64,000 bases of DNA from Turneriella parva DSM 21527 (GTDB lineage Bacteria; Spirochaetota; Leptospiria; Turneriellales; Turneriellaceae), in assembly GCF_000266885.1 (NCBI RefSeq), contig NC_018020.1:3906001-3970000 (forward strand), read 5' to 3'. The notes under the pieces are model-generated. The model did not search any database and was not told the origin of the DNA. It worked only from the letters and a program-made list of their open reading frames with translations. The translations under genes and the position numbers were made by a program. Shown here piece after piece: positions 1-64,000 of this stretch; within the stretch, counting starts at the first letter, position 1; the number at the start of each line of letters is the position of its first letter.

Positions 1-219
1 GCTCCAGTCAGTCTCGCCGCCCAGAAGCGGCCTGCCACCCCATTTTTTCCACAACTGAACACAGATGAAAGATACCGGTACCGCAACACCAAGCACGCCA
101 TACATGTGAAACGACTTCAATAGAAACATGTCCCGAATGACGTCATAGCTCGATACGCCCGCACGAATCAGCACGTAGCCGAATGCGACGCCGAGCACCA
201 GAAATACCGCGCGCAGCAT
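1..219 (-). CDS. YeeE/YedE-type sulfur transport protein, second half (partial, cut by window edge)
   Basis: Only the first 73 codons are present; the gene runs off the left edge. The protein starts MLRAVFLVLGVAFGYVLIRA and continues with a second hydrophobic stretch, GVLGVAVPVSFICVQLWKKW, so at least two membrane segments are visible. It follows another YeeE/YedE-type gene: the start codon overlaps that gene's stop as TAATG, so the two are probably translationally coupled. Paired half-size YeeE/YedE (DUF6691-like) proteins are known from many bacteria and are thought to import thiosulfate or related sulfur compounds across the inner membrane. The family call rests mainly on the partner gene and the membrane profile; the substrate is inferred. 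Confidence 0.7.
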   Translation of the reverse strand, partial: MLRAVFLVLGVAFGYVLIRAGVSSYDVIRDMFLLKSFHMYGVLGVAVPVSFICVQLWKKWGGRPLLGGETDWS

Positions 220-716
220 TAGTTTACCCCCGAAATCTGCGCGATCGCAAAAGTGACCGCGACACCGGCCACGAGAAAACCACAGGTTGCGACCAGGCTC
301 GCCAGCGAACCTTTTGAAAGGCCCGATATCGAATTACCCGAAGTGCAGCCTTTGGCCATGCGCGAGCCATAGCCCCAGAAAAAACCCCCGGCAATCAGCA
401 CTGCCGCCTTGACGGCGAGGCTTGTACCCCATATCTCATTGAATTTGCCGAGCTCAAAGGTCGGCTGCCAGCCGACCGTCGTGACTGCGGCCAGCGCGCC
501 GCCCGCAATCAGACCGAGGGTAAAGAACGTACGAAATCCGAATGGGCCACCGAGGTCTGGCCTTTGAAAGAATTTTAGTTTCGAGAAGATCGAGCAGACG
601 CTGGCGTAGCCTCGCGTCACGGATAAGAATTTACCCGTCAGAACGACGAGTGCGACAGAGACGGCGGCTATCGCAAGCCCCCCGAGCCAGAATGGCCAGA
701 TGTATTCTGTAGTCAT
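219..716 (-). CDS. YeeE/YedE family (DUF395) sulfur transport protein
   Basis: A 165-residue inner membrane protein with about four hydrophobic segments. The family signature is GCTSGNSISGLSKGSLAS at residues of about 122-139, followed by a second cysteine in LVATCGFLVAG; in characterised YeeE/TsuA proteins conserved cysteines of this kind pass thiosulfate across the membrane. It is about half the length of E. coli YeeE and is paired with the overlapping downstream gene, the usual split form. GGAGGA lies 8 bases before the ATG. It is transcribed away from the desaturase gene. Thiosulfate or sulfide-related uptake is an inference; the substrate cannot be read from the sequence. Confidence 0.85.
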   Translation of the reverse strand: MTTEYIWPFWLGGLAIAAVSVALVVLTGKFLSVTRGYASVCSIFSKLKFFQRPDLGGPFGFRTFFTLGLIAGGALAAVTTVGWQPTFELGKFNEIWGTSLAVKAAVLIAGGFFWGYGSRMAKGCTSGNSISGLSKGSLASLVATCGFLVAGVAVTFAIAQISGVN

Positions 717-873
717 TGAGTTGATCCTCCGCGTTTGGGTTCAGGCCCGAGCAAACCACCCCGGCCGTTTGAACGCAGAGTAAAGTTGAGCGCAAGTTCC
801 CGCTGTAAAGCGAGTTTGCCTGCGCGGCGATGTTTTATCCTTTGCGACATGTCTCTCGCACGAATTTTTGTGC

Positions 874-1908
874 ATGGCAGCAAACACCCTGATTGGCACC
901 GACCCGGTCGAACCTGGCATTCGTTTGGGTGGATTTTTCAAAAAACTGGTTCTCGCGATTATTAAAGACGAACGCGATATCGATTTGCTCACCTGCCTCA
1001 TTAAACTCAGCATTCTGCTACCGGGCAGCGCGGCACTCATTCTGCTTTTTCCCGAATACCGAACCTACCTGGCGGTCGCGCACATTGCGCTGTTTCTCTT
1101 TTATCTGGGGCCGTACACGCTGATGCTGCACAATATTTCACACCGTCCGCTGTTTCACTATTCGCTGCGTTTTCTGAACTTCTGGCCGCAGGCAGTGCTC
1201 GGCGTCTTCTTCGGCATGACTCCTTATACCTACTTCTCGCACCACCTGGGCATGCACCACCCGGAAAATAACCTCAAAGAAGATCTGAGTTCGACGCTCA
1301 AATACCGTCGCGACAGTTTTCTCCATTTTTTGCACTATTATATCTCTTTTGCCACGATCGGTATATTTACGCTCGCCAACTATTTCATCAGGCGGGGCCG
1401 CTGGCCGCTGTTTCGCAAAGCGATGCTCGGCGAGTTCTCGTGGTTTGCGCTGATGGCCGCCTGCCTCTGGCTCAACACCGAAGTGACGCTGATAGTGTTT
1501 ATAATCCCATGGGGATTAACACGTTTTCTGCTCATGGCCGGCAACTGGACACAGCACGCATTCGTCGACACGTCTGACCCCGCAAACCCCTACCTCAACA
1601 GCATCACGTTCATTGACTCGCCTTACAACAAGAGGTGCTTCAACGACGGCTACCACATCGGCCACCATGTGAACATGAACCGCCATTTTCTCGATATGCC
1701 TGCTGACTTTATCGACAATCTCGCGACCTACCGCGAAACCCGCTCGATCGTCTTTCGCAAACTCGACTATTTCATGATCTGGCTGCTGCTGATGGCTAAA
1801 CAATACAAGATTCTGAGCCGATTTTTTGTCGACCTCTCTGACAAGAAGCTGTCACGCGACGAAATCATCGCGCTGATGAAAAGCCGCATGACGCCGTTAA
1901 AGGCCTGA
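874..1908 (+). CDS. Membrane fatty acid desaturase family protein
   Basis: 344 residues from the ATG; a TTG two codons upstream (868) is an alternative start, and neither has a clear ribosome binding site. The histidine boxes of diiron membrane desaturases are visible: HNISHRP near residue 90, SHHLGMHH near 125, and HIGHHVNMNRH near 263. Several long hydrophobic segments separate them. Such enzymes use O2 and reducing equivalents to introduce double bonds into fatty acyl chains, or act on related lipids. The substrate is unknown: beta-carotene hydroxylase-like and alkane-type members share these boxes. The next gene begins 13 bases downstream, so the two may be cotranscribed. Confidence 0.8.
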   Translation: MAANTLIGTDPVEPGIRLGGFFKKLVLAIIKDERDIDLLTCLIKLSILLPGSAALILLFPEYRTYLAVAHIALFLFYLGPYTLMLHNISHRPLFHYSLRFLNFWPQAVLGVFFGMTPYTYFSHHLGMHHPENNLKEDLSSTLKYRRDSFLHFLHYYISFATIGIFTLANYFIRRGRWPLFRKAMLGEFSWFALMAACLWLNTEVTLIVFIIPWGLTRFLLMAGNWTQHAFVDTSDPANPYLNSITFIDSPYNKRCFNDGYHIGHHVNMNRHFLDMPADFIDNLATYRETRSIVFRKLDYFMIWLLLMAKQYKILSRFFVDLSDKKLSRDEIIALMKSRMTPLKA

Positions 1909-1921
1909 AAGAGATGGCAGC

Positions 1922-2950
1922 ATGCTGCCGGTATTTTTACAGATTTCGCCGAAAGATCTTGAACTGGCGGGCTTTGACGCGGGCTCGGTCTGGTACCTCG
2001 TCTACTTTCTCGCCGCCGTAGTTATCGGCCTGATTTATTTGCAGTGGCGGTTGCAGCGCAAACGTGCGCTGTGGGCGCTGTCGAACAGGTTCATGCAGGT
2101 GATCTTGAACCGCGGCTTAACGAAAGGCCAGCACGCCATAGCCGAACGCTTCTTCAAAGAGCTGAAACCCGCTGAACAAGAAGAGGCGCTGTCATCACAG
2201 CGGGCGCTCGCGCGCCGCCTGCAGGCATTTCTCGCCTCGCACACGGGTATCTCGGGCAATGATCGCGTCGAAATTTTCGACAAGATTCTGCCGGGCGCCA
2301 CGAGTCGCATCGAAATCAAAGAAATCGACGACCTGCGCGAAGGCGAGCTCTGCGCAGTCGATATCGGCAAGCAGTCTTACCTCGCAACGGTGATGAAAAA
2401 GAAAGATGGACAGGTCTTGCTGACTCTGTTCGATAAGGCCCCGATACGGCCCGGCGCCGCATACATCTATGCATACCGCCCGCAGCTCGGCGGTTATTTG
2501 ATTCCCGGTGGTATTCTTAAAGTGAATGGCCCTTCGGTGATATTCAAACACGAAGGGCCGATTGAATTTCGTGGTGACCAGCATCTGATGACGATGGTAC
2601 CACTCGGTTTTTCGATCACTGCATGGCCTCACCCCGAACTCGATGTCGGCGAAACTGCCGAAGGCGAACCGCCGCCACTGCCCGAGGTCTTTTCGGGCAT
2701 GACCGACCGCACCTCAGACAGGGCCATTTCAGCGAAGTTTCAAAACGAACCGCCCCCGTGGGTGATGAAACGCCAGGAATTCTGGGAACTCACCCTCGAA
2801 CTGCCCGAAAAGCCGATTGAGTGCCGCATTCGCATTACACCTTACCGCGCCGGCATGTGGCTGCTGCGGCCAGTCGACTTAGACGGCGCCGAGCGGCAGC
2901 GGCTCTATCGTTTCATCGCCGAACACGAACCGGTACGCGAACACTTTTGA
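1922..2950 (+). CDS. Membrane-anchored protein of unknown function, possibly PilZ-like
   Basis: 342 residues with one N-terminal membrane segment (SVWYLVYFLAAVVIGLIYLQ, about residues 21-40), followed by a basic stretch and a long cytoplasmic part. Residues 45-120 look helical; from about residue 130 the composition is beta-rich, with segments such as GELCAVDIGKQSYLATVMKK. This architecture recalls membrane-tethered PilZ-type or flagellar-brake-like proteins of spirochaetes, but no RxxxR...D/NxSxxG cyclic-di-GMP motif is evident, so that is only a suggestion. It lies 13 bases after the desaturase gene and converges on the aldehyde dehydrogenase gene, with a strong hairpin between them. Confidence 0.55.
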   Translation: MLPVFLQISPKDLELAGFDAGSVWYLVYFLAAVVIGLIYLQWRLQRKRALWALSNRFMQVILNRGLTKGQHAIAERFFKELKPAEQEEALSSQRALARRLQAFLASHTGISGNDRVEIFDKILPGATSRIEIKEIDDLREGELCAVDIGKQSYLATVMKKKDGQVLLTLFDKAPIRPGAAYIYAYRPQLGGYLIPGGILKVNGPSVIFKHEGPIEFRGDQHLMTMVPLGFSITAWPHPELDVGETAEGEPPPLPEVFSGMTDRTSDRAISAKFQNEPPPWVMKRQEFWELTLELPEKPIECRIRITPYRAGMWLLRPVDLDGAERQRLYRFIAEHEPVREHF

Positions 2951-2955
2951 ACGCG

Positions 2956-2988
2956 GTTAGAGTGTTGGGCAAAGCCCAACACTCTAAC
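2956..2988. terminator. Perfect 15-bp hairpin between convergent genes
   Basis: GTTAGAGTGTTGGGC, loop AAA, GCCCAACACTCTAAC: two perfect 15-base arms. It starts six bases after the stop of the plus-strand gene. The right arm contains the TAG stop of the minus-strand aldehyde dehydrogenase (2984-2986). It can act as a terminator in both directions, although no long U-tract follows. Confidence 0.7.
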
Positions 2989-4360
2989 TGCGAATGTGCC
3001 AGGCTTTGGGCCGAGTGAAAGTCTCGATGCCGTAAGTTGAGAGCGTAAGGCCCACCCCGCTGGCACCCCGGCCCGACCAGGGCAACCGCGGGCTTACTCG
3101 GTCACAGCAGTTGATGTAGGCGCTGCCGGCATTCACACCTTTCAGAATTTCGCGCGCGCGATTCTGGTCGCGGCAATAAACTGCTGCTGTAAGCCCGTAT
3201 TGCGTGTCGTTCATGAGCTTCTGGGCCTCGGCGTCGTCTTTCACCTTCATGATACCGATGACTGGGCCAAAGCTCTCTTCTCGCATGATTTCCATTTCGT
3301 GGTTCACCTCGGTGAGCACCGCTGGTTCGAGATAGACGCCGCTGGCTGTCGCCGCTTTTTTGCCGCCGGTCAGTACCTTCGCGCCCTTCTTCGCGGCATC
3401 GGTAACCTGGCTTTCGAGAAAGTCGAGCGCAGCCTTGCCTCGCGTCAATGCACCGATATACGTATCGTTCTGCTCAGGGTCGCCCAGCCTGAAACTTTTC
3501 ACTGTTTCGACGAAATTCTGCACGAACTGGTCATAGATTTTCTCATGCACATAGATGCGCTCAACGCTGCAGCAGCTCTGTCCCGTGTTGTACATCGCAC
3601 CGTCGGCAGTGGCCTCAGCGGCCGCCTTAACGTCAACATCGTCGGTGATATATGCCGGGTCTTTGCCACCGAGTTCGAGCTGCACTTTAATGAATTTTTT
3701 CGCGGCTGCTTCGGCGATCTTGCGGCCGGTTGCAACCGATCCGGTGAAAAAAATACCGTCGATTGGCTGTTCGAGCAGCGCTGCACCGGCATCACCCCGC
3801 CCGCAGACCAGGGCAAAGACGCCTGAAGGCACACCGGCCTCGTGCAGGTAGCGCTCCATAAGATGCCCCGAAAGCAGCGCAAATTCCGAGGGTTTATAGA
3901 GCACTGCGTTGCCCGTCAAGAGCGCCGGCACATACACATTCGACCCCACAAACCAGGGGTAGTTCCACGCAGAGATATTCGCGATTACGCCGAGCGGTTC
4001 GTGTTCGATCTCTTCGACGAGCGCCGTGCCATCACGCAGCACTGTCTCAGTCGCTACCGTCGTTTCTGTTTCTGCGAGAAAAAAATCGAAACGCGCGAGA
4101 AGACCCTTGAGCTCATTGCGCGACTGGCTGATCGGCTTGCCCGTGTCGCGGGTCAGCACGAGCGCCGCTTCTTCGATGTCTTTCTCAACCCGGTCGCGAA
4201 ATTTCTTCAGAATTTCAAGGCGGGCTGAGAGCCCGAGCCTCTGCCAGGCAGGCTGCGCTGCCCGCGCAGCCTTGTATTTGCGTTCGATGTTCGTATTGTC
4301 GTCGGCAGGCACCTTGCCGATTACTTTGCCCGTCGCCGGATTAATTACTTCAAGTTCCAT
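2984..4360 (-). CDS. NAD(P)-dependent aldehyde dehydrogenase
   Basis: 458 residues from the ATG at 4360, which has AAGGA four bases upstream; a GTG four codons earlier (4372) is possible. ALDH superfamily landmarks appear in order: NISAWNYPW (catalytic Asn), LYKPSE, FFTGSVATG, LELGGKDP (general base Glu), NTGQSCCSVERI (catalytic Cys), EESFGPV. It oxidises an aldehyde to the acid with NAD(P). The stop of the PuuD-like gene lies 19 bases upstream, and the gene closes a same-strand cluster containing an ethanolamine-type permease, a gamma-glutamyl ligase and an alcohol dehydrogenase. The inferred substrate is gamma-glutamyl-aminoacetaldehyde, the equivalent of the PuuC step in putrescine breakdown. 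Succinate-semialdehyde or other aldehydes cannot be excluded. Confidence 0.9.
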   Translation of the reverse strand: MELEVINPATGKVIGKVPADDNTNIERKYKAARAAQPAWQRLGLSARLEILKKFRDRVEKDIEEAALVLTRDTGKPISQSRNELKGLLARFDFFLAETETTVATETVLRDGTALVEEIEHEPLGVIANISAWNYPWFVGSNVYVPALLTGNAVLYKPSEFALLSGHLMERYLHEAGVPSGVFALVCGRGDAGAALLEQPIDGIFFTGSVATGRKIAEAAAKKFIKVQLELGGKDPAYITDDVDVKAAAEATADGAMYNTGQSCCSVERIYVHEKIYDQFVQNFVETVKSFRLGDPEQNDTYIGALTRGKAALDFLESQVTDAAKKGAKVLTGGKKAATASGVYLEPAVLTEVNHEMEIMREESFGPVIGIMKVKDDAEAQKLMNDTQYGLTAAVYCRDQNRAREILKGVNAGSAYINCCDRVSPRLPWSGRGASGVGLTLSTYGIETFTRPKAWHIRS

Positions 4361-4379
4361 ATTGTCCTTCACCCATCGC

Positions 4380-5168
4380 TCAGCGCTGGGACATTTTGAG
4401 TTCTGTTCTGCGCACTTCGCACTCCTGCATAAAATCTTTCAAAAGCGGGTCGCCTGAGAGCAGTGCATTGTCTTCATCGTCATGAAATTCGGGGTGCCAT
4501 TGCACACCACAGATATAGGGTACACCCTGGTACTTGATGCCTTCGACGATATTATCCTCGGTTGAAATCGCTTCAACGGTGAGACCGTCGCCAATATCTT
4601 TCAGCGCCTGATGGTGCACGCTGTTGGTACGAAAGCTGCCGCGACCGAAGACTTTCTCGAGGTACGACCCATGTTTGAATTTAATCTCGTGAAAGTTCTG
4701 GTCGTACACGTTCCAGTCGCGGTGCACAAGCGATTTGTCGATCTGCGTATTGATATCCTGATAGAGCGACCCGCCGAGCGCCACGTTGATCAGCTGCGCG
4801 CCCCTGCAGATACCGAGCACGGGCTTTTCAGCTGCCTTGAACGCCTTAAAGAGTTCAATCTCATAAAGGTCACGCACGCGGTCGCCTTTCCATTCGTCTT
4901 TGAGCGGTTTTTCGCCATAACTTTCGGGCGCGACATCGGCGCCGCCGTGCAGCACCAGACCGTCGAGCGCTGCCGCATATTCGCTGAGTTCAACCTTACC
5001 GCCCGTTGCCACCGATGGAATCATGAACGCCTGCGCGCCGAGCCGCATAACCCAATGCGCCAGCGATTCTTCGACATAAAGCAGTGTTTTGCCTTTAAAA
5101 ATCGCGCGCTGCGGATCTTTATGCATGAAGCAGGCAGAGATTCCAATTCTAAGTCTTTCGCTTTTCAT
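4380..5168 (-). CDS. PuuD-like class I glutamine amidotransferase (gamma-glutamyl amide hydrolase)
   Basis: 262 residues. The class I amidotransferase hydrolase fold is shown by LHGGADVAPESYGEK (about 94-108), GICRGAQLINVALGGSLYQDI with nucleophile Cys (about 140-160), HHQALKDIGDGL, and GVQWHPEFH with the His and Glu of the triad near residue 224. The order and the oxyanion context GGADVxP are typical of PuuD, which splits gamma-glutamyl-GABA. Next to an aldehyde dehydrogenase and in line with a glutamine-synthetase-like ligase, it probably hydrolyses the gamma-glutamylated end product, releasing glutamate and an amino acid. No synthetase partner domain is present, so this is a stand-alone hydrolase. 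Confidence 0.87.
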   Translation of the reverse strand: MKSERLRIGISACFMHKDPQRAIFKGKTLLYVEESLAHWVMRLGAQAFMIPSVATGGKVELSEYAAALDGLVLHGGADVAPESYGEKPLKDEWKGDRVRDLYEIELFKAFKAAEKPVLGICRGAQLINVALGGSLYQDINTQIDKSLVHRDWNVYDQNFHEIKFKHGSYLEKVFGRGSFRTNSVHHQALKDIGDGLTVEAISTEDNIVEGIKYQGVPYICGVQWHPEFHDDEDNALLSGDPLLKDFMQECEVRRTELKMSQR

Positions 5169-5242
5169 GTGATTGTCAGGGCAATGCCATTCTCTCAGTC
5201 ACCGCTTATAGCATTTTCGGGCTATGCCCACCGCGGGGCGCG

Positions 5243-6187
5243 CTATTCGGCGTTGCTGTACTGCGAGACAAATGAAATAAAACGAATCGCCTCGGGCACA
5301 TCTTTGCCGCTGAACGAAACCGTCGCGCCATCGACGCGTTCGACGATCGGCAGGTACGCGAGAATTTCGGCGTTGAGCATCTGCTTGAATGCAATTTCGA
5401 CTTTCACGGGTTTCGCCACCTTATAAGGCCTAAACTCTTTCAGCCGCTGCAGCGCAGCTTTTGTTCCCGCAGAAATCAATGCCCTGGCAGCCTGGGGCGA
5501 AACGCTGTCTGCGGCATGATAGCCGATTGCCCGCTTGACCACAACCCCTTCGATTTTCGCGCTGATGTCTTTTTTCGCTTCGGCAACCGCGAGATCGTCC
5601 CCCGTCACCATAACAACCGGTACTGCGAAATGCCCGGCGGTTGCCGCGCTGAGCAGCGCTTCGCTCGCATGCTTGCCCCCAAACCGCACATCAAAGAACC
5701 TTTTAGATGACATCGTGTGCGCCCGCACCGCGCCGGGTACACCGATTGACGCGTGGTACCCAATCAGAATCGCCGCGTCGTAACCTTCGTCGATGCCCTG
5801 CATCATCATTAACGGGCGCGGCCACGAACGAATGAGCCGCGCTTTGGGGTTCAGCTCTTCAGGCAAGAGCGACAAACCGTTGCCGTGCGAATCAGAGACC
5901 GTGACTTTGGTTGCTCCGGCTGCGAACGCAGCTTCGATGCACGCATTGGCCTCGGCCGTCATGAGGCGGCGAAATTTTTCATATTCGAAACCGCCGGGTG
6001 CAAGCTGCGCTTCGTTCACAACCCCGGCAACGCCTTCCATATCGACAGAGATGTAGACCCGCAGCTGCGGTGTTTCACCCGTGACAGAAGTCGAAAAGCC
6101 GGCAAACAAGAGCAGCAAGAGGTACACCACCTTTCGCCGCGAGGCCGAACGTTGCGCGAGAAAGAAATGAGGATTGCGTAATGACAT
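5243..6187 (-). CDS. M55 family (DppA-like) D-aminopeptidase, predicted exported
   Basis: 314 residues. Residues 19-37 (RKVVYLLLLLFAGFSTSVTG) resemble a signal peptide after a long basic N-terminus, so export to the periplasm is likely. The mature part opens with VYISVDMEGVAGV, the metal-binding signature of M55 zinc aminopeptidases, followed by ATKVTVSDSHGNG, GYDAAILIGYHA and VVMVTGDDLAVAEAK. Bacillus DppA cleaves D-alanyl peptides. It sits between the TSUP carrier and the PuuD-like hydrolase on the same strand. Its link to the gamma-glutamyl pathway is unclear; it may recycle peptidoglycan or other small peptides. DppA itself is cytoplasmic, so the leader is a notable difference. Confidence 0.85.
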   Translation of the reverse strand: MSLRNPHFFLAQRSASRRKVVYLLLLLFAGFSTSVTGETPQLRVYISVDMEGVAGVVNEAQLAPGGFEYEKFRRLMTAEANACIEAAFAAGATKVTVSDSHGNGLSLLPEELNPKARLIRSWPRPLMMMQGIDEGYDAAILIGYHASIGVPGAVRAHTMSSKRFFDVRFGGKHASEALLSAATAGHFAVPVVMVTGDDLAVAEAKKDISAKIEGVVVKRAIGYHAADSVSPQAARALISAGTKAALQRLKEFRPYKVAKPVKVEIAFKQMLNAEILAYLPIVERVDGATVSFSGKDVPEAIRFISFVSQYSNAE

Positions 6188-6236
6188 GAAACATTGCCGC
6201 TCTTTCGCGCTGCGCTGTCACGCAAAAGTGCTGTGG

Positions 6237-7001
6237 TCAATCGGCTGAAACGAAGAAGAGCGAAGCCGCGGCAAAGATCATCCACAGGGCGAGGCCTTTT
6301 CGGTAACGCGCTACGGGAATTCGTGTAAGAAGCCTCTTGCCGGCATAGGTTCCCATCACCATCGAAACCGCCATCACTGCCATCAGCGGTATATCAGCCG
6401 TTCGTGTCCAGTCGCCGAGGCCGAAGGACACGAGCTTTGCGAGGTGCAGCAGCCCCATTGCCGCTCCTTCGTTCGCAATGTATGCCGCCGGCGAAAGCTG
6501 TAGTCGCAGAAAAAACGCATTGGGTAGCGGCCCTGCCGTTCCGCCGATTGCTGAAATGAACCCGACGAACGCGCCAGCTGCAGAGAACCATGCGCCTGGT
6601 TCTTGCGGAGGCTTAATACTTTTGAAGAACGATGGCAGGCGACCGAACGCTTCGCCGGCCTCGAGCAGCGCGGCGATGCAGACTATCGTGGCAACGAGCG
6701 GCCGCGCAGTCGATTCTGAAAATTGGGTCAGATAAAGCGTGCCCAAAACAGCAGCCGGCACGAGCCCCACCGCGAACAGGAGAACGATGCGTGGTTGCAG
6801 TTCAGCATACCCGAACAATGCCCGGGCGGCATTGCCGACCAGCTGCGCGCAGGCAAGAATCGGCAGCGCGCGCTGCACGCCGAAGATTGCCGAAAGCACG
6901 GGCAACAAGAGAATTGCCCCACCAAAACCCGCGCAGCTGCTCACCACTGCGGCAGCAAATGCCGCGATAACCGGAAATAAATACTCGACCAGCGGCGGCA
7001 T
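6237..7001 (-). CDS. TauE/SafE (TSUP) family membrane transporter
   Basis: 254 residues, almost entirely hydrophobic, with about seven or eight membrane segments. The start PPLVEYLFPVIAAFAAAVVS and the SCAGFGGAILLLPVL motif are typical of TSUP proteins, as is the second-half repeat AAGAFVGFISAIGGTAGPLP. Family members move sulfite, sulfoacetate, sulfolactate and other small organic anions across the inner membrane. It lies 50 bases upstream of the M55 gene on the same strand. In this context it might export or import a small anion linked to amine degradation, or belong to sulfur metabolism as the YeeE pair does. The substrate is not readable from the sequence. Confidence 0.88.
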   Translation of the reverse strand: MPPLVEYLFPVIAAFAAAVVSSCAGFGGAILLLPVLSAIFGVQRALPILACAQLVGNAARALFGYAELQPRIVLLFAVGLVPAAVLGTLYLTQFSESTARPLVATIVCIAALLEAGEAFGRLPSFFKSIKPPQEPGAWFSAAGAFVGFISAIGGTAGPLPNAFFLRLQLSPAAYIANEGAAMGLLHLAKLVSFGLGDWTRTADIPLMAVMAVSMVMGTYAGKRLLTRIPVARYRKGLALWMIFAAASLFFVSAD

Positions 7002-7074
7002 TGCCAGTCATTATTTTGTTACTTGGCGAATTGTCAATCTATACTGGACGCTCCGGCTTGACAGTGAAATGGCT

Positions 7075-7260
7075 TCAGGTTGCCCGGGCCGCCATCAGCT
7101 GCACCTGCATTAAGCGATTCTTTGCCTGAATCGCGCAGACGGGGCAAAGGTAGCGGCAGGTTTCCATTCCATTGTCGAACGAATCGTCTTCAACAATACG
7201 CGCCACATTGATACCCACCTTTTCATGGCATTCGCTGCATTCGATGTCTTGTGTATACAT
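7075..7260 (-). CDS. Small zinc-ribbon-like protein with two CXXC motifs
   Basis: 61 residues from the ATG at 7260, chosen because AGGAGA sits 7 bases upstream. An earlier in-frame start at 7287 has no such site. Two CXXC pairs are visible, ECSECHEK near residue 7 and YLCPVCAIQ near residue 40, separated by an acidic stretch with a further Cys (METCRYLC). This spacing suits a single structural zinc ribbon. No family is recognised. It stands inside the minus-strand ethanolamine-type cluster, between the alcohol dehydrogenase and the TSUP gene, with a gap of about 73 bases before the latter. A role as a small regulator or metal-binding accessory is possible but unsupported. Confidence 0.65.
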   Translation of the reverse strand: MYTQDIECSECHEKVGINVARIVEDDSFDNGMETCRYLCPVCAIQAKNRLMQVQLMAARAT

Positions 7261-7378
7261 ACTTGTTCTCCTGCGCAGGCATAGCACAGAAAAACTGCAG
7301 AGTCAATCAGCAACAGGGCCACATCTGGTAAGTGATTGTACGTAGCGGGTTACCCCAACCGGGCGCTGACTAAGCGCA

Positions 7379-8536
7379 TTACACGAGTGAAGCAAAAATA
7401 GTTCTAAAATCCGCTTCGCTCACGCTAACCGGGTTTGAAGGGTGGCAACCGTCTGCGATCGCGACTTTAACGAGAGGCTCAACCTTGTCGGCGGTGACGC
7501 CGGCGTCTTTCAGTGTTGCAGGAATCTTGAGTTCGGCCTTGAGCGATTTCACCCACGGCAGAAAATCCGCACCGGTTTTTAATCCTACTGCCTGAGCGAG
7601 CCGGTCGAATCGGTCGGGCACTGCCTTGAGGTTGAACGCAAGCGCATGGTCGAGCATAATGCCGTTCGCGAGGCCGTGGTGCATATCGACGATCGCCGAG
7701 AGTGCGTGTGCGCATGAGTGCACAATGCCGAGTCCTTTTTGAAAGGCGACTGCACCCATCATCGACGCCATGAGCATGTCGCCGCGCGCCTTGAGATCGT
7801 TGCCGTTCGCGAACGCCGCAGGCAGCGCTCTGGCAGAAAGGTGCAAGCCCTCGAGCGCAATACCGTCGGCCATCGGGTGCCAGCCCTTGGCCAGAAAGGC
7901 TTCAATCAGGTGCGTCATTGCGTCGAGCCCCGTCGCGGCGGTCACCGCAGGCGGCAGCGCAGACGTGAGTTCAGGGTCTGCGAAAACGGCCTTCGCGAGA
8001 AGACGCGGCGAGAAAATGACTTTTTTGACATGCGTGACATCATCGGCGACAACTGTGCTGCGGCCAACTTCTGAGCCAGTGCCGGCAGTGGTGGGAATCG
8101 CAATCCAATAGGGAACTTCTTTATCGAATGGCAGCGCCCCGGGCTTTTCGTCTTCGTAATCAAACACATCGCCTGGATGGTTCACCATGAGCGCAATCGC
8201 TTTGGCGACGTCGAGCGCAGCGCCACCGCCGATTCCAAGAATCGCACAGTCACCCTTCGACTGGCTGAGGGTGACAAACTTGCGAAAGGCCTCAACGCCT
8301 GCCATCACCTGCGACTTGACGGGATTTCCTTTGACGCCGTTGAAGATATCGATCTTGAGCCCTGCAGCTTTGAGCTCGTCGGCATAGGCAGTAAAAAACG
8401 GCAACTTGCTCAGCATCTCGTCGGTGACAATCATCACAGAGGTGATACCCTGCCCCTTAAAGTGCTCGGGCACCTGCCTGCGCACGCCGGCGCCGAAGGT
8501 GATGGGTGTGGGAAAACTAAAGCGGAATGCACTCAT
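7379..8536 (-). CDS. Iron-containing (group III) alcohol dehydrogenase
   Basis: 385 residues from the ATG at 8536. A TTG at 8569, directly after the stop of the upstream gene, would add 11 residues. The NAD-binding loop GIGGGAALDVAKAIA and PTTAGTGSEVGRS are clear. Metal ligands are visible in GLDAMTHLIEAF (Asp and His), HSCAHALS (His) and DMHHGLANGIML (His), the standard iron set. Such enzymes interconvert primary alcohols and aldehydes with NAD(P). In this cluster the likely substrate is the hydroxyl group of gamma-glutamyl-ethanolamide, giving an aldehyde for the neighbouring dehydrogenase. The ATG lies in the second arm of a perfect 14-bp hairpin (8532-8562), which could restrain translation. 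Confidence 0.9.
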   Translation of the reverse strand: MSAFRFSFPTPITFGAGVRRQVPEHFKGQGITSVMIVTDEMLSKLPFFTAYADELKAAGLKIDIFNGVKGNPVKSQVMAGVEAFRKFVTLSQSKGDCAILGIGGGAALDVAKAIALMVNHPGDVFDYEDEKPGALPFDKEVPYWIAIPTTAGTGSEVGRSTVVADDVTHVKKVIFSPRLLAKAVFADPELTSALPPAVTAATGLDAMTHLIEAFLAKGWHPMADGIALEGLHLSARALPAAFANGNDLKARGDMLMASMMGAVAFQKGLGIVHSCAHALSAIVDMHHGLANGIMLDHALAFNLKAVPDRFDRLAQAVGLKTGADFLPWVKSLKAELKIPATLKDAGVTADKVEPLVKVAIADGCHPSNPVSVSEADFRTIFASLV

Positions 8537-8562
8537 GGTGCGGATTTCATCCGCACCATGAG
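8532..8562 (-). promoter_or_regulatory. Perfect 14-bp hairpin covering the alcohol dehydrogenase start codon
   Basis: Read on the plus strand: CTCATGGTGCGGAT, loop TTC, ATCCGCACCATGAG. All 14 pairs match. It begins seven bases after the TAA of the upstream ligase gene, and the ATG at 8536 lies within the stem. It could be an intercistronic terminator or attenuator, or a structure that hides the start. On the transcript the first arm opens an eight-codon frame (MVRMKSAP) whose TGA overlaps the gene's ATG, so coupled re-initiation is also possible. Confidence 0.6.
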
Positions 8563-8569
8563 CGAGCAA

Positions 8570-9937
8570 TTAGATAATCTCAAAATAGCGTCGGGTTTCC
8601 CAGTCGGTCACTGAATCCTGAAACTGCCGCCATTCCCAATTGCGGGTGGCGACGAAGTGTTCGACCAGATTTTCACCCAGAATTTCGCGCGCAATTTTTG
8701 AATCGGCGAGCTTCTGCGTCGCTTCGCTGAGATTGTGGGGTAGACGCGGCACGCTGCTCTCTGCATACGCGCTGCCTTTCACCGGCGCGTCTTCAAGTTT
8801 GAGGTTTTTCTCAATGCCATAAAGCCCGGCAGCGAGTGAAGCCGCGACCGAAAGGTATGGGTTCACATCTGAACCCGAGACGCGCACCTCAAGCCGCGTC
8901 GACTTTTCAGATCCGGGAATCACGCGGTGCGATACGGTGCGGTTGTCGATGCCCCAGGTGGGTTTTGTGGGCGCCCAGTAGCCGTCGACCAGCCGCTTGT
9001 AAGAATTCACCGTCGGAGCGAAAAACGGCAAGAGTTCGGGCAAGAGTTTCAGTTGGCCCGCAAGATAACTCTTAAAGGTTGCGCTCATTTTGTGAGTATC
9101 ACCCGCATCGTAAAAAGCATTCTCGCCATTTTTCGTCCAGAGCGATTGGTGCATGTGGCCTGAGCAGCCCGGCAGGTCTTTGTGCCACTTGGCCATGAAG
9201 CTCGGCATGATGCCGAATCGCGCGGCGATGTCTTTTGCACCGGCTTTAAAGAGCGTCGCGCGGTCGGCGCTTTCAAGCGCACCACTGTAGAGAATCGCCG
9301 CCTCATAGACACCTGGCCCGGTTTCGGTATGCAGCCCTTCAATCGGCACGTTAAACGCTGTCAGTTCATCCATCAGCGCGTTGAAGAAGTCGCGCTCCTG
9401 CCCGGCGCGTATCAGCGAATAGCCGAACATGCCCGGGGTGATTGGTTCGGGGCGGATATACCCCTTGTCGTGCAGGCTTTTCGCCGATTCGCGAAAATTA
9501 AACCATTCGAACTCCATACCGTTTTTCGGGGTGAATCCCATTGCCTCGGCTTTTCGTATAACCCGCCGCAGCGCCTGGCGCGGGCAGATCGAAAGCGGAG
9601 TCATGTCTGATTTTACGAAATGCCCGAGAAAGAATGGCACGTCGTTATCCCACGGCACAGTGCGGTGCGTTGCCGGGTCAAGCTGCACGAGCGCATCGGG
9701 GTAACCCGTATGCCAGCCAGTATACTTCACATTGTCGTAGCAGACATCTGATGAATCCCACCCGAGCACTACATTGCAGAAGCCAAAGGTCGATTCTGCC
9801 GCCGCTCTGAATTTATCGAAGTGCAAGTACTTGCCGCGCAGCACGCCATCGATGTCGGCGACGGCGACCTTTACCTTTTTAACGCCGCCATGTTCGAGGC
9901 GTTCGAGAATTTTTTTGAAGTCGGCCAATTCGTCCAT
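8570..9937 (-). CDS. Glutamine synthetase family ligase (gamma-glutamyl-amine synthetase, PuuA/GlnA4-like)
   Basis: 455 residues. The N-terminal beta-grasp part has VKVAVADIDGVLRGKYLHFDK, the non-canonical opening seen in PuuA-like enzymes rather than in housekeeping GlnA. Metal and substrate motifs follow: NGMEFEWF, GLHTETGPGVYEAAI, GCSGHMHQSLW, DNRTVSHRVI and STRLEVRVSGSDVNPYLS. The adenylylation-site region typical of GlnA is absent. Such enzymes join the gamma-carboxyl of glutamate to an amine with ATP. It lies 131 bases downstream of an ethanolamine-type permease and directly upstream of an alcohol dehydrogenase, so ethanolamine is the best guess for the amine. Putrescine or another alkylamine remains possible. 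Confidence 0.85.
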   Translation of the reverse strand: MDELADFKKILERLEHGGVKKVKVAVADIDGVLRGKYLHFDKFRAAAESTFGFCNVVLGWDSSDVCYDNVKYTGWHTGYPDALVQLDPATHRTVPWDNDVPFFLGHFVKSDMTPLSICPRQALRRVIRKAEAMGFTPKNGMEFEWFNFRESAKSLHDKGYIRPEPITPGMFGYSLIRAGQERDFFNALMDELTAFNVPIEGLHTETGPGVYEAAILYSGALESADRATLFKAGAKDIAARFGIMPSFMAKWHKDLPGCSGHMHQSLWTKNGENAFYDAGDTHKMSATFKSYLAGQLKLLPELLPFFAPTVNSYKRLVDGYWAPTKPTWGIDNRTVSHRVIPGSEKSTRLEVRVSGSDVNPYLSVAASLAAGLYGIEKNLKLEDAPVKGSAYAESSVPRLPHNLSEATQKLADSKIAREILGENLVEHFVATRNWEWRQFQDSVTDWETRRYFEII

Positions 9938-10068
9938 GCGCCCTATTCGCTATCGCGCCCGCTGCTGCAAAGTGCAAAAGTTTAGGCAAGGCTACGCGAC
10001 AGGTCGCCGCGATTCTCAATCCAGCCAAATTGCAAAACGGTGAAATTCCAGAAAAGCGGGCGCAGCCC

Positions 10069-11400
10069 TTACACCCCAATGCCTTCCCGGCGCAGGTGCA
10101 CGGCATAGAAATAGACGGCACCGAGAGCTAAAATCAACACATAGAGCACAAACAGCATCTGGTTAAACCATGCCATCGCTGCCATCGAAAAGGCCGCGAT
10201 AACCAGCGCAACAATAGGCGTCACTGGGTAGAGCGGTGCACGAAACGGCCGCGCCAGGTTCGGATCTGTTTTGCGCAGCACGACCAGCGAAACCATCGCC
10301 AGAATGTAGATCGTAAGCGCGCCGAACGCTGCGAGCGTGATCATCTGCGCGGTTTTGCCTGTGAGCAAAATTGCCGTGCCGATGAGCATGTTGAGGGCAA
10401 GCGCGTTCGCGGGAGTCTGCCGGGTGTGGTGCAGCCTCGCGAAAACATGGTGGATATACCTCGCACGGCCGAGTTCCATCGTGGTGCGGCCGGCAACGAG
10501 CAAGATGCCATGAAACGACGCGATTAGTCCCAATAACCCAATCGACACAAGCAGGTGATAGAGAGGGTGATTCTGGCCCGTGACAAATGCAAGCGCGAGC
10601 GGCAGCGGTGAATCAGACGGCGTCGCTTTTCCCGGTGGGTAAACAACCGCCTGCCAGCCGGCGACGCCGATTGCTCCGAAAAATACGAGCAGCGCCAGAA
10701 TCGCCAGCGTTGCCATCGAAAGGTTGAAGCCGAGTGAAAGGTCGCGCTGCGGGTTCTTGACCTCTTCTGCAATATTCGCGACGCCTTCGATCGCAAGATA
10801 GAACCAGATCGCAAACGGTATTGCGGGTAAGACGCCCCACCAGCCATTGGGCAGCGCATCTTTCGTGAATGCTGCGAAATTGAAATGCGGCAGCGTCAGG
10901 CCGGTGAAGAGCAGTAGCTCCACCACCGCAAGAATAGTGATGAAGACGCCGAAGATAGCCGATTCTCTGACACCCCAGATATTGAGCGCGGTAAAAATAA
11001 AATACGCGGCAATCGCGAAGGCAATCGCATCGACCGACGGCACGAGCAGGTTCAGGTAAGCGCCGATCGCCGCAGCAATCGCCGGCGGAGCAAAAACAAA
11101 TTCGATATTCTGCGCGAGGCCCGCGATAAACCCCGCGAACGCGCCCAGCGCACGCTGCGAATAGACGAACACTCCACCCGCGCGCGGCAGTGCAGCCGCC
11201 AGTTCGGCGTAGCTGAGCACGAAACAGACATACATGAGCGTGATAATGAGCGTCGCGACGAGCATGCCGTAGGGCCCGCTTTGCGGCAGGCCGAGGTTCC
11301 AGCCGAAATACATTCCCGAGATGACATAGCCGACGCCCATGCCCCAGACGGCGAGCGGGCCCAAAGTGCGCTTAAGGGTCGGAGAGCTGTGATTTTCCAT
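10069..11400 (-). CDS. eat: APC superfamily permease, ethanolamine permease type
   Basis: 443 residues from the ATG at 11400; in-frame ATGs at 11409 and 11433 and a TTG at 11448 are alternatives, none with a clear ribosome binding site. About 12 membrane segments are present. The segments VGYVISGMYFGWNLGLPQSG, LSYAELAAALPRAGGVFVYS and GLAQNIEFVFAPPAIAAAIG match what is characteristic of ethanolamine permeases of the Eat type. It is the first gene of the minus-strand cluster and would import the amine across the inner membrane. Ethanolamine ammonia-lyase genes (eutBC), common neighbours of eat, are not in this window; a glutamine-synthetase-like ligase follows instead. Confidence 0.82.
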   Translation of the reverse strand: MENHSSPTLKRTLGPLAVWGMGVGYVISGMYFGWNLGLPQSGPYGMLVATLIITLMYVCFVLSYAELAAALPRAGGVFVYSQRALGAFAGFIAGLAQNIEFVFAPPAIAAAIGAYLNLLVPSVDAIAFAIAAYFIFTALNIWGVRESAIFGVFITILAVVELLLFTGLTLPHFNFAAFTKDALPNGWWGVLPAIPFAIWFYLAIEGVANIAEEVKNPQRDLSLGFNLSMATLAILALLVFFGAIGVAGWQAVVYPPGKATPSDSPLPLALAFVTGQNHPLYHLLVSIGLLGLIASFHGILLVAGRTTMELGRARYIHHVFARLHHTRQTPANALALNMLIGTAILLTGKTAQMITLAAFGALTIYILAMVSLVVLRKTDPNLARPFRAPLYPVTPIVALVIAAFSMAAMAWFNQMLFVLYVLILALGAVYFYAVHLRREGIGV

Positions 11401-11428
11401 AGCTGGCATTGCACCATAGCTATGGAAA
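11394..11428 (-). promoter_or_regulatory. 11-bp inverted repeat over the permease start region
   Basis: TTTCCATAGCT at 11394-11404 and AGCTATGGAAA at 11418-11428 form a perfect inverted repeat with a 13-base gap, and a further CCATAG lies just beyond. Two of the candidate start codons fall inside it. It could be an operator or an RNA hairpin limiting translation; nothing else supports either. Confidence 0.35.
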
Positions 11429-11465
11429 TCCATAGCAGGAAAAGGCAAATGGGGCCGCGCGGGCC

Positions 11466-12080
11466 CTAATCGTACATGAGGGTTACGGCGATGCCACCGT
11501 ACAAGTTTGTCACCGGCGCGTCGGCCGACGGGCCCACGTCGTAAACGCGGCCATAATAAAGCAGCGCAGACAATCCCCAGCTGAATCGCGCAGACATCGG
11601 AAATTCCTGCCCGGCGATGAGGTGAGCGCCCCAGCCATGGCGGGTATAGGTGCCAACCTGCGCGCCATACACGGAATATTTATAGTAGTTCTGCGCGATT
11701 GACCCGCCGAGCGAAAGCGATTGCCCGCCCTTGTTATAGAGCGCCAGCCCCAGGCCCAGGTCAAGCACATAGAAGTAATCGTACACGGTGTCGATCTTCA
11801 GGTTATCAGCTTTCACTTTCGGCGACGGCCCGAATGAAAAACCGGTGAAGCCATAGAACTTCACCGACGGCGATAGCGAGCCGCCTGCCTGCAGCATGCT
11901 AATGCCCAAAGGGCCCGTAAACGTGAGCCCCGTGCCCGCCGTTTCGTCTTTTTGCGTCACGTACGAATACCCGCCACCAGCGAGGGCTTTTACAAAGATA
12001 CTTTCACCCTGCAGCGCCACAATCGCGGGCACACATGTTAGTATGCACATTAATGAGGATATCTTAAGCGAACGGACCAT
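11466..12080 (-). CDS. Predicted outer membrane beta-barrel protein
   Basis: 204 residues with a signal peptide (ISSLMCILTCVPAIVALQG). The mature part is rich in alternating aromatic, Gly and Ser strands, such as KFYGFTGFSFGPSP, YDYFYVLDLGLGLALYNK, WGAHLIAGQEFPM and LYGGIAVTLMYD, the pattern of a small eight- to ten-strand barrel. The C-terminus does not end in Phe, but the last strand is otherwise barrel-like. No specific family is recognised. It is upstream of the permease on the same strand, with 65 bases between the reading frames, so it might admit substrate through the outer membrane. That is only positional. Upstream lies a 246-base divergent intergenic region. Confidence 0.7.
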   Translation of the reverse strand: MVRSLKISSLMCILTCVPAIVALQGESIFVKALAGGGYSYVTQKDETAGTGLTFTGPLGISMLQAGGSLSPSVKFYGFTGFSFGPSPKVKADNLKIDTVYDYFYVLDLGLGLALYNKGGQSLSLGGSIAQNYYKYSVYGAQVGTYTRHGWGAHLIAGQEFPMSARFSWGLSALLYYGRVYDVGPSADAPVTNLYGGIAVTLMYD

Positions 12081-12326
12081 CTACTGTCTCTATGTATCAA
12101 TATCGACGGTTCGGGCCGTTTATTTACGACAATTGCGGGCCCTTGCCCCCTACCGACCAATACCAACCAACCGGCAGATAGCAGACTGCGTGTCGACCGC
12201 GAAGTATTATACACTCGTGTCATTAAGATTGGGTCTTGTCTCTATACCCATAGCAATATGTGGCGCAGATGCTCTAACACGTTCCTTTTTCGGGGACCTT
12301 CCAGGGGCGTTGCCACGCGGTCTCGA

Positions 12327-12836
12327 ATGTCCGTTGCGGTAGGCGTGCGTAAACTCGAACAACCCGTGTTTGGCCGTTGGCAGAAACTGCGCGATGAACT
12401 GGGCTTTGACGCGGCCTTCACCGAATTCGGCCCGTATGCAGGCGCCAATATCAAAATACAAACGATCGACCAGTACACCGTTGAATCCTCGATGGCTATG
12501 ATTGAAACCAACACCAACTACGTCGGCACGCATTTCGGGGGCTCGCTCTATTCGATGTGCGACCCATTCTTCATGTTTCTGCTGATGCAGAATTTAGGCG
12601 AAGGCTATATGGTATGGGACAAAGCGGCGGCGATTGATTTTGTGAAGCCGGGTTTGGGTACCGTGAGGGCAAGATTTCACATACCCGAGGTGGAGATCGA
12701 AGCGATACGCGCCGAACTGACCAAGGTAAAAAAACTCGACCGTGTTTATGAGTGTGAAGTGAAAGATGAATCGGGTGACGTCGTTGCGCGCATGCGCAAG
12801 ACTCTTTACATAAGAAAGCTTAACAGGACGCGGTAA
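12327..12836 (+). CDS. DUF4442 family hotdog-fold thioesterase-like protein
   Basis: 169 residues from the ATG at 12327; a TTG- or ATG-type start further upstream would add a low-quality leader, so the internal ATG is preferred. The core NTNYVGTHFGGSLYSMCDPFFMFLLM, with VWDKAAAIDFVKPGLGTVRA after it, matches the DUF4442 hotdog family related to acyl-CoA thioesterases. No catalytic residue can be assigned confidently. The 246 bases upstream separate it from the divergent outer membrane protein gene. A hairpin at its 3' end overlaps the stop codon and faces the convergent DUF805 gene. A role in acyl-CoA or acyl-carrier turnover is an inference from the fold. Confidence 0.75.
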   Translation: MSVAVGVRKLEQPVFGRWQKLRDELGFDAAFTEFGPYAGANIKIQTIDQYTVESSMAMIETNTNYVGTHFGGSLYSMCDPFFMFLLMQNLGEGYMVWDKAAAIDFVKPGLGTVRARFHIPEVEIEAIRAELTKVKKLDRVYECEVKDESGDVVARMRKTLYIRKLNRTR

Positions 12837-12850
12837 ACCGCGCCCTGTTA
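12821..12850. terminator. Bidirectional hairpin between convergent genes
   Basis: TAACAGGACGCGG, loop TAAA, CCGCGCCCTGTTA: 13-base arms with one mismatch. The loop and arm contain the TAA stop of the DUF4442 gene (12834-12836). The convergent DUF805 gene ends eight bases beyond. Confidence 0.6.
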
Positions 12851-12857
12851 GGGCAGA

Positions 12858-13205
12858 TCACGCCTTTGGGTCTGCGCCGTAAGCGTTAGAACCTGATTGG
12901 CCTGCTGTAACTGTGAGAACCAGAAACCAGATACCACCGATCAGGGGAACCAGAGCGATAAGAACCCACCAGCCGCTCTTGCCGATGTCGTGCATGCGGC
13001 GAATCGCTACCGCGATTGAAGGCACAAGAATACCGAGCATGTACGCGAGGGCGACGAAGCCGATGTAAGGCGAAACCTGCGTCGCGAGAATGTTGAGCAC
13101 AACGTACACTGCGGCGTTCACGAGTGTGAACATCCAGTATTCGCGGCGGCGAGCACGTCCGTCAAATTTTGCGTAATTTTTTAGTACTGAAAGATATTCG
13201 TTCAT
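12858..13205 (-). CDS. DUF805 (YhaH-like) small membrane protein
   Basis: 115 residues. The N-terminal signature NEYLSVLKNYAKFDGRARRR followed by EYWMFTLVN is typical of DUF805, as is AVAIRRMHDIGKSGWWVLIA around residues 65-85. About three or four membrane segments are present. GAGGAGGAAT lies a few bases before the ATG, one of the strongest ribosome binding sites in the window. The function of the family is unknown; members are small inner membrane proteins found in many bacteria. It stands alone between a convergent hotdog protein gene and a divergent esterase gene. Confidence 0.9.
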   Translation of the reverse strand: MNEYLSVLKNYAKFDGRARRREYWMFTLVNAAVYVVLNILATQVSPYIGFVALAYMLGILVPSIAVAIRRMHDIGKSGWWVLIALVPLIGGIWFLVLTVTAGQSGSNAYGADPKA

Positions 13206-13405
13206 TTTATTCCTCCTCAGGAAAAACTAAAGTCTGCGGTAGATCGCAGCCCGTTCGGGTTTCGTCAATCAGAATTATGCGATTTTTCACGTGAGGCATT
13301 GCGCATTGCAGAAAACATTGTTCGCCGCATAAAAAACATGACCCCCCAGCAAAACGGGGCCGCATATTCATTTACCCGCGCGCTCGCGTTTTGTGATCGT
13401 CGGGC

Positions 13406-14161
13406 ATGCGTTACCTGCAGCATGTTGAAAAGTTCGTCGATGGCATGAAGGTTGTTGAGGTATTGAAGCGATCAGAAGCCAATCCCGAAGCGCAGCCAGC
13501 GAAGAACGACGGCACTGTTTTTTTCTGCATGCACGGCTATGGAGCCAATGCGTACGACCTTGCAGGCCTTTCGGCCTACCTGGATTTTCCCGAAGGCACG
13601 CGCATGATATTTCCCAATGGCATTCTGGGCATCGACATGGGTTATGGCGGCCAGCAGGGTCGCGCCTGGTTCAACATCGACTGGGTAGAAATCGAGCGCA
13701 TTCGCCGCGAAGGGGGATTACGCGACCTGTCGAAGTCCCTGCCCCCCGGCATGGCAGACGCGCGCGACACGCTGATCGCTGCGATGGAAAAACTCGAGTG
13801 CGACCCCGCGAGAACAATCGTTGGTGGTTTTTCTCAAGGCGCGATGCTCGCGACCGAAATAATGCTGAACCACAGCAGCTATCTCAAGGGGCTTATTGTT
13901 TTTTCTGGCACGCTCGTGAACCGCATTGGCTGGGAGCAAACGGCGGCAAACAAATACGGCGCACAGAGCAAAGTTTTATCGTTCATTCAGTCTCATGGCA
14001 CCCATGACCCTGTTCTACCTGTGCAGGCCGCACACCGTTTGTATGCACTGCTGACAGAGCATGGCGGCGAGGGCAAACTCGTCGAATTCGCCGGGCAGCA
14101 TGAGATTCCGGCGCAGGTGATTGATGAAACGAATAATTGGTTGAGAGAACAGTTTCGCTGA
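13406..14161 (+). CDS. Phospholipase/carboxylesterase family alpha/beta hydrolase
   Basis: 251 residues. The fold markers are FFCMHGYGANAYDL (oxyanion region, about 41-54), GGFSQGAMLATE with nucleophile Ser (about 146-157), HGTHDPVLPV with the catalytic Asp (about 198-207), and a His in FAGQHEIPA (about 229-237). The motif order is that of the carboxylesterase/phospholipase (PF02230) family, which hydrolyses lysophospholipids and short esters in the cytoplasm. No signal peptide is present. Length is slightly above the usual 210-230 residues because of an insertion of about 25 residues after the first strands. It is a stand-alone gene with no informative neighbours. Confidence 0.87.
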   Translation: MRYLQHVEKFVDGMKVVEVLKRSEANPEAQPAKNDGTVFFCMHGYGANAYDLAGLSAYLDFPEGTRMIFPNGILGIDMGYGGQQGRAWFNIDWVEIERIRREGGLRDLSKSLPPGMADARDTLIAAMEKLECDPARTIVGGFSQGAMLATEIMLNHSSYLKGLIVFSGTLVNRIGWEQTAANKYGAQSKVLSFIQSHGTHDPVLPVQAAHRLYALLTEHGGEGKLVEFAGQHEIPAQVIDETNNWLREQFR

Positions 14162-14221
14162 CCACGGCTATCCGACTTAGAAAAGGGTCATCGATTTCTA
14201 TACTTCTTTAAGGTTAAAACT

Positions 14222-14247
14222 GTAGAGACGCCCATTCTGGGCGTCTC
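14222..14247. repeat. Palindromic repeat, copy 1
   Basis: GTAGAGACGCCCATTCTGGG continues as CGTCTC, giving a near-perfect stem GAGACGCCCA/TGGGCGTCTC. The same sequence occurs in opposite orientation at 14346-14371. The pair brackets about 98 bases in the 290-base gap before nadB and looks like the ends of a small non-coding element. Confidence 0.7.
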
Positions 14248-14345
14248 CCTAAATTGATAAACGCACGAAGACAAGGTGCTGATTGGAACAACGATCATTT
14301 TCGGACCCACCATTTGCGGCAGAAGTACCCCCTTTCGCGCTCAAA

Positions 14346-14371
14346 GAGACGCCCAGAATGGGCGTCTCTAC
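14346..14371. repeat. Palindromic repeat, copy 2 (inverted relative to copy 1)
   Basis: The reverse complement of 14222-14247 is present exactly, including the flanking GTA. It lies about 80 bases before the nadB start. Its own palindromy also allows it to fold as a hairpin. It may be a dispersed MITE- or REP-like unit. Confidence 0.7.
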
Positions 14372-14451
14372 GGTCGTTCTGAGGTTGGTGTTATGCCCCT
14401 TCGGCCTTAAAACTGTGGTCGGCACATTTCTTCTTTTAGACAGCGTGAACC

Positions 14452-16122
14452 GTGAGTGCAGATACTCCCCCTTCTGAACCACGATTTCTTGTCATCGGTT
14501 CGGGCATCGCCGGATTATTTTTTGCGCTGAAGGCTGCCCGGCACGGGCACGTCACAATTGTCACCAAAGACTCAGTCGATAACGCCGCCACTACCTATGC
14601 GCAGGGCGGCATTGCCGCCGCGCTCGGCACCTGGGATAACCCTGAAAAACACAAGGCCGACACCTTGGTGGCCGGCGCGGGGCTCTGCGACGAAGATGCG
14701 GTCGATATTCTCGTGCGTGAGGGCGTGCGCCGCGTGCAAGAGCTGATCGACCTTGGCATGCCATTCACTCGCGGCGACGACGGCAAACTGCATTTCGGGC
14801 GCGAGGGCGGCCATAACGAATCACGCGTATTGCACACACACGACCACACCGGGCGTTCGCTCGAATCGTTCTTACTCGAACGCGTCGCAGCAGAGCCCAA
14901 TATCACTCTGCGCACAAACCACTGCGTCGTCGAACTCGCGACCGAACACCATATGCTGAACCAGGCGAATTCATCGCAGGTGTTCGGAGCCTATGTGCTT
15001 AATGCCGCCACCAATGAAATTGACCTGCACCTCGCCGACTACACGATTCTCGCGTCGGGCGGTGCCGGCCGGGTTTACCCCGTGACGACAAACCCACCCG
15101 TCTCAACCGGTGACGGGGTAGCGCTTGCGTACCGCGCGGGCTGCCGCGTGCGCAATATGGAGTTCTTTCAGTTTCACCCGACTGCCCTCGCGCTTAAGGG
15201 TAAGAAGCCTGCGGGCACACCGGCATTTCTCATCACCGAAGCGATGCGAGGCGAAGGGGCAATTCTTAAAAACCCCAAGACCGGCCGCGCCTTCATGCAA
15301 GACTATCATGAACAGCGCGAGCTCGCCCCGCGCGACATTGTTGCCCGCGCGATCGATGCGGAGCTCAAACGCGATGGCCTGGATTATGTCTACCTCGATA
15401 TCTCGCACCGTGACGCGGCTTTCGTGAAAGAACACTTTCCGATGATCTATGATACACTGAAGGTGCAGTTCAATATCGACATCACAGCTGAACCCATACC
15501 GGTTGTACCGGCAGTTCATTATATGTGCGGCGGCGTGCTGGTGGACCACGACGGACTCACCGACCTCGAGCGCCTCTACGCAATCGGCGAAGTTGCGTCA
15601 ACGGGCGTTCATGGCGGCAACAGGCTTGCATCCAACTCACTACTCGAAGGCATAGTATTTGCCGAACGCGCCCTGGTGAATATCATCGAATACCTCGCGC
15701 CTGAGAGACTTATGGCACACCGCAAAGCGGCAGCCACGATCGCCGAATGGGACCACACGCACGCTAAAAATCCTGACGAGTGGGTTCTCATTAGCCACGA
15801 CTTCAAAGAAATACGATCGATCATGTGGGACTATGTCGGCATCGTGCGCTCGACGCTGCGGCTCGAGCGCGCGCTGCGCCGCGTCGACGTCATCTACGGT
15901 GAAATCATCGACTACTACAACCGCACGATCATCTCGCGCGACCTGCTCGAGCTCAGAAACCTCGCGCTCGTCGCGCAGCTGACGATACGTTCGGCGCTCG
16001 CGAGAAAAGAAAGCCGCGGCCTGCACTTCATGACCGATTATCCCGAGCACCGCGAACCGTCGCGCGCCGACACGGTGCTCGAACCCGCGCACTACCAACA
16101 CGGGAAGGTGACGCAGGGATGA
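14452..16122 (+). CDS. nadB: L-aspartate oxidase (NAD biosynthesis)
   Basis: 556 residues from a GTG. It oxidises L-aspartate to iminoaspartate, the first step of de novo NAD synthesis, with FAD. The flavin-binding start FLVIGSGIAGLFFALKAARH, TYAQGGIAAALGTWDN and the RVLHTHDHTGRSLES segment are diagnostic of the succinate dehydrogenase/aspartate oxidase flavoprotein family. MCGGVLVD and ASTGVHGGNRLASNSLLEG follow. The C-terminal helical domain contains RRVDVIYGEIIDYYN. The NadB-type RxLHxxDxTGR context and the absence of sdh neighbours favour aspartate oxidase over fumarate reductase. nadA and nadC are not in the window. An 80-bp tandem repeat begins at its 3' end. Confidence 0.93.
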   Translation: MSADTPPSEPRFLVIGSGIAGLFFALKAARHGHVTIVTKDSVDNAATTYAQGGIAAALGTWDNPEKHKADTLVAGAGLCDEDAVDILVREGVRRVQELIDLGMPFTRGDDGKLHFGREGGHNESRVLHTHDHTGRSLESFLLERVAAEPNITLRTNHCVVELATEHHMLNQANSSQVFGAYVLNAATNEIDLHLADYTILASGGAGRVYPVTTNPPVSTGDGVALAYRAGCRVRNMEFFQFHPTALALKGKKPAGTPAFLITEAMRGEGAILKNPKTGRAFMQDYHEQRELAPRDIVARAIDAELKRDGLDYVYLDISHRDAAFVKEHFPMIYDTLKVQFNIDITAEPIPVVPAVHYMCGGVLVDHDGLTDLERLYAIGEVASTGVHGGNRLASNSLLEGIVFAERALVNIIEYLAPERLMAHRKAAATIAEWDHTHAKNPDEWVLISHDFKEIRSIMWDYVGIVRSTLRLERALRRVDVIYGEIIDYYNRTIISRDLLELRNLALVAQLTIRSALARKESRGLHFMTDYPEHREPSRADTVLEPAHYQHGKVTQG

Positions 16123-16273
16123 GCGCAGGCCGGCAACGGGGCCCTGCCCGGACGCAGGCCGGCGGAGGCCCACTTTGTTGATGACCGCAGGTGCAGGGAT
16201 GCGCCCAGGTCGGCGACGGGGCCCTGCCCGGACGCAGGCCGGCGGAGGCCCTCTTTGTTGACGACCGAGAGAA
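16114..16273. repeat. Two-copy 80-bp tandem repeat across the nadB end and the next gene's start
   Basis: Two copies with an exact period of 80 bases: GCCCTGCCCGGACGCAGGCC occurs at 16141 and again at 16221, and CAGGGATG at 16114 and 16194. They differ at a few positions. Each copy carries a GGAGG followed by a TTG-rich start region. Copy 1 covers the nadB stop; copy 2 carries the ribosome binding site and TTG start of the YhaM-like gene. An ATG in copy 1 (16181) opens a 26-codon frame that ends with TGA overlapping the second start region. Confidence 0.85.
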
Positions 16274-17223
16274 GTCCCTTCATTCGCGACCTGCAGAATG
16301 GCCTGCTCGAAGAAGGCAGGTTTCTTGTTAGGCGCGCACTGCTGCAGACTGCAAAAAATCACAAGCCCTTCTTGCGGCTGATGCTCGCCGACGCATCAGG
16401 GCATATGCCTGCGATTTATTTTGGCAATCCTACTGAACTGAAGACCATCACCGACATCGCCAAACCCGGCAGCATCGTGCGCATTCAGGGCATCGTCGAA
16501 GAGTTTCAGAACGTGAAGCAGATCAAGCTCATGAAGGTCGAAGCGGGCGCAAAAGGTGAGGAGCTCAGCCGCTTCTGGGCCCGAACGCCGGTGAGCAGGC
16601 GGCAGATGTACGTCGAAATGAAGCAATTGATTCAGAAAATTGCCTCTAACGAACTGCGCGAAATCTGTCTGAACTTTTTGCGCGACCGCAACTTCATGCG
16701 CCTGTTTCTCGAAGCGCCGGCATCGCGGCAGATTCACCACGCCTACATCGGCGGACTGATGGAACATACCCTGAACGTGATGCGATCGGTGGCAGCGTTT
16801 CGCGCCATCTACCCGCACGCCGACGGCGACCTCATGATCGCCGGTGCTTTCTTGCACGACATCGGCAAAGTCGACGAGTATAACTTTCTACTCAGCCACT
16901 ACGAACATTCAGAACCGGGCCGCCTGAAGGGACACACTCTACTCGGCTATGAACGTCTGGTCGCCAAACTGAACAGTGTCAAAATGCATTCCCTCACCCG
17001 CGCGAAACTCGAGCACGTCGTGCTCGCGCACCAGGGCCGCAGAAACTGGGGTGCTATCGAAGAGCCCCGTTTTCTCGAAGCATACCTTGTGCATGCAGCC
17101 GATGCCGTCGACTCGACGCAGTTTATTTTTCACGACCTCAAGCGCGCGGCCGAGGGCAAGACCAATGACGCGTCGTGGTCCGAGTATAGTCGGTATCTGG
17201 GGCGGGAGATATTTCTTAGGTAA
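16255..17223 (+). CDS. YhaM-like 3'-5' exoribonuclease (OB-fold plus HD domain)
   Basis: 322 residues from a TTG at 16255 (a second TTG follows at 16258), with GGAGG six bases upstream; no ATG or GTG lies upstream in frame before the nadB stop. Residues 1-100 form an OB-like domain (LRLMLADASGHMPAIYFGN, GSIVRIQGIVEEFQNVKQI). The HD domain follows: YIGGLMEHTLNVMRSV, GAFLHDIGKVDEYN and ARLEHVVLAHQG-like segments supply the metal ligands. This layout is that of Bacillus YhaM, a 3'-5' exonuclease in RNA turnover. The ribosome binding site and start lie in the second unit of an 80-bp tandem repeat. Its 3' end overlaps the convergent gene by eight bases. Confidence 0.85.
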   Translation: MLTTERSPFIRDLQNGLLEEGRFLVRRALLQTAKNHKPFLRLMLADASGHMPAIYFGNPTELKTITDIAKPGSIVRIQGIVEEFQNVKQIKLMKVEAGAKGEELSRFWARTPVSRRQMYVEMKQLIQKIASNELREICLNFLRDRNFMRLFLEAPASRQIHHAYIGGLMEHTLNVMRSVAAFRAIYPHADGDLMIAGAFLHDIGKVDEYNFLLSHYEHSEPGRLKGHTLLGYERLVAKLNSVKMHSLTRAKLEHVVLAHQGRRNWGAIEEPRFLEAYLVHAADAVDSTQFIFHDLKRAAEGKTNDASWSEYSRYLGREIFLR

Positions 17224-17665
17224 CGGGCGTTAGCCAGACTGGCGGTTGGGTGGTTTCTGGGTCGGGTACCCGCCAAAAGATCAGGCTCTCTTCGACGAAA
17301 CCTGCTTCGGGGTCCCATTTTTGCGGTGGGCAATCATAGTTAGTCGCAAAGAACCGGCGCAGAGCCCTTCGCGAAGGCTTTAACCACAACTTGATAAGCC
17401 CGTAGATAAGGGAGGAGACGCTCACCCTGAGCGACGCAGCGACGAAATGCAGCGTGTCATACTCGGCAGCCGAGAACCGGGTCGTGACAATCGTGAAACT
17501 CTCTCCTTCGTGATTATATCTCCTGGTGACTGCACGCCTGACGCTGTGGCGCATCTGAATGCGCAAAAAACGCTCCGCATAGCGCATGATCTCCACGCGT
17601 CTTGCCCTCCAGAATGCTGCAGCTTCAGCCGGCAGACTGACACTGGTAACAAGTTTGTCTTTCAT
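17216..17665 (-). CDS. Leptospira-type DUF1564-like protein
   Basis: 149 residues; AGAGG lies four bases before the ATG. The core SFTIVTTRFSAAEYDTLHFV, ASLRVSVSSLIYGLIKLW resembles a ribbon-helix-helix-like DNA-binding arrangement and recalls the DUF1564 proteins that are abundant in Leptospira genomes and otherwise rare. The N-terminal part is basic and helical. No function is known; DNA binding is an inference from the fold-like pattern. The family match was made from memory of its pattern and needs a profile search. The sequence just upstream is shared with the region upstream of ssb, 37 kb away, which suggests common regulation. Confidence 0.6.
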   Translation of the reverse strand: MKDKLVTSVSLPAEAAAFWRARRVEIMRYAERFLRIQMRHSVRRAVTRRYNHEGESFTIVTTRFSAAEYDTLHFVAASLRVSVSSLIYGLIKLWLKPSRRALRRFFATNYDCPPQKWDPEAGFVEESLIFWRVPDPETTQPPVWLTPVT

Positions 17666-17669
17666 ATTG

Positions 17670-17738
17670 CCTCTAATTATTAAATACCAGCGAACGGGTA
17701 TTTTTTCTCAACTTGGGATTGATTTTTGCATGAACAGG
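17670..17738 (-). promoter_or_regulatory. Element shared with the ssb upstream region, copy A
   Basis: The 34-base core 17677-17710 matches 54819-54852 at 29 of 34 positions, and weaker similarity continues on both sides for about 70 bases. On the minus strand it contains TGGTATTTAAT, which resembles an extended -10 box, after an A-tract. It lies immediately before the DUF1564-like start codon. A transcription start placed 7 bases after that box would cut into the ribosome binding site, so a pure promoter role is uncertain. Confidence 0.55.
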
Positions 17739-17786
17739 CAATTGCATTCTGGTTGACCCGCATGCCGATCGCTTGAGTCTGCTGCC

Positions 17787-18572
17787 ATGGGTACCCATAT
17801 CAAAACCGAAAAAGCCGGCCATGTTCTGATTATCAGCTTCAACCGGCCCGATCAGAACAATGCCTTCAATACGGCGATGCTCCGCGAACTCGGCGACGCC
17901 TACGAGCAGCTCGAGGCTGATCGCGAAGTGCGCGTCGGGGTAGTCTGCGCCGAGGGTAAGCATTTCACACTCGGCCTTGAACTGGGCGAAGTCGCCGAGG
18001 GTATCCAGAAGAGCCAGGGCAATCTGCTATCAAAGCCTGACGGCATCGACCCATGGGGTGTTTCGGGCCGCGAAAAGACCAAGCCCGTAATTGTGGCGGC
18101 GCACGGTTTTTGCCTGACTCTCGGTATCGAACTGATGCTTGCGAGCGAGATTCGCATCGCGACCGCGAGCACAAAATTCGGGCAGATGGAAGTGCAGCGC
18201 GGTGTGTTCCCCTTTGGCGGCGCGACAATGAGGTTTCCGGCACAATGCGGATGGGGTAACGCCATGAAATATATGCTCACAGGCGATATGTTTACCGCGG
18301 CCGAAGCGCTGCGCATTGGCCTCATTCAAGAGATCGTTGAACAGTCGAAACTTAAAGAACGGGCGCTTGAGCTCGCGCACAAGATCGCCGAGCAGGCACC
18401 GCTTGCCGTCGCGGCAACTCTCGCATCTTCAGTGCGGGCCCAGAAGCATGGCTTTACGGCAGCTGCCGAACGTCTCTTTCCCGACCTGCAGGTTATTCTG
18501 AATACTGCAGATGCCGCTGAGGGCATGAAGTCCGTTGCAGAGAAGCGCAAGGCGAAATTCAGCGGTTCATGA
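17787..18572 (+). CDS. Enoyl-CoA hydratase/isomerase (crotonase) family protein
   Basis: 261 residues. Crotonase features: ISFNRPDQNNAFNTAMLREL, the CoA-binding GKHFTLGLELGEV, AAHGFCLTLGIELMLASEIR forming the oxyanion hole, and FGQMEVQRGVFPFGGATMRF. The Glu of the MEVQRG segment corresponds to the first catalytic Glu of hydratases. The second position, in the segment GNAMKYMLTGD, is Lys where rat mitochondrial hydratase has Glu. A typical hydration of enoyl-CoA is therefore doubtful, and an isomerase or hydrolase-like reaction is possible. Its stop codon overlaps the start of the next gene as ATGA, which indicates coupling. Confidence 0.85.
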   Translation: MGTHIKTEKAGHVLIISFNRPDQNNAFNTAMLRELGDAYEQLEADREVRVGVVCAEGKHFTLGLELGEVAEGIQKSQGNLLSKPDGIDPWGVSGREKTKPVIVAAHGFCLTLGIELMLASEIRIATASTKFGQMEVQRGVFPFGGATMRFPAQCGWGNAMKYMLTGDMFTAAEALRIGLIQEIVEQSKLKERALELAHKIAEQAPLAVAATLASSVRAQKHGFTAAAERLFPDLQVILNTADAAEGMKSVAEKRKAKFSGS

Positions 18573-19387
18573 CTGCACGCCGCGTCGCCCTGGCCTTTGT
18601 TTTTCTCATCGGTTTTGCCGCGGTTCGGGCGGAGACCCGTCTGCCACCCGCCGTCATGAACCGCGTGGCCAACGTCGCCGCGAAAAGTTATGCGTGGATG
18701 ATGCAGAATCAGGTTGAGCGGCACTACAAGGCCGACGTCGTCTATATCTATGACATACTCATGCGCAAGTTTAATCTGCCAGAGCCCATGGCGGTGACGC
18801 GGTTTCGCCGCGATGTACACGATGGCAGATTCTGGAAATCCAGTTTTTCACCGATTCTGCACATACTCGTGCCTGAGGTGCACTACCCCCCCAACCGCGA
18901 GCAGATAAGCCAGGGGCCGATCGACCGCATCGTCAACCGCGCCATCTGGTGTGACCTCATTGAACCCGATGCCGATATGCACATGCAGATGTTTAATCTC
19001 GCAGCGAAAGGCGGTTATGAGCTGACGCATATGTATCTCGCTTTGCTGATTCTGCGTGAAAAAGCATGCCCATTTTATCAACTGCATGCGGCAGAACTTG
19101 CGGCCTTCGAGCGGCGGTGGATTGCCACAATGGAGCGCCTCATAGATTCAGAGCGCAATATTTCTGACTTACACGTCGAAGCAGCGGCCTTTATGGCGTA
19201 CGCCCGCCCGAAGAAGGTGACATCCTCACTGTTCTTGCACCGTTTTCTGACCGAAGCCGAGAATCATCTCGACAACCCTTATGTCAGCAAAATGACCGGG
19301 CACACCGCAGTTCTGATTCTCTGGTATGCGCTCGAAGTTGCCAACCCGAATGCCCCGCAGGTGCCGCTTGCACCTCGCCGCAAATAG
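18569..19387 (+). CDS. Exported protein of unknown function
   Basis: 272 residues with a signal peptide (RRVALAFVFLIGFAAVRAE) and a predicted cleavage after VRA. The mature part is helical, with conserved-looking segments YAWMMQNQVERHYKADVV, GGYELTHMYLALLILREKAC and DLHVEAAAFMAYARP. It contains several His and Asp residues (DLIEPDADMHMQMF) that could bind metal, but no recognised active-site motif. The family is not recognised; it recalls the DUF3541-type domain only weakly. The start overlaps the crotonase stop as ATGA, so both are made from one transcript. It converges on hflX with a gap of five bases. Confidence 0.6.
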   Translation: MTARRVALAFVFLIGFAAVRAETRLPPAVMNRVANVAAKSYAWMMQNQVERHYKADVVYIYDILMRKFNLPEPMAVTRFRRDVHDGRFWKSSFSPILHILVPEVHYPPNREQISQGPIDRIVNRAIWCDLIEPDADMHMQMFNLAAKGGYELTHMYLALLILREKACPFYQLHAAELAAFERRWIATMERLIDSERNISDLHVEAAAFMAYARPKKVTSSLFLHRFLTEAENHLDNPYVSKMTGHTAVLILWYALEVANPNAPQVPLAPRRK

Positions 19388-19391
19388 TCAT

Positions 19392-20549
19392 TCATGCGAC
19401 GTGCACATTCGCCGCACTCTCTGCCAGCCGCTGGCGCAATGCCGCAACACCCTCGCGACTGAGCGCGTTGCCCCAGATCGCGTTCGGATACTTTTCAGTC
19501 AGCTCAGCGCGTGTGTCGGCAAAGACCAGATCATCTTTGTTGAAATAGAGCAACCGCGGTTTGTCGGCAACGCCAAGGCGATCGAGTTCGCCGCGCACAA
19601 CTTCCATTTCATCTTCGAGCTGCACCGAAGACGCATCGTGCACCTCGATAACCCAGTCTGCATGCTTGATTTCACCGAGCGTCGATTGAAACGCGGCAAT
19701 CAGAGACGCCGGCAGATTTCTAATGAAACCGACGGTGTCGGTTACGACCGCATAAAATGGCCTGAAATTCTGCTCACCCAGATAGATCTTTCGGGAAAAA
19801 GTATCAAGCGTCGCGAATAGTTTATCTTCGGCAAAAACCTTCTGCGAACTCGACGACAGTGCGTTTAAGATGCTGCTCTTGCCGGCATTGGTGTAACCGA
19901 CGAGCGCAAAAGTGGCGAGCCCCCTGCCCTGGCGTGCTGTGCTGCGATGCCGCTCAACGTCTTTGAGGTCGCTGCGAATTTTCTGGATGCGGCGGCGAAT
20001 GTAACGACGGTCAGTTTCGAGCATCGTTTCGCCCGGGCCTCGGGTACCGATTCCCGGGGCGCCTGTTGCGCCCTGCCGCGAAAGCACACCGCCCAAGCCT
20101 TTGAGTCGCGGCAGAATATAGAGCAGTTGCGCGAGCTCAACCTGCAGCAACGCCTCGCGCGTTTTGGCGCGCATCGCAAAAATATCCAGAATAACTTCAA
20201 TACGGCCCAGAACGCGAATCTTGAGTTCTTCTTCGAGGTTTCTGAGCTGGTTAGGTTTTAGTTGTGCATCGACGAATAGCAGATTCAGATCGAGGTCGGT
20301 GCAGACCCTGCGAATGCGCTCAATCTGCCCCGAAGAGAAGAACATAGCAGGATGTATATCGTCATGGTTAAAGAACAGCTCGTGCAGAGTTTTGACACCC
20401 GCGGTTTCAGCGAGCATCAACAATTCGCGCAGCGATTCTTCTTGACTGCGCTTATCGGGAAAGTACGACGAGCCATATTGCCCGACGCAGAGCGCGCGGT
20501 ATTGCTCTTTCGAGACGAGCTTTTTCTGGTATAATGACGAGGCGTCCAC
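19392..20549 (-). CDS. hflX: Ribosome-associated GTPase HflX
   Basis: 385 residues. HflX-specific motifs: the glycine-rich GIGTRGPGETMLETDRRYIR linker at about 170-190, the G1 motif VGYTNAGKSSILNAL, and DTVGFIRNLPASLIAAFQST (G3 and switch II). NKDD and NALSREG stand in the G4/G5 positions. HflX binds the 50S subunit and splits stalled or hibernating 70S ribosomes, notably during heat stress, using ATP or GTP. The N-terminal domain (about 1-165) has the subdomain pattern DLDLNLLFVDAQLKPNQLRN. No hfq gene is adjacent. The DUF192 gene lies eight bases downstream of its stop-start context on the same strand, so the pair may form one unit. Confidence 0.93.
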   Translation of the reverse strand: MDASSLYQKKLVSKEQYRALCVGQYGSSYFPDKRSQEESLRELLMLAETAGVKTLHELFFNHDDIHPAMFFSSGQIERIRRVCTDLDLNLLFVDAQLKPNQLRNLEEELKIRVLGRIEVILDIFAMRAKTREALLQVELAQLLYILPRLKGLGGVLSRQGATGAPGIGTRGPGETMLETDRRYIRRRIQKIRSDLKDVERHRSTARQGRGLATFALVGYTNAGKSSILNALSSSSQKVFAEDKLFATLDTFSRKIYLGEQNFRPFYAVVTDTVGFIRNLPASLIAAFQSTLGEIKHADWVIEVHDASSVQLEDEMEVVRGELDRLGVADKPRLLYFNKDDLVFADTRAELTEKYPNAIWGNALSREGVAALRQRLAESAANVHVA

Positions 20550-20556
20550 GCGTCAG

Positions 20557-21144
20557 TCAGGGAACCTTGAGCTCTTTGCGGTATTTGTTCTTGCGTTCAA
20601 TCTTGAAATCGTCGGGCTTCTTGTAAATAGTGATGCGATTTCCCGAATGGATCGCGTTATTCTTAAACCAACCCTGGTTTGCCTCGATCGCGTAGAGTAC
20701 CGGTATATCTGAACTCACAATGTCGAGATCGAGCGGTTTCATATCGTGAATGCTCGCGATAAAAAGTTTTTCGTGCACGTACGCGATACTCAGCGGCAGC
20801 ACCGTGTTGCGCATCCAGAAATTCATTTCTTCGGGTCTATTGTACACGAAGATCATGCCGCGATTTTTCGCGAGGTTTTTACGGAACATGAGCCCGCGCT
20901 CTTTGTCTTTTTCAGTTCGGGCAACTTCGCAGTCGAGCACCACATCTTCGCCTTTTGAATTGCGAAAAACTATGCGCCAGATCTCGTCGAGCGGTTTACC
21001 CAGATCGCCTGCGGGCGTTGCCTGCTCGCTGCTTTCATTTTTCGATTCGGAGGATTTCTCACTTCCCCAGGTATCCGGTCTCTGCGCCCAGAGCGGCGCA
21101 AAGGCAAACACGGCAGTGGCCACGTTTAAGCAGACAATCCGCAC
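20557..21144 (-). CDS. DUF192 family exported protein
   Basis: 195 residues from a GTG at 21144, chosen because it yields a clean signal peptide (MRIVCLNVATAVFAFAPLWA, cut near AQR). An ATG at 21231 inside the guaA coding end would add a non-hydrophobic leader. The DUF192 signature is clear: ARTEKDKERGLMFRKNLAKN, GMIFVYNRPEEMNFWMRNT, PLSIAYVHEKLFIASIHDM, and PVLYAIEANQGWFKNNAI. The family fold is small and of unknown function in bacteria; many members are exported like this one. A low-complexity Ser/Glu linker separates the signal peptide from the domain. It follows guaA on the same strand. Confidence 0.85.
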   Translation of the reverse strand: MRIVCLNVATAVFAFAPLWAQRPDTWGSEKSSESKNESSEQATPAGDLGKPLDEIWRIVFRNSKGEDVVLDCEVARTEKDKERGLMFRKNLAKNRGMIFVYNRPEEMNFWMRNTVLPLSIAYVHEKLFIASIHDMKPLDLDIVSSDIPVLYAIEANQGWFKNNAIHSGNRITIYKKPDDFKIERKNKYRKELKVP

Positions 21145-21187
21145 TATTTTGGCAACCGTCGCACGGCCTAACGCTGTGATCAGAGGG

Positions 21188-22792
21188 TTATTCCCATTCA
21201 ATCGTGGCCGGGGGTTTTGAAGAAATGTCATAGACGACGCGGTTTACACCCCTCACTTCGTTAATAATGCGGGAAGCAATTTTTGCCAAAACCTCGTAAG
21301 GCAGGTGCGCGAAGTCGGCCGTCATGCCGTCTTCGCTCGTGACAAGGCGCAGCGCGATCACATTTTCGTACGTGCGGTTATCGCCCATGACGCCTACAGA
21401 GCGCACCGGCAAGAAAATCGCACCCGCCTGCCACACCTTTTCGTACCAGCCCGAAGTCTTCAGCTCATCGAGCATGATTGCGTCTGCCTCGCGCAGAGTC
21501 GCGACATTTTCCCGCGTCACTGCTGTCAGAATTCTGATCGCCAGCCCCGGCCCGGGAAACGGATGCCGGTACAGCAGGTTGCGGTTAATCTTGAGCGCCA
21601 GCCCGAGACGGCGCACCTCGTCTTTGAAGAGCTCAGACAGCGGTTCGATGACCCGGCCTGCCTTAATCATGTCGAGCACGCCCTGCACGCGATTATGGTG
21701 CGACTTGATCGTCTGCGAAGGCCCCTTGACGGACACCGACTCGATCACGTCAGTATACAGAGTACCCTGCGCCAGAAATTCATGGTGCCCCAGTTCTTTC
21801 GCCTTTGCCGCAAATTCATCGAGAAAAAGTTTGCCGATAATTTTGCGTTTCTGTTCGGGTTCATCGACGCCCGCGAGCGCTGCCATGAAGCGGCTTTCGG
21901 CGTCGACGATTTCGAGCTTAATACCAAACTCTTTCTTGAAGCGGGTTCTTACTGCGTCGGTTTCACCCTTGCGCATGAGGCCCGTGTCGACGTACACGCA
22001 GGTCAGTTGATCGCCGATAGCGTCATGCAGCAGTTTCGCAGTGACGGTTGAATCGACGCCGCCCGAAAGCCCCAAGAGCACACGTTCGCCCTTCACCTGC
22101 GCGCGAATCTCAGAAATTTTCTCTTCGACAAACCGGCTCATTGTCCAGTTGGGTTTCATTGCGCAGATGGTGCTGCAGAAATTCTTGAGAATGGCCTTGC
22201 CCTGCGTCGAATGCTGAACCTCAGGGTGAAACTGCACACCGTAGATGCGTGCCTTTTCGTCGGCGAATGCCGCAGTCGGCGAATTTTCGGTGACGCCGAT
22301 GACAGAAAAACGCTTGGGTAATTTCAGAATCTTGTCGCCGTGAGACATCCACACCTGGCCGGGCTTGACGCCCTTGAGAAGCGGCGATGCTTTGCGCGCT
22401 TTCAGCGTCGCACGACCATATTCGCGCGCACCCGATGCCGCAACCCTGCCACCGTTCAGATGGCAGATCAGCTGCAGGCCATAGCAGATGCCCAGCACGG
22501 GAACGCCCAGACCAAAGACACCGGCATCGACCTGCGGTGCGCCCTTTTCATAAACCGAGGCGGGGCCGCCCGAAAGAATGATGCCTGCCGGGTTCAGCGA
22601 TTGAATTTCTTTGAGCGAAATATGATGAGGATGTATTTCTGCGTAGTAGCGCAGCTCGCGAATGCGCCGGGCGATCAGCTGAGTGTACTGTGAACCAAAA
22701 TCAAGAACGACGATTTTCTTCTCATGAACATCATGATTTTTAGCCGTCTTCTTTTTTAGAGGCGGTTTTCTGGTTAACGGTTTCTTTTTCAT
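21188..22792 (-). CDS. guaA: GMP synthase (glutamine-hydrolysing)
   Basis: 534 residues from the ATG at 22792; an earlier in-frame ATG would overlap the upstream gene. A Lys-rich extension of about 25 residues precedes the standard start KIVVLDFGSQYTQLIARRIR. The amidotransferase domain has GICYGLQLICHLNGG (nucleophile Cys) and VQFHPEVQHS. The ATP-pyrophosphatase domain has LLGLSGGVDSTVTAKLL, and the C-terminal dimerisation part ends RGVNRVVYDISSKPPATIEW. It converts XMP to GMP with ATP and glutamine. The basic N-terminal extension is unusual in length and could be a start-site artefact, since the first methionine of the canonical core is not obvious. Confidence 0.95.
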   Translation of the reverse strand: MKKKPLTRKPPLKKKTAKNHDVHEKKIVVLDFGSQYTQLIARRIRELRYYAEIHPHHISLKEIQSLNPAGIILSGGPASVYEKGAPQVDAGVFGLGVPVLGICYGLQLICHLNGGRVAASGAREYGRATLKARKASPLLKGVKPGQVWMSHGDKILKLPKRFSVIGVTENSPTAAFADEKARIYGVQFHPEVQHSTQGKAILKNFCSTICAMKPNWTMSRFVEEKISEIRAQVKGERVLLGLSGGVDSTVTAKLLHDAIGDQLTCVYVDTGLMRKGETDAVRTRFKKEFGIKLEIVDAESRFMAALAGVDEPEQKRKIIGKLFLDEFAAKAKELGHHEFLAQGTLYTDVIESVSVKGPSQTIKSHHNRVQGVLDMIKAGRVIEPLSELFKDEVRRLGLALKINRNLLYRHPFPGPGLAIRILTAVTRENVATLREADAIMLDELKTSGWYEKVWQAGAIFLPVRSVGVMGDNRTYENVIALRLVTSEDGMTADFAHLPYEVLAKIASRIINEVRGVNRVVYDISSKPPATIEWE

Positions 22793-22796
22793 GATT

Positions 22797-23243
22797 TCAC
22801 GGAAAAACAGGACAACTAACAGCGACAACGAGTTCAGACTTTTTGTCGAGTGAACCGGCGTTCAGCATCAGGTATTCACGATCTATAAATTTCTTTTGCT
22901 CGCTGCCGCCGCCGGTCGAAACCTCGACGGTAATGTTGTTCTTGCGCTGCGCCCGAAATACTGAAACTGCGCGCAGTGAAAATGTATTGCCGTTGCGCAG
23001 CTTCACCTTACCCGCCCTCGCCTTCGTCGCATTCAGAGATTTTTTAGCCACCTGCCTGAAGCTCTTGAACTTCTGCGTCACGGCATCTTTGCTCAGAAAT
23101 TTCTCGAGTTTGCGCAGCTTTTTATCTGTCTTACCCTCGGCTTCTGAAGCGGCAATCTGCGTCACGCTGCATGCCAGAAAGATTTCTTCGTCTGCATAAG
23201 CAGGCAGAACGGCCAAAATCGCCGCAAGCAGCATCATTTTCAT
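22797..23243 (-). CDS. Small exported protein of unknown function
   Basis: 148 residues with a signal peptide (MKMMLLAAILAVLPAYADEE) cleaved after YA. The mature protein is Lys-rich (LRKLEKFLSKDAVTQKFKSF) and has two Cys, one near the mature N-terminus (FLACSVTQI) and one near the C-terminus (VAVSCPVF), which may form a disulfide. The second half is beta-rich (NGNTFSLRAVSVFRAQRKNN). No family is recognised. Its stop lies four bases before the guaA ATG, so cotranscription with guaA and the DUF192 gene is likely. A periplasmic location follows from the signal peptide. Confidence 0.65.
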   Translation of the reverse strand: MKMMLLAAILAVLPAYADEEIFLACSVTQIAASEAEGKTDKKLRKLEKFLSKDAVTQKFKSFRQVAKKSLNATKARAGKVKLRNGNTFSLRAVSVFRAQRKNNITVEVSTGGGSEQKKFIDREYLMLNAGSLDKKSELVVAVSCPVFP

Positions 23244-23317
23244 GCGACATAATATAAGATCGTATACAGGGCATAAACCGTTTTGAGCAAAACCGGGTTG
23301 TCTGCCGCGGTTTAGCT

Positions 23318-24271
23318 CTATTCAATAAAAAAGTCGGCTTTGCGGCGCTTGAGCCGCTCTGCTTTCTTCTTCGCCAGTGCATTGGCGAGCTTCTGGCCGG
23401 GGTGCAAATCGGCAGGGGCGTCGAGAACGGCGGCGATATTCTTATCAAAACAAGCTTTGTCTTGCGCAAAAATACAATAGGTGCGCGCGTAAAAGTATTG
23501 CGTGATCAAGAGCTTGCCTTCGGTGAGCTTCAGATTCTTTTCGAACGCAGCTTTTGCCCGCGCGGGGTCACCGCCCATCATCTCATTGCGCGCGCCAAAA
23601 TAGACACCTTCGAACAGCCACGCGCCCGCGAAATAATAGGCTTCGTCCCACGCTTTGACCTGGGCCATCATGATTTCGATTTTAGGCAGGTCAGAGAGCC
23701 CCTGCGTATCTTCGCGATCGACATTGATCGCCGAACCCCAGGCAAATGCATACCAAAATACCGGCGCGATGTCGCTCTTGCCGAGCTTCGCCAGCCGCTG
23801 CTGCAGCTCTTGCTCGGTCATTTTACTGAGGTCATCGGTATCGAGTAACGGCAACAGAACCTTGCCTGCAAAATCGCGTGCGCGCAGGTAGAGCATTTTC
23901 GCCCGCCTGCGCTGGCGCTCGACTTCGGCGTCTTTTTTATCGGCTTCAGCCTGCTCCATTTTGTCTTCGGCAAAAGACAGAGTGTACGCCGAATAGATCT
24001 CGGCAATCAGCAGGTTGAGATTGTCGTTGTGTTCGTCATGCACCTGCATCGCCTCAAGCAGCTTCAGGTTCGAGGCGATGGATGTCTCGGCGATCTCAAG
24101 GTCTGTTTCTTGTTCGAAGACCTTGCGGCTTTCGGCGAAGAAACCAGTCGCCTGGCGCACAGCGATTTTCTTGAGCGAGCAGCTGCTCGCAGCTAAAGCG
24201 ATCAAAAGTCCCCCACCCACCCTCCCCCACACGTGGGGGAGGTGCCGTAGGCGGAGGGGGACACGCAACAT
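23318..24271 (-). CDS. TatT-like lipoprotein (TRAP transporter T component)
   Basis: 317 residues. The N-terminus ends in LLIALAASSC, a lipobox, so the protein is a lipoprotein with Cys near residue 31. The rest is all-helical with TPR-like pairs (ASNLKLLEAMQVHDEHNDNL, KMEQAEADKKDAEVERQRRR, APVFWYAFAWGSAINVD, RAKAAFEKNLKLTEGKLLI), matching the TatT fold first seen in Treponema pallidum Tp0956, which partners a TRAP substrate-binding protein. No TRAP permease or DctP gene is adjacent here. The start ATG overlaps the fnr stop as TAATG. Codons of the n-region fall in a REP-like palindrome (24209-24262), so this end of the gene may have been rebuilt by repeat insertion. Confidence 0.75.
   Translation of the reverse strand: MLRVPLRLRHLPHVWGRVGGGLLIALAASSCSLKKIAVRQATGFFAESRKVFEQETDLEIAETSIASNLKLLEAMQVHDEHNDNLNLLIAEIYSAYTLSFAEDKMEQAEADKKDAEVERQRRRAKMLYLRARDFAGKVLLPLLDTDDLSKMTEQELQQRLAKLGKSDIAPVFWYAFAWGSAINVDREDTQGLSDLPKIEIMMAQVKAWDEAYYFAGAWLFEGVYFGARNEMMGGDPARAKAAFEKNLKLTEGKLLITQYFYARTYCIFAQDKACFDKNIAAVLDAPADLHPGQKLANALAKKKAERLKRRKADFFIE
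24209..24262. repeat. REP-like nested palindrome inside the TatT-like signal peptide region
   Basis: The core CTCCCCCAC AC GTGGGGGAG (24222-24241) has nine-base arms, and outer arms GTCCCCC (24209) and GGGGGAC (24256) add a second stem. This G/C-run composition is unlike the flanking DNA. It lies entirely within the first 21 codons of the lipoprotein gene, where it encodes RVPLRLRHLPHVWGRVGG. Confidence 0.75.
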
Positions 24272-25152
24272 TAGTAAACTTCCTCGACGATGCGGTGCTC
24301 GAGTTTTGCGTAGTAGTCATCACCCGCGCCGTTTTGTTTAGCGAGCGCGTTGATCGCCCCTGAGACACCCGCTTCCATACCTTTGAGGCCGCACATGTAG
24401 ATGATGCTGCGCTCGTCATGTATCACCGGCCAGAGTTTGCCGCCATGGTCATGAATCAGGTCGCCGACGTAGTAGCGCCCGCCCGAGGCATTTTTCATTT
24501 CACGGCTGAGCGCTTTCAGGTACAAGAAGTTCGGCTGCGTGTATTGAATGAACTCTTCATGGTACAGAAGCTCTGCCTTGGTCTTCACACCAAACAGCAG
24601 ATAGACCGGCGCGTTAAAGCCGGGAGTGTGTTTAAAGAGGCGCTGCAGAAAACCGCGAAACGGGGCGATGCCGGTTCCCGTAGCGATAAAGATATAGGGT
24701 CGGTTTATATCCTCAGTTATAGGCAAAGCAAACTTTCTGCCGGCCGGGCCCGTGAGCGTGATCTCGTCGCCGGGTTTTGCATCGCAGAGAAAGTTCGACG
24801 CGACGCCGCGGTAGACCTGCCCGGTGGCTTCGTCTTTCGTGATCGCGCGCTTCACGCAGAGCGTCAGATTTTCGCTGCCCTCGATGCGCGAAGCGAGCGA
24901 CGCGATCGAATAGAGCCGCACCGCATGAGGATTTCCCTTTTCATTGAGGCCGGGTGGCAGCACGCCGACACTCTGCCCGTCGAGATAGTTCATCTCGCGT
25001 GCGTCGAGCACAATGTGCCGAACATCATTCTCGTCGCCTTCGCGAAAGAGAATGCGGTTCTCTAGCACCTTCGCCTTGAGCGGATTGGCCTTTTTATACG
25101 TATTGACTTCGACCGTGGGCCGTACGAATTCTTTTACTTCTGTTTCAGACAC
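24271..25152 (-). CDS. fnr: Ferredoxin-NADP+ reductase, plastid-type
   Basis: 293 residues from a GTG. FAD-binding RLYSIASLASR near residue 80, the NADP-binding IFIATGTGIAPFRGFLQRLF near residue 155, and CGLKGMEAGVSGAINAL near 255 are all present. It ends in Glu-Glu-Val-Tyr, the terminal aromatic residue that stacks on the flavin in plant-type enzymes. Leptospira carries a plastid-type FNR, so this fits the proposed host. It shuttles electrons between NADPH and ferredoxin or flavodoxin. The catalytic segment VYRGVASNFLCDAKPGDE is also typical. The stop overlaps the start of the TatT-like gene as TAATG, which implies coupling of two otherwise unrelated products. Confidence 0.93.
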   Translation of the reverse strand: MSETEVKEFVRPTVEVNTYKKANPLKAKVLENRILFREGDENDVRHIVLDAREMNYLDGQSVGVLPPGLNEKGNPHAVRLYSIASLASRIEGSENLTLCVKRAITKDEATGQVYRGVASNFLCDAKPGDEITLTGPAGRKFALPITEDINRPYIFIATGTGIAPFRGFLQRLFKHTPGFNAPVYLLFGVKTKAELLYHEEFIQYTQPNFLYLKALSREMKNASGGRYYVGDLIHDHGGKLWPVIHDERSIIYMCGLKGMEAGVSGAINALAKQNGAGDDYYAKLEHRIVEEVY

Positions 25153-25181
25153 TTGTGTTTACCTTGGCCCTGTTCGGGAGA

Positions 25182-25517
25182 TCAGTGTGCGCAACCCGGC
25201 CCGCACGAATGGGCAGACTTCGACTCACCACTGCCCGCCGCGGGCGACGCTGCGCCGCCGGCAGAATCAGATTTCGCGGTTTCGGTTTTTTCTTTGGTTG
25301 CAGTCGATGACGCCGCCGAACCTGCGCCACCCGACTTCTTGTAATCGTTGACGTAGAAACCGGCGCCTTTGAAGACAATGCCAGCACCTAGACTCACCTG
25401 CCTCGACGTGTTCACCGAGGTGCATTCGGGGCATGTCACCTGCGGGGTTTCATGCATGCCGTGAAATTTTTCAAATATGCGGCCGCAGTCGGCGCACTTG
25501 TAATCATATGTTGGCAT
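25182..25517 (-). CDS. FmdB family zinc-ribbon protein
   Basis: 111 residues from the ATG at 25517, the normal family start MPTYDYKCADCG. Two CXXC knuckles (CADCG near residue 8 and CPECTS near residue 29) form the zinc ribbon of FmdB-type regulatory proteins. The short stretch VFKGAGFYVNDYKK follows, as is usual. The C-terminal 50 residues are a Gly/Ser/Ala/Lys low-complexity tail ending SAHSCGPGCAH, a possible metal-binding tail with two Cys and two His. The family function is unresolved, with links to one-carbon and amide metabolism. It lies upstream of fnr on the same strand. Confidence 0.85.
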   Translation of the reverse strand: MPTYDYKCADCGRIFEKFHGMHETPQVTCPECTSVNTSRQVSLGAGIVFKGAGFYVNDYKKSGGAGSAASSTATKEKTETAKSDSAGGAASPAAGSGESKSAHSCGPGCAH

Positions 25518-25596
25518 ACGATCAATATACAACAAAAAATCACGCCGTCAAGTCTACTTGACGGCCCCCGCAAGCCCTAAGCTTTCGCCTGAGTCG

Positions 25597-26199
25597 ATGA
25601 TCAAAGACCTCAAACATGCGCACCATCGGCTTCCGTGGTTCGGGCTCTGGCGCATTCGCCGGCGCATCAATAAAGTAACCCGCCAGCTGCTGCAGAAGCT
25701 GCGCAAAGACAAGAAGTCTCTCGTAGAATATGGCAATCTACGCCACGGCAAACCATGGGGTTTGCGTGAGAACCGCGAACTCGTCTGGACATTTCTGGTC
25801 GACCTCTTGGCCGAAAGGCCGCTGATTTATAAAATAGTCTACAATATCGACGAGGCTCGTTACACCTGCTATTCGCGGTCGGGCGGCCGCAATGAAATGG
25901 CGAATGTACTGCAGTTCACCTCAGACGACATCGACGAACTGGTCGCGCGCCTCAATATGCTCGCAGCAGAAATACCGGCAATGCGCGAGCGCATGCTGAG
26001 GCAGCACCTCTACACGCTGCGTGCAGAAAAGACACCGAAACGCTGGCTTGACCTCTTTCGTAAAAAAGCCCCCGAAGAAGAGATGCAGACCCTGTCGATG
26101 CTGCGCGAGGTCGTTCAGTCCATGCTGACGCAGAATAAGATTTCACGCAATGAGGCGCTTAAACTCATGGCCTACGCAGAGACGCTCGGCTCAGATTAG
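25597..26199 (+). CDS. Conserved-looking protein of unknown function
   Basis: 200 residues from the ATG at 25597; a TTG at 25558 would add 13 residues. There is no signal peptide or membrane segment. The N-terminus is very basic (LWRIRRRINKVTRQLLQKLR), the middle has LVWTFLVDLLAERPLIYKIVY, and the C-terminal half is helical with heptad-like Leu and Met spacing (DIDELVARLNMLAAEIPAMR, TLSMLREVVQSMLTQNKI). A cytoplasmic, possibly nucleic-acid-binding or coiled-coil protein is suggested. No family is recognised. It is divergent from the FmdB-like gene and 83 bases upstream of the band-7 lipoprotein gene, which may share its transcript. Confidence 0.6.
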   Translation: MIKDLKHAHHRLPWFGLWRIRRRINKVTRQLLQKLRKDKKSLVEYGNLRHGKPWGLRENRELVWTFLVDLLAERPLIYKIVYNIDEARYTCYSRSGGRNEMANVLQFTSDDIDELVARLNMLAAEIPAMRERMLRQHLYTLRAEKTPKRWLDLFRKKAPEEEMQTLSMLREVVQSMLTQNKISRNEALKLMAYAETLGSD

Positions 26200-26216
26200 C
26201 CTGCCCGGGAACCAAC

Positions 26217-26232
26217 ACCACGATTTCGTGGT
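26217..26232 (+). promoter_or_regulatory. Short perfect hairpin in the leader of the band-7 gene
   Basis: ACCACGA, loop TT, TCGTGGT, starting 18 bases after the upstream stop codon and ending 50 bases before the next ATG. It could be a weak intercistronic terminator or an mRNA-stabilising stem. No U-tract follows. Confidence 0.35.
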
Positions 26233-26281
26233 CTGCCCAGCGGGCTGCTTGCCGGCCAGAGTGAACAAAAAGGGGGATCTC

Positions 26282-27076
26282 ATGACCAAACGAAGCATTA
26301 CCGCTGCCATAATCGGCGCCGCACTTCTTACCGGCGCCTGTACCACGATTCACCAGGGCAACCTCGGAGTCGAACGCAAATTCGGTAAACAGACCAATGA
26401 AATTCTCGACCCCGGTCTTTACTTCTACAACCCGATCTGGACGAGCATCATTGTCCTTTCGCTTTCACTGCAAAACCTCGAAGTAAAACTGGCGCTGCCC
26501 AGCAAAGAGGGTTTGAATGTCGAAGCAGAGATCTCGATCCTCTACAAGCTAAAAGAAGACAAAGTGCCCGCCCTGCTCGTTGAATTCGGTGGCACGGCCT
26601 TCGAAGAGAACGAGCAGCGTGTTGTCGTCAATGTGTTCCGTTCGGCGGCAGCCGACGTATCGGCACGCTTTCTGGCAAAAGACATGCACAGCGGCAAACG
26701 TTCTGAAATCGAAGCTGAAATTCTGAAGGCAATGCGTGATGTACTCGAAAGCAAGGGTTTCATGATCGACCGCGTGCTGATGAAAAGCATTAAGCTGCCG
26801 CCGGGCCTCTACGCCGCGATCGAAGACAAGCTGCGCGCCGAGCAAGACGCACAGCGCATGGAATATGTGCTGCAGCAAGAGCACCGTGAGGCTGAGCGGC
26901 GCAAGGTTGAGGCAGCCGGTGTGCGCGACTCGCAAAAGATTCTGAACCAGGGCCTCAGCAAAGAAATTATCATGCTGCGCAGCATCGAGGCGTTTCGCGA
27001 ACTCGCGAAATCGCCCAACACGAAGGTGATCATCACCGACGGCAAGACACCGATGCTCGTGCCCGAACCGAAGTAG
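26282..27076 (+). CDS. SPFH/band-7 (prohibitin-like) lipoprotein
   Basis: 264 residues from the ATG at 26282, preceded by GGGGGAT. The N-terminus SITAAIIGAALLTGACTTI carries a lipobox (LTGAC), so the mature protein is lipidated at Cys-19. The SPFH domain follows: GNLGVERKFGKQTNEILDPG, LPSKEGLNVEAEISILYKL, VNVFRSAAADVSARFLAKDM and FMIDRVLMKSIKLPPGLY. A C-terminal helical stretch contains AEQDAQRMEYVLQQEHREAE, a coiled coil typical of prohibitins, which form rings in membranes and interact with proteases. Anchoring by lipidation rather than by a hydrophobic N-terminal hairpin is unusual for this family and suggests a periplasmic location. Confidence 0.85.
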   Translation: MTKRSITAAIIGAALLTGACTTIHQGNLGVERKFGKQTNEILDPGLYFYNPIWTSIIVLSLSLQNLEVKLALPSKEGLNVEAEISILYKLKEDKVPALLVEFGGTAFEENEQRVVVNVFRSAAADVSARFLAKDMHSGKRSEIEAEILKAMRDVLESKGFMIDRVLMKSIKLPPGLYAAIEDKLRAEQDAQRMEYVLQQEHREAERRKVEAAGVRDSQKILNQGLSKEIIMLRSIEAFRELAKSPNTKVIITDGKTPMLVPEPK

Positions 27077-27112
27077 CTTTACGCGCCATGCGCCGCACCA
27101 CCTCGGGAGCTT

Positions 27113-27415
27113 ATGGGACTAGGTGATATAAAAGACATGATGAGCCAGATGCGCGCCGCGCAGCAGCAGATGAAGCAGGTGCAGAAGAAGCTCGGCGATA
27201 TGCGCGTGAGCGCTGAAACTGGCGGCGGTACCGTCAAAGTGACCGTCGACGGCGAAGCAAACCTCATCGACCTCGAAATTGACCCGGCTCTGCTCGACGC
27301 CGATGAAATCAAGGTGCTGCCGAAGCTGATCAAAAAAGCGATTCAATCGGCGCAAAAAGATGCCCGCAAGCAGGTCATGTCAGACATGAAAGGCATGCTG
27401 GGAAACATGATGTGA
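27113..27415 (+). CDS. YbaB/EbfC family nucleoid-associated protein
   Basis: 100 residues. The family shape is clear: MGLGDIKDMMSQMRAAQQQM, a first amphipathic helix, then GGGTVKVTVDGEANLIDLEI, and a second helix rich in Lys (LPKLIKKAIQSAQKDARKQV) with a Met-rich end. EbfC of Borrelia binds DNA as a tweezer-like dimer, and YbaB-recR is a widely conserved gene pair. It precedes recR by 26 bases, and the last codons and stop form one arm of a perfect 15-bp hairpin. Cytoplasmic, nucleoid-associated. Confidence 0.92.
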   Translation: MGLGDIKDMMSQMRAAQQQMKQVQKKLGDMRVSAETGGGTVKVTVDGEANLIDLEIDPALLDADEIKVLPKLIKKAIQSAQKDARKQVMSDMKGMLGNMM

Positions 27416-27436
27416 GGCTTTGCCTCACATCATGTT
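27404..27436 (+). promoter_or_regulatory. Perfect 15-bp hairpin between ybaB and recR
   Basis: AACATGATGTGAGGC, loop TTT, GCCTCACATCATGTT. The left arm encodes the last residues (Asn-Met-Met) and stop of the YbaB gene; the right arm ends five bases before the recR ATG. Its position inside an otherwise coupled pair suggests attenuation or mRNA processing rather than full termination. Confidence 0.65.
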
Positions 27437-27441
27437 GAAAT

Positions 27442-28050
27442 ATGCCTCCTGAGCTATTGGCCGCCATCGAGGCCATTCAATCGCTTCCCGGTATCGGCCG
27501 GCGCTCCGCGATGCGTATAGTTTTTTCTCTGATCGAAGGCGGCAAAACCCGTGTTGAAAACTTTAACCACGCATTGACCGAACTTGTCACGCGCATCACG
27601 GCCTGCAGCCGCTGCGGTGCGTATACGAGCCGCGGTGCAGACCCTGCAGCGACGGGCTGCGTCTACTGCGATAATCCGCGGCGAGACAGTGCAAGCCTCT
27701 GCGTCGTTGAGCAGCCGTCAGATATTTATGCCGTCGAAAACACAGGCGAACACCGCGGCCTCTACCATGTGCTGGGCGGCGTGCTTTCACCACTCGATGG
27801 CATCGGCCCCGAAGAACTACACCTGCCAGAACTTGCCGAGCGCGCCGCGCGGCTCGGTATTAAAGAAGTCATCGTCGCGGCGAACCCGAGTGTCGAGGGC
27901 AATGCGACAGCGCACTACATCGCCGATCTCTTGAAACCGAGCGGCATTCGCGTGACGCGCATCGCGACCGGGCTGGCGCTGGGCCAAATGCTCGATTTTG
28001 CCGAGACGCAGGCAATTTCACAGTCAATACGCCAGCGGGTCGATCTGTGA
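27442..28050 (+). CDS. recR: Recombination mediator protein RecR
   Basis: 202 residues. The N-terminal helix-hairpin-helix AIQSLPGIGRRSAMRIVFSL is followed by the four-Cys zinc finger (CSRCGAYTSRG, then CVYCDN). The Toprim domain follows, with LCVVEQPSDIYAVENTGEHR, and the usual GLYHVLGGVLSPLDGIGPEE, IVAANPSVEGNATAHYIADL and IATGLALGQMLDFAE close the protein. RecR works with RecO (and RecF) to load RecA on SSB-coated gaps. It follows a YbaB-type gene, the standard pairing. Its TGA overlaps the GTG start of the glycosyltransferase gene as GTGA. Confidence 0.95.
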   Translation: MPPELLAAIEAIQSLPGIGRRSAMRIVFSLIEGGKTRVENFNHALTELVTRITACSRCGAYTSRGADPAATGCVYCDNPRRDSASLCVVEQPSDIYAVENTGEHRGLYHVLGGVLSPLDGIGPEELHLPELAERAARLGIKEVIVAANPSVEGNATAHYIADLLKPSGIRVTRIATGLALGQMLDFAETQAISQSIRQRVDL

Positions 28051-28754
28051 TCGCGGCTGTAATTCCGGTTCTCAATGAAGAAAAATCCATTGGTCTTGTG
28101 GCCAAAGACCTTCTGGCTACCGCTAAACGCGAAAAGCTCAAAATACAGATCATTGTTTGTGACAATGGCTCGACCGATAAGACGGCAGTCGTCGCAAAAA
28201 AAGCAGGATGTCTCGTCGTCACCGAGCCGGCGCGAGGTTACGGGTCTGCGTGCTTACGGGCTCTGCAAGAAGTCCCTGCTGCGGCCAAAGTTGTACTCTT
28301 TATCGACGGCGACTATTCTGATTTTCCCGAAGAGTTTCCCCATCTGGTTGGCCCTATTCTCACCGGCGCCGCAGATCTGGTCATCGGTTCGCGAACCCTG
28401 GCAGGGGCCGTCAGAGACCGCGGCTCGCTCACCCCGCAGCAACGCTTCGGCAACTGGCTTGCGACATTCTTGATTCGCCTGTTCTTTAGGCAGAGGTATT
28501 CAGATCTGGGCCCCTTCAGGGCGATCAGCCGCAGCGCTCTGCAGGCACTCAATATGCAAGACCGCAATTTCGGCTGGACAGTCGAGATGCAGATACGTGC
28601 GGTCAGGAAAAACCTGCGCATTGCCGAAGTACCCGTCAGTTACCGCAGGCGTATCGGCGTTTCAAAAATTTCGGGCACGATCAAAGGTTCTGTTTTGGCC
28701 GGGTACATTATTCTAAAAACGATATTCAAAGAGTTTCTCCGCAAGGCCTGCTAA
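28047..28754 (+). CDS. Family 2 glycosyltransferase (polyprenyl-phosphate sugar type)
   Basis: 235 residues from a GTG overlapping the recR stop. GT-A features: IAAVIPVLNEEKSIGLVAKD, IIVCDNGSTDKTAVVAKKAG, ARGYGSACLRALQEV, the DXD-type LFIDGDYSDFPEEF and GSRTLAGAVRDRGSLTPQQR. The segment after residue 160 has DLGPFRAISRSALQALNMQD and FGWTVEMQIRAVRKNLRIAE, as in dolichyl-phosphate mannose synthase-like enzymes. There are no obvious transmembrane spans at the C-terminus, so it is probably a peripheral membrane enzyme. Its donor is unknown. It stands next to recR rather than to LPS genes, so its pathway cannot be told from context. Confidence 0.87.
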   Translation: MIAAVIPVLNEEKSIGLVAKDLLATAKREKLKIQIIVCDNGSTDKTAVVAKKAGCLVVTEPARGYGSACLRALQEVPAAAKVVLFIDGDYSDFPEEFPHLVGPILTGAADLVIGSRTLAGAVRDRGSLTPQQRFGNWLATFLIRLFFRQRYSDLGPFRAISRSALQALNMQDRNFGWTVEMQIRAVRKNLRIAEVPVSYRRRIGVSKISGTIKGSVLAGYIILKTIFKEFLRKAC

Positions 28755-28780
28755 CAGTTTCCTTTCTCAGGAAACTGTTA
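28752..28780. terminator. 12-bp hairpin with stop codons in both arms
   Basis: TAACAGTTTCCT, loop TTCTC, AGGAAACTGTTA. The left arm starts with the TAA stop of the glycosyltransferase gene; the right arm ends with the complement of the TAA stop of the convergent RMD1/YagE gene. It serves both genes symmetrically. Confidence 0.7.
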
Positions 28781-29560
28781 ATGAAAGATTTTGAACTTGT
28801 CGCCAATCAGGTCTAAGACCTCGATCAAAATCAAAACCGTGATCACGATCTCAATGCGGTGGCTTTGCGCATTGACGTGCAGCTCGTTCATCATGTGCAG
28901 GTTTTCTTCGATGATGCGAAAGCTGCCTTCGACTTCTTCGAAGCGCACTTTGAGATCCAGCGACTGCACCATACCGTGGTGCACGCGTCCCAACAGGTCG
29001 TTTTCCCACACTTCATCGAGCGCCTGAAAGATATAGAAGTGCTCGGCGATACGATTCTTTACAGTCATTACCCTGCCGATAAACTGGTTGAGCTGCTTTT
29101 CACGCAGCCTGATCTTGCCTGACTTTGCTATCTCTTCCGCGCGGCTCTTGACCGATTCAAGCAGTGCCGCAGCGATCTGCTGAAAATAGTCGAGTGTCAC
29201 CGAGTAGGCGAGATTCTGCATGACCACCCGTAGAACGTCGTCGCTCGCTTTTGGCACTTTGATCTCTGACGGTATCGCATGCGGTTTGCCCGCGCCGAGC
29301 TTCAGGTCATGGTCTTCGCTGAGCGCCTTTTCGTGCAGACCGTCTGCATGCGCGCGCACGTTCTGCAATGCCAGCTGCTGCTCGGCTTCAGGCACGTTGT
29401 AGAAAACGACTGCGCCAAAACTGTAGATGCTGTAACACGAATTTTTGCCGAGGCGAATAAAAATTTCGCGGTCGAGCACGGTCATCGTTTCATGCGTCGA
29501 TGCGGCGGCGATGGGCCCGAGGTGAATCGATTCGGCGATCGAATACGAATGGAGTTTCAT
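28778..29560 (-). CDS. RMD1/YagE (DUF155) family protein
   Basis: 260 residues from the ATG at 29560. The family pattern is visible: SCYSIYSFGAVVFYNVPEAE near residue 45, a long acidic linker, VMQNLAYSVTLDYFQQIAAA, and the helical C-terminal part VMTVKNRIAEHFYIFQALDE, RFEEVEGSFRIIEENLHMM. It ends in a single hydrophobic helix (IEIVITVLILIEVLDLIGDK), so it is C-terminally anchored in the membrane. Eukaryotic relatives act in mitochondrial translation and peroxisomal processes; bacterial members have no assigned reaction. It converges on the glycosyltransferase gene with a symmetrical hairpin between them and is divergent from the M23 peptidase gene. Confidence 0.85.
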   Translation of the reverse strand: MKLHSYSIAESIHLGPIAAASTHETMTVLDREIFIRLGKNSCYSIYSFGAVVFYNVPEAEQQLALQNVRAHADGLHEKALSEDHDLKLGAGKPHAIPSEIKVPKASDDVLRVVMQNLAYSVTLDYFQQIAAALLESVKSRAEEIAKSGKIRLREKQLNQFIGRVMTVKNRIAEHFYIFQALDEVWENDLLGRVHHGMVQSLDLKVRFEEVEGSFRIIEENLHMMNELHVNAQSHRIEIVITVLILIEVLDLIGDKFKIFH

Positions 29561-29646
29561 CGCACCGCGTTGGTAAAGCATATCTGTCCCGCAAGCACAA
29601 AGCGCGATTGGTTTGACGCGGTCTTTTTTTTACGTTTACTGTCCCC

Positions 29647-30528
29647 ATGGGGCGCTTTACTTTCGTCAGCTGTCTGTTGTTTACCGGCGCAGTGCCAGTG
29701 ATCGCGGCAGAGACGGGCCTCGACTGGCCTGTAGAGAAAGACAAAAAATACCAGATCAGCTCGACCTTCGGCGAATCGCGGCTCGACCATTTTCACAACG
29801 GCATCGATCTGCCGGGCGAAGGCATGAAAGTTATCACTCCCCGCGATGGGCGGGTGCTATACCGCATACAAACTGAGTTTACGCCCGGTGAAATGCCGTT
29901 CGGCGGTGGCAATACGCTCATCGTCGACCACGGCGACCAGTGGACCGGCTACATGCACCTGAAGACGATGGCCGATGCGGTGCTGCAATCGTTCAAACTG
30001 ACCGCGGGCGAAAAGCTGGGCACTTCGGGCAACACCGGCCACTCAGGCGGGCCACACCTTCACTTCTTTATATACGATGCCGCAAACCGGGCGATGCTGA
30101 ACCCCCTTATCGTCATGCCGCATACCTACTACGCCGATACCCGGCCTCCCGAGGCGAAAGACTGGGGTGTGCTGCTCGCCGATAAGTTTGCGAGCGTTAA
30201 TCCCGATAAAGGCTTTCGCCTGACGAGTGACTATCCAGTTTACCTGCTATTGCAAGACCACGGCACCGGTCGCGAACGCTGGGGAGTTTATGAGTACAAG
30301 GTCTCGATCGATGACAAAGAAGTGATGTCGGCGAGGTTCGACCGCATTCTTTTCAAAGACGACGCCTGGCAGCTCGGCACTGGCCAGGCATTCGAAGACA
30401 TCTTCTTCAAAAACTACTACTCGCTCACAACGCAGGTGCGCCGCTCGAAAAAAGTCGGCATAGAGGCGAAAGATATCAAGGGCAATACTTTCGCCAAAAC
30501 ATACGAGTTGAAAATACAACAGAACTAG
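29647..30528 (+). CDS. Exported M23 family metallopeptidase (LytM-type)
   Basis: 293 residues with a signal peptide (RFTFVSCLLFTGAVPVIAAE). The LytM core starts with FGESRLDHFHNGIDLPGEG, where the His and Asp bind zinc, continues VITPRDGRVLYRIQTE and GNTLIVDHGDQWTGYMHLK, and closes with NTGHSGGPHLHFFIYDAAN (catalytic and zinc His pair). All ligands are present, so it should be active. Such enzymes cut peptide cross-links in peptidoglycan. The C-terminal 110 residues form an additional beta-rich domain (DYPVYLLLQDHGTGRERWG, VSIDDKEVMSARFDRILF) that is not part of the family core and may bind substrate. A complex set of hairpins follows the stop. Confidence 0.9.
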   Translation: MGRFTFVSCLLFTGAVPVIAAETGLDWPVEKDKKYQISSTFGESRLDHFHNGIDLPGEGMKVITPRDGRVLYRIQTEFTPGEMPFGGGNTLIVDHGDQWTGYMHLKTMADAVLQSFKLTAGEKLGTSGNTGHSGGPHLHFFIYDAANRAMLNPLIVMPHTYYADTRPPEAKDWGVLLADKFASVNPDKGFRLTSDYPVYLLLQDHGTGRERWGVYEYKVSIDDKEVMSARFDRILFKDDAWQLGTGQAFEDIFFKNYYSLTTQVRRSKKVGIEAKDIKGNTFAKTYELKIQQN

Positions 30529-30638
30529 GCTGCACGTCGCGAAAAGCCCCCGAAAATTGAATAGCCTCGCAATTCGCCAGCGAATTGCTGCTAAAGCGCT
30601 TCGCTGCTATTCAATTTTCGGGCGCGACGCGCAGCCTA
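30526..30638. repeat. Nested cruciform-forming inverted repeat after the M23 peptidase gene
   Basis: Outer arms TAGGCTGCACGTCGCG (30526) and CGCGACGCGCAGCCTA (ending 30638) pair with a single mismatch. Middle arms CCGAAAATTGAATAGC and GCTATTCAATTTTCGG pair perfectly over 16 bases, and the inner GCAATTCG/CGAATTGC forms another stem. The left arm begins with the TAG stop of the peptidase gene. The whole can fold into a long branched hairpin and probably terminates both convergent genes. Confidence 0.7.
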
Positions 30639-30639
30639 C

Positions 30640-30658
30640 GGAATGTCTGCGACATTCC
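30640..30658. terminator. Short hairpin beside the glycosylase stop
   Basis: GGAATGTC, loop TGC, GACATTCC; it ends directly before the TAA stop of the minus-strand AlkA-like gene (30659-30661). It is the second stem of the intergenic hairpin array. Confidence 0.5.
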
Positions 30659-31294
30659 TTAGTATTCCACCGGTATAGGATCCAGCGAGCGCCAGAGGTA
30701 CCAGGTGGCGACGGTCGCGTAAGGCGACCAGGGCGCGGCGGTTTTGCGGACCTTTTCAAGCGGCACCTTTCGGCCCTCAAAATAATGCAGTTCAATTGCC
30801 CGCACGAGGCCCACGTCACCCAGTGGTAAAATGTCGGGCCGCCAGAGATTGAACATCATATACATGTCGGCTGTCCACGGGCCAATACCGTGCAGTGCAA
30901 CCAGCGTCTTCTTCACTTCTGCATCCTGCATGCGCGCTAGTTTCTGCCCATTCAGATGACCCGAGACGTAACGCTCTGAAAGATTCTGCAGATAGCTCAC
31001 CTTGCGCTCTGAGAGCCCGCAGGCCCGCAGCGCTTTTGTATTCAGCGCGAGAATCTTAGCGGGATCTATCTTCGTCATGCGGCCCTGCGCGGCAGCGACG
31101 ACCCGCGCCCAAATGGAATCGGCTGCTTTCACCGAAATCTGCTGGCCGACAATCGCGCGCGCAAGCGTGGTGAATGAATCTTTTTTGAGCCGCAGCTTCA
31201 CCTCAGGGTATTTCGCAATAATTGCTGCGAGTGTTTTGTCGCTGCGCTGCAGGTGGGTGGTTGCTGTGTCCCAGTAATGCGGTTTAGACGGCAT
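30659..31294 (-). CDS. DNA-3-methyladenine glycosylase II (AlkA-like, HhH-GPD)
   Basis: 211 residues from the ATG at 31294; an upstream start at 31372 would run far into kdsB. The HhH-GPD module is clear: FTTLARAIVGQQISVKAADS, ALRACGLSERKVSYLQNLSE, the hairpin VALHGIGPWTADMYMMFNL, and catalytic Asp in ILPLGDVGLVRAIELHYF. It removes alkylated bases such as 3-methyladenine. The family's N-terminal domain of E. coli AlkA is absent, so it is the short form, typical of many bacteria. The start overlaps the end of kdsB by 11 bases. An intergenic cruciform separates it from the convergent peptidase gene. Confidence 0.9.
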   Translation of the reverse strand: MPSKPHYWDTATTHLQRSDKTLAAIIAKYPEVKLRLKKDSFTTLARAIVGQQISVKAADSIWARVVAAAQGRMTKIDPAKILALNTKALRACGLSERKVSYLQNLSERYVSGHLNGQKLARMQDAEVKKTLVALHGIGPWTADMYMMFNLWRPDILPLGDVGLVRAIELHYFEGRKVPLEKVRKTAAPWSPYATVATWYLWRSLDPIPVEY

Positions 31295-32024
31295 GCTGCA
31301 GAATCTGTTCGACGCGCTTAATGTCTTCGGGCACATCGACGCCCGGCGAATCTTCGCGGGCAATATGCACAAAGATATTGAAGCCGTTATAAAGAAAGCG
31401 CAGCTGCTCGAGGCTTTCGGCCTCTTCGAGCGCAGCGACCGGCAGCTTGGCCAGCTTCAGCAATGCCTCGCGCGAATAGGCATAGAGCCCCTGGTGCTTG
31501 AGCGCCGGCAGCGAGGCCCTCACATCTTTGCGATAGAACGGAATGCGCGAGCGTGAAAAATAGAGCGCGCGCGCATCGTGCGCGAGCACAACCTTGACCA
31601 TGTTTTCATTCGCCTCGTCGGCCTCGTTTGAAAAAGGCACAGCGGTCGTTGCGATATGGCAGTCTTCACCATGCTCCCGAAAGAGCGCCACAGCGCCCGA
31701 TATATTCGCAGCAGGCAGCAGAGGTTCATCGCCCTGCACATTGACGTAGTGCGTAAAACCAGAGAACTTTGACGCCACTTCAACGATGCGATCGAAACCC
31801 GAGACATGGTCGTCACGCGTCATGACCGCTTCGCCACCGAACTGCCTGACAGCATCGGCAATGCGCGCATCGTCGGTTGCGACGACGACGTGATCGAGGT
31901 CGGTGCACTTCTTCGCCGCGCCATAAACCCATTCAATCATGGGCTTGCCGGCGATCAGGGCTAGCGGTTTACCGGGAAAACGCGTCGAAGCATAGCGCGC
32001 AGGGATAACGCCCAAAGCGCGCAT
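31284..32024 (-). CDS. kdsB: 3-deoxy-manno-octulosonate (Kdo) cytidylyltransferase
   Basis: 246 residues. Family signatures: IPARYASTRFPGKPLALIAG, VYGAAKKCTDLDHVVVATDD, GGEAVMTRDDHVSGFDRIVE, YVNVQGDEPLLPAANISGAV, YFSRSRIPFYRKDVRASLPA and LKHQGLYAYSREALLKLAKL. It activates Kdo with CTP for lipopolysaccharide core assembly, which indicates an outer membrane with LPS. Catalytic Asp and Arg positions match. It lies one base after the stop of the 610-residue gene and overlaps the alkA-like start, so the three genes are probably cotranscribed. Transcription order is 610-residue protein, KdsB, glycosylase. Confidence 0.95.
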   Translation of the reverse strand: MRALGVIPARYASTRFPGKPLALIAGKPMIEWVYGAAKKCTDLDHVVVATDDARIADAVRQFGGEAVMTRDDHVSGFDRIVEVASKFSGFTHYVNVQGDEPLLPAANISGAVALFREHGEDCHIATTAVPFSNEADEANENMVKVVLAHDARALYFSRSRIPFYRKDVRASLPALKHQGLYAYSREALLKLAKLPVAALEEAESLEQLRFLYNGFNIFVHIAREDSPGVDVPEDIKRVEQILQHAV

Positions 32025-32025
32025 G

Positions 32026-33858
32026 TCAGATTTCGGTAGAATCTGCCGGCGCAGGCGTCGAACTGCCGAAGGTTGAACCGAAAGACTCGGTCATCTCTTC
32101 GTCGGTCATCGGCGTCAGCGGAAACAGGTCACCGTTGGCGAGACGCTCTTTAAATGCCACGGCGAAACAGTAGGCGTCCATAATGCACTGCTTGATGGGT
32201 TTGCCGTTCAGGCGTTTCGATTTCTCAAAATCAGAATCGAATTTCATGAGGTCTTCCATATTGCCGACGATCTGCTTTGCATTTTTCATGTCTGAGATGA
32301 GAAATGCCATCGATTTTGCGACGTTGTCCATGAAAGTGCGAATGAGACCACGGGTATTTCGGCCCTCCATGTCTGCCCGGCCCTTCGCCTTTTCTTCAAG
32401 CTTTGACTTCTCTATATAATTGGTCGATTTACGGTCGCGCGCGGCTTTGTATTCCTGCAGCATCTCTTCGTATTTTTCGTACGCTTTGATAATCGCGCGC
32501 GACTCATTATAGAGGTCGGCCATCTGCTTCTTGTAGTCCGATTTGACCCCGCCCGAGTAGTCGACGTTGATCTGAATCTTATTCGTGGTGAGCACGAATG
32601 AATATTCGTAGTCGAACTCCATGAAATAGAGGTATGAAAGCAGAATGCGGTCATTGATCGCTACTTTCTCAAGCATACGCTTCGACTTGTCGTACCTCTC
32701 AACAAGCTGGGGGGGATTTCTCACCTTCATGAGAGAGTAGCCATATTGATACTCTTTTGTGTCGTAAATGCCGCCCTTTTTCTCTTCTTCTTTCTTTTCT
32801 TCGGTAGCGGCCTCTGCCGCTTCTGTGCCTTCTCGTACTGCACCTTCAGCTGCATTTGACTCGAGAGTCGAGCCATCGCCCTTTTTGCGCTGCCCCAGCT
32901 TATCGCTTTGCGTTACCTGAATCGCCTTTTCGAGCAGCGGCGAGAACGGGGGGTAATCGATACCGTCAGCGAGGCAGATCAAATGAAACAATTTCGGAAA
33001 AGCCGTCTGAAATACCGCCTTGGCGTTGGTATGAAACCGCTTCTGCTTGATGATCATACCCTGCAGAGACTCTTGCGAGAGTTTTGCCTGCTGTGCCTCG
33101 GGCGTAAATATATCGAGCGCGAAACCCATCGCCTTTTTGAACGTTTCTTGAAACGGATAAAGAATGTAGAGCGTGCGATAGATCGACTTCAGCGAAGCCG
33201 ACACCGTTTCTACCGGCACCGACGTGTTATTCTGCGCAGCTGTCGCGAACGCATTAAAGTATTCGCTGTTATAGAGGTGGTGCGCATACTCAAGGGTTTC
33301 CATAAGCAGCGGATTTTTCGCATCCAGACCATGCATGATCTTTTTACCAATCGACGGCCGCTGCAAAAACAGGTCATTGCAGATGAGGTTGAATTCAATG
33401 AGTGCCTGCTTCAGTTCAAGATTCAGAAACTGCACGAACTGGGGTTTGATATGCTTGCCCGAAAATGGTGCAACGCCCGCAAGAAAGCAGCGCAGGCGAA
33501 TGACAAACCTCGCCCCGGGCCCGCTGAGTTTTTTGAGTGCCTTCTCATATTCTTGCCGGGCACGCTGCGCCTTTTCAGACTCTTCGCGCTCGCGCTCGCG
33601 CCTCAGCTGCGAAGGCAGCTTATTTTCGGCCACCGGGCCGCCACCACCACCGCCGACTGGCCGGCCTGAGGGACCACCTGATTTGGCTTCGGCTGCGCGC
33701 CGCGCATCTTCGGCCTTTTCGGCGATACTCTTTTCTCTGAGCACTTGCCCGCCCGCAGATTTAAAGCGGTCGAGCATTTCTTTGCGCTCTTGCGCATCGA
33801 GTTCATTGGCGCCTATTGCAGATCGGGTATCGTCGAATTCGTATTTGGCGTCGGGCAT
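32026..33858 (-). CDS. Large cytoplasmic protein of unknown function
   Basis: 610 residues, no signal peptide or membrane segments. Residues 1-115 are charged and of low complexity, with a Gly-rich patch ([16 protein letters not shown]) and the basic run [20 protein letters not shown]. Residues 115-320 appear helical and conserved in style ([58 protein letters not shown]). Residues 325-375 are an acidic linker ([18 protein letters not shown]), followed by a second domain with [20 protein letters not shown]. The protein resembles the large spirochaete-specific hypothetical proteins known from Treponema and Leptospira, but the family cannot be named with confidence. Being the first gene before kdsB, it may serve in envelope biology; that is positional only. 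Confidence 0.55.
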
Positions 33859-33945
33859 CGGTTACTTCGCAAAGAGCCTGTGCGATGCAAGGTCAAGCAG
33901 AATCATTTTCCTTGCCACCCTGTCTTGAAACGCGGTTTGGGCGAT

Positions 33946-34146
33946 ATGAAAGCAGGTATACATCCCGTTTATGAAGACGCGGTGATCCGTTGCGCATGCG
34001 GCGCGGAACACAAGACGCGCTCAACCAAAAAAGAAATCTTTGTCGAAATTTGCTCTAACTGCCACCCATTCTTCACTGGCAAGACCAAGCTGGTCGATAC
34101 AGCAGGTCGCGTAGACAAATTCAAGAAAAAATACAAAATGAAATAA
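33946..34146 (+). CDS. rpmE: 50S ribosomal protein L31
   Basis: 66 residues from the ATG at 33946 (an upstream in-frame start exists but the family start is [15 protein letters not shown]). The zinc-binding form is shown by CACG near residue 16 and [12 protein letters not shown] near residue 36, so this is the C+ type with four Cys-type ligands. It closes with [16 protein letters not shown], as usual for L31. It belongs to the large ribosomal subunit and sits across the subunit interface. The gene is followed by a strong hairpin (34141-34177) containing its own stop codon. The upstream gene is divergent, so it has its own promoter. Confidence 0.95.
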
Positions 34147-34177
34147 GGTTTGTTCCCCTCGGGGGCAATCCTTATTT
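34141..34177 (+). terminator. Hairpin terminator after rpmE
   Basis: AAATAAGG ... CCTTATTT with an inner CCCC/GGGG stem and loop TCG. The left arm contains the TAA stop of rpmE (34144-34146) and the right arm ends in a T-rich stretch, so intrinsic termination is plausible. Confidence 0.65.
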
Positions 34178-34245
34178 AAACCATGCCTGCAATCTGTGAG
34201 CTGAGCTGGCAATGCGCGGGGCAAATAGCCCTGTTTCAGCTCAAG

Positions 34246-35007
34246 ATGAACTTTGTTCGTTATTACCCGATTGCAGGGTTGGCATTTGTCATTTTCTGGG
34301 TCTGGAAAAAAGGCTATTTTCAGCGTTTCAAGATCCAGCAGGCGTTCCCTCGCTCAGAGCGCATTCGCTATGAAATTCTGCAATCCGCAGTCACCCTGAT
34401 TGTCTTCACGCTGATTGGCGTAGCAACATTTGCCGCGCGCAAAGCGGGCTACCTGCCGGGTGAAATCTACCGCGACGCCGGCAAATATGGCGGTTGGCCT
34501 TACATGATCTTCACGATTGTGGCTGTAACTGTGTGGCATGAGACCTGGTTCTATTGGATGCACCGCCTCGTGCACCGCAAGAGACTCTATAAACATATTC
34601 ACCTGGTTCACCATAAGTCCATAAACCCGACCCCGCTGGCGGCTTACAACTTTCATGCAATCGAGGCATTTCTTGAAGGTATATATCTGGTAATTTTCAC
34701 CTGCCTCGTGCCGACCCAATTCTGGGTTCTGATGGGCCACACCTTCTATGCAATGATCATGAACATCTGGTGGCATCTGGGGTACGAATTTTTTCCCGCT
34801 GCCTGGGCATCGCATCCAATCTTGAGGTGGATTAACACCTCAACACACCACAATATGCACCATGCAAAGTTCGACGGTAACTACAGCCTGTACTTCAACT
34901 TCTGGGATCGCATCATGGGCACAAACTTTCCCGACTATGAGAAGCATTACGCTGAAGTGACGGCGCGGCGCAGGCAAGAGCGGGCCGATGCGGCGGCGGC
35001 TGTTTAG
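34246..35007 (+). CDS. Fatty acid hydroxylase / sterol desaturase family protein
   Basis: 253 residues from the ATG at 34246; an ATG 21 codons earlier (34183) is the alternative. The diiron histidine clusters of the family are present: HETWFYWMHRLVH (HxxxH) near residue 100, HLVHHKSINP near 120, and NTSTHHNMHHAKFDGNY near 205. Four membrane segments surround them. Such enzymes hydroxylate or desaturate lipid chains or sterols in the inner membrane using O2. Substrate unknown; sphingolipid, sterol and carotenoid relatives all share the boxes. It converges on the VapC-like gene, overlapping its 3' end by four bases. Confidence 0.85.
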   Translation: MNFVRYYPIAGLAFVIFWVWKKGYFQRFKIQQAFPRSERIRYEILQSAVTLIVFTLIGVATFAARKAGYLPGEIYRDAGKYGGWPYMIFTIVAVTVWHETWFYWMHRLVHRKRLYKHIHLVHHKSINPTPLAAYNFHAIEAFLEGIYLVIFTCLVPTQFWVLMGHTFYAMIMNIWWHLGYEFFPAAWASHPILRWINTSTHHNMHHAKFDGNYSLYFNFWDRIMGTNFPDYEKHYAEVTARRRQERADAAAAV

Positions 35008-35417
35008 ATTTTTTTGACTTTGAGTTTTTCGAGTTCGGCAATCGAACCCAGTTTCTTATCGCTCGTGACAAATTTGCCGGGCTTCATCACTAGTGCTGAT
35101 GCCAACTGAATGTTATCCAAAGCTTTGTGCCCATATTTTTCAGCCAGCTTCTGCACTTTTGACTCAACAGTATCAGAAAGCGGCACGACCTCAAAATCCT
35201 TAAAATCTTCGAAAAAGGAGTCTATACACCGCGCATACTCGGCTTTCGAGATATCGCCTCGGTGCCGCCGAAAATTAAAAGCTGAGATCGCCTCAGCTTT
35301 GGTAACAGCACTGACTCTAATGTCATAAGAATCTTCAAATATCCCAAGAACTTCCCGGGTGCCCTCTTCGACAATATAACGCTTAACTAAAGCGGACGTA
35401 TCGATGAATATTACCAG
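35004..35417 (-). CDS. vapC: PIN-domain (VapC-like) ribonuclease toxin, non-standard start codon
   Basis: 137 residues if translation starts at the CTG at 35417. The frame contains no ATG, GTG or TTG before codon 79; a TGA 11 codons upstream of the CTG closes it. The protein is otherwise complete: IFIDTSALVKRYIVEEG (first catalytic Asp), SAVTKAEAISAFNF (Glu), HKALDNIQLASALV (third acidic) and KFVTSDKKLGSIAE (fourth acidic). It overlaps the antitoxin stop by seven bases, the usual coupled layout of vapBC. VapC toxins cut tRNA or rRNA when free of the antitoxin. A rare start (CTG, ATA or ATC) or a lost start would limit toxin synthesis. The 3' end overlaps the convergent hydroxylase gene by four bases. 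Confidence 0.75.
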   Translation of the reverse strand: MVIFIDTSALVKRYIVEEGTREVLGIFEDSYDIRVSAVTKAEAISAFNFRRHRGDISKAEYARCIDSFFEDFKDFEVVPLSDTVESKVQKLAEKYGHKALDNIQLASALVMKPGKFVTSDKKLGSIAELEKLKVKKI

Positions 35418-35647
35418 GATTCGTCCCGCATCTGCCGTATCGTTTCAGACATTGGAGGACCCTTAATTTTAATGGGCTCGAATTTTCTGTGCCAGCTTTT
35501 TTTCGCTTTCTTTGGCTGCTCTACTGGCACGATTTTCGCAACAACCTTGCCCCGCCTTTCAACGAGTATTGTATCCCCATTAGCGACGGCATCGAGGTTT
35601 TCGGCCAGATGTTGCCTGAGTTCTGAATAGGCGACGTTCAGCAGCAT
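35411..35647 (-). CDS. vapB: Phd/YefM-type antitoxin (VapB-like)
   Basis: 78 residues. The N-terminal LLNVAYSELRQHLAENLDAV, VANGDTILVERRGKVVAKIV is the Phd/YefM DNA-binding fold, and the C-terminal basic and flexible tail (KKSWHRKFEPIKIKGPPMSE) is the toxin-neutralising part. It binds its own promoter and its PIN-domain partner. The stop overlaps the toxin frame. It is a stand-alone cassette, downstream of a 212-base gap before fumarase and transcribed away from it. Length (78) is normal for the family. Confidence 0.87.
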   Translation of the reverse strand: MLLNVAYSELRQHLAENLDAVANGDTILVERRGKVVAKIVPVEQPKKAKKSWHRKFEPIKIKGPPMSETIRQMRDESW

Positions 35648-35746
35648 GTGTACAACCTATGCCTTCTTGTACAAGTCGGCAAGTGTTTTGTGATCTTGAT
35701 TATCCGCGGGGGCATGTCGGCGTTCCAATATCGACATGGGAGTAGA

Positions 35747-35764
35747 TTCCCGCTTTCGCGGGAA
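35747..35764. repeat. Small palindromic repeat in the vapB-fumarase gap
   Basis: TTCCCGC, loop TTTC, GCGGGAA. The pattern ATTCCCGCTTTCGCGGGAA is a common dispersed palindrome in many bacterial genomes. It lies between the divergent vapB and fumarase genes; the rest of this 212-base gap holds no recognisable gene. Confidence 0.5.
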
Positions 35765-35858
35765 AGACCATGGTGCTACAACCACTGGGCCTAACGCCGT
35801 GTCGCCGTGGTTACCCTTATCTGATTTCCAACATAACTCAGAATTTCGCTAATGGCCT

Positions 35859-37364
35859 ATGCCCACAGTCATCAAGCAAGACGACGTCATCGAATCGGTA
35901 GCTGGCGCGCTACAATATATTTCTTACTACCACCCGCCCGACTTTATCCAGGCAATGAAGAACGCGTATGAAAAAGAAGAGTCCCGTGCGGCCAAAGACG
36001 CTATGGCGCAGATTCTTCTGAACTCCCGCATGTCGGCAATCGGCCACCGCCCGCTTTGCCAGGATACCGGCATTGTATCGGTTTTCGTCAATGTCGGCAT
36101 GGATGTGCAATGGAATGCAACGATGACTTTGGAAGACATGATCAACGAAGGTGTACGCCGTGCTTATATGCACCCTGACAATGTACTCCGCGCGTCGATT
36201 GTGAACGACCCGGCGGGTGCCCGCAAGAATACCAAGGACAACACGCCTGCCGTCATCTATACCCGACTCGTACCCGGCAATGAGGTAGAGATTACCGTTG
36301 CGGCAAAAGGTGGCGGTTCTGAGAACAAGGCAAAATTTGCTATGCTGAACCCTTCGGACAGCATTGTCGACTGGGTACTGAAAACCGTACCGACAATGGG
36401 CGCAGGCTGGTGCCCACCTGGCATGCTGGGTATCGGCATTGGCGGTACCGCGGACAAAGCGATGGTGATGGCAAAAGAATCGCTGATGGATCCGATTGAC
36501 ATCCAGGAGCTCATTGCACGCGGGCCACAGAACAAGGCTGAAGAGCTGCGCATTACCCTCTACAACGAGGTAAACAAACTGGGTATTGGTGCACAGGGCC
36601 TGGGTGGCCTCACCACAGTGCTCGACGTCAAAATCAAAGACTGTCCGACGCATGCTGCCTCGCTGCCGATTGCGATCATACCCAACTGCGCGGCGACGCG
36701 CCACGCGCACCTGACGCTCGATGGATCAGGCCCGGTTTATCTCGACCCACCGAAGATTGAAGACTGGCCGAATATTGAATGGAAGGCAGAGGGAGCGAAA
36801 CGCGTTAACGTCAATGACCTCAAAAAAGAAGACCTCGCCGCCTTCAAACCCGGCGAGACGCTGTTGCTCACAGGGTCAATCCTCACTGGCCGCGACGCCG
36901 CACACAAGCGCATTGCCGACCTGATGGCAAAAGGAGAAAAACTGCCCGACGGTGTCGATTTCCACAACCGCTTCATCTACTACGTGGGCCCGGTCGACCC
37001 GGTGCGTGACGAAGTCGTTGGGCCTGCTGGCCCCACGACTGCGACCCGCATGGACAAGTTCACCGACATGATGCTCGAAAAGACCGGTCTCATCGGCATG
37101 ATCGGCAAGTCAGAGCGTGGTCCGCAGGCGATTGAAGCAATTAAGAAACACAAAGCGATCTACCTCATGGCAGTTGGCGGCGCGGCCTACCTTGTTGCTA
37201 AGGCAATCAAGAAGTCGCGCGTGGTTGCGTTTGCCGACCTGGGCATGGAAGCGATTTACGAATTCGAGGTCGAGGATATGCCGGTTTCTGTTGCAGTCGA
37301 CGTGAACGGCGAATCGGTGCACACCACCGGCCCGGCGCTCTGGAAGAAAAAAATCGCTGGTTAG
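35859..37364 (+). CDS. fumA: Class I (iron-sulfur) fumarate hydratase
   Basis: 501 residues, one fused polypeptide carrying both class I halves. The N-terminal half has GHRPLCQDTGIVSVFVNVGM with the first cluster Cys, and DNTPAVIYTRLVPGNEVEIT and AAKGGGSENKAKFAMLNPSD; the cluster is completed by SLPIAIIPNCAATRHAHLTL and GWCPPGMLGIGIGGTADKAM. The C-terminal half has ILTGRDAAHKRIADLMAKGE, GPVDPVRDEVVGPAGPTTAT, DKFTDMMLEKTGLIGMIGKS and VGGAAYLVAKAIKKSRVV. It hydrates fumarate to malate in the TCA cycle; it is oxygen-sensitive because of its [4Fe-4S] cluster. L(+)-tartrate dehydratase is a related possibility but is usually two subunits. Confidence 0.93.
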   Translation: MPTVIKQDDVIESVAGALQYISYYHPPDFIQAMKNAYEKEESRAAKDAMAQILLNSRMSAIGHRPLCQDTGIVSVFVNVGMDVQWNATMTLEDMINEGVRRAYMHPDNVLRASIVNDPAGARKNTKDNTPAVIYTRLVPGNEVEITVAAKGGGSENKAKFAMLNPSDSIVDWVLKTVPTMGAGWCPPGMLGIGIGGTADKAMVMAKESLMDPIDIQELIARGPQNKAEELRITLYNEVNKLGIGAQGLGGLTTVLDVKIKDCPTHAASLPIAIIPNCAATRHAHLTLDGSGPVYLDPPKIEDWPNIEWKAEGAKRVNVNDLKKEDLAAFKPGETLLLTGSILTGRDAAHKRIADLMAKGEKLPDGVDFHNRFIYYVGPVDPVRDEVVGPAGPTTATRMDKFTDMMLEKTGLIGMIGKSERGPQAIEAIKKHKAIYLMAVGGAAYLVAKAIKKSRVVAFADLGMEAIYEFEVEDMPVSVAVDVNGESVHTTGPALWKKKIAG

Positions 37365-37438
37365 TTTGTCAGAATATGCTGTAATAATCCCAAAGTCTTT
37401 TTTCATGGTACATTTGTCCTATATTTCGATACTTGCCC

Positions 37439-38719
37439 ATGAACATACCCACCCCGACTTTGATGGAAGCGACCGGGGCAATTCTCTTTGCCCTGGCCGT
37501 CTTACACACGTTTTTTGTAGGCAAGTTTCACGACTGGGCGCATAACTTTCCGCACGGTTCGCTGAGGCAGAACCTCATTGAATTTCTCGCTGAGACTGAA
37601 ATCGTCTTCGGCATGTGGGCCGCGCTGCTGTTTCTGATTATCATCGGCCAGAACCAGAGCGTCACCCCTGCGTCAAAATACATAGACAGCCTGAATTTCA
37701 CCGAGGCGAAATTCGTACTCGCGATCATGGTTATGGCCGCTTCAAAACCGGTGTTGCGGGCGGCGGAGCAACTCATCAATGGCCTTGCGCGCCTTTTACC
37801 ATTGCCTTCTGGCGCGGCGTTCTACTTTGTCGCGCTCGGCATCGGCCCGGTGCTCGGCTCATTCATCACCGAACCTGCGGCGATGACCTTAATCGCGCTG
37901 ATTTTGCGCCAGCGGCTCTATAGCCGCGATGTATCAAAAACTTTCGCGTACGCAACTCTCGGCCTGTTGCTCGTGAATGTTTCAGTGGGGGGAGTTCTCA
38001 CGCATTTCGCCGCGCCCCCCGTGCTGATGGTCGCGGGCAAATGGAACTGGGGTCTCAGCTATATGTTTATGCATTTCGGCTGGCGCGGCCTCTTGACGAC
38101 TATCACCGGCACGATCATCGTCATGGCGCTCTTTACCCGTGAACTCAAAAAGATAGCGCCCGCAGAAGAACGAAAGGGCACGATTCCGGTGTGGCTGACG
38201 CTGATGCACCTCGCGCTGATTGGGCTCACCGTCGTGTTCGCACACCATGAAAACATCTTCTTCGGCATTTTTATGATCTTTTTGGGGTTGACTGTCGCCA
38301 CGAAAGAGTACCAAGAACCTCTGAAATTGCGTGAAGGCCTGCTCGTCGGCTTCTTTCTTGCGGGTCTTGTCACGCTGGGCAGTTTGCAGGCTTTCTGGTT
38401 GAAGCCGCTGCTCGAATCGCTCGACGTCAACCAGCTCTATTTCGGCGCGACGGGCCTGACTGCCATCACCGATAATGCTGCGCTCACCTACCTTGGGTCA
38501 CTTTCACCGGGCCTCAGCGAGCAAATGAAAATTGCACTGGTTGCGGGTGCAGTCACGGGCGGCGGCCTCACGGTCATCGCCAATGCGCCGAACCCGGCGG
38601 GTGTGGGTATACTCAGGCACAGCAAATTCTTTCAGGAGAATGGTTTATCCCCCCTGTTCTTGCTCTTAGGCGCCACGGGGCCGACCCTTGTCGCCATATT
38701 GTTTTTCTGGGTCTTGTAG
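37439..38719 (+). CDS. Putative Na+/H+ antiporter
   Basis: 426 residues from the ATG at 37439 (a TTG two codons earlier is possible). About 12 membrane segments. Segments FVALGIGPVLGSFITEPAAM, LLVNVSVGGVLTHFAAPPVL, and TGLTAITDNAALTYLGSLSP with VTGGGLTVIANAPNPAGVGI match the putative Na+/H+ antiporter family of the ion-transporter superfamily. Charged residues inside membrane spans (Glu in ITEPAAM, Asp in ITDNAAL) are candidates for ion coupling. Located 74 bases after fumarase and 18 bases before the DUF389 gene, so all three may be cotranscribed. Ion specificity is unproven. Confidence 0.8.
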   Translation: MNIPTPTLMEATGAILFALAVLHTFFVGKFHDWAHNFPHGSLRQNLIEFLAETEIVFGMWAALLFLIIIGQNQSVTPASKYIDSLNFTEAKFVLAIMVMAASKPVLRAAEQLINGLARLLPLPSGAAFYFVALGIGPVLGSFITEPAAMTLIALILRQRLYSRDVSKTFAYATLGLLLVNVSVGGVLTHFAAPPVLMVAGKWNWGLSYMFMHFGWRGLLTTITGTIIVMALFTRELKKIAPAEERKGTIPVWLTLMHLALIGLTVVFAHHENIFFGIFMIFLGLTVATKEYQEPLKLREGLLVGFFLAGLVTLGSLQAFWLKPLLESLDVNQLYFGATGLTAITDNAALTYLGSLSPGLSEQMKIALVAGAVTGGGLTVIANAPNPAGVGILRHSKFFQENGLSPLFLLLGATGPTLVAILFFWVL

Positions 38720-38737
38720 TTTCAGACGAGTCGGGCC

Positions 38738-39985
38738 ATGAAGTATTCGCTCGCCGACCTGCTCGACAACTTCAAGCTCAAGGCGCACCGTGAGAATTTT
38801 CGCTCGGTCATCAAAACGATTGAAAGCGGCGTGCAGTTTCGCGGCACAAACCTCTGGGTTCTGGTGTTCGCGATTCTGATCGCCTCGCTCGGCCTCAACG
38901 TCAATTCGCCGGCGGTAATCATTGGCGCAATGCTCGTGTCGCCGCTCATGGGCCCGATCATGGGCATGGGCCTGGCGATGGGCATCAACGACCTGCAACT
39001 GCTCAGAAAGTCGCTGACGAATTATGCGTTCGCTGCGGGTGTCAGCCTCGCGACCTCTACCCTGTTCTTTCTGGCGTCGCCGATCAACGAAGCCCATTCA
39101 GAACTTCTCGCACGCACGACGCCCAATGTATACGATGTGCTGATCGCCTTTGTCGGCGGGCTTGCAGGCATTCTCGCCACTGCCAGCAAGCTGAAGGGCA
39201 ACGTCTTGCCGGGCGTCGCGATTGCGACCGCGCTGATGCCTCCGCTTTGCACCGCGGGCTATGGCATCGCCACGGGTCAGGGGCGCTTTTTTGCAGGCGC
39301 ATTTTACCTCTTCATTATCAATACAGTATTTATCGCCCTGGCAACCCTCGTGACGGTGCGATTCATGCGCTTTCCCTATCGCGAACAGCCCGACCCTGAC
39401 CGCGCGCTAAAAGTGAGGCGCATTATTTGGCTCGTGACACTGCTGACCATTCTGCCGAGCGTCTACCTGGGTTACCAGATCGTCGACGACACACGTTTCA
39501 AGAACCGCGCCGAGCGCTTCATTGAGTTCGAAACAGCAATACCGGGGGATTTTCTGCTCAAGAAGAGTATCGATTCCCGGGAGCGGTCAATTGTACTGAC
39601 ATTTGGCGGCAAACCGATCACGAGCGCGCAGATCGCTGATATGCGGCGAAAACTTGCGGCTTATGGCATAGAAACAGCAAGGCTCGAGGTCAAGCAGGGT
39701 TTTGAAGTGAGTGATGAAAAGGCGACATCTGCTGCGCAGGCACGCATTGCCGACAGGGCCCTTGCTGCCCAGATTCTGGGCGAGCTTCAGGCTCAGGGTT
39801 TCACCCTTGAAAATGCCAGCATCGCACCTGCGATACTCGTCAGCCCCGACAAGGCCGACGTCGAAAACTGGGTAGTGTCGATTGAAACACGCGAACGCCT
39901 GCCAGCACCCGTGAAGCAACGCATCGCCGACTGGCTCAAGGTCAGACTCAAAGCCGAACACATCAGCGTTCAGATTTTACCCTAA
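38738..39985 (+). CDS. DUF389 family membrane protein
   Basis: 415 residues. DUF389 core: FAILIASLGLNVNSPAVIIG, AMLVSPLMGPIMGMGLAMG, IAFVGGLAGILATASKLKGN and VAIATALMPPLCTAGYGIAT, with about six membrane segments. After residue 230 there is a soluble periplasmic or cytoplasmic part (EFETAIPGDFLLKKSIDSRE, SIVLTFGGKPITSAQIADMR) that is beta/alpha in style and unlike the core; DUF389 proteins in actinobacteria and cyanobacteria often carry such extensions. Function is unknown. It follows the antiporter by 18 bases and ends with a good intrinsic terminator before yidC. Confidence 0.87.
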   Translation: MKYSLADLLDNFKLKAHRENFRSVIKTIESGVQFRGTNLWVLVFAILIASLGLNVNSPAVIIGAMLVSPLMGPIMGMGLAMGINDLQLLRKSLTNYAFAAGVSLATSTLFFLASPINEAHSELLARTTPNVYDVLIAFVGGLAGILATASKLKGNVLPGVAIATALMPPLCTAGYGIATGQGRFFAGAFYLFIINTVFIALATLVTVRFMRFPYREQPDPDRALKVRRIIWLVTLLTILPSVYLGYQIVDDTRFKNRAERFIEFETAIPGDFLLKKSIDSRERSIVLTFGGKPITSAQIADMRRKLAAYGIETARLEVKQGFEVSDEKATSAAQARIADRALAAQILGELQAQGFTLENASIAPAILVSPDKADVENWVVSIETRERLPAPVKQRIADWLKVRLKAEHISVQILP

Positions 39986-40013
39986 CCGTTTCCTATGCAA
40001 ACGACGCGAGCGA

Positions 40014-40044
40014 AGCTCTCCGCTGCGGAGGCTTTTTGCTTTTT
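40014..40044 (+). terminator. Intrinsic terminator after the DUF389 gene
   Basis: AGC(T)CTCC, loop GCTGC, GGAGGCT followed by TTTTTGCTTTT. The seven-pair stem has one bulged T and is followed by a T-rich run, the standard shape of a Rho-independent terminator. It separates the fumarase-antiporter-DUF389 unit from yidC. Confidence 0.75.
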
Positions 40045-40141
40045 AGCATTTTTTCCGGATACTGCTGGTCACTGAGTGTTAACGGAGCGCGACCTGACAA
40101 ATTGATTTACCGCCTGTTTACCGAATGAACCCCTACCTTAT

Positions 40142-41842
40142 ATGTTGTCTTTATTCCGCCGTCGCGCGTTGGTCGCAGCGGCTCTGGCTGCACTCTTCAT
40201 CATTCCGCTGCCCGTAGCAACGCAAGGCGCACCGGCTGAGCCCGTGGCAATGCAGGTCGCCAAACGGGGAGATACTTCGAAACGTATCTCGATCGAAACA
40301 CAGAACTTCACGGTGGTCTTTTCTGAGGCAGGCGCACGCATTGAAGAATTTCGCAACCGTGACACGGCTTACCCCCTGCGAGACGGCGCCAACATCGTTG
40401 TACCCAACACAGAAATTTACCTCGCGCCTTACCTGGGCGACCCAGCCCGCGTTGACCTGACCACTGCGAATCTGACATCCATGATGTTCGCCGCATTCAC
40501 GTTCACGAAGAGCGAAGATGCCGACGCCGTCAGAATTATCGCCACGACGCCCGTACAGCTGGTGGTTGATAAGAACCGCTATGAGGCGACTTTCAGCAAA
40601 GAATTTGTCTTTTTGAAGAAAGCACCCTATTTCAAGTTTTCCCTCGCGATCGACACCAAGGCGAACCTCAAACTCAAGAATCTGATGCTCTATGCTCTGC
40701 CGATGATCGGCCCCGCACCTGAGGGCAGCCCCGGCAACTTTCGCGACTACCACCATTACAGCCATGGTGAAAAGTTTGAACAGGTTTATAGCGGTGGTGG
40801 TGGCGCCGGGTTTTCGTGCGGCGGTTCGTCGTCAGCGCCTAAAAAAACCGATGCACCGATAGAGTTTTTTGGCAGCTCATCCCGCTTTCTGATTCTGAAC
40901 ATGCAGCCGCTGTTCAAGACCCTGAGCACAACGCTCACGCCAGAAGTGCGCACTGAATCGAAGCAGCTTGTGAACGCGCAGGCTCTGCACATCAACCTGG
41001 GTGACGTGACGCTTGAAAAAGGCAAGCCTGCGCGCTTTGAATTCATCGGTTACATGGGCCCGAAACTCGACAGCAACCTGCACCCAAATGAAGATGCGCG
41101 CCGCGTGTTGCCTGAACTTTCGCAGTTCCATAAGAACCTCTATAAATCATTCGATTTTGGTATCACCGAGCCGATACGCGACATTATCGTTTCGGCGCTG
41201 AACCTGCTCTACAAAGTGATACCCAATTATGGCATAGGCATCATACTGATCGCGCTGCTTTTGAAGCTCGCGTTCTTTCCGCTCAACCAGAAGCAGGCCG
41301 AAGCGATGAAACGTATGGGCGAACTGCAGCCCAAGATTAAAGAGATCAACGAACGTTATAAGAACAATCCACAAGAGAAGCAGCGCCGCATCATGGAGAT
41401 GTACAAGACGCATAAGGTGAACCCCGTTTCGGGCTGCCTGCCGATGCTGATACAATTGCCCGTCTTCATTGCGATGTACTCGGCGTTCTCTGACGCGTAC
41501 GACCTTTGGAAATCGCCCTTCATTCCAGGGTGGATTCCCGACCTGTCACAGCCAGACCATGTGTTTTCACTGCCGGCAACCCTGCCCTTTATCGGTGGTT
41601 TTGCGGTGCACCTCATGCCGGTTGTCATGACTTTGACGCAGTTCTACCAGACAAAACTCACACCGACTTCGGGCGACGAAAACCAGCGCAAGATTATGCT
41701 CATGATGCCTTTCATGATGCTTTTTCTCTTTTATGCGATGCCGTCAGGTGTGGTACTTTACTGGACAGTGCAGAACCTTCTGTCGATAGCCCAGCAGGTT
41801 TACACGAACCACAAGAACAGCAAGGCTGCACAGAAGGCCTGA
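40142..41842 (+). CDS. yidC: Membrane protein insertase YidC
   Basis: 566 residues, the long Gram-negative form. An N-terminal membrane segment (ALVAAALAALFIIPLPVATQ) is followed by a large periplasmic P1-type domain (residues of about 30-330) with a Gly/Ser/Cys-rich insert (GGGGAGFSCGGSSSAPKK). The conserved insertase core begins near DIIVSALNLLYKVIPNYGIG, then LAFFPLNQKQAEAMKRMGEL (family motif), VNPVSGCLPMLIQLPVFIAM, and three more membrane segments up to YWTVQNLLSIAQQVYTNH. It inserts membrane proteins alone or with SecYEG. Gene order yidC-jag-mnmE is classical; rnpA and rpmH, usually upstream, are not present. Confidence 0.95.
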   Translation: MLSLFRRRALVAAALAALFIIPLPVATQGAPAEPVAMQVAKRGDTSKRISIETQNFTVVFSEAGARIEEFRNRDTAYPLRDGANIVVPNTEIYLAPYLGDPARVDLTTANLTSMMFAAFTFTKSEDADAVRIIATTPVQLVVDKNRYEATFSKEFVFLKKAPYFKFSLAIDTKANLKLKNLMLYALPMIGPAPEGSPGNFRDYHHYSHGEKFEQVYSGGGGAGFSCGGSSSAPKKTDAPIEFFGSSSRFLILNMQPLFKTLSTTLTPEVRTESKQLVNAQALHINLGDVTLEKGKPARFEFIGYMGPKLDSNLHPNEDARRVLPELSQFHKNLYKSFDFGITEPIRDIIVSALNLLYKVIPNYGIGIILIALLLKLAFFPLNQKQAEAMKRMGELQPKIKEINERYKNNPQEKQRRIMEMYKTHKVNPVSGCLPMLIQLPVFIAMYSAFSDAYDLWKSPFIPGWIPDLSQPDHVFSLPATLPFIGGFAVHLMPVVMTLTQFYQTKLTPTSGDENQRKIMLMMPFMMLFLFYAMPSGVVLYWTVQNLLSIAQQVYTNHKNSKAAQKA

Positions 41843-41946
41843 GCTCAAGGTGCAACGACAGATAACAGAAACATGGCTTACTATATCCCCCGAAACATGC
41901 GCCGTTAGTGGCGCCGGTTTTGGGACGAAACGAATGGAAGGTTAAA

Positions 41947-42726
41947 ATGCAAATACTCGAAGTACAGGCCCTCGGCGAAAAAGAAGCTCTCGACCAGGCA
42001 CTCGCCGATCTCGGCACCGAAGCAGAAAATGTCGAAATCAGCGTGCTGAAAAAAGGCAGCTCTGGTTTTCTCGGCCTCGGCCAAAAGACGCTGGGCATCT
42101 ACAAAGTGAATGCCATTCGCGGCAAGACGCCGCTTGCGGTCATTATTCGCGGCGTGATTTCGACGCTGTTGGGGCACATGGGTTACACCGTAACCGTGAA
42201 AGACCACCGCAGCGTTGAAGAAGGCAAACTCATGGTCGATCTCGAGAGCGAATTTGCCGGCTACATCATCGGCAAACACGGCCGCACGCTCGAAGCGCTG
42301 CAGTTCATGACGAACCTGATTGTTGAAAAGATTACCGGTGAGCAGCCCAAGATTCTGCTCGACATCGAAAATTACCGCGAACGCCGCGCGCAGCATCTCA
42401 TGGAGATCGCACAAAAAACGGGCGAATACGTTGCGCGTACCGGTAAAAGCCGTTTGCTCGACCCACTCAACCCATACGAGCGCCGCCTCGTTCACATGGC
42501 GCTGCAAGACAACGGCACCGTAAAAACTGAATCTGAAGGTAACGGCGTCTACAAGCGCGTGCGCATCTTCAAGATCGTTACCGATCAGGCACCCGATGGC
42601 AATGCGGCAGAACCGGGCAATGAACTTACCACAGACGACAACATCGGCAACATCGCCTTCGAAGCAGGCCATGACCCAGAAGGCGCCGACGATATTGAGT
42701 TCAAAAGCGACGACTTCAACCGCTGA
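41947..42726 (+). CDS. jag: Jag/SpoIIIJ-associated RNA-binding protein (Jag_N, KH, R3H)
   Basis: 259 residues from the ATG at 41947, with GGAAGGTT directly upstream. Jag_N domain: LEVQALGEKEALDQALADLG and KKGSSGFLGLGQKTLGIYKV. The KH domain contains AGYIIGKHGRTLEALQFMTN near residue 120. The R3H domain has RLLDPLNPYERRLVHMALQD near 175. An acidic C-terminal tail of about 45 residues follows. The protein binds RNA and is linked to cell-wall regulation and sRNA binding in other bacteria. It lies 104 bases after yidC and overlaps the mnmE start region by more than 30 bases. A membrane segment is absent. Confidence 0.92.
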   Translation: MQILEVQALGEKEALDQALADLGTEAENVEISVLKKGSSGFLGLGQKTLGIYKVNAIRGKTPLAVIIRGVISTLLGHMGYTVTVKDHRSVEEGKLMVDLESEFAGYIIGKHGRTLEALQFMTNLIVEKITGEQPKILLDIENYRERRAQHLMEIAQKTGEYVARTGKSRLLDPLNPYERRLVHMALQDNGTVKTESEGNGVYKRVRIFKIVTDQAPDGNAAEPGNELTTDDNIGNIAFEAGHDPEGADDIEFKSDDFNR

Positions 42727-44101
42727 CTTTATCTGTGCCCCGGCCACGGTGGCAGGGGCGCGTTCTGCAATCGCCGTCATTCGCGGCAGCGGGGCTCCGG
42801 GTACGCGGGGCTCTGTCTTTACGGCCCTGGCGAATATCTTTTTGACGCCTGCGGGTAAGTGTGCTGCTGAGCTGACTGCCCGCGTGGCGCACTACGGCAA
42901 CATCAGCGATGGCGACGAATTCATCGACGACGTGCTTTTTTTCCGTTTCGACGGGCCGGCTTCGTTTACGGGCGAAGACAGTTTCGAAATTCACTGCCAC
43001 GGCAACCCGCTGATCGTTCGCGCCATTCTTACCCTGCTCTACCGACACGGCTTTCGCAGCGCCGAACCCGGCGAATTCACGCGCCGTGCCTACCTCAACG
43101 GCAAGCTCGGCCTCAATGCCGCTCAGGCCGTCGCCGAGGTGATTGAGGCGCGCAGCCAGTTGTCGTTAAAGGCAGCGCACCGGCTGTCGCGGGGTACGTT
43201 TCGCTCGGGCCTTCTGTCGCTGCGCTCGTCGCTCATGAACCTCGCCGCCGATCTGAATGCCGAGCTCGACTTTATCGACGAAGATATTGCGTTCGCGACG
43301 CTCGACACCAAACTCGCAATTCTTTCCCGCGTTGAAGGCGAAACCCAGAAGCTTGCAGACGACGCGCAAAGGTTCGACTCGATACGCGGGGGCGTCAACA
43401 TCGCGATCGTCGGTGCCCCCAATGCCGGTAAGTCATCGCTCTTGAACCGTCTGCTCGGGCATGAACGGTCGATTGTCAGCGACATTGCGGGCACAACCCG
43501 CGACTATATTGAGGCGGAGCTCGAAATTCAGGGCGTCAATGTGCGGCTATTCGACACGGCGGGCCTGCGCGAAGACAGCGGCGACACAATTGAAATCATC
43601 GGCATCGAACGCACGCGCGAGCTCATCGGCCGCGCACATATCTGCCTGCTGATCGCCGATGGTTCGATCGCGCCGACTGAACTTGAGACCCTGCTCCCCG
43701 CTGAAACACCGGCCCGCCTGCTCGTGGCCGTGAACAAATGCGACATGCTGCACGCCGAATGGGCGAATCGGCGCAAAGATTCACCCGACAACAATTCTGT
43801 CATCTATATTTCAGCGCTCACCGGTGAAGGATTTCCCGCGCTCATGCAGGCATTTGCTGCGATTACAGCCGAGCTCGCCCCGCAGGACGCGGTGCCGCTC
43901 TCTGTCTGGCAGGTTAAGCTGCTGAACGAAATCGCCTCGCTGATGCGGTCGGCTTCGAATCTCTTGCGAGACCGCGAGCTGCCCGAATTGATTGCGCACC
44001 AGGTAACGCGAGCGATCGATTGTATGTCTGAGCTGACGGGTGAAATTTCGAGTGAAGATATTCTCGGCCGCATATTCAGTAGATTTTGCATAGGTAAGTA
44101 G
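42671..44101 (+). CDS. mnmE: tRNA modification GTPase MnmE (TrmE)
   Basis: 476 residues from the ATG at 42671, which lies 56 bases inside jag; a TTG at 42695 with AGAAGG upstream is a good alternative, giving a length nearer the family's. Domains: N-terminal tetrahydrofolate-binding (AIAVIRGSGAPGTRGSVF, DGPASFTGEDSFEIHCHGNP), helical, and G domain with AIVGAPNAGKSSLLNRLLGH, GTTRDYIEAELEIQ, LFDTAGLREDSGD and NKCD. The C-terminus Cys-Ile-Gly-Lys is the catalytic CxGK motif. With MnmG it adds 5-carboxymethylaminomethyl to the wobble uridine. The last four codons and stop lie in a 48-base palindrome shared with the convergent yggS end. Confidence 0.95.
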   Translation: MTQKAPTILSSKATTSTADFICAPATVAGARSAIAVIRGSGAPGTRGSVFTALANIFLTPAGKCAAELTARVAHYGNISDGDEFIDDVLFFRFDGPASFTGEDSFEIHCHGNPLIVRAILTLLYRHGFRSAEPGEFTRRAYLNGKLGLNAAQAVAEVIEARSQLSLKAAHRLSRGTFRSGLLSLRSSLMNLAADLNAELDFIDEDIAFATLDTKLAILSRVEGETQKLADDAQRFDSIRGGVNIAIVGAPNAGKSSLLNRLLGHERSIVSDIAGTTRDYIEAELEIQGVNVRLFDTAGLREDSGDTIEIIGIERTRELIGRAHICLLIADGSIAPTELETLLPAETPARLLVAVNKCDMLHAEWANRRKDSPDNNSVIYISALTGEGFPALMQAFAAITAELAPQDAVPLSVWQVKLLNEIASLMRSASNLLRDRELPELIAHQVTRAIDCMSELTGEISSEDILGRIFSRFCIGK

Positions 44102-44135
44102 GGGTAGGTTTAAACCTACCCCTACTTACCTATGC
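44088..44135. terminator. 48-base perfect palindrome joining the ends of mnmE and yggS
   Basis: Two 24-base arms meet with no spacer. The left arm begins GCATAGGTAAGTAGGGG and the right arm is its exact reverse complement. In one orientation it encodes the Cys-Ile-Gly-Lys-stop of MnmE; in the other the same DNA encodes the last His-Arg-stop of YggS in another frame. It can terminate transcription from either side. Confidence 0.85.
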
Positions 44136-44803
44136 CCGAAAATCGCAGTGCCTATACGCACATGCGTTGCGCCTTCGGCGATTGCATAGCGAAAGTCACC
44201 TGACATGCCCATCGAAAGCCAGTTCTCGTAGCCGGGAAAAATCTTCTGCGCCGCAAGCCGCTCTGAAAGTTCGCGAAGGTCGGCAAATGCCCGTCTCACC
44301 ACCCGCTCGTCATCGCTGTGTTCTGCCATCGTCATAAGCCCGAGAACCCTGATCGCCGGCTTTTTCGCAATGGCTTCGGCGAGCGCGTCGAAATCTGCCG
44401 GAGCCACACCCGATTTGTTAGGTTCGCCACTGCAGTTGACCTGAATGAGGCAGCGAATGTTGTCTGCAGCAAATTGCTGCTGCAGTTTCTCTGCAAGCGA
44501 GAGCCGGTCGAGTGAATGCAGAATTGTCCCCGCGTTTAGCAGCTTTACCTTGTTCGTCTGCAGTTGGCCGATGAGATGCCATTGCAGACCGGTGGCCCTC
44601 GCCGCGGCTTGCTTTTCAGTCAGCTCGGCGATACGGTTTTCCGCAAAGTGCACCTGACCTAGCTGGGCGAGCTCATCGACGAGCGAAACGGGGTGAGTTT
44701 TCGAAACGGCGATCAGGTTGACTGAATCGGCCGGCCGGCCTGCGGCCATCGCGGCTTCGCCAATTTCGGCGAGAACCTGATTGAAACGTTCGTTCAGGTT
44801 CAC
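44126..44803 (-). CDS. YggS/PLPBP family pyridoxal phosphate homeostasis protein
   Basis: 225 residues from a GTG at 44803. PLP-binding family motifs: SVNLIAVSKTHPVSLVDELA with the PLP Lys, VHFAENRIAELTEKQAAARA, LQWHLIGQLQTNKVKLLNAG, IRCLIQVNCSGEPNKSGVAP, GLMTMAEHSDDERVVRRAFA, and LSMGMSGDFRYAIAEGATHV (phosphate grip). It is the single-domain fold-III protein that balances PLP pools; no reaction is known. The start overlaps the stop of the upstream lipoprotein gene as GTGA. Its last codons lie in the palindrome shared with mnmE. The yggS-sec neighbourhood is otherwise unrelated. Confidence 0.92.
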   Translation of the reverse strand: MNLNERFNQVLAEIGEAAMAAGRPADSVNLIAVSKTHPVSLVDELAQLGQVHFAENRIAELTEKQAAARATGLQWHLIGQLQTNKVKLLNAGTILHSLDRLSLAEKLQQQFAADNIRCLIQVNCSGEPNKSGVAPADFDALAEAIAKKPAIRVLGLMTMAEHSDDERVVRRAFADLRELSERLAAQKIFPGYENWLSMGMSGDFRYAIAEGATHVRIGTAIFGHR

Positions 44804-46290
44804 AATGGGCCGGCAAAACCAGGGGTCGCGACGGTGCCTTCTGAACCTGTATCAGCCGTGCCGCTGTAGTTCGAAGAGAGATTCGCGCTGCCAGCGCTGT
44901 AACCAGCATCAGAGACACTGGTGCTTGTCCAGCCCGATGCGCATGTAGTCGAAGGGGAATTTCGATTCGTCAGGCGCATCGAACGTTTGGGCACGCCCGT
45001 GCTGCCATTTACTCCATTGATTCCCGCCGCCGCCCCCCAGGTCAAAGACGTGCAACCGGTAATGACATGCGAATAAACAGGCGCTGCGCTGGCGTCGGTT
45101 AAGCCAAAGCTCGACTCGCCGCTGTTTGAAAGCGAGAATTTGGCATTCGTGTAGTCGAGTTTCGTAAAGGCCTTGGTCGTCTGCGCGCCCACGGTGTAGA
45201 CGCCACCTGCTTTGATGACCGCGCAAGTCGGCAGCACTATCGCCTCAGACGATGTACCGGCGCCCAGAATTTTCCAGCCAGAGATGCTGACATCAAATGC
45301 ATTGCTGTTATAGATTTCAATAAACTCGTCTTCGAGCGCGCCGGCGCCTGAAACCGATTTGCTGCCCATCCACAAAACTTCGCTTATATAAACCGAATTT
45401 GCGGGTACCGTCTGCGCCGCGCGGCAACCCGCCAGCGGATCGTACCATGTACTGTAATCGGGAATATCGTAAACACTGCCCGCCCGGTCATAGGGGCCTT
45501 CGGGCAGAAGTTTTACTTTGACCTCGATACGCGGCGAAACCAGGTCGGGCTCTATCGGCCTTTTCCATGTCGACGCATGGGGATCAAAGCGGTCTTCAGA
45601 ATCCGCGGCCGCCTTCATGGCATTGAAGTGTACGGCGAAGTACGCATAATACCGATCGCCGTCTTTGACCGGGTGATTGAGGCTGTTGAAGAGGTTGTAG
45701 TCAAGAATGTATGACGAAGCATAACCCTGCCCGTTCGTCGCATAGACTTGCAGGGTGTACGTGGTCAGGTTCTTGTTGAAATGCCGAATTGGATGTGAAT
45801 TCACTCCGCATGCATACCCGCCCTGAAAAACACTGTAAAGGCATTGCCAGACATCGGGGTCGGCAAAACCCGGTGGGTCTGCAGGTTTGGTTTGCGGATA
45901 GTTATAGCCGTCGTTCGCAACCAGGTTGGGGTAATAGCGCGCCGGCGAATAGCTTGGCTCGTAACCGAAATAACCGGGTTCATTGGTGAAACCCAGCGAA
46001 TCGACCTTTTCGTTTCGAAAGATCAGGCCGTCTTCGCAGACTCTGCGGTCGGGCGCCGTGGTACAGCTGAGGCTATAGTCAGTTTTTTTATAGAGATAGA
46101 GCGCTATCATGCTGAGTTCAGTGAATCGCGGATCTTTCTCAATACCCCGGCTGCTGAGATTTGCGACAATCTGCCCGGCAGCCGTCTGCTGCAGCGCGCC
46201 TTGGTTGGGTGCTTCGCCGTTTGAACCAGCTTCGCAGGCCAGCATGCCTAAAGCTGCCAGAACATAGATTACCGAGCGCAGGCGCCGCAC
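44800..46290 (-). CDS. Lipoprotein with C-terminal lamin-tail domain
   Basis: 496 residues from a GTG at 46290, chosen because it gives a lipoprotein signal peptide (LRSVIYVLAALGMLACEAGS; lipobox GMLAC); a GTG at 46302 would add four. The N-terminal 380 residues have no recognised domain but are Tyr-, Asn- and Pro-rich (GYFGYEPSYSPARYYPNLVA). The lamin-tail domain follows at about 320-425: SVYISEVLWMGSKSVSGAGA, LEDEFIEIYNSNAFDVSISG, IVLPTCAVIKAGGVYTVGAQ. This domain occurs in many exported bacterial proteins and mediates binding. Several Cys may form disulfides. The protein should sit on the outer membrane or in the periplasm. Divergent from yajC, from which it is separated by about 106 bases. 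Confidence 0.7.
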   Translation of the reverse strand: MRRLRSVIYVLAALGMLACEAGSNGEAPNQGALQQTAAGQIVANLSSRGIEKDPRFTELSMIALYLYKKTDYSLSCTTAPDRRVCEDGLIFRNEKVDSLGFTNEPGYFGYEPSYSPARYYPNLVANDGYNYPQTKPADPPGFADPDVWQCLYSVFQGGYACGVNSHPIRHFNKNLTTYTLQVYATNGQGYASSYILDYNLFNSLNHPVKDGDRYYAYFAVHFNAMKAAADSEDRFDPHASTWKRPIEPDLVSPRIEVKVKLLPEGPYDRAGSVYDIPDYSTWYDPLAGCRAAQTVPANSVYISEVLWMGSKSVSGAGALEDEFIEIYNSNAFDVSISGWKILGAGTSSEAIVLPTCAVIKAGGVYTVGAQTTKAFTKLDYTNAKFSLSNSGESSFGLTDASAAPVYSHVITGCTSLTWGAAAGINGVNGSTGVPKRSMRLTNRNSPSTTCASGWTSTSVSDAGYSAGSANLSSNYSGTADTGSEGTVATPGFAGPL

Positions 46291-46356
46291 ATGCCTACGC
46301 ACACCCTGCCGTCTGCACTGACAATGTTTTTTTGCGGGGCGAGAGGCCAGCAGCGC

Positions 46357-46362
46357 TATAAT
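46357..46362 (+). promoter_or_regulatory. Candidate -10 box upstream of yajC
   Basis: An exact TATAAT, 35 bases before the yajC ATG, which would give a leader of about 28 bases. No strong TTGACA lies 17 bases upstream; TTTGCG at 46331 is 20 bases away. A T-rich run (46325-46333) precedes it. Start of the sec operon is therefore plausible here but unproven. Confidence 0.45.
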
Positions 46363-46396
46363 TTGACGCGGTGTGTCAAAAAGCGGCTTTGCCCCT

Positions 46397-46828
46397 ATGA
46401 CTGAACTATTATTCACCGTTGCACAGGCAGTACCCGTGCCCGTAACACAACCCGGCGCGGCGGCACCTGCCGCCGGAGCCGCCCCGGCGGCGGGTACAAC
46501 CGCAACTGTTGGCACAGCGCCAAAAGCAGCTGCGGGTCAGCCCGATACCAGCAGCATGATCTCAAGCTTTGCGCTGCCTGTGCTGATGATTGTGGTGTTC
46601 TACTTTCTGCTCATTCGCCCACAGCAGAAGCGCGAGAAAGACCGCCAGAAGCAGCTGAAGGCGCTTGAGAAAGGCGACCGCGTTCTGACGCGCGGTGGCA
46701 TTTTCGGTACCGTTGTCGGCGTCAAAGGTGACGAAAACATTGCGATTGTGAAAATTTCAGACGACGTGAAGGTTGAGGTCGCGATCTCAACCCTTGACAC
46801 TGTCGTGACAAAAGCCGGCGGCAACTGA
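46397..46828 (+). CDS. yajC: Preprotein translocase accessory subunit YajC
   Basis: 143 residues from the ATG at 46397. A long Ala/Pro/Gly-rich N-terminal leader (residues 1-50) is unusual for YajC, which is typically about 110 residues with the membrane helix near the start. The single membrane segment ALPVLMIVVFYFLLIRPQQK near residue 65 and the cytoplasmic motif KALEKGDRVLTRGGIFGTVV, followed by VKISDDVKVEVAISTLDTVV, are typical. YajC associates with SecDF. It is the first gene of yajC-(186-residue protein)-secD-secF-pnt. The start may be further downstream, but no better ribosome binding site is seen. Confidence 0.92.
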   Translation: MTELLFTVAQAVPVPVTQPGAAAPAAGAAPAAGTTATVGTAPKAAAGQPDTSSMISSFALPVLMIVVFYFLLIRPQQKREKDRQKQLKALEKGDRVLTRGGIFGTVVGVKGDENIAIVKISDDVKVEVAISTLDTVVTKAGGN

Positions 46829-46849
46829 CCTTCAAATCTTAGGCAACCC

Positions 46850-47410
46850 GTGCGCCGTCTTGGTCAAATATTTCTTGTGTTGTTCTGCGCAGCTGCGCAG
46901 TTTCAGTTCAGCAATGAACTGCGGGCACAGAATATTTTCGATGACGAGCCCACTGCCGAGACAGAGAAAGCGAAACCAGCGCCTGCAAAGGCCAAGGCCG
47001 CAGAGAGCGACGACGAAACCAAACCTGTAACCAAGAAGAAAAAGCGTAAGGGCAAGAAGAAGAAAGCCAAGGCTGCTGCGGCTGCCGGTTCTGAAGCACC
47101 TGCAAAAGCCGAGATTTCAGAGTACACCCCCGAAGAAATTGCGCGGCAATCTTTCGTCTGGGCCCCTGAAACTTCGACGGTGAACCTCGTGAGCGAAGCC
47201 CCCGGCATAAAGCCCGAGACAAAGCCCGTTCAGCCGAAACCCGCAAGTCTGGCGGCTGCGGCAGATTTGCCCGAGCCGCGGCCTCAGGGCCAGACGTTTA
47301 AGTTACCTGAAATTCCCCTGACACAGGTTTTAATTGTCGCGGGGTTTGTGATTTTGTTTCTGATCTACCGCTTCCGCGTCGGCAGACAAATCAAGCGTAA
47401 GAAATACTGA
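46850..47410 (+). CDS. Lys-rich exported membrane protein between yajC and secD
   Basis: 186 residues from a GTG. An N-terminal signal-like segment (LGQIFLVLFCAAAQFQFS) is followed by a charged low-complexity region rich in Lys, Ala, Glu and Pro (TKKKKRKGKKKKAKAAAAAG). The C-terminus has one membrane helix (PLTQVLIVAGFVILFLIYRF) and a basic end (RQIKRKKY). No family is recognised. Its fixed place between yajC and secD suggests that it assists the Sec accessory complex; the poly-Lys segment could contact lipids, RNA or the ribosome. Spirochaetes are known to carry extra small genes in this position, so it is a lineage-specific candidate. Confidence 0.6.
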   Translation: MRRLGQIFLVLFCAAAQFQFSNELRAQNIFDDEPTAETEKAKPAPAKAKAAESDDETKPVTKKKKRKGKKKKAKAAAAAGSEAPAKAEISEYTPEEIARQSFVWAPETSTVNLVSEAPGIKPETKPVQPKPASLAAAADLPEPRPQGQTFKLPEIPLTQVLIVAGFVILFLIYRFRVGRQIKRKKY

Positions 47411-47419
47411 GGTTAATCT

Positions 47420-49324
47420 GTGAGTGCACAAGTTAGATTTTTTCTGATTCTGACCGTAGTTGGTCTGTCGATTGCCCTGATTTGGCCGAACCTCGGCGAG
47501 CGCACCATTCGCGTCTATGCCAATGAGGCCGCAGCGCCTGAAAAGCGCGAAGAGGCTCTGCAGCGCGTTGAAAAATATGTCGGGCAGAATTATGCAGCGA
47601 AATACACCGCAGCGCGTAAGACTGCAAAGCCGATTGGCAATGAAAAAGCCGCCGAAGAGAGTTTCGTGAGCATCAAAGGCAAGTTCGTTCAGACAGCCTT
47701 TTTGAACGAACTCGGCCGCCTCGAAGGTATAGACCCAGACCGCATTCTGCTCGAGCCGATGTGGGTCGAAGAAAAACTAATGGCAAAACCCTTCAAGCTC
47801 GGCCTTGACCTGCAGGGCGGCATGAACCTCGTGCTCGAAGGCGACTTCAAAAAACTCAAAGAGACTCTCGAACGCCAATACCCTCCCGAAATGCTCGCCG
47901 GCCTCAAGAAGCAACTCGAGACCGAAACTGACCCCGAGAAGAAGAAGAATCTGACGAACAAAATTACTGAAATCAACAACGCTTTTGACTTCACTCCGCA
48001 GCGCAAAAAGCAGGATGTCGAAGGTGCTCTCGAGATTATGCGGTCGCGCATCGATGCCCGCGGTGTTTCTGAGCCCCTCATTCGTATGCAGGGCGAAGAA
48101 CGAATTGAAATATCCTTGCCCGGTGTCGCAAACCCCGACCAGGCAAAAAAGCTGATTGCATCGACGGCGCGCGTGGCCTACCACATTCACGATCCGGCCG
48201 GCGAAGCGGGCCGCCTGACGCAAGAAGCCAACCGGGAGTTTGGCGAATTCCAGAAACTCACAACCGATTTTCAACGCCAGGATTTCGTGCGCAAGCTCGA
48301 GGCGAAACTCAAGTTTCCCAAGACACTCGGTATCTATCTTTCTTATGACAAACGTCCCAATGCCAAAGGCGTGAGCGAGCTTATGGCAACGGAGTTTCTG
48401 GTGCTTGAAAACCAACCGGTTCTCACCGGTGACCAGATGAGCCGCAACGTGTATGCGACTGTTGACCCCGAGCGCGGCAACTTTCTCGTGAGTTTTGAAC
48501 TGACGGCGGCCGGCGCCGACACATTCGGCAAAGTCACAACGGAAAACAAGGGTAAACTCATCGCAATTCTGATCGACAATAAGGTTCGGTCGGCGCCGCG
48601 CATCAACGAGCCCATTCTCGGCGGTCGCGGGCAGATCAGCGGCAGTTTCACCGGGCAAGAGGCAAATGACCTCGCACTCATCATTAAAGAGGGAGCATTA
48701 CCAGTGCCCATGGTGATCGTCGAAGAACGTTCCGTGGGCCCAACGCTTGGCCAAGAGGCGATTGACTCAGGCCTCAAGGCAATCCTCTTTGGTCTGGTGC
48801 TGGTTATTCTGTATATGATTGCTTATTACCATGCATCGGGAGTGATTGCGAGCTTCGCGCTGGTCATCAACCTGTTGCTCATGGCTGCGATTTTTGCGCT
48901 GATGGATTTCACGATTACACTTCCCGGCCTTGCGGGTGTCGTTCTGACGATGGGTATGGCGGTCGACTCAAACGTGATTATTTACGAGCGCATACGCGAA
49001 GAACTGCGCCGCGGAAAATCGGTGAAGCTTGCAGTAGCTGCCGGGTTTGAGCGCGCAACTCTGACAATTATCGACAGTAACCTGACAACTCTGATCGCGG
49101 CGATTATTCTCGCCTCGAAGCTCGGCGTTGGTCCGATCAAAGGCTTCGGCGTAACACTGTTCGTCGGCATCATCACGACCCTGTTCACAGCTCTTGTTGT
49201 GACCCGTGCCGTTATCGAATGGCTCGCCTACACGGTAGAAGTAAAAAGTCTTTCGATAGGCTTTGGCAAACACCGGAGCGCCGGCAAAACGCCGGCAGCG
49301 GCGCTGCGCGGGGGTAAAGTATGA
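47420..49324 (+). CDS. secD: Protein translocase subunit SecD
   Basis: 634 residues from a GTG with GAGGTT upstream. The N-terminal helix (VRFFLILTVVGLSIALIWPN) precedes a large periplasmic domain P1 (residues of about 30-430) that contains LGLDLQGGMNLVLEGDFKKL, RSRIDARGVSEPLIRMQGEE and VRSAPRINEPILGGRGQISG. The RND-type core follows: VGPTLGQEAIDSGLKAILFG, LLLMAAIFALMDFTITLPGL, GVVLTMGMAVDSNVIIYERI, REELRRGKSVKLAVAAGFER and DSNLTTLIAAIILASKLGVG. With SecF it uses the proton gradient to help export. The stop overlaps the secF start as ATGA. Confidence 0.95.
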   Translation: MSAQVRFFLILTVVGLSIALIWPNLGERTIRVYANEAAAPEKREEALQRVEKYVGQNYAAKYTAARKTAKPIGNEKAAEESFVSIKGKFVQTAFLNELGRLEGIDPDRILLEPMWVEEKLMAKPFKLGLDLQGGMNLVLEGDFKKLKETLERQYPPEMLAGLKKQLETETDPEKKKNLTNKITEINNAFDFTPQRKKQDVEGALEIMRSRIDARGVSEPLIRMQGEERIEISLPGVANPDQAKKLIASTARVAYHIHDPAGEAGRLTQEANREFGEFQKLTTDFQRQDFVRKLEAKLKFPKTLGIYLSYDKRPNAKGVSELMATEFLVLENQPVLTGDQMSRNVYATVDPERGNFLVSFELTAAGADTFGKVTTENKGKLIAILIDNKVRSAPRINEPILGGRGQISGSFTGQEANDLALIIKEGALPVPMVIVEERSVGPTLGQEAIDSGLKAILFGLVLVILYMIAYYHASGVIASFALVINLLLMAAIFALMDFTITLPGLAGVVLTMGMAVDSNVIIYERIREELRRGKSVKLAVAAGFERATLTIIDSNLTTLIAAIILASKLGVGPIKGFGVTLFVGIITTLFTALVVTRAVIEWLAYTVEVKSLSIGFGKHRSAGKTPAAALRGGKV

Positions 49325-50277
49325 ACCTTCATGTCATGAAACTCAAGTGGTTTAGCCTCATCGGCTCGCTTGTTTTGCTGGTTGCCTTACTTGTTATCAC
49401 ATTCCAAAAGCACCAGGGTTTTGCTCTGAGCATTGATTTTGCCGGCGGCATAAAATTAGAACTGCAGAAAACCGAGAAACTCACGGTGGATTCATTGCGC
49501 TCGTTTTTTGAGGCAGAGAAAATCTCTGCGGCGGTTCAGGTTGTCGACAAGGCGTCGGGCGACCGAATGAAAATTGAAATCGGCGGCAAGTCTCAACAAG
49601 ACCTGACAGCCCGCGCCGAAGCCGAAAAAGCTGCCCTTGAGAAAAAGGGCTATCCGATCAACGCGATTGATTACCTCAAGTACCTCATTCAGAATAAGCT
49701 GCTGCCTGCAAACTCCCCTGCGATTGAGTTCTCAGCGGCTGAGCAGGTTGGCCCGACGATTGGCGCATACCTGCAGTCGAATGCGCTCTATCTGGTGGGT
49801 ATTGCACTGCTTCTGATTACGATTTATGTTGCATTTCGCTTTCGTTTAAATTTTGCACTCGGCGCTTTGATTGCATCGGTGCATGACCTGATCATCACAG
49901 TGGGAGTTATCGGCGTACTGCAGATTCCCCTCTCGGTGCCGGTCGTCGCCGCACTGCTCACGATTCTCGGTTACTCGATCAACGATACGATCGTTATTTT
50001 CGACCGCATTCGCGAGAATATGCACGGTCAAGAAGAACTGGGTATTGAACCGGTCGTCGATAAGTCGATTATGCAGTCGCTCACGAGAACCATTAACGTG
50101 ACGGGCACAACTCTGGTTGCAGTAATACCCATTTATCTGTTTGGCGATGAGGGCCTCAAAGACCTCGCGCAGGTACTCATTTTCGGTATTCTGATCGGCA
50201 CCTATTCTTCTAACTTTGTCGCCGCACCCATTGTCGTCATCTGGGACAACCTCATGAAAAGGAGAGCACGCGCATGA
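49321..50277 (+). CDS. secF: Protein translocase subunit SecF
   Basis: 318 residues. Six membrane segments. Signatures: FALSIDFAGGIKLELQKTEK in the periplasmic domain, AAEQVGPTIGAYLQSNALYL, DLIITVGVIGVLQIPLSVPV, LGYSINDTIVIFDRIRENMH, SLTRTINVTGTTLVAVIPIY and LIGTYSSNFVAAPIVVIWDN. It pairs with SecD as the second RND half. Start overlaps the secD stop (ATGA). Its own stop overlaps the ATG of the transhydrogenase subunit in the same way, which places an energy-metabolism enzyme in the same coupled operon, an uncommon arrangement. Confidence 0.95.
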   Translation: MNLHVMKLKWFSLIGSLVLLVALLVITFQKHQGFALSIDFAGGIKLELQKTEKLTVDSLRSFFEAEKISAAVQVVDKASGDRMKIEIGGKSQQDLTARAEAEKAALEKKGYPINAIDYLKYLIQNKLLPANSPAIEFSAAEQVGPTIGAYLQSNALYLVGIALLLITIYVAFRFRLNFALGALIASVHDLIITVGVIGVLQIPLSVPVVAALLTILGYSINDTIVIFDRIRENMHGQEELGIEPVVDKSIMQSLTRTINVTGTTLVAVIPIYLFGDEGLKDLAQVLIFGILIGTYSSNFVAAPIVVIWDNLMKRRARA

Positions 50278-51398
50278 AACTAGCCGTAGCCAAAGAAACG
50301 AGCACCGGAGAAAAGCGCGTCGCGCTGATACCCGAGAGCGTCAAAAAACTCAAAGCAAAAGGCTTCACGATTCTCGTCGAAAAGGGCGCAGGTGATGGCT
50401 CTTTCATCACCGACGCGCAGTTTGCCGAAGCGGGGGCAGAACTCTGCAATGCTGCTGATCTCGCCTCTGCCGATGCAGTGCTGAGGGTCAGACCGCCGAC
50501 AACCCAAGAAATCGAATCTTACAAATCGGGCGGTTGGATCTTCGCCACCCTCGATGCGATTAACCGCAAAGAGAATCTGCCGGCCTACGCAAAAATGAAA
50601 ACAACCGCGTTTGCGATGGAGTTTATTCCGCGCATTACGATTGCGCAGTCGATGGACGTTCTGAGTTCAATGGCGTCGATTGCGGGTTACCGTGCGGTGC
50701 TGATGGCTTCACAGGAATTCAACGGCTTTTTTCCGATGCTGATGACAGCTGCCGGCACAATTTCACCGGCAAAGGCATTCGTGCTGGGCGCAGGTGTCGC
50801 TGGTTTGCAGGCAATTGCGACTGCGAAGCGCCTCGGCGCAGTGGTTGAGGCATTCGATGTGCGCGCTGCCGCCGCTGAGCAGGTAGAGAGCCTCGGTGCA
50901 AAATTCGTCAAAATGGAAATCACCGAGAACCTGCAAGACGACCAGGGGTACGCAAAAGAGGCATCGCCCGAATTTATCGCCAAGCAAAAAGAACTATTGC
51001 ACAAACACATCACCAAATCTGATGTGGTCATTACCACCGCGCAGATATTCGGCAAAAAAGCGCCGATTCTGATCGAAGATTACATGGTCAAGAGCATGAA
51101 ACCGGGTTCGATCATTGTCGACCTGGCGTCTGAAACCGGCGGCAACTGCACGCTCACCAAACACGGCGAAACCGTCGAAGTGGGTGGAGTAAAAATTCTC
51201 GCTCCCGCAAACATCACGTCTTCAATGAGCAGTGCGGCAAGCCGTATGCTCTCGAAGAATATGGAGAATCTGCTGACATACCTATTCGAAAACGGTGCGC
51301 TCGCACGCGATGCGTCGACCGATGAAATTTTGAAGCGCAGCCTCATCACCCGTGAAGGCGAACTTGTCTCAGAAATCGTGAAGAAAGCCGTAAACTAA
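50274..51398 (+). CDS. pntAA: NAD(P) transhydrogenase subunit alpha 1 (PntAA)
   Basis: 374 residues. NAD-binding domain I features: AVAKETSTGEKRVALIPESV, the family start of alanine dehydrogenase/transhydrogenase, AMEFIPRITIAQSMDVLSSM, and the Rossmann motif AFVLGAGVAGLQAIATAKRL near residue 170 with VVEAFDVRAAAAEQVESLGA. PILIEDYMVKSMKPGSIIVD and GGNCTLTKHGETVEVGGVKI close the domain. Together with the next two genes it forms the three-subunit transhydrogenase of the Rhodospirillum type, which couples hydride transfer from NADH to NADP+ to proton flow. Alanine dehydrogenase alone is excluded by the adjacent pntAB and pntB. Confidence 0.95.
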   Translation: MKLAVAKETSTGEKRVALIPESVKKLKAKGFTILVEKGAGDGSFITDAQFAEAGAELCNAADLASADAVLRVRPPTTQEIESYKSGGWIFATLDAINRKENLPAYAKMKTTAFAMEFIPRITIAQSMDVLSSMASIAGYRAVLMASQEFNGFFPMLMTAAGTISPAKAFVLGAGVAGLQAIATAKRLGAVVEAFDVRAAAAEQVESLGAKFVKMEITENLQDDQGYAKEASPEFIAKQKELLHKHITKSDVVITTAQIFGKKAPILIEDYMVKSMKPGSIIVDLASETGGNCTLTKHGETVEVGGVKILAPANITSSMSSAASRMLSKNMENLLTYLFENGALARDASTDEILKRSLITREGELVSEIVKKAVN

Positions 51399-51409
51399 CA
51401 GGAGCCAGC

Positions 51410-51739
51410 ATGGATATTCTAGCCCCACTCTACATCTTTATTCTCGCCGCGTTTGTCGGCTACAACGTGATACACAAGGTGCCCCCCCTGTTGCACACCC
51501 CGCTCATGTCAGCGACGAACGCCATTTCGGCGATTTCAGTCGTGGCCGCGATCATCGTCGCCGGCATGGACCACAGCGATGAGAACACCAAAGTGCTCGC
51601 GATCATAATGTCTGTCATTGCCGTCGCGGCCGCCACAACGAACCTCGTCGGTGGTTTTCTTATCACCGACCGTATGCTCAAGATGTTCAAGAAAGACAAA
51701 CCTGCAGCGACAGAAGCTAAAACGGAGGCAGGCAAATGA
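51410..51739 (+). CDS. pntAB: NAD(P) transhydrogenase subunit alpha 2 (PntAB)
   Basis: 109 residues with three or four membrane segments: LYIFILAAFVGYNVIHKVPP, HTPLMSATNAISAISVVAAI, and SVIAVAAATTNLVGGFLITD, then a charged tail (MLKMFKKDKPAATEAKTEAG). The HTPLMSxTNAIS motif is diagnostic of the membrane domain of alpha 2. It lies 11 bases after pntAA and its stop overlaps the pntB start as ATGA. It supplies part of the proton path of the complex. Confidence 0.95.
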   Translation: MDILAPLYIFILAAFVGYNVIHKVPPLLHTPLMSATNAISAISVVAAIIVAGMDHSDENTKVLAIIMSVIAVAAATTNLVGGFLITDRMLKMFKKDKPAATEAKTEAGK

Positions 51740-53172
51740 TCGACAACTATGTGCGCAAACTATTTAGTACATTTCTCGGTGATCAGGAAATTCACCTGTT
51801 CATCGGTCTCGCGTACCTCATTGCATCTGTTTTCTTCATTCTTGGCCTCAAGTTTCTGAGCTCGCCGCGAACCGCGCGCCGTGGTATGTTTCTCGCCGAA
51901 GCCGGTATGGCGGTGGCGATTATCAGTACGCTGCTCGACCGTGAAGTTGTCAGCCTCGAATGGATTCTGATCGGCCTCGTAATCGGCTCCATCGCCGGTT
52001 ATGTGATCGCGCTGCTGACGCCGATGACGGCGATGCCCCAGCGGACTGCGCTCTCGCATGCTTTCGGCGCTCTGGCAGTCGCACTCGTGGGCGTTACCAA
52101 GTATTACACCGGCCACGTCAGGCCAGACGACCATGGTCTGATGATTGCGATCGGTATGGAAGTTCTGCTCGGCGCCCTGACCTTTACCGGCTCGATGATC
52201 GCGTTCGCAAAACTGAACGGTACGCTGCCCGGTGCGCCAATTCAGTACCGTGGCCAGAACCCGGTAAACATCACTATCATTGCGATACTCGTCGCCTCTT
52301 TCGGATACCTGATCTACAATCCAGGCGCTGCTGAGCTCTTTTACGTTCTCGCATTCGTCGCACTCATATTCGGGGTAAGCCTCGTGCTCCCCATTGGTGC
52401 GGCAGACATGCCAGTTGTGATGTCACTCTTGAATGCTTACGCGGGCCTCGGAGCCTGCGCCACCGGTTTCGCCCTCAACAACAACGTTCTCATTATCGCA
52501 GGGGCACTCGACGGAGCTTCGGGTGTGATTCTTTCGATTATCATGACAAAGGCGATGAACCGATCGATGATGAATGTACTCTTCGGCGGTTTCGGCGCCG
52601 TTACCCCGGCTGCAGAGGCACGTGAGGTTAAGGGCTCAATCAAAGGCCAAACGGCTGAGGAAGCAGCCGCGATTCTCGACATTGCCGAGTCGGTGGTTAT
52701 TGTGCCTGGCTATGGCATGGCGGTTTCGCAGGCGCAGCACAGCTGCAAAAAGCTTGTCGACTACCTCATCAAGAAAGGCAAGACTGTGCGCTTCGCTATC
52801 CATCCGGTGGCGGGGCGCATGCCAGGCCATATGAACGTATTGCTCGCAGAAGCGGGCGTGGACTACGACCTGCTTTGCGACATGGACCAGATCAACGATG
52901 ACTTTCCGACGACGGACGTTTCGATTGTCATCGGTGCAAATGACGTTGTAAACCCGGCGGCTAAAGACGATAAATCAAGCCCCATTTATGGCATGCCGAT
53001 TCTCAACGTAGACTCTTCGCGGACGGTGATGGTGCTGAAGCGCGGCATGAGCCCCGGCTTCTCAGGAATCGAAAACGAGCTTTTTTACAAAGACAACTGC
53101 GTCATGGTATTTGGTGACGCGAAAAAGACTCTCGACGGTTTCGTCACGGGTCTGCAAGAACTCGACGCCTAA
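51736..53172 (+). CDS. pntB: NAD(P) transhydrogenase subunit beta (PntB)
   Basis: 478 residues. The membrane part has about eight segments (residues 1-270), with SHAFGALAVALVGVTKYYTG and LPIGAADMPVVMSLLNAYAG, conserved Asp and His for proton movement, and FALNNNVLIIAGALDGASGV. The NADP-binding domain III is at the end: IVPGYGMAVSQAQHSCKKLV, IHPVAGRMPGHMNVLLAEAG, VSIVIGANDVVNPAAKDDKS and SRTVMVLKRGMSPGFSGIEN. It completes the transhydrogenase, which makes NADPH that would support the nearby glutathione and sulfate-reduction functions. Closely packed with secF. A tandem hairpin array follows the stop. Confidence 0.95.
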   Translation: MIDNYVRKLFSTFLGDQEIHLFIGLAYLIASVFFILGLKFLSSPRTARRGMFLAEAGMAVAIISTLLDREVVSLEWILIGLVIGSIAGYVIALLTPMTAMPQRTALSHAFGALAVALVGVTKYYTGHVRPDDHGLMIAIGMEVLLGALTFTGSMIAFAKLNGTLPGAPIQYRGQNPVNITIIAILVASFGYLIYNPGAAELFYVLAFVALIFGVSLVLPIGAADMPVVMSLLNAYAGLGACATGFALNNNVLIIAGALDGASGVILSIIMTKAMNRSMMNVLFGGFGAVTPAAEAREVKGSIKGQTAEEAAAILDIAESVVIVPGYGMAVSQAQHSCKKLVDYLIKKGKTVRFAIHPVAGRMPGHMNVLLAEAGVDYDLLCDMDQINDDFPTTDVSIVIGANDVVNPAAKDDKSSPIYGMPILNVDSSRTVMVLKRGMSPGFSGIENELFYKDNCVMVFGDAKKTLDGFVTGLQELDA

Positions 53173-53245
53173 CTTAGGCTGTGTAGCAGCCTGATTAAGG
53201 CTGTACCGCAGCCTAACTTATGCTGTGCAGCAGCCTGATTAAGGC
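53165..53245. repeat. Tandem hairpin array between convergent pntB and lipB
   Basis: Three units of 21-23 bases (from 53174, 53195 and 53218) share TTA(A)GGCTGT...GCAGCCT and each folds as AGGCTG/CAGCCT; a partial fourth follows. The palindrome GCCTAACTTAGGC at the left contains the pntB TAA, and the fourth partial unit contains the lipB TAA (53239-53241). It likely acts as a bidirectional terminator that has grown by repeat expansion. Confidence 0.7.
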
Positions 53246-54288
53246 ATCTGCCAGGCAAAAATGTCTGGCAGTGCTTTTTCAGCGGAATCAATCTCGCCGA
53301 CTGCCGCAGCCTTTTGAAGCTGCTGCAGCTGTTTTTCCAGCGCCGCGATAAACTCGTTTTGGTTTTCGAGCGGCACTATTTCTCTGACGACAGTGAGCTT
53401 TTCGAGTGCCTTGGTGAGCAGCGAAAGCGCACCCGTGAAGTTAGGTGCGGTATAGAGTTTGTAATAGGCCATTGCAACCTGGATCATCGCGTGAAAAAAA
53501 ATGCGCAGATCGCCGGGCGGCATCTCGTGCCAGTAGATCTCCCACAATTCATGCGCTTCCCAAAACCGGCGTTCGTGAAATGCAAGCCAGCCTCGCTTAA
53601 ACCCGGTGCGCCAGTCTTCGAGGTTATTGCCGCGCAGAGCCTCATCGCGAAACGCAGAGGGTGTCTGCTTCGTGAGTTTTAGGCTAAAAACTGAGGAAAA
53701 CTTTTCGAAGAAGACCTCTGCTGGTATGCTGCGGCCGGTGAGTTTCTGCACACTCGTCATTTCAAGTGTGAGGCCGCAGGAATTTATGGCGCGAAAGTCA
53801 TTCAGGTTATTGGTGAGGTTGACCGAGACGCCATGGTAGATGAAACCCCGTTTGAGCCCGAGGCCGATGAAGGCGACTTTGCCTCCTGCGGTGAAGATGC
53901 CGCTCGCGCCGGGCCTGAAATTACAATCGACGCTAAAACCGAGCAACACCTCAGCCAGAGTCGACTCGAGCACCCGCACAAATCTCTCGAGGCCACCTTC
54001 TACTGTAGAAAGTGGAAAGGCAAAATAGATCACGAGCTGGCCTTCATTGTGCAGCGTTACCGACCCACCGCGGCGCGCAGGCACAACCTGAATCTCGTGG
54101 TTCAAAATATGGGCAGATTCAGTCTTGAGCCCCGAAGTGTATACGAGCGGATGTTCAAGCCCCCACACCTTCGCCTCGTTTTCGGGCAGTTTCTGCAGCG
54201 CAGTTTCCATGAGCTGCAATGCGTTCTGATAGGGTGTCAGACCAATATACTGATAATTGCAGAGAACAGGACTTCGAAGAAGATGCAT
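53239..54288 (-). CDS. lipB: Octanoyl transferase LipB fused to a DUF309 domain
   Basis: 349 residues, about 130 longer than a normal LipB. Residues 1-205 are LipB: EHPLVYTSGLKTESAHILNH, VPARRGGSVTLHNEGQLVIY, GKVAFIGLGLKRGFIYHGVS with the catalytic Lys, and INSCGLTLEMTSVQKL with the acyl-accepting Cys. The enzyme transfers octanoyl groups from acyl carrier protein to lipoyl domains. Residues 230-300 are DUF309: RTGFKRGWLAFHERRFWEAH, ELWEIYWHEMPPGDLRIFFH, AMIQVAMAYYKLYTAPNFTG. The two domains are not normally fused; DUF309 occurs alone in many genomes. The reading frame runs through without a break. lipA is not adjacent. Confidence 0.85.
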   Translation of the reverse strand: MHLLRSPVLCNYQYIGLTPYQNALQLMETALQKLPENEAKVWGLEHPLVYTSGLKTESAHILNHEIQVVPARRGGSVTLHNEGQLVIYFAFPLSTVEGGLERFVRVLESTLAEVLLGFSVDCNFRPGASGIFTAGGKVAFIGLGLKRGFIYHGVSVNLTNNLNDFRAINSCGLTLEMTSVQKLTGRSIPAEVFFEKFSSVFSLKLTKQTPSAFRDEALRGNNLEDWRTGFKRGWLAFHERRFWEAHELWEIYWHEMPPGDLRIFFHAMIQVAMAYYKLYTAPNFTGALSLLTKALEKLTVVREIVPLENQNEFIAALEKQLQQLQKAAAVGEIDSAEKALPDIFAWQMP

Positions 54289-54342
54289 AGGCCGGTCTAC
54301 CCTGCAGCGTCAGACAAACGCTGCAGGGGGTAAACCGAAAGC

Positions 54343-54711
54343 CTAGGCTGCCTGGCGCAGATGGTCTGGCTCGGGGCGGCGCTTGAGGTCGCTCACGGTG
54401 ATTGCGCGCGCCACGAGGCGAAACGTCGAGCGTGTCTTGTTTTCAGCGTCTTTCCAGCGGCGCTGCGTCAGGTTGCCCATAATCACGATCTCCATACCTT
54501 TCTTGAGGCGGGGCGCGTTGAAGTCTGCGAGCTTTTCCCATGCTTCGACATCGAGAAAATTCGCCGTGCTGCCGCTATCGTCTGTCTTGTTGGGCGTGTT
54601 GTACGCGAACGGAAAGGTCATCAGCAGCTTGCCATTCGTCGTGGTCTTGAGCGTCGGGTCTTTCACCAGCCTGCCCACGAATTGCTGGATATTCATCTTT
54701 TGGTTAAACAT
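54343..54711 (-). CDS. ssb: Single-stranded DNA-binding protein, tail-less
   Basis: 122 residues from the ATG at 54711, with GAGGAAAA upstream; an earlier start at 54747 would add 12. OB-fold motifs of SSB: MNIQQFVGRLVKDPTLKTTT, GKLLMTFPFAYNTPNK, ANFLDVEAWEKLADFNAPRL, KKGMEIVIMGNLTQRRWKDA, TRSTFRLVARAITVSDLKRR. The C-terminus is RPEPDHLRQAA, without the acidic DDDIPF-type tip that recruits repair and replication proteins in bacterial SSBs. It may be a second, specialised SSB rather than the essential one. Its leader contains a hairpin and an element shared with the DUF1564-like gene. Confidence 0.85.
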   Translation of the reverse strand: MFNQKMNIQQFVGRLVKDPTLKTTTNGKLLMTFPFAYNTPNKTDDSGSTANFLDVEAWEKLADFNAPRLKKGMEIVIMGNLTQRRWKDAENKTRSTFRLVARAITVSDLKRRPEPDHLRQAA

Positions 54712-54798
54712 ATTTTCCTCTTTAATCTGGCCTTGTCTGCGGCGCATAACCCTGCGCCACCTTCAAAGCCGTTTTATTTCCGGTTGCCCGGTTGTTTC

Positions 54799-54816
54799 AG
54801 AGGGATAAATCCCTCT
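54799..54816 (-). promoter_or_regulatory. Hairpin in the ssb leader
   Basis: AGAGGGAT, loop AA, ATCCCTCT, perfect 8-bp arms. It lies between the TATTTAAT box (54821-54828) and the ssb start codon, about 90 bases upstream of it. It may stabilise the leader or bind a regulator. Confidence 0.45.
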
Positions 54817-54883
54817 ACTTATTAAATACCAGAAAACGGCGTTTTTTTCTCACACGTTCTGATTTTTTTTCCTGAAGGCAAAT
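54808..54883 (-). promoter_or_regulatory. Element shared with the DUF1564-like upstream region, copy B
   Basis: The core 54819-54852 matches 17677-17710 at 29 of 34 positions, including TTATTAAATACCAG and TTTTTTCTCA, with looser similarity beyond on both sides. On the minus strand it holds TGGTATTTAAT, an extended -10-like box, about 110 bases before the ssb ATG. Here a promoter role fits the spacing well. Confidence 0.6.
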
Positions 54884-55003
54884 CGGCCCATGTGCGCCTT
54901 GCCGGCAGGGTCTTTGCAGTATCTGCCCACCCACCCCCGCCGCACGCACAATTGAAATATAGCCAAAACCGGCCGGGTATAGTATATTGCGTTTGCTCAG
55001 AGT

Positions 55004-55243
55004 ATGGTTGACCCGCAAGAAATACACCGCCTGATTGCCGCGGCGCTGCCCGGCGCGCATGTCGAAGTGCTCGACCCGATGAAAGACGGCGAACACCTTC
55101 AGGCAGTCGTTGCTTCAGAGAAGTTTGTCGGCCTGCCGCTCGTACGCCAGCATAAGCTTGTGATGGATGCGCTTCGGGAACCGCTGAAAGACCGGCTGCA
55201 CGCATTGCAGCTGAAGACGATGACCCCAGACCAAATCACTTAA
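55004..55243 (+). CDS. BolA/IbaG family protein
   Basis: 79 residues. BolA fold: VDPQEIHRLIAAALPGAHVE, LDPMKDGEHLQAVVASEKFV, GLPLVRQHKLVMDALREPLK and the C-terminal LHALQLKTMTPDQIT. The cluster-liganding His in the RQHKLV segment is present. BolA-type proteins bind monothiol glutaredoxins and share a [2Fe-2S] cluster, and the next gene, nine bases away, is exactly such a glutaredoxin. The pair is a standard iron-sulfur trafficking module in the cytoplasm. The short form is closer to IbaG than to E. coli BolA. Confidence 0.92.
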   Translation: MVDPQEIHRLIAAALPGAHVEVLDPMKDGEHLQAVVASEKFVGLPLVRQHKLVMDALREPLKDRLHALQLKTMTPDQIT

Positions 55244-55252
55244 GGATACCCC

Positions 55253-55564
55253 ATGACAATTGAAGAAATGAAATCCCAGATCGACAAAGACGTGAAAGAA
55301 AATGCCGTTGTGCTGTTTATGAAAGGCAACAAAGAATTTCCCCAGTGCGGTTTTTCTGCGCGTGTGGTACAGATTCTCAACCAACACGGCGCAAATTTCG
55401 TCACGCGCGATGTGCTTGCCGACCCGGTTCTGCGCGATGCGATCAAACAATATTCAGACTGGCCAACTCTGCCGCAGCTTTATATCAAGGGTGAATTCAT
55501 CGGCGGCTGTGACATCGTGACCGAGATGGCGCAGAAGAACGAACTCGCTCCGCTGCTCAGCTAA
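55253..55564 (+). CDS. grxD: Monothiol CGFS glutaredoxin (Grx4/GrxD)
   Basis: 103 residues. The active site is FPQCGFSARVVQIL (CGFS at about 30-33), the signature of monothiol glutaredoxins that bind [2Fe-2S] with glutathione. SDWPTLPQLYIKGEFIGGCD and EMAQKNELAPLLS complete the family pattern. It is paired with the BolA gene and followed, 14 bases downstream, by gshA, so the protein sits next to the synthesis of its own glutathione cofactor. It carries clusters to apoproteins rather than acting as a disulfide reductase. Confidence 0.95.
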   Translation: MTIEEMKSQIDKDVKENAVVLFMKGNKEFPQCGFSARVVQILNQHGANFVTRDVLADPVLRDAIKQYSDWPTLPQLYIKGEFIGGCDIVTEMAQKNELAPLLS

Positions 55565-55578
55565 AAACAACAGGCTGC

Positions 55579-56826
55579 GTGAACCGATTGCTGCAAAATA
55601 AGATTCTCGCGGCCTCGAACCGCATCGAAGACTGGCTCGTTTCGCTCGAGAAAGATGTGCCGCTTTTTATGTCGGCAGATATTCGCGATGCGGGTTTCAA
55701 AATCGCCTCGATCGATGCGAACCTTTACCCGGCCGGTTTTAATAACCTTCACGAAAGCTGGTATCCCGTTGCGGCGGCAGAACTGAAGAATGCGCTCAAT
55801 CGCTATGGCGTTGCTGTCGGTTCAAAGCTTCTACTCGTCTGCGAAGAACACACGCGTAACCTCTTTTATCTGCAGAACGTCTATGCGCTGCTGAACCTGC
55901 TGAGACTGGCAGGGTATGACGCAGACGCTGCCACGCAGTTTGTGATTGAAGACGGCAGTTATGTTTCGGGAGCGATAACCCTCACCACTGCGCAGGGCGA
56001 TAAACTGCAAATGCTTTCGCCCGAGACTGCCGCGGCAAAAGAATCAGACTATGCGGCCGTCGTCATGAACCACGATTCATCTGCCGGCACTGCCGAATGG
56101 ATCAAGAATCTGAAGATTCAGGTTCTGCCGGCATGGCAGGCGGGCTGGCATACGCGCAGCAAGGCGCGCCACTTTCAGCATTACCGCAACCTCACCGCAG
56201 ACCTTGGGGCGATCGTAGGGGTTGACCCCTGGTTTTTTTCGCCGCTCGACGCACACATTACAGGTGTCGATATCAACGACGATGCCTCGCGGGCGCAAAT
56301 CGCAGCGCAGGCTGAACAACTGATGCAGAGCATTCAGGCGCGCTACGACGAATACCAGATCAAAGAAAAGCCATTTGTATTTTTGAAATCTGACCATGGT
56401 ACTTATGGTATGGCGATGCTGTCTTTCGACAACGCCGGCGAAATTCAGGATATCAACCGCAAAGAGAAGAACAAACTTTTTAAGGGCAAAAGCTCCGTGG
56501 TCGTCAAAGACTATCTGCTGCAAGAGGGAGTGCCAACGATCGTTAAAACCGGCGAACACTTTGCCGAGAACGTTGTCATGCTTGCGAACAATCGGTTCAT
56601 CGGGCGTTTCGGTCGCGTCAATGAGCAGAAAGATGCGCGCACGAGCCTTAACAGCACCGGCATGTACTTTAAACAAATAGCCATGGCTGAATCACAGAAT
56701 GCCGAAACCCAGGTCGCCGCGCTGATGACGAGGGTCGCGGGCATTGCGCTGCAGCGCGAAATTTGTGAAATTCTGAATCCCGCTGGCAAAGACCTGCCGG
56801 GCCTCTGCGGCGCGTTACCCGCTTAG
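55579..56826 (+). CDS. gshA: Glutamate-cysteine ligase, GshA (PF08886-type)
   Basis: 415 residues from a GTG. It belongs to the proteobacterial GshA family that is distinct from E. coli GshA; NLYPAGFNNLHESWYPVAAA near residue 50, LLLVCEEHTRNLFYLQNVYA, DAHITGVDINDDASRAQIAA, and FLKSDHGTYGMAMLSFDNAG near 265-285 with EGVPTIVKTGEHFAENVVML and MANNRFIG-type segments are characteristic. It joins glutamate and cysteine with ATP, the first step to glutathione. It is followed ten bases later by gshB and preceded by grxD, so one operon makes and uses glutathione. No regulatory site was recognised. Confidence 0.9.
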   Translation: MNRLLQNKILAASNRIEDWLVSLEKDVPLFMSADIRDAGFKIASIDANLYPAGFNNLHESWYPVAAAELKNALNRYGVAVGSKLLLVCEEHTRNLFYLQNVYALLNLLRLAGYDADAATQFVIEDGSYVSGAITLTTAQGDKLQMLSPETAAAKESDYAAVVMNHDSSAGTAEWIKNLKIQVLPAWQAGWHTRSKARHFQHYRNLTADLGAIVGVDPWFFSPLDAHITGVDINDDASRAQIAAQAEQLMQSIQARYDEYQIKEKPFVFLKSDHGTYGMAMLSFDNAGEIQDINRKEKNKLFKGKSSVVVKDYLLQEGVPTIVKTGEHFAENVVMLANNRFIGRFGRVNEQKDARTSLNSTGMYFKQIAMAESQNAETQVAALMTRVAGIALQREICEILNPAGKDLPGLCGALPA

Positions 56827-56836
56827 CGCAGCTGCA

Positions 56837-57775
56837 ATGAATCATGTTTTTCTGATCGACCCGCCCGAGTCGCTGCATACCGAAAAAGATACGTCTTTTG
56901 CGCTGATGCTCGAAGCGCAGCGTCAGGGACACGGGGTTCATGTGATGCTCCGCGGCGGTATCAGCCGCAAACCGTCAGGCCTCGTGTTCAAGACCCGTAA
57001 AGCAGTCGTGCACGACCGCGCCGAGCGCCCGTTTAAACTCTCAGAGTGGCAAGAGAGCGCGGCGAGCGATTTTGACGTCGTCTGGATACGCACCGACCCG
57101 CCCTTTGATGTGCATTACCTGACAGATACCTGGCTGTTGTCTGAGGCCGGTAAGCGTCCGCTCGTGCTGAATGCGCCGCAGGGACTCAGAACGATCAACG
57201 AGAAGATCTGGGCGGCGCAGTTCACAGAAATCACTCCGCCTACCCTGATTACCGCAAACGCCGCCGATTTTCACGAATTTCTAAGAGATCACGGCGCGGT
57301 CGTCGTTAAACCGACAGACGGTTTTGGCGGTTCATCGGTCTTCATCGTCAGAAGCGGCGACAAGAATGCGGCAGTGGTTTTTGAGACTCTCGTGCGGCTG
57401 AGTGGTTACGTGATTGTGCAAAAATATCTGCCGGCTGCGACCGAAGGCGACAAGCGCATTCTGGTGCTGCAGGGTGAAATTCTGGGCGCCGTTCTGCGGC
57501 TGCACGGTGAGAACGACCACCGCAATAACTTTGCCGCTGGCGGCAGTGCAAACGCAGCCTCGATCACGGCTGAAGACGAAAATATCGTTGCGATGCTCAG
57601 GCCTCACCTGACGAATCTCGGAATCTTCTTTGCGGGCATCGACGTGATCGGTGGCAAACTGATCGAAGTCAACGTCACGTCGCCGACCTGCCTTAGGGAA
57701 ATGCAGAAATTCACGGGTGAAAATCTCGCAAAAAAGATCATCGACGCTGCGGCACGCGCCGCCTCAGGAGCTTAA
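56837..57775 (+). CDS. gshB: Glutathione synthase
   Basis: 312 residues. ATP-grasp features: VFLIDPPESLHTEKDTSFAL, VWIRTDPPFDVHYLTDTWLL, LNAPQGLRTINEKIWAAQFT, AVVVKPTDGFGGSSVFIVRS, VIVQKYLPAATEGDKRILVL, LRLHGENDHRNNFAAGGSAN and DVIGGKLIEVNVTSPTCLRE, all as in E. coli GshB. It adds glycine to gamma-glutamylcysteine. With gshA it supplies glutathione, an uncommon trait among spirochaetes in general and a useful lineage marker. The stop is directly adjacent to the GTG of the ABC transporter gene. Confidence 0.95.
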   Translation: MNHVFLIDPPESLHTEKDTSFALMLEAQRQGHGVHVMLRGGISRKPSGLVFKTRKAVVHDRAERPFKLSEWQESAASDFDVVWIRTDPPFDVHYLTDTWLLSEAGKRPLVLNAPQGLRTINEKIWAAQFTEITPPTLITANAADFHEFLRDHGAVVVKPTDGFGGSSVFIVRSGDKNAAVVFETLVRLSGYVIVQKYLPAATEGDKRILVLQGEILGAVLRLHGENDHRNNFAAGGSANAASITAEDENIVAMLRPHLTNLGIFFAGIDVIGGKLIEVNVTSPTCLREMQKFTGENLAKKIIDAAARAASGA

Positions 57776-58702
57776 GTGTCTTTACCGGCAATTGAAATTC
57801 AGAATCTTCGCAAAACTTATGGCGGAACCTTCGAGGCGCTGAAAGGCATTGACCTCTCGGTGGCACAGGGAGATTTTTTCGCGCTGCTCGGCCCAAACGG
57901 AGCCGGCAAATCGACGCTCATTGGTATTCTGGCCTCGCTGGTCTTAAAAACCGCCGGCACGGTAAAGATTATGGGCGTCGACATCGACCACGATATAGCG
58001 CGCGCAAAATCTTATCTGGGCCTCGTACCGCAGGAGTTCAACCTCAATATCTTTGAACCGCCCATGCAGATTCTGACGAACCAGGCAGGTTATTATGGAA
58101 TCGGCCGGCGCCTTGCGCGCGAACGGGCCGAAAAATACCTGACACAACTTTCGATCATGGACAAAGCCATGACACCCACGCGCATGCTTTCGGGAGGTAT
58201 GAAGCGCCGCCTGATGATTGCGCGCGCGCTGATACACGAGCCGGCGATTCTGATTCTCGACGAACCGACGGCGGGGGTCGACATTGAGCTGAGAAAGCTC
58301 ATTTGGCAATTTCTGGTAGAACTCAACCGCTCGGGCACCACGATCATTCTGACGACGCACTACCTCGAAGAGGCTGAAAACCTCTGCCGCAATATTGCGA
58401 TCATCGACCAGGGCACGATTATCGCCAACACGCAGATGAAGAAGCTGCTTGGCCGACTGGGTGAGCAAACCTATGTTGTTGATCTCGTGAAGCCGGTGCA
58501 GGCCGCGCCGAAACTGAAAAATTTCACCGCCCACCGTCTCGATGCGCTGACACTCGAAATAACCGTAAAGAAGGGGCAGCCGATCAATGCGCTCTTTGCT
58601 GAATTCTCAGCGAAAAAGCTCGCGGTACGCAATATTAAAGAAAAGACGAACAGGCTCGAAAAACTTTTTCTCGATCTGACACAGAAGGAACCCCTGGCAT
58701 GA
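57776..58702 (+). CDS. ABC-2 type transporter ATP-binding protein
   Basis: 308 residues from a GTG. Walker A LLGPNGAGKSTLIGILAS (about 38-55), Q-loop GLVPQEFNLNIFEPPMQI, signature motif MLSGGMKRRLMIARALIHEP, Walker B AILILDEPTAGVDIELRKLI and switch His in ILTTHYLEEAENLC. The C-terminal 80 residues form the extension usual in ABC-2 exporters of the YadG type. It directly follows gshB and its stop overlaps the permease start as ATGA. The transported molecule is unknown; position suggests a glutathione- or thiol-related export or drug resistance. Confidence 0.92.
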   Translation: MSLPAIEIQNLRKTYGGTFEALKGIDLSVAQGDFFALLGPNGAGKSTLIGILASLVLKTAGTVKIMGVDIDHDIARAKSYLGLVPQEFNLNIFEPPMQILTNQAGYYGIGRRLARERAEKYLTQLSIMDKAMTPTRMLSGGMKRRLMIARALIHEPAILILDEPTAGVDIELRKLIWQFLVELNRSGTTIILTTHYLEEAENLCRNIAIIDQGTIIANTQMKKLLGRLGEQTYVVDLVKPVQAAPKLKNFTAHRLDALTLEITVKKGQPINALFAEFSAKKLAVRNIKEKTNRLEKLFLDLTQKEPLA

Positions 58703-59475
58703 CCCGCGCAGACGCCATTGGCTTTTTCACAATTTTGCGAAAAGAATATATTCGCATTGTCCGCATCTGGTCGCAGACCCTGCTACCGCCGGTGATGAAC
58801 GTCGCGCTCTATCTCTTGATATTCGGCAGCTTCATCGGCAAGCGCATCGGTATGATGGGCAACGACAGCTATGCGAGCTTTATCGTGCCTGGGTTAATTC
58901 TCATGGCTGTTATCACCAACTCATATGGCAACGTTTCTTCATCTTTTTTCAGCGCGAAGTTTCAGAAGAATATAGAAGAGATACTGGTTTCGCCCGTGCC
59001 CGACTGGCTGATTGTTCTGGGTTTTGCTTTCGGTGGCATCATTCGCGGCGCCCTCGTGGCAGCCGCAGTTATCGCGGTGATTCTCGTTGCGCCGGGGGTT
59101 GAACTGAAGGTTGCACACCCGCTGCTCGCGATTACAATACTCATTCTAACCGCCGGTTTTTTTTCGCTCGCGGGGCTCATGAACGCGATGTTCGCGAAGA
59201 AGTTCGATGACATCAGTTTCGTGCCGACGTTCGTGCTGACACCGCTCACCTACCTCGGAGGCATATTTTACCCGCTTTCGGGTTTGCCTGAGTTCTGGCA
59301 GAAGGTTTCAGCGGCAAACCCAATATTGCACATGGTGAGTGCGCTGCGCTATGCATTTCTCGGGCACTCTGACGTATCCTATGTTTTCGCCTTACTCTTT
59401 TTGATTGCGGGCAATGCAGCGCTCTATTATGTGTGCCTGAGATATCTCAAGAAGGGTCTTGGAATTCGCAACTAG
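58699..59475 (+). CDS. ABC-2 type transporter permease
   Basis: 258 residues with six membrane segments, in the YadH style: LLPPVMNVALYLLIFGSFIG, SYASFIVPGLILMAVITNSY, NVSSSFFSAKFQKNIEEILV, PDWLIVLGFAFGGIIRGAL, FVPTFVLTPLTYLGGIFYPL, and VSALRYAFLGHSDVSYVF. The ILVSPVP segment is the coupling region. It pairs with the preceding ATP-binding protein. ATGA overlap with that gene indicates coupled translation. It ends exactly next to the start of the metallo-hydrolase gene. Confidence 0.92.
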   Translation: MTRADAIGFFTILRKEYIRIVRIWSQTLLPPVMNVALYLLIFGSFIGKRIGMMGNDSYASFIVPGLILMAVITNSYGNVSSSFFSAKFQKNIEEILVSPVPDWLIVLGFAFGGIIRGALVAAAVIAVILVAPGVELKVAHPLLAITILILTAGFFSLAGLMNAMFAKKFDDISFVPTFVLTPLTYLGGIFYPLSGLPEFWQKVSAANPILHMVSALRYAFLGHSDVSYVFALLFLIAGNAALYYVCLRYLKKGLGIRN

Positions 59476-60258
59476 ATGGAACTACTCCGCTGGCAGGCCG
59501 GCAATTCGCTGAAGAACTACCAGTATATTCTGAACGACAGCGAAAAGAACGCGGTACTGATAGATCCGCTGCATGCCTCTGAGATTACCAGCATGCTCGG
59601 GCGATTCTCGCTGCGCGCCCGCGCGATCTTTATCACGCACGAACACGACGACCATGCCGGTGCTTCGGCAGCGCTGCAGCAGCAAATCAACATTCCCGTC
59701 TACACAACACAGAATACGGCTGAACGAATCAGCGCCAGATCGACGATTGTCGCTGACGGCGAAACAATCAAGATCAGCCGCGATCTTCACCTGACCTGCA
59801 GGTTAACACCAGGCCACTCGGCGGGGCATGCCGCGTACGAGTGCAACGGCTTTTTATTCAGCGGCGACTGCCTGTTTCATGGTGGTTGCGGTCACTGCCG
59901 GCTGCCCGGAGCAGACATTGAAGAACACTACCGAACTTTTTCAGAACGGCTCGTGCGCCTCACCCCCGATTTGATTCTGATGCCGGGCCATTATTATGCT
60001 GCGCGCAATCTCGACTTCAGCCTGCACGTTGAACCCATGAACACACGCGCACGCACGATGAGGGAAAAGCTAACCTGCGATGCCGATGAAATGGCGCACC
60101 AGACGACCATCAAACAAGAGGGGGATTACAACCCGTTCTTGCGGCTTTCTAACCGCGCCCTGCGCCTGCGCCTTTCAGAACTGACAGGCCGCAACCTGCG
60201 TGAAGCAGCAGACAAGCAGGTCTTTTTAGAACTTCGCCGGCTGCGCGATAGTTGGTAA
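59476..60258 (+). CDS. Metallo-beta-lactamase fold hydrolase, glyoxalase II-like
   Basis: 260 residues. Metal ligands: FITHEHDDHAGASAAL (THxHxDH), LTPGHSAGHAAYECNGFLFS with the third His, GDCLFHGGCGHCRLPGADIE with Asp, and LMPGHYYAARNLDFS with the last His. The order and the GDCLFxGGCG block are those of hydroxyacylglutathione hydrolases (GloB). It would cleave S-lactoylglutathione, which fits directly downstream of glutathione synthesis genes. A persulfide dioxygenase role is less likely because the ligand pattern is dinuclear. Directly adjacent to the permease gene. Confidence 0.85.
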   Translation: MELLRWQAGNSLKNYQYILNDSEKNAVLIDPLHASEITSMLGRFSLRARAIFITHEHDDHAGASAALQQQINIPVYTTQNTAERISARSTIVADGETIKISRDLHLTCRLTPGHSAGHAAYECNGFLFSGDCLFHGGCGHCRLPGADIEEHYRTFSERLVRLTPDLILMPGHYYAARNLDFSLHVEPMNTRARTMREKLTCDADEMAHQTTIKQEGDYNPFLRLSNRALRLRLSELTGRNLREAADKQVFLELRRLRDSW

Positions 60259-60347
60259 GGGTCTACCTCCACAAGTGTTTACAGTCTGAGCAAATGTGCG
60301 CTTCTGACTCGACTTTCGGGTCAAAGATTCTAGACAGAGGAAACTAC

Positions 60348-60521
60348 ATGAAAAAACTCACAGTAATTGCTCTGCTCGTTGCAGCGATCGCTTTCCAGGC
60401 TTGCTCTTCAACTGAAGAAAAAGCGCCAGAAGCGAAAGTTGAAGCGCCAAAAGCAGAAGTTGCAGCACCAGCTGCAGCACCAGCAGCGCCTGCAAAGGCA
60501 CCTGCGAAGAAAAAGAAGTAA
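60348..60521 (+). CDS. Small Ala/Pro/Lys-rich lipoprotein
   Basis: 57 residues from the ATG at 60348, with AGAGGA upstream. The signal peptide KKLTVIALLVAAIAFQAC ends in a lipobox (FQAC), so the mature protein is lipidated at Cys-19. The remaining 38 residues are Ala, Pro, Glu and Lys repeats (KAPEAKVEAPKAEVAAPAAA) ending in four Lys. It resembles short spirochaetal surface or peptidoglycan-associated lipoproteins only in composition. Followed by an intrinsic terminator, so it is likely monocistronic and well expressed. Its function is unknown. Confidence 0.8.
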   Translation: MKKLTVIALLVAAIAFQACSSTEEKAPEAKVEAPKAEVAAPAAAPAAPAKAPAKKKK

Positions 60522-60537
60522 TTTCTTTTTTTGACCG

Positions 60538-60580
60538 AAAGGCTGGTCCGTCGCTTCGGTGCCGGGCCAGGCCTTTTGGC
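60538..60580 (+). terminator. Terminator after the small lipoprotein gene
   Basis: AAAGGCTGGTCCG pairs with GCCGGGCCAGGCCTTT around a loop near TCGCTTCGG, with one bulge and one wobble, followed by TTTTGG. It isolates the lipoprotein gene from cysH. Confidence 0.6.
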
Positions 60581-60718
60581 CATTTCTTTTCCGCTGAGTG
60601 AATCGGCGCATCGTCCGTTATATAGAACAAGAATTCAATCTGCATTTACAGCGTGAGTTTCTCTCGGTTTTTGACCCAAGGTGCCGCAGTATGAGAAATT
60701 GCCGGCCTCAAGTCAAAT

Positions 60719-61435
60719 ATGGCAACAGCTGAAGAAATCTTAAAGTTACTTTCTGCCTCAAACCCGGCTAATGGTCTCGCTGAAAATCTGAAATCGTTAT
60801 TGCACGTTTTACCCGAAACTAAAGTGGTCTTCTCGACGAGCCTCTCGCTTGAAGACCAGGCCATCACGCACATCATCGCGAGCGATTCTTTGCCCGTACG
60901 CATCTTCACACTCGATACCGGGCGCCACTTTGCCGAAACGTATAAGACTCTCGATTCGACGCGCGACCGTTACGGCATTTCACCCGAAGTCTATTTTCCG
61001 CAGGCTGCGGCCGTTGAAAAGTTGATGCAGGCGAAAGGCGCCTATAGCTTTTACGAGAGTGTCGAAGCGCGGCAAGAGTGCTGCGGCATTCGCAAAGTTG
61101 AGCCGCTGACGCGCGCTCTAAAAGGAGCCGACTTGTGGATCACCGGTATTCGCCGTGTGCACTCCCCTGATCGCTCGAATCTGCCCTTCGCCGAACACGA
61201 CCACACCAACAATATCGTAAAGTACCATCCGCTTCTCGACTGGACTGACGATGCGCTCAAGGCCTTCATTCAAGAGCACAATATTCCCTACAACCGTCTG
61301 CAAGACCGGGGTTTTCTTTCGATCGGCTGCGAACCTTGCACGCGTGCCGTTCAGCCGGGTGAAAGCATACGCTCTGGCCGCTGGTGGTGGGAAGACCCGG
61401 ATAAAAAAGAGTGCGGACTGCACGTACACAAATGA
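60719..61435 (+). CDS. cysH: Adenylylsulfate (APS) reductase, CysH family
   Basis: 238 residues. TSLSLEDQAITHIIASDSLP and IFTLDTGRHFAETYKTLDST belong to the PAPS/APS-reductase fold. Cluster Cys: QECCGIRKVEPLTRAL near residue 120 and IGCEPCTRAVQPGESIRSGR near 200, the paired CC...CxxC arrangement of the [4Fe-4S] APS-type enzymes rather than the PAPS type. It reduces APS to sulfite with thioredoxin, and no APS kinase is needed. The stop overlaps the cysD start as ATGA. First gene of a sulfate-assimilation operon of four overlapping genes. No riboswitch was recognised upstream. Confidence 0.93.
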   Translation: MATAEEILKLLSASNPANGLAENLKSLLHVLPETKVVFSTSLSLEDQAITHIIASDSLPVRIFTLDTGRHFAETYKTLDSTRDRYGISPEVYFPQAAAVEKLMQAKGAYSFYESVEARQECCGIRKVEPLTRALKGADLWITGIRRVHSPDRSNLPFAEHDHTNNIVKYHPLLDWTDDALKAFIQEHNIPYNRLQDRGFLSIGCEPCTRAVQPGESIRSGRWWWEDPDKKECGLHVHK

Positions 61436-62355
61436 CTCCTGAAATTATGAAATCCACCGCTGTTCGAAGCCATCTCGATTATCTCGAGTCAGAGGCGGTG
61501 ATGATTCTGCGCGAGGTCGCCGGCCAGTTCGAGCGCCCGGCATTACTTTTTTCTGGCGGCAAAGATTCGATCGCGATTGTAAAGCTTGCCGAAAAAGCGT
61601 TTCGCCCGGCAAAGTTTCCATTTCCGCTCGTGCACGTCGATACCGGTCACAATTTTGAAGAAGTCATTCGTTACCGCGACGAAATGGTAGCACGGCTCGG
61701 CGAGCGACTCATTGTCGCGAGCGTCGAAGACAGCATTCGCCGCGGCACAGCTGCTGAAGAAAAGGGAAAGTTTCCGAGCCGCAACGCGATTCAGGCCGTG
61801 ACGCTGCTCGAAGCGATTGCCGAACACCGGTTCGATTGCTGCATCGGCGGCGCAAGGCGCGACGAAGAGAAGGCGCGCGCGAAAGAGCGCATTTTCTCGG
61901 TGCGCGACGAATTTGGCGGCTGGGATCCGAAAAACCAACGCCCCGAACTCTGGCACCTCTACAACGGCAACATTCACCACGGCGAAAACGTGCGCGTGTT
62001 TCCGCTCAGCAACTGGACAGAACTCGACGTGTGGCTGTATCTGAAGCGCGAGAACGTTGAGCTGCCCTCGATCTATTTTTCGCATGAGCGCGAAGTTCTG
62101 CCCTACATGGGGCAGATTTTTCCGACTTCAAAATTTGTGACGATAGACGCAGCCGATGAAATCAGCAAGCGTAAGGTGCGCTTTCGCACCGTCGGCGATA
62201 TGACCTGCACTGCGGCGATGGAATCTGAAGCGGCCGACGTCGATGCAATCATTCATGAAATCATGACGACGCGCAGCGCCGAACGTGGCGCACGCCTCGA
62301 CGACAAACGCTCCGAAGCGGCGATGGAAGAGCGCAAAAAGACGGGGTATTTCTGA
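61432..62355 (+). CDS. cysD: Sulfate adenylyltransferase subunit 2
   Basis: 307 residues from the ATG at 61432 that overlaps the cysH stop. The ATP-pyrophosphatase motif LFSGGKDSIAIVKLAEKAF near residue 43, FPLVHVDTGHNFEEVIRYRD, GGARRDEEKARAKERIFSVR, and FPLSNWTELDVWLYLKRENV are diagnostic. It ends KKTGYF as usual. With CysN it activates sulfate to APS, using GTP hydrolysis. TGATG overlap with cysN signals strict coupling. Confidence 0.95.
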   Translation: MTPEIMKSTAVRSHLDYLESEAVMILREVAGQFERPALLFSGGKDSIAIVKLAEKAFRPAKFPFPLVHVDTGHNFEEVIRYRDEMVARLGERLIVASVEDSIRRGTAAEEKGKFPSRNAIQAVTLLEAIAEHRFDCCIGGARRDEEKARAKERIFSVRDEFGGWDPKNQRPELWHLYNGNIHHGENVRVFPLSNWTELDVWLYLKRENVELPSIYFSHEREVLPYMGQIFPTSKFVTIDAADEISKRKVRFRTVGDMTCTAAMESEAADVDAIIHEIMTTRSAERGARLDDKRSEAAMEERKKTGYF

Positions 62356-63632
62356 TGGCGGGCGAGCAAGGTCAGACTATGGATCTGATGCGGGTCTTTA
62401 CCTGTGGCTCGGTCGACGACGGCAAGAGTACGCTGATCGGCCGGCTGCTCTACGATTCTAAATCGATCTTTCAGGAACACCTCGACCACATCGAATCGAA
62501 AGACCGCATCGGCGATGGCGAGCTGAACCTTGCATTGCTCACCGATGGCCTCAAGGCCGAACGCGAACAAGGTATCACGATCGACGTCGCGTACAAGTAT
62601 TTCTCAACCCCCAAACGCAAGTTTATCATTGCAGACACTCCCGGCCATATTCAATACACGCGCAACATGGTGACCGGCGCATCGCTCGCCGACACCGCAA
62701 TCATTCTGATCGATGCGCGCCAGGGCATTCTCGAGCAGACGCGACGCCATAGCTTCATCTCGCACCTGCTGCGCGTGCCGCACCTGATCGTCTGCGTCAA
62801 CAAGATGGATCTTGTGGGTTACAGCGAGGCACGCTTCAATGAAATTGAACGCGATTTCAAAGTGATGGCTGCCTCACTCGATTTTCAGCAGACGACGCTG
62901 ATTCCGATTTCGGCGCTGAAGGGTGATAACATCGTCAACACCTCGGCGGCGATGCCCTGGTTCAGGGGTGACGCACTTCTAAAAACGCTCGAAGAGAGTG
63001 CGGTACACAGCAAAGTTGCCAAAGGCACGCGTTTCACCGTGCAGTACGTTCTGCGTCCGCAAAACACCGAACTGCACGACTTTCGTGGTTTCGCCGGCAT
63101 CTTGCGTTCAGGTGAAATTACGGTTGGCGACCGGCTGCGCGTCGAGCCTTCGGGCGCCGAAGTGACCGTAACCGCACTGCACTACTCTGGCCAAAACACC
63201 GACCGACTCTACGCCGCTGATTCAGGCGTGATCGAAATCGACCGCGACGTCGATATCAGCCGGGGTGATCTCTTTGTGGCGGCGGCAGAGCCTGTGCAGC
63301 GCGCCTCGCTGTTTAAGGCGCGCCTGACGCACCTCGATACACAGGCGTTGAAACTCGGCTTTCCCTATTACCTGCTCTGCGGCACGCGCAAGATCAAGGC
63401 GATGGTGAAGTCGGTTGAGCGCAAGCTCGACATCCATTCGCTTGCGTTTGCCGACGCAGACCCGGGGTCGACGATTCAACTCAATGAAATCGCCGAGGTC
63501 ACGCTCAAAACGGCGCAACCGATTCAGTTTGACAGCTATGCAAATAACTGGACAACCGGCGCCGCCGTGCTCGTCGACTCGCAGACACATATGACCTCTG
63601 CTGCCCTGATGCTTACAGAGATCGCCGAATGA
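62355..63632 (+). CDS. cysN: Sulfate adenylyltransferase subunit 1 (GTPase), no APS kinase domain
   Basis: 425 residues. Elongation-factor-like GTPase: VFTCGSVDDGKSTLIGRLLY (G1), EREQGITIDVAYKYFSTPKR (G2), FIIADTPGHIQYTRNMVTGA (G3), CVNKMDLVGYSEARFNEIER (G4). Domains II and III follow (FTVQYVLRPQNTELHDFRGF, DVDISRGDLFVAAAEPVQRA). The protein ends near ALMLTEIAE, so the CysC kinase domain found in fused CysNC is absent, consistent with the APS-type CysH. Stop overlaps the next start as ATGA. Confidence 0.95.
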   Translation: MAGEQGQTMDLMRVFTCGSVDDGKSTLIGRLLYDSKSIFQEHLDHIESKDRIGDGELNLALLTDGLKAEREQGITIDVAYKYFSTPKRKFIIADTPGHIQYTRNMVTGASLADTAIILIDARQGILEQTRRHSFISHLLRVPHLIVCVNKMDLVGYSEARFNEIERDFKVMAASLDFQQTTLIPISALKGDNIVNTSAAMPWFRGDALLKTLEESAVHSKVAKGTRFTVQYVLRPQNTELHDFRGFAGILRSGEITVGDRLRVEPSGAEVTVTALHYSGQNTDRLYAADSGVIEIDRDVDISRGDLFVAAAEPVQRASLFKARLTHLDTQALKLGFPYYLLCGTRKIKAMVKSVERKLDIHSLAFADADPGSTIQLNEIAEVTLKTAQPIQFDSYANNWTTGAAVLVDSQTHMTSAALMLTEIAE

Positions 63633-64000
63633 AAACGGGCGCAGGTAAGGTCACGATCGCCGGTGCCGGGCCGGGACAACTCGACCACCTGACAATCGCC
63701 GCACTCAGGGCAATTCATGAGGCGGATGTCATTCTCTACGACGCGCTGATTGAAGATTCAATTATTGCCGAGTTTCCGCTAAAGGCCGAAAGCATTTTTG
63801 TAGGCAAACGCTGCGGTAACCATGCGTACACGCAGACCATGATTATCGCCGCCATGATAACCCATGCGATGCAGGGTAAACATGTTGTTCGCCTCAAGGG
63901 CGGTGACCCCGCAATCTTCGCGCATTTGACGAGCGAGCTCGAGGCACTCAGGGCGCTGCAGATTGAAGTGACAGTACTACCTGGAGTTACCGCGATGCTG
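63629..64000 (+). CDS. cobA: Uroporphyrinogen-III C-methyltransferase (partial, cut by window edge)
   Basis: 124 codons are present and the frame is open at the right edge. The SAM-methyltransferase start VTIAGAGPGQLDHLTIAALR, YDALIEDSIIAEF, VGKRCGNHAYTQTMIIAAMI and VVRLKGGDPAIFAHLTSELE match SUMT/CysG C-terminal domains. It makes precorrin-2 for siroheme (used by sulfite reductase) or cobalamin. Its place after cysHDN points to siroheme for sulfite reduction. Whether the protein is the single-domain CobA or fused to other domains cannot be seen. Start overlaps the cysN stop as ATGA. Confidence 0.92.
   Translation, partial: MKTGAGKVTIAGAGPGQLDHLTIAALRAIHEADVILYDALIEDSIIAEFPLKAESIFVGKRCGNHAYTQTMIIAAMITHAMQGKHVVRLKGGDPAIFAHLTSELEALRALQIEVTVLPGVTAML

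Follow-up and report, generated by a model that had tools for sequence, protein, structure and literature searches.

Might a gene cluster of the free-living spirochaete Turneriella parva DSM 21527 allow the organism to use ethanolamine, which commonly arises when membrane lipids are broken down, with no recourse to vitamin B12? The cluster lies in a stretch of 64,000 nucleotides (positions 3,906,001 to 3,970,000 of contig NC_018020.1), the whole of which is referred to here as the window. A preliminary description, made from the sequence alone, had proposed that ethanolamine is imported, glutamylated, oxidized and hydrolyzed to glutamate and glycine. Having followed this proposal through family profiles, related loci, phylogenies and a survey of the phylum, we consider it quite probable that the locus is a B12-independent ethanolamine catabolic operon.

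Results

Gene content and proposed route

The same-strand set of five genes named in the preliminary description is borne out by open reading frames and family profiles. Full-length, co-directional ORFs for the permease, the ligase, a group III iron alcohol dehydrogenase (Fe-ADH), a C26 hydrolase and an aldehyde dehydrogenase (ALDH) span 2984-11448 of the minus strand (Table 1), and with them a glutamine-synthetase-like ligase, an alcohol-level dehydrogenase, an ALDH and a gamma-glutamyl hydrolase all stand at one locus. The likely start of Fe-ADH is the ATG at 8536, 33 nt past the ligase stop codon. No regulator gene adjoins the operon, whose genes are presumably co-transcribed. Promoter-like sites in the region show no excess over shuffled sequences; terminator-like sites number 19 against 11.3 in shuffles, and as they are scattered and mostly intragenic, we do not use them to define a transcription unit. 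Near the cluster the window also has genes for a fatty acid desaturase and for a member of the phospholipase/carboxylesterase family (868-1908, 13406-14161).

Table 1. Features of the locus, with positions in the window and the matches on which the assignments rest.
Feature	Position	Strand	Basis
Eat-type (APC family) ethanolamine permease	10069..11448	-	TIGR00908 'ethanolamine permease', 407.4 bits (cut-off 381.75)
Glutamine-synthetase-like gamma-glutamyl ligase, proposed gamma-glutamylethanolamide synthetase	8570..9937	-	PF00120, 323.6 bits
Group III iron alcohol dehydrogenase, proposed gamma-glutamylethanolamide dehydrogenase	7379..8569	-	PF00465 and PF25137
TauE/SafE-family permease, probable insertion	6237..7001	-	PF01925; missing from 80 related loci
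DppA-like M55 D-aminopeptidase, signal-like N-terminus, probable insertion	5243..6187	-	PF04951; missing from 80 related loci
C26-family (PuuD-like) hydrolase, proposed gamma-glutamylglycine hydrolase	4380..5168	-	PF07722, 188.8 bits
Aldehyde dehydrogenase, proposed gamma-glutamyl-aminoacetaldehyde dehydrogenase	2984..4372	-	PF00171, 454 bits

For the substrate and for each catalytic step we infer the following scheme. The Eat-type permease would take up ethanolamine, which the ligase would join to glutamate at the expense of ATP to yield gamma-glutamylethanolamide. Fe-ADH would oxidize the hydroxyl group to give gamma-glutamyl-aminoacetaldehyde, ALDH would carry this to gamma-glutamylglycine, and the C26 hydrolase would release glutamate and glycine. 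The glutamate would be recycled and the glycine could feed the glycine cleavage system; a GDC-P gene is present in the genome.

Conservation of the cassette

A ligase-based scan of genome contigs returned 80 related loci (61-88% identity) that span Comamonadaceae, Bdellovibrionota, Myxococcota, Verrucomicrobiota, Acidimicrobiales, Sericytochromatia and spirochaetes. Their genes were counted by tblastn, longest-ORF calling on high-GC loci giving spurious antisense ORFs. Ligase, ADH, hydrolase and ALDH are complete at 49 of the 61 loci with enough downstream sequence, a recurrence that places the gene set far beyond chance; a further 4 of the 61 have ADH and ALDH alongside the ligase, and we therefore regard the cassette as a functional unit. 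The ligase stands without the other cassette genes at several related loci. The order ligase-ADH-hydrolase-ALDH is kept in distant phyla, and the permease gene lies directly 5' of the ligase in same-genus genomes, in Bdellovibrionota/Oligoflexia and in Sericytochromatia. On a plasmid of Photobacterium sp. GJ3 (L119:4406-9883) the permease, ligase, ALDH and ADH genes are consecutive; this permease belongs to a different Eat subclade, and its pairing with the ligase is an independent one. Thermomicrobium and Embleya pair the permease with a ligase from another clade, and the Thermomicrobium roseum plasmid (L118:3737-7488) has the genes for that other-clade ligase, for a protein resembling short-chain dehydrogenases and for an Eat-type permease in succession. 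More distant ligase relatives (47-49% identity) on plasmids of Rhodobacteraceae M382 (L111) and Pseudorhizobium flavum (L125) lack the ADH gene and have genes for N,N-dimethylformamidase and for ABC transporters of the putrescine type in their neighborhood; these relatives likely act on other amines.

In this strain only, a TauE-family gene and an M55 peptidase gene stand between the ADH and hydrolase genes. We rejected both as pathway members on the basis of the related loci, from which they are missing, and they are probably insertions. The M55 D-aminopeptidase, found in this strain's cluster only, has an N-terminus that would allow export. The ligase, ADH, hydrolase and ALDH genes are contiguous in one same-genus genome (L096), and in two others (L015, L095) the same spot holds a distinct insert that includes a TPR/transglutaminase-like ORF of 1656 aa. 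One of the latter, a metagenome-assembled genome, has a patatin-like phospholipase gene on the opposite strand between permease and ligase (L015:1920-2807), which is suggestive of phospholipid use.

The ligase and its partner enzymes

The ligase matches PF00120 only and lies under all NCBIfam cut-offs for glutamine and polyamine ligases. It had been described as PuuA/GlnA4-like; phylogeny makes it neither, as the window protein falls in a clade of 27 rows (support 99/100) in a tree where PuuA and GlnA are long-branch outgroups, and this clade is apart both from the group of 5dm3, Paracoccus, Ruegeria and Embleya and from IpuC. Identity is highest, among the reference ligases compared, to IpuC-annotated proteins (41%, separate clades), followed by the known ethanolamine-operon ligases (5dm3, Paracoccus and Ruegeria; about 36%, and outside their clade), an Embleya cluster homologue that serves as a GlnA4-like stand-in for S. 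coelicolor GlnA4 (35%, different clade) and PuuA of the E. coli Puu pathway (29%). We take 5dm3 to be the Chromohalobacter ligase, an assignment that fits its identity to the Ruegeria (74%) and Paracoccus (60%) operon ligases. By alignment motifs, the Glu, His and Arg positions of the metal and ATP sites appear to be retained, and the flap Glu of the ammonia site (E327 of Salmonella GlnA) appears to be Trp, as it is in IpuC-annotated proteins. Large residues at this flap position are found in PauA7 (Trp) and GlnA4 (Phe) (PMC6529630). The ligase belongs to a branch of gamma-glutamyl ligases that is separate and apparently uncharacterized.

Among the plasmid matches listed, the best-scoring relatives of the ADH and the best relatives of the ALDH adjoin gamma-glutamyl ligases, those in the Paracoccus and Ruegeria operons included. 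In its tree, the ADH belongs to a clade beside the ADH of these two ethanolamine operons, with weak support (88/79) and few outgroups. The hydrolase has GICRGAQ nucleophile and QWHPE motifs. Its earlier designation as PuuD-like stands as regards the C26 family (PF07722) but does not extend to PuuD proper, for it scores 86 bits against an equivalog cut-off of 266; the cluster likewise falls short of PuuA (212 against 650) and PuuC (261 against 850).

The permease and its substrate

The preliminary description had named grouping with amino-acid permeases as an outcome that would speak against ethanolamine. In the trees that were run the permease sits instead within the Eat clade (support 99/98 in one, 99/100 in the second), many members of which elsewhere adjoin eutBC, and together with three EutB-linked permeases of the same phylum it forms a single 100/100 clade that includes eutBC-adjacent as well as ligase-adjacent members. 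The lack of eutBC first remarked upon for the window extends to the whole genome, in which family searches found neither eutB nor eutC (an E. coli control was positive).

We checked 149 genomes of the phylum for the permease, the ligase and EutB. Nine of them have the permease: four belong to the window's genus and five to other genera. All four Turneriella-genus genomes have the ligase and none has EutB; all five of the others have EutB and, at the threshold used, none has the ligase, and in four of these five the permease adjoins eutB, followed by eutC. The association of the permease with either ligase or EutB has a chance probability of about 1e-8 when genomes are counted and 1e-4 when genera are, with no correction for kinship; it alone is significant, mutual exclusion of ligase and EutB by itself giving P = 0.39. 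Given a permease of the Eat clade that in the sampled genomes of the phylum is always accompanied by the ligase or EutB, never both, and that in four cases stands beside eutBC, ethanolamine is the likely substrate, as had been proposed, and the cassette has apparently replaced eutBC behind one permease type in the phylum. The lack of eutBC in the genome, the gamma-glutamyl ligases beside the listed relatives of the ADH and ALDH, and the apparent Trp at the ammonia site point the same way. At two loci (L123, L124), Eat-annotated permeases stand beside primary-amine oxidases, so other amines are possible and the family name is insufficient proof of ethanolamine.

A link to 2-aminoethylphosphonate

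In Limnohabitans (L063:780-7937) the cassette lies directly 3' of genes for PhnA, PhnS2, two further ABC-transporter components and PhnW, of which PhnA, PhnS2 and PhnW all exceed their NCBIfam cut-offs. A similar arrangement, a 2-aminoethylphosphonate (AEP) cluster followed by the cassette, is seen at other Comamonadaceae loci, and throughout this family the permease is missing from the cassette. Upstream sequence of 3.5 kb or more is available at 59 loci, and 27 of these have a PhnW-like gene 5' of the cassette, often with PhnS2/T/U and PhnA. A literature search limited to open-licence papers, and as such a weak negative, found no published link between AEP genes and the ligase cassette. We read this neighborhood as pointing to a joint use of aminoethyl headgroups.

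Discussion

The reading of the locus as an ethanolamine operon has to be weighed against the description of T. parva as a user of long-chain fatty acids and alcohols; ethanolamine goes unmentioned there, which counts against it, as do the distance of the ligase from those of the known ethanolamine operons and from IpuC, the Eat-type permeases beside primary-amine oxidases, the Comamonadaceae cassettes, which lack the permease and follow AEP genes, and the missing regulator gene. The ethanolamine reading must also be weighed against other readings of the same genes. It is unlikely that the same chemistry serves another short amino alcohol, such as L-alaninol or 3-aminopropanol, to yield a gamma-glutamyl amino acid. 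The proximity of the IpuC-annotated proteins lends this some credence, as does the best NCBIfam model of the ADH, a 4-hydroxybutyrate dehydrogenase that stays below its cut-off. However, the ADH of the Paracoccus ethanolamine operon has the identical top family model, the IpuC proteins branch apart from the window's ligase clade, the locus has no counterpart of the P450/ferredoxin genes that ipuC clusters on plasmids contain, and the permease clade is linked to eutBC in the same phylum. The upstream PhnW-like genes and the Limnohabitans cluster could be taken to mean that the cassette is there mainly for AEP or for a compound derived from it, for example 1-hydroxy-AEP, ethanolamine being secondary, and this we hold to be very unlikely. 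Those loci already possess PhnW, PhnA and another ALDH, a ligase-free route, and shared headgroup scavenging would account for the link; AEP has no hydroxyl group for the ADH to oxidize, which makes a role in its breakdown less likely, and the window has an Eat permease in a genome with no PhnW above the cut-off.

Less credible again is a Puu- or Pau-like detoxification of polyamines or monoamines. Families resembling PuuA and PuuD are present and some Eat-type permeases neighbor amine oxidases, but the scores stay below the equivalog cut-offs for PuuA, PuuC and PuuD alike, and the place of the Puu oxidase is taken by a conserved alcohol dehydrogenase. That the ligase is an ordinary glutamine synthetase beside unrelated dehydrogenases is scarcely tenable, its glutamine synthetase fold notwithstanding: the GlnA score of 225 is far under the cut-off of 429, the ammonia-site Glu is lost, the genome has another glutamine synthetase gene elsewhere, and the cassette is conserved across phyla.

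If the ethanolamine reading is correct, the compound is used without B12 in lineages annotated merely with a 'glutamine synthetase', the cassette would predict ethanolamine use in genomes without eutBC, and the exchange of eutBC for the cassette behind one permease type would be a clean case of non-orthologous replacement. We tentatively go further, to a proposal that is somewhat more doubtful than secure: the ligase clade may be a third line of gamma-glutamylethanolamide synthetases, recruited independently and spread horizontally over many phyla, which in spirochaetes took the place of eutBC behind the same permease and in Comamonadaceae became part of AEP operons for joint scavenging of aminoethyl headgroups.

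Comparison with known systems

The route itself, put forward in the preliminary description as a candidate pathway, is not new, for the reports on Phaeobacter and on Streptomyces GlnA4 make it a known one (PMC10132767, PMC6529630). Westermann et al. (2023) described an operon of Phaeobacter sp. MED193, induced on phosphorylethanolamine, that encodes an ethanolamine gamma-glutamylase, a gamma-glutamylethanolamide dehydrogenase, an aldehyde dehydrogenase and a gamma-glutamylglycine amidohydrolase (PMC10132767), and that paper cites operons of Chromohalobacter salexigens and Agrobacterium as closely related precedents. Our locus has in common with the Phaeobacter operon a ligase, a dehydrogenase, an ALDH and an amidohydrolase yielding glycine and glutamate, and the annotated Paracoccus and Ruegeria operons are of the same families as the Phaeobacter type. 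In contrast, the Phaeobacter operon has a TRAP transporter in place of the window's Eat permease and a hydrolase of the N-formylglutamate amidohydrolase family in place of its C26 hydrolase, and the ligases of this type belong to the other clade described above. Krysenko et al. (2019) showed that GlnA4 accepts ethanolamine as a substrate and put forward the whole route, through gamma-glutamylethanolamide, its aldehyde and gamma-glutamylglycine to glycine and glutamate; the corresponding cluster (SCO1610-1615) also includes a permease and a glutamine amidotransferase (PMC6529630), but has a short-chain dehydrogenase in place of Fe-ADH.

Other systems share less. The Eat-EutBC operons have the permease family and presumed substrate in common with the window, whereas a B12-dependent lyase occupies the place of the ligase cassette. 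The IpuC route for isopropylamine and alaninol shares a gamma-glutamyl ligase, an ALDH and amidotransferase-like genes, but relies on P450/ferredoxin and a short-chain dehydrogenase, where the window has Fe-ADH and no P450 or ferredoxin. The E. coli Puu pathway follows a common logic of gamma-glutamyl tagging, oxidation and hydrolysis, with a PuuB-type oxidase that the cassette lacks. Relative to all of these, what is new here is the separate ligase clade, the apparent exchange of eutBC for the cassette behind one permease type, and the link to AEP genes in Comamonadaceae.
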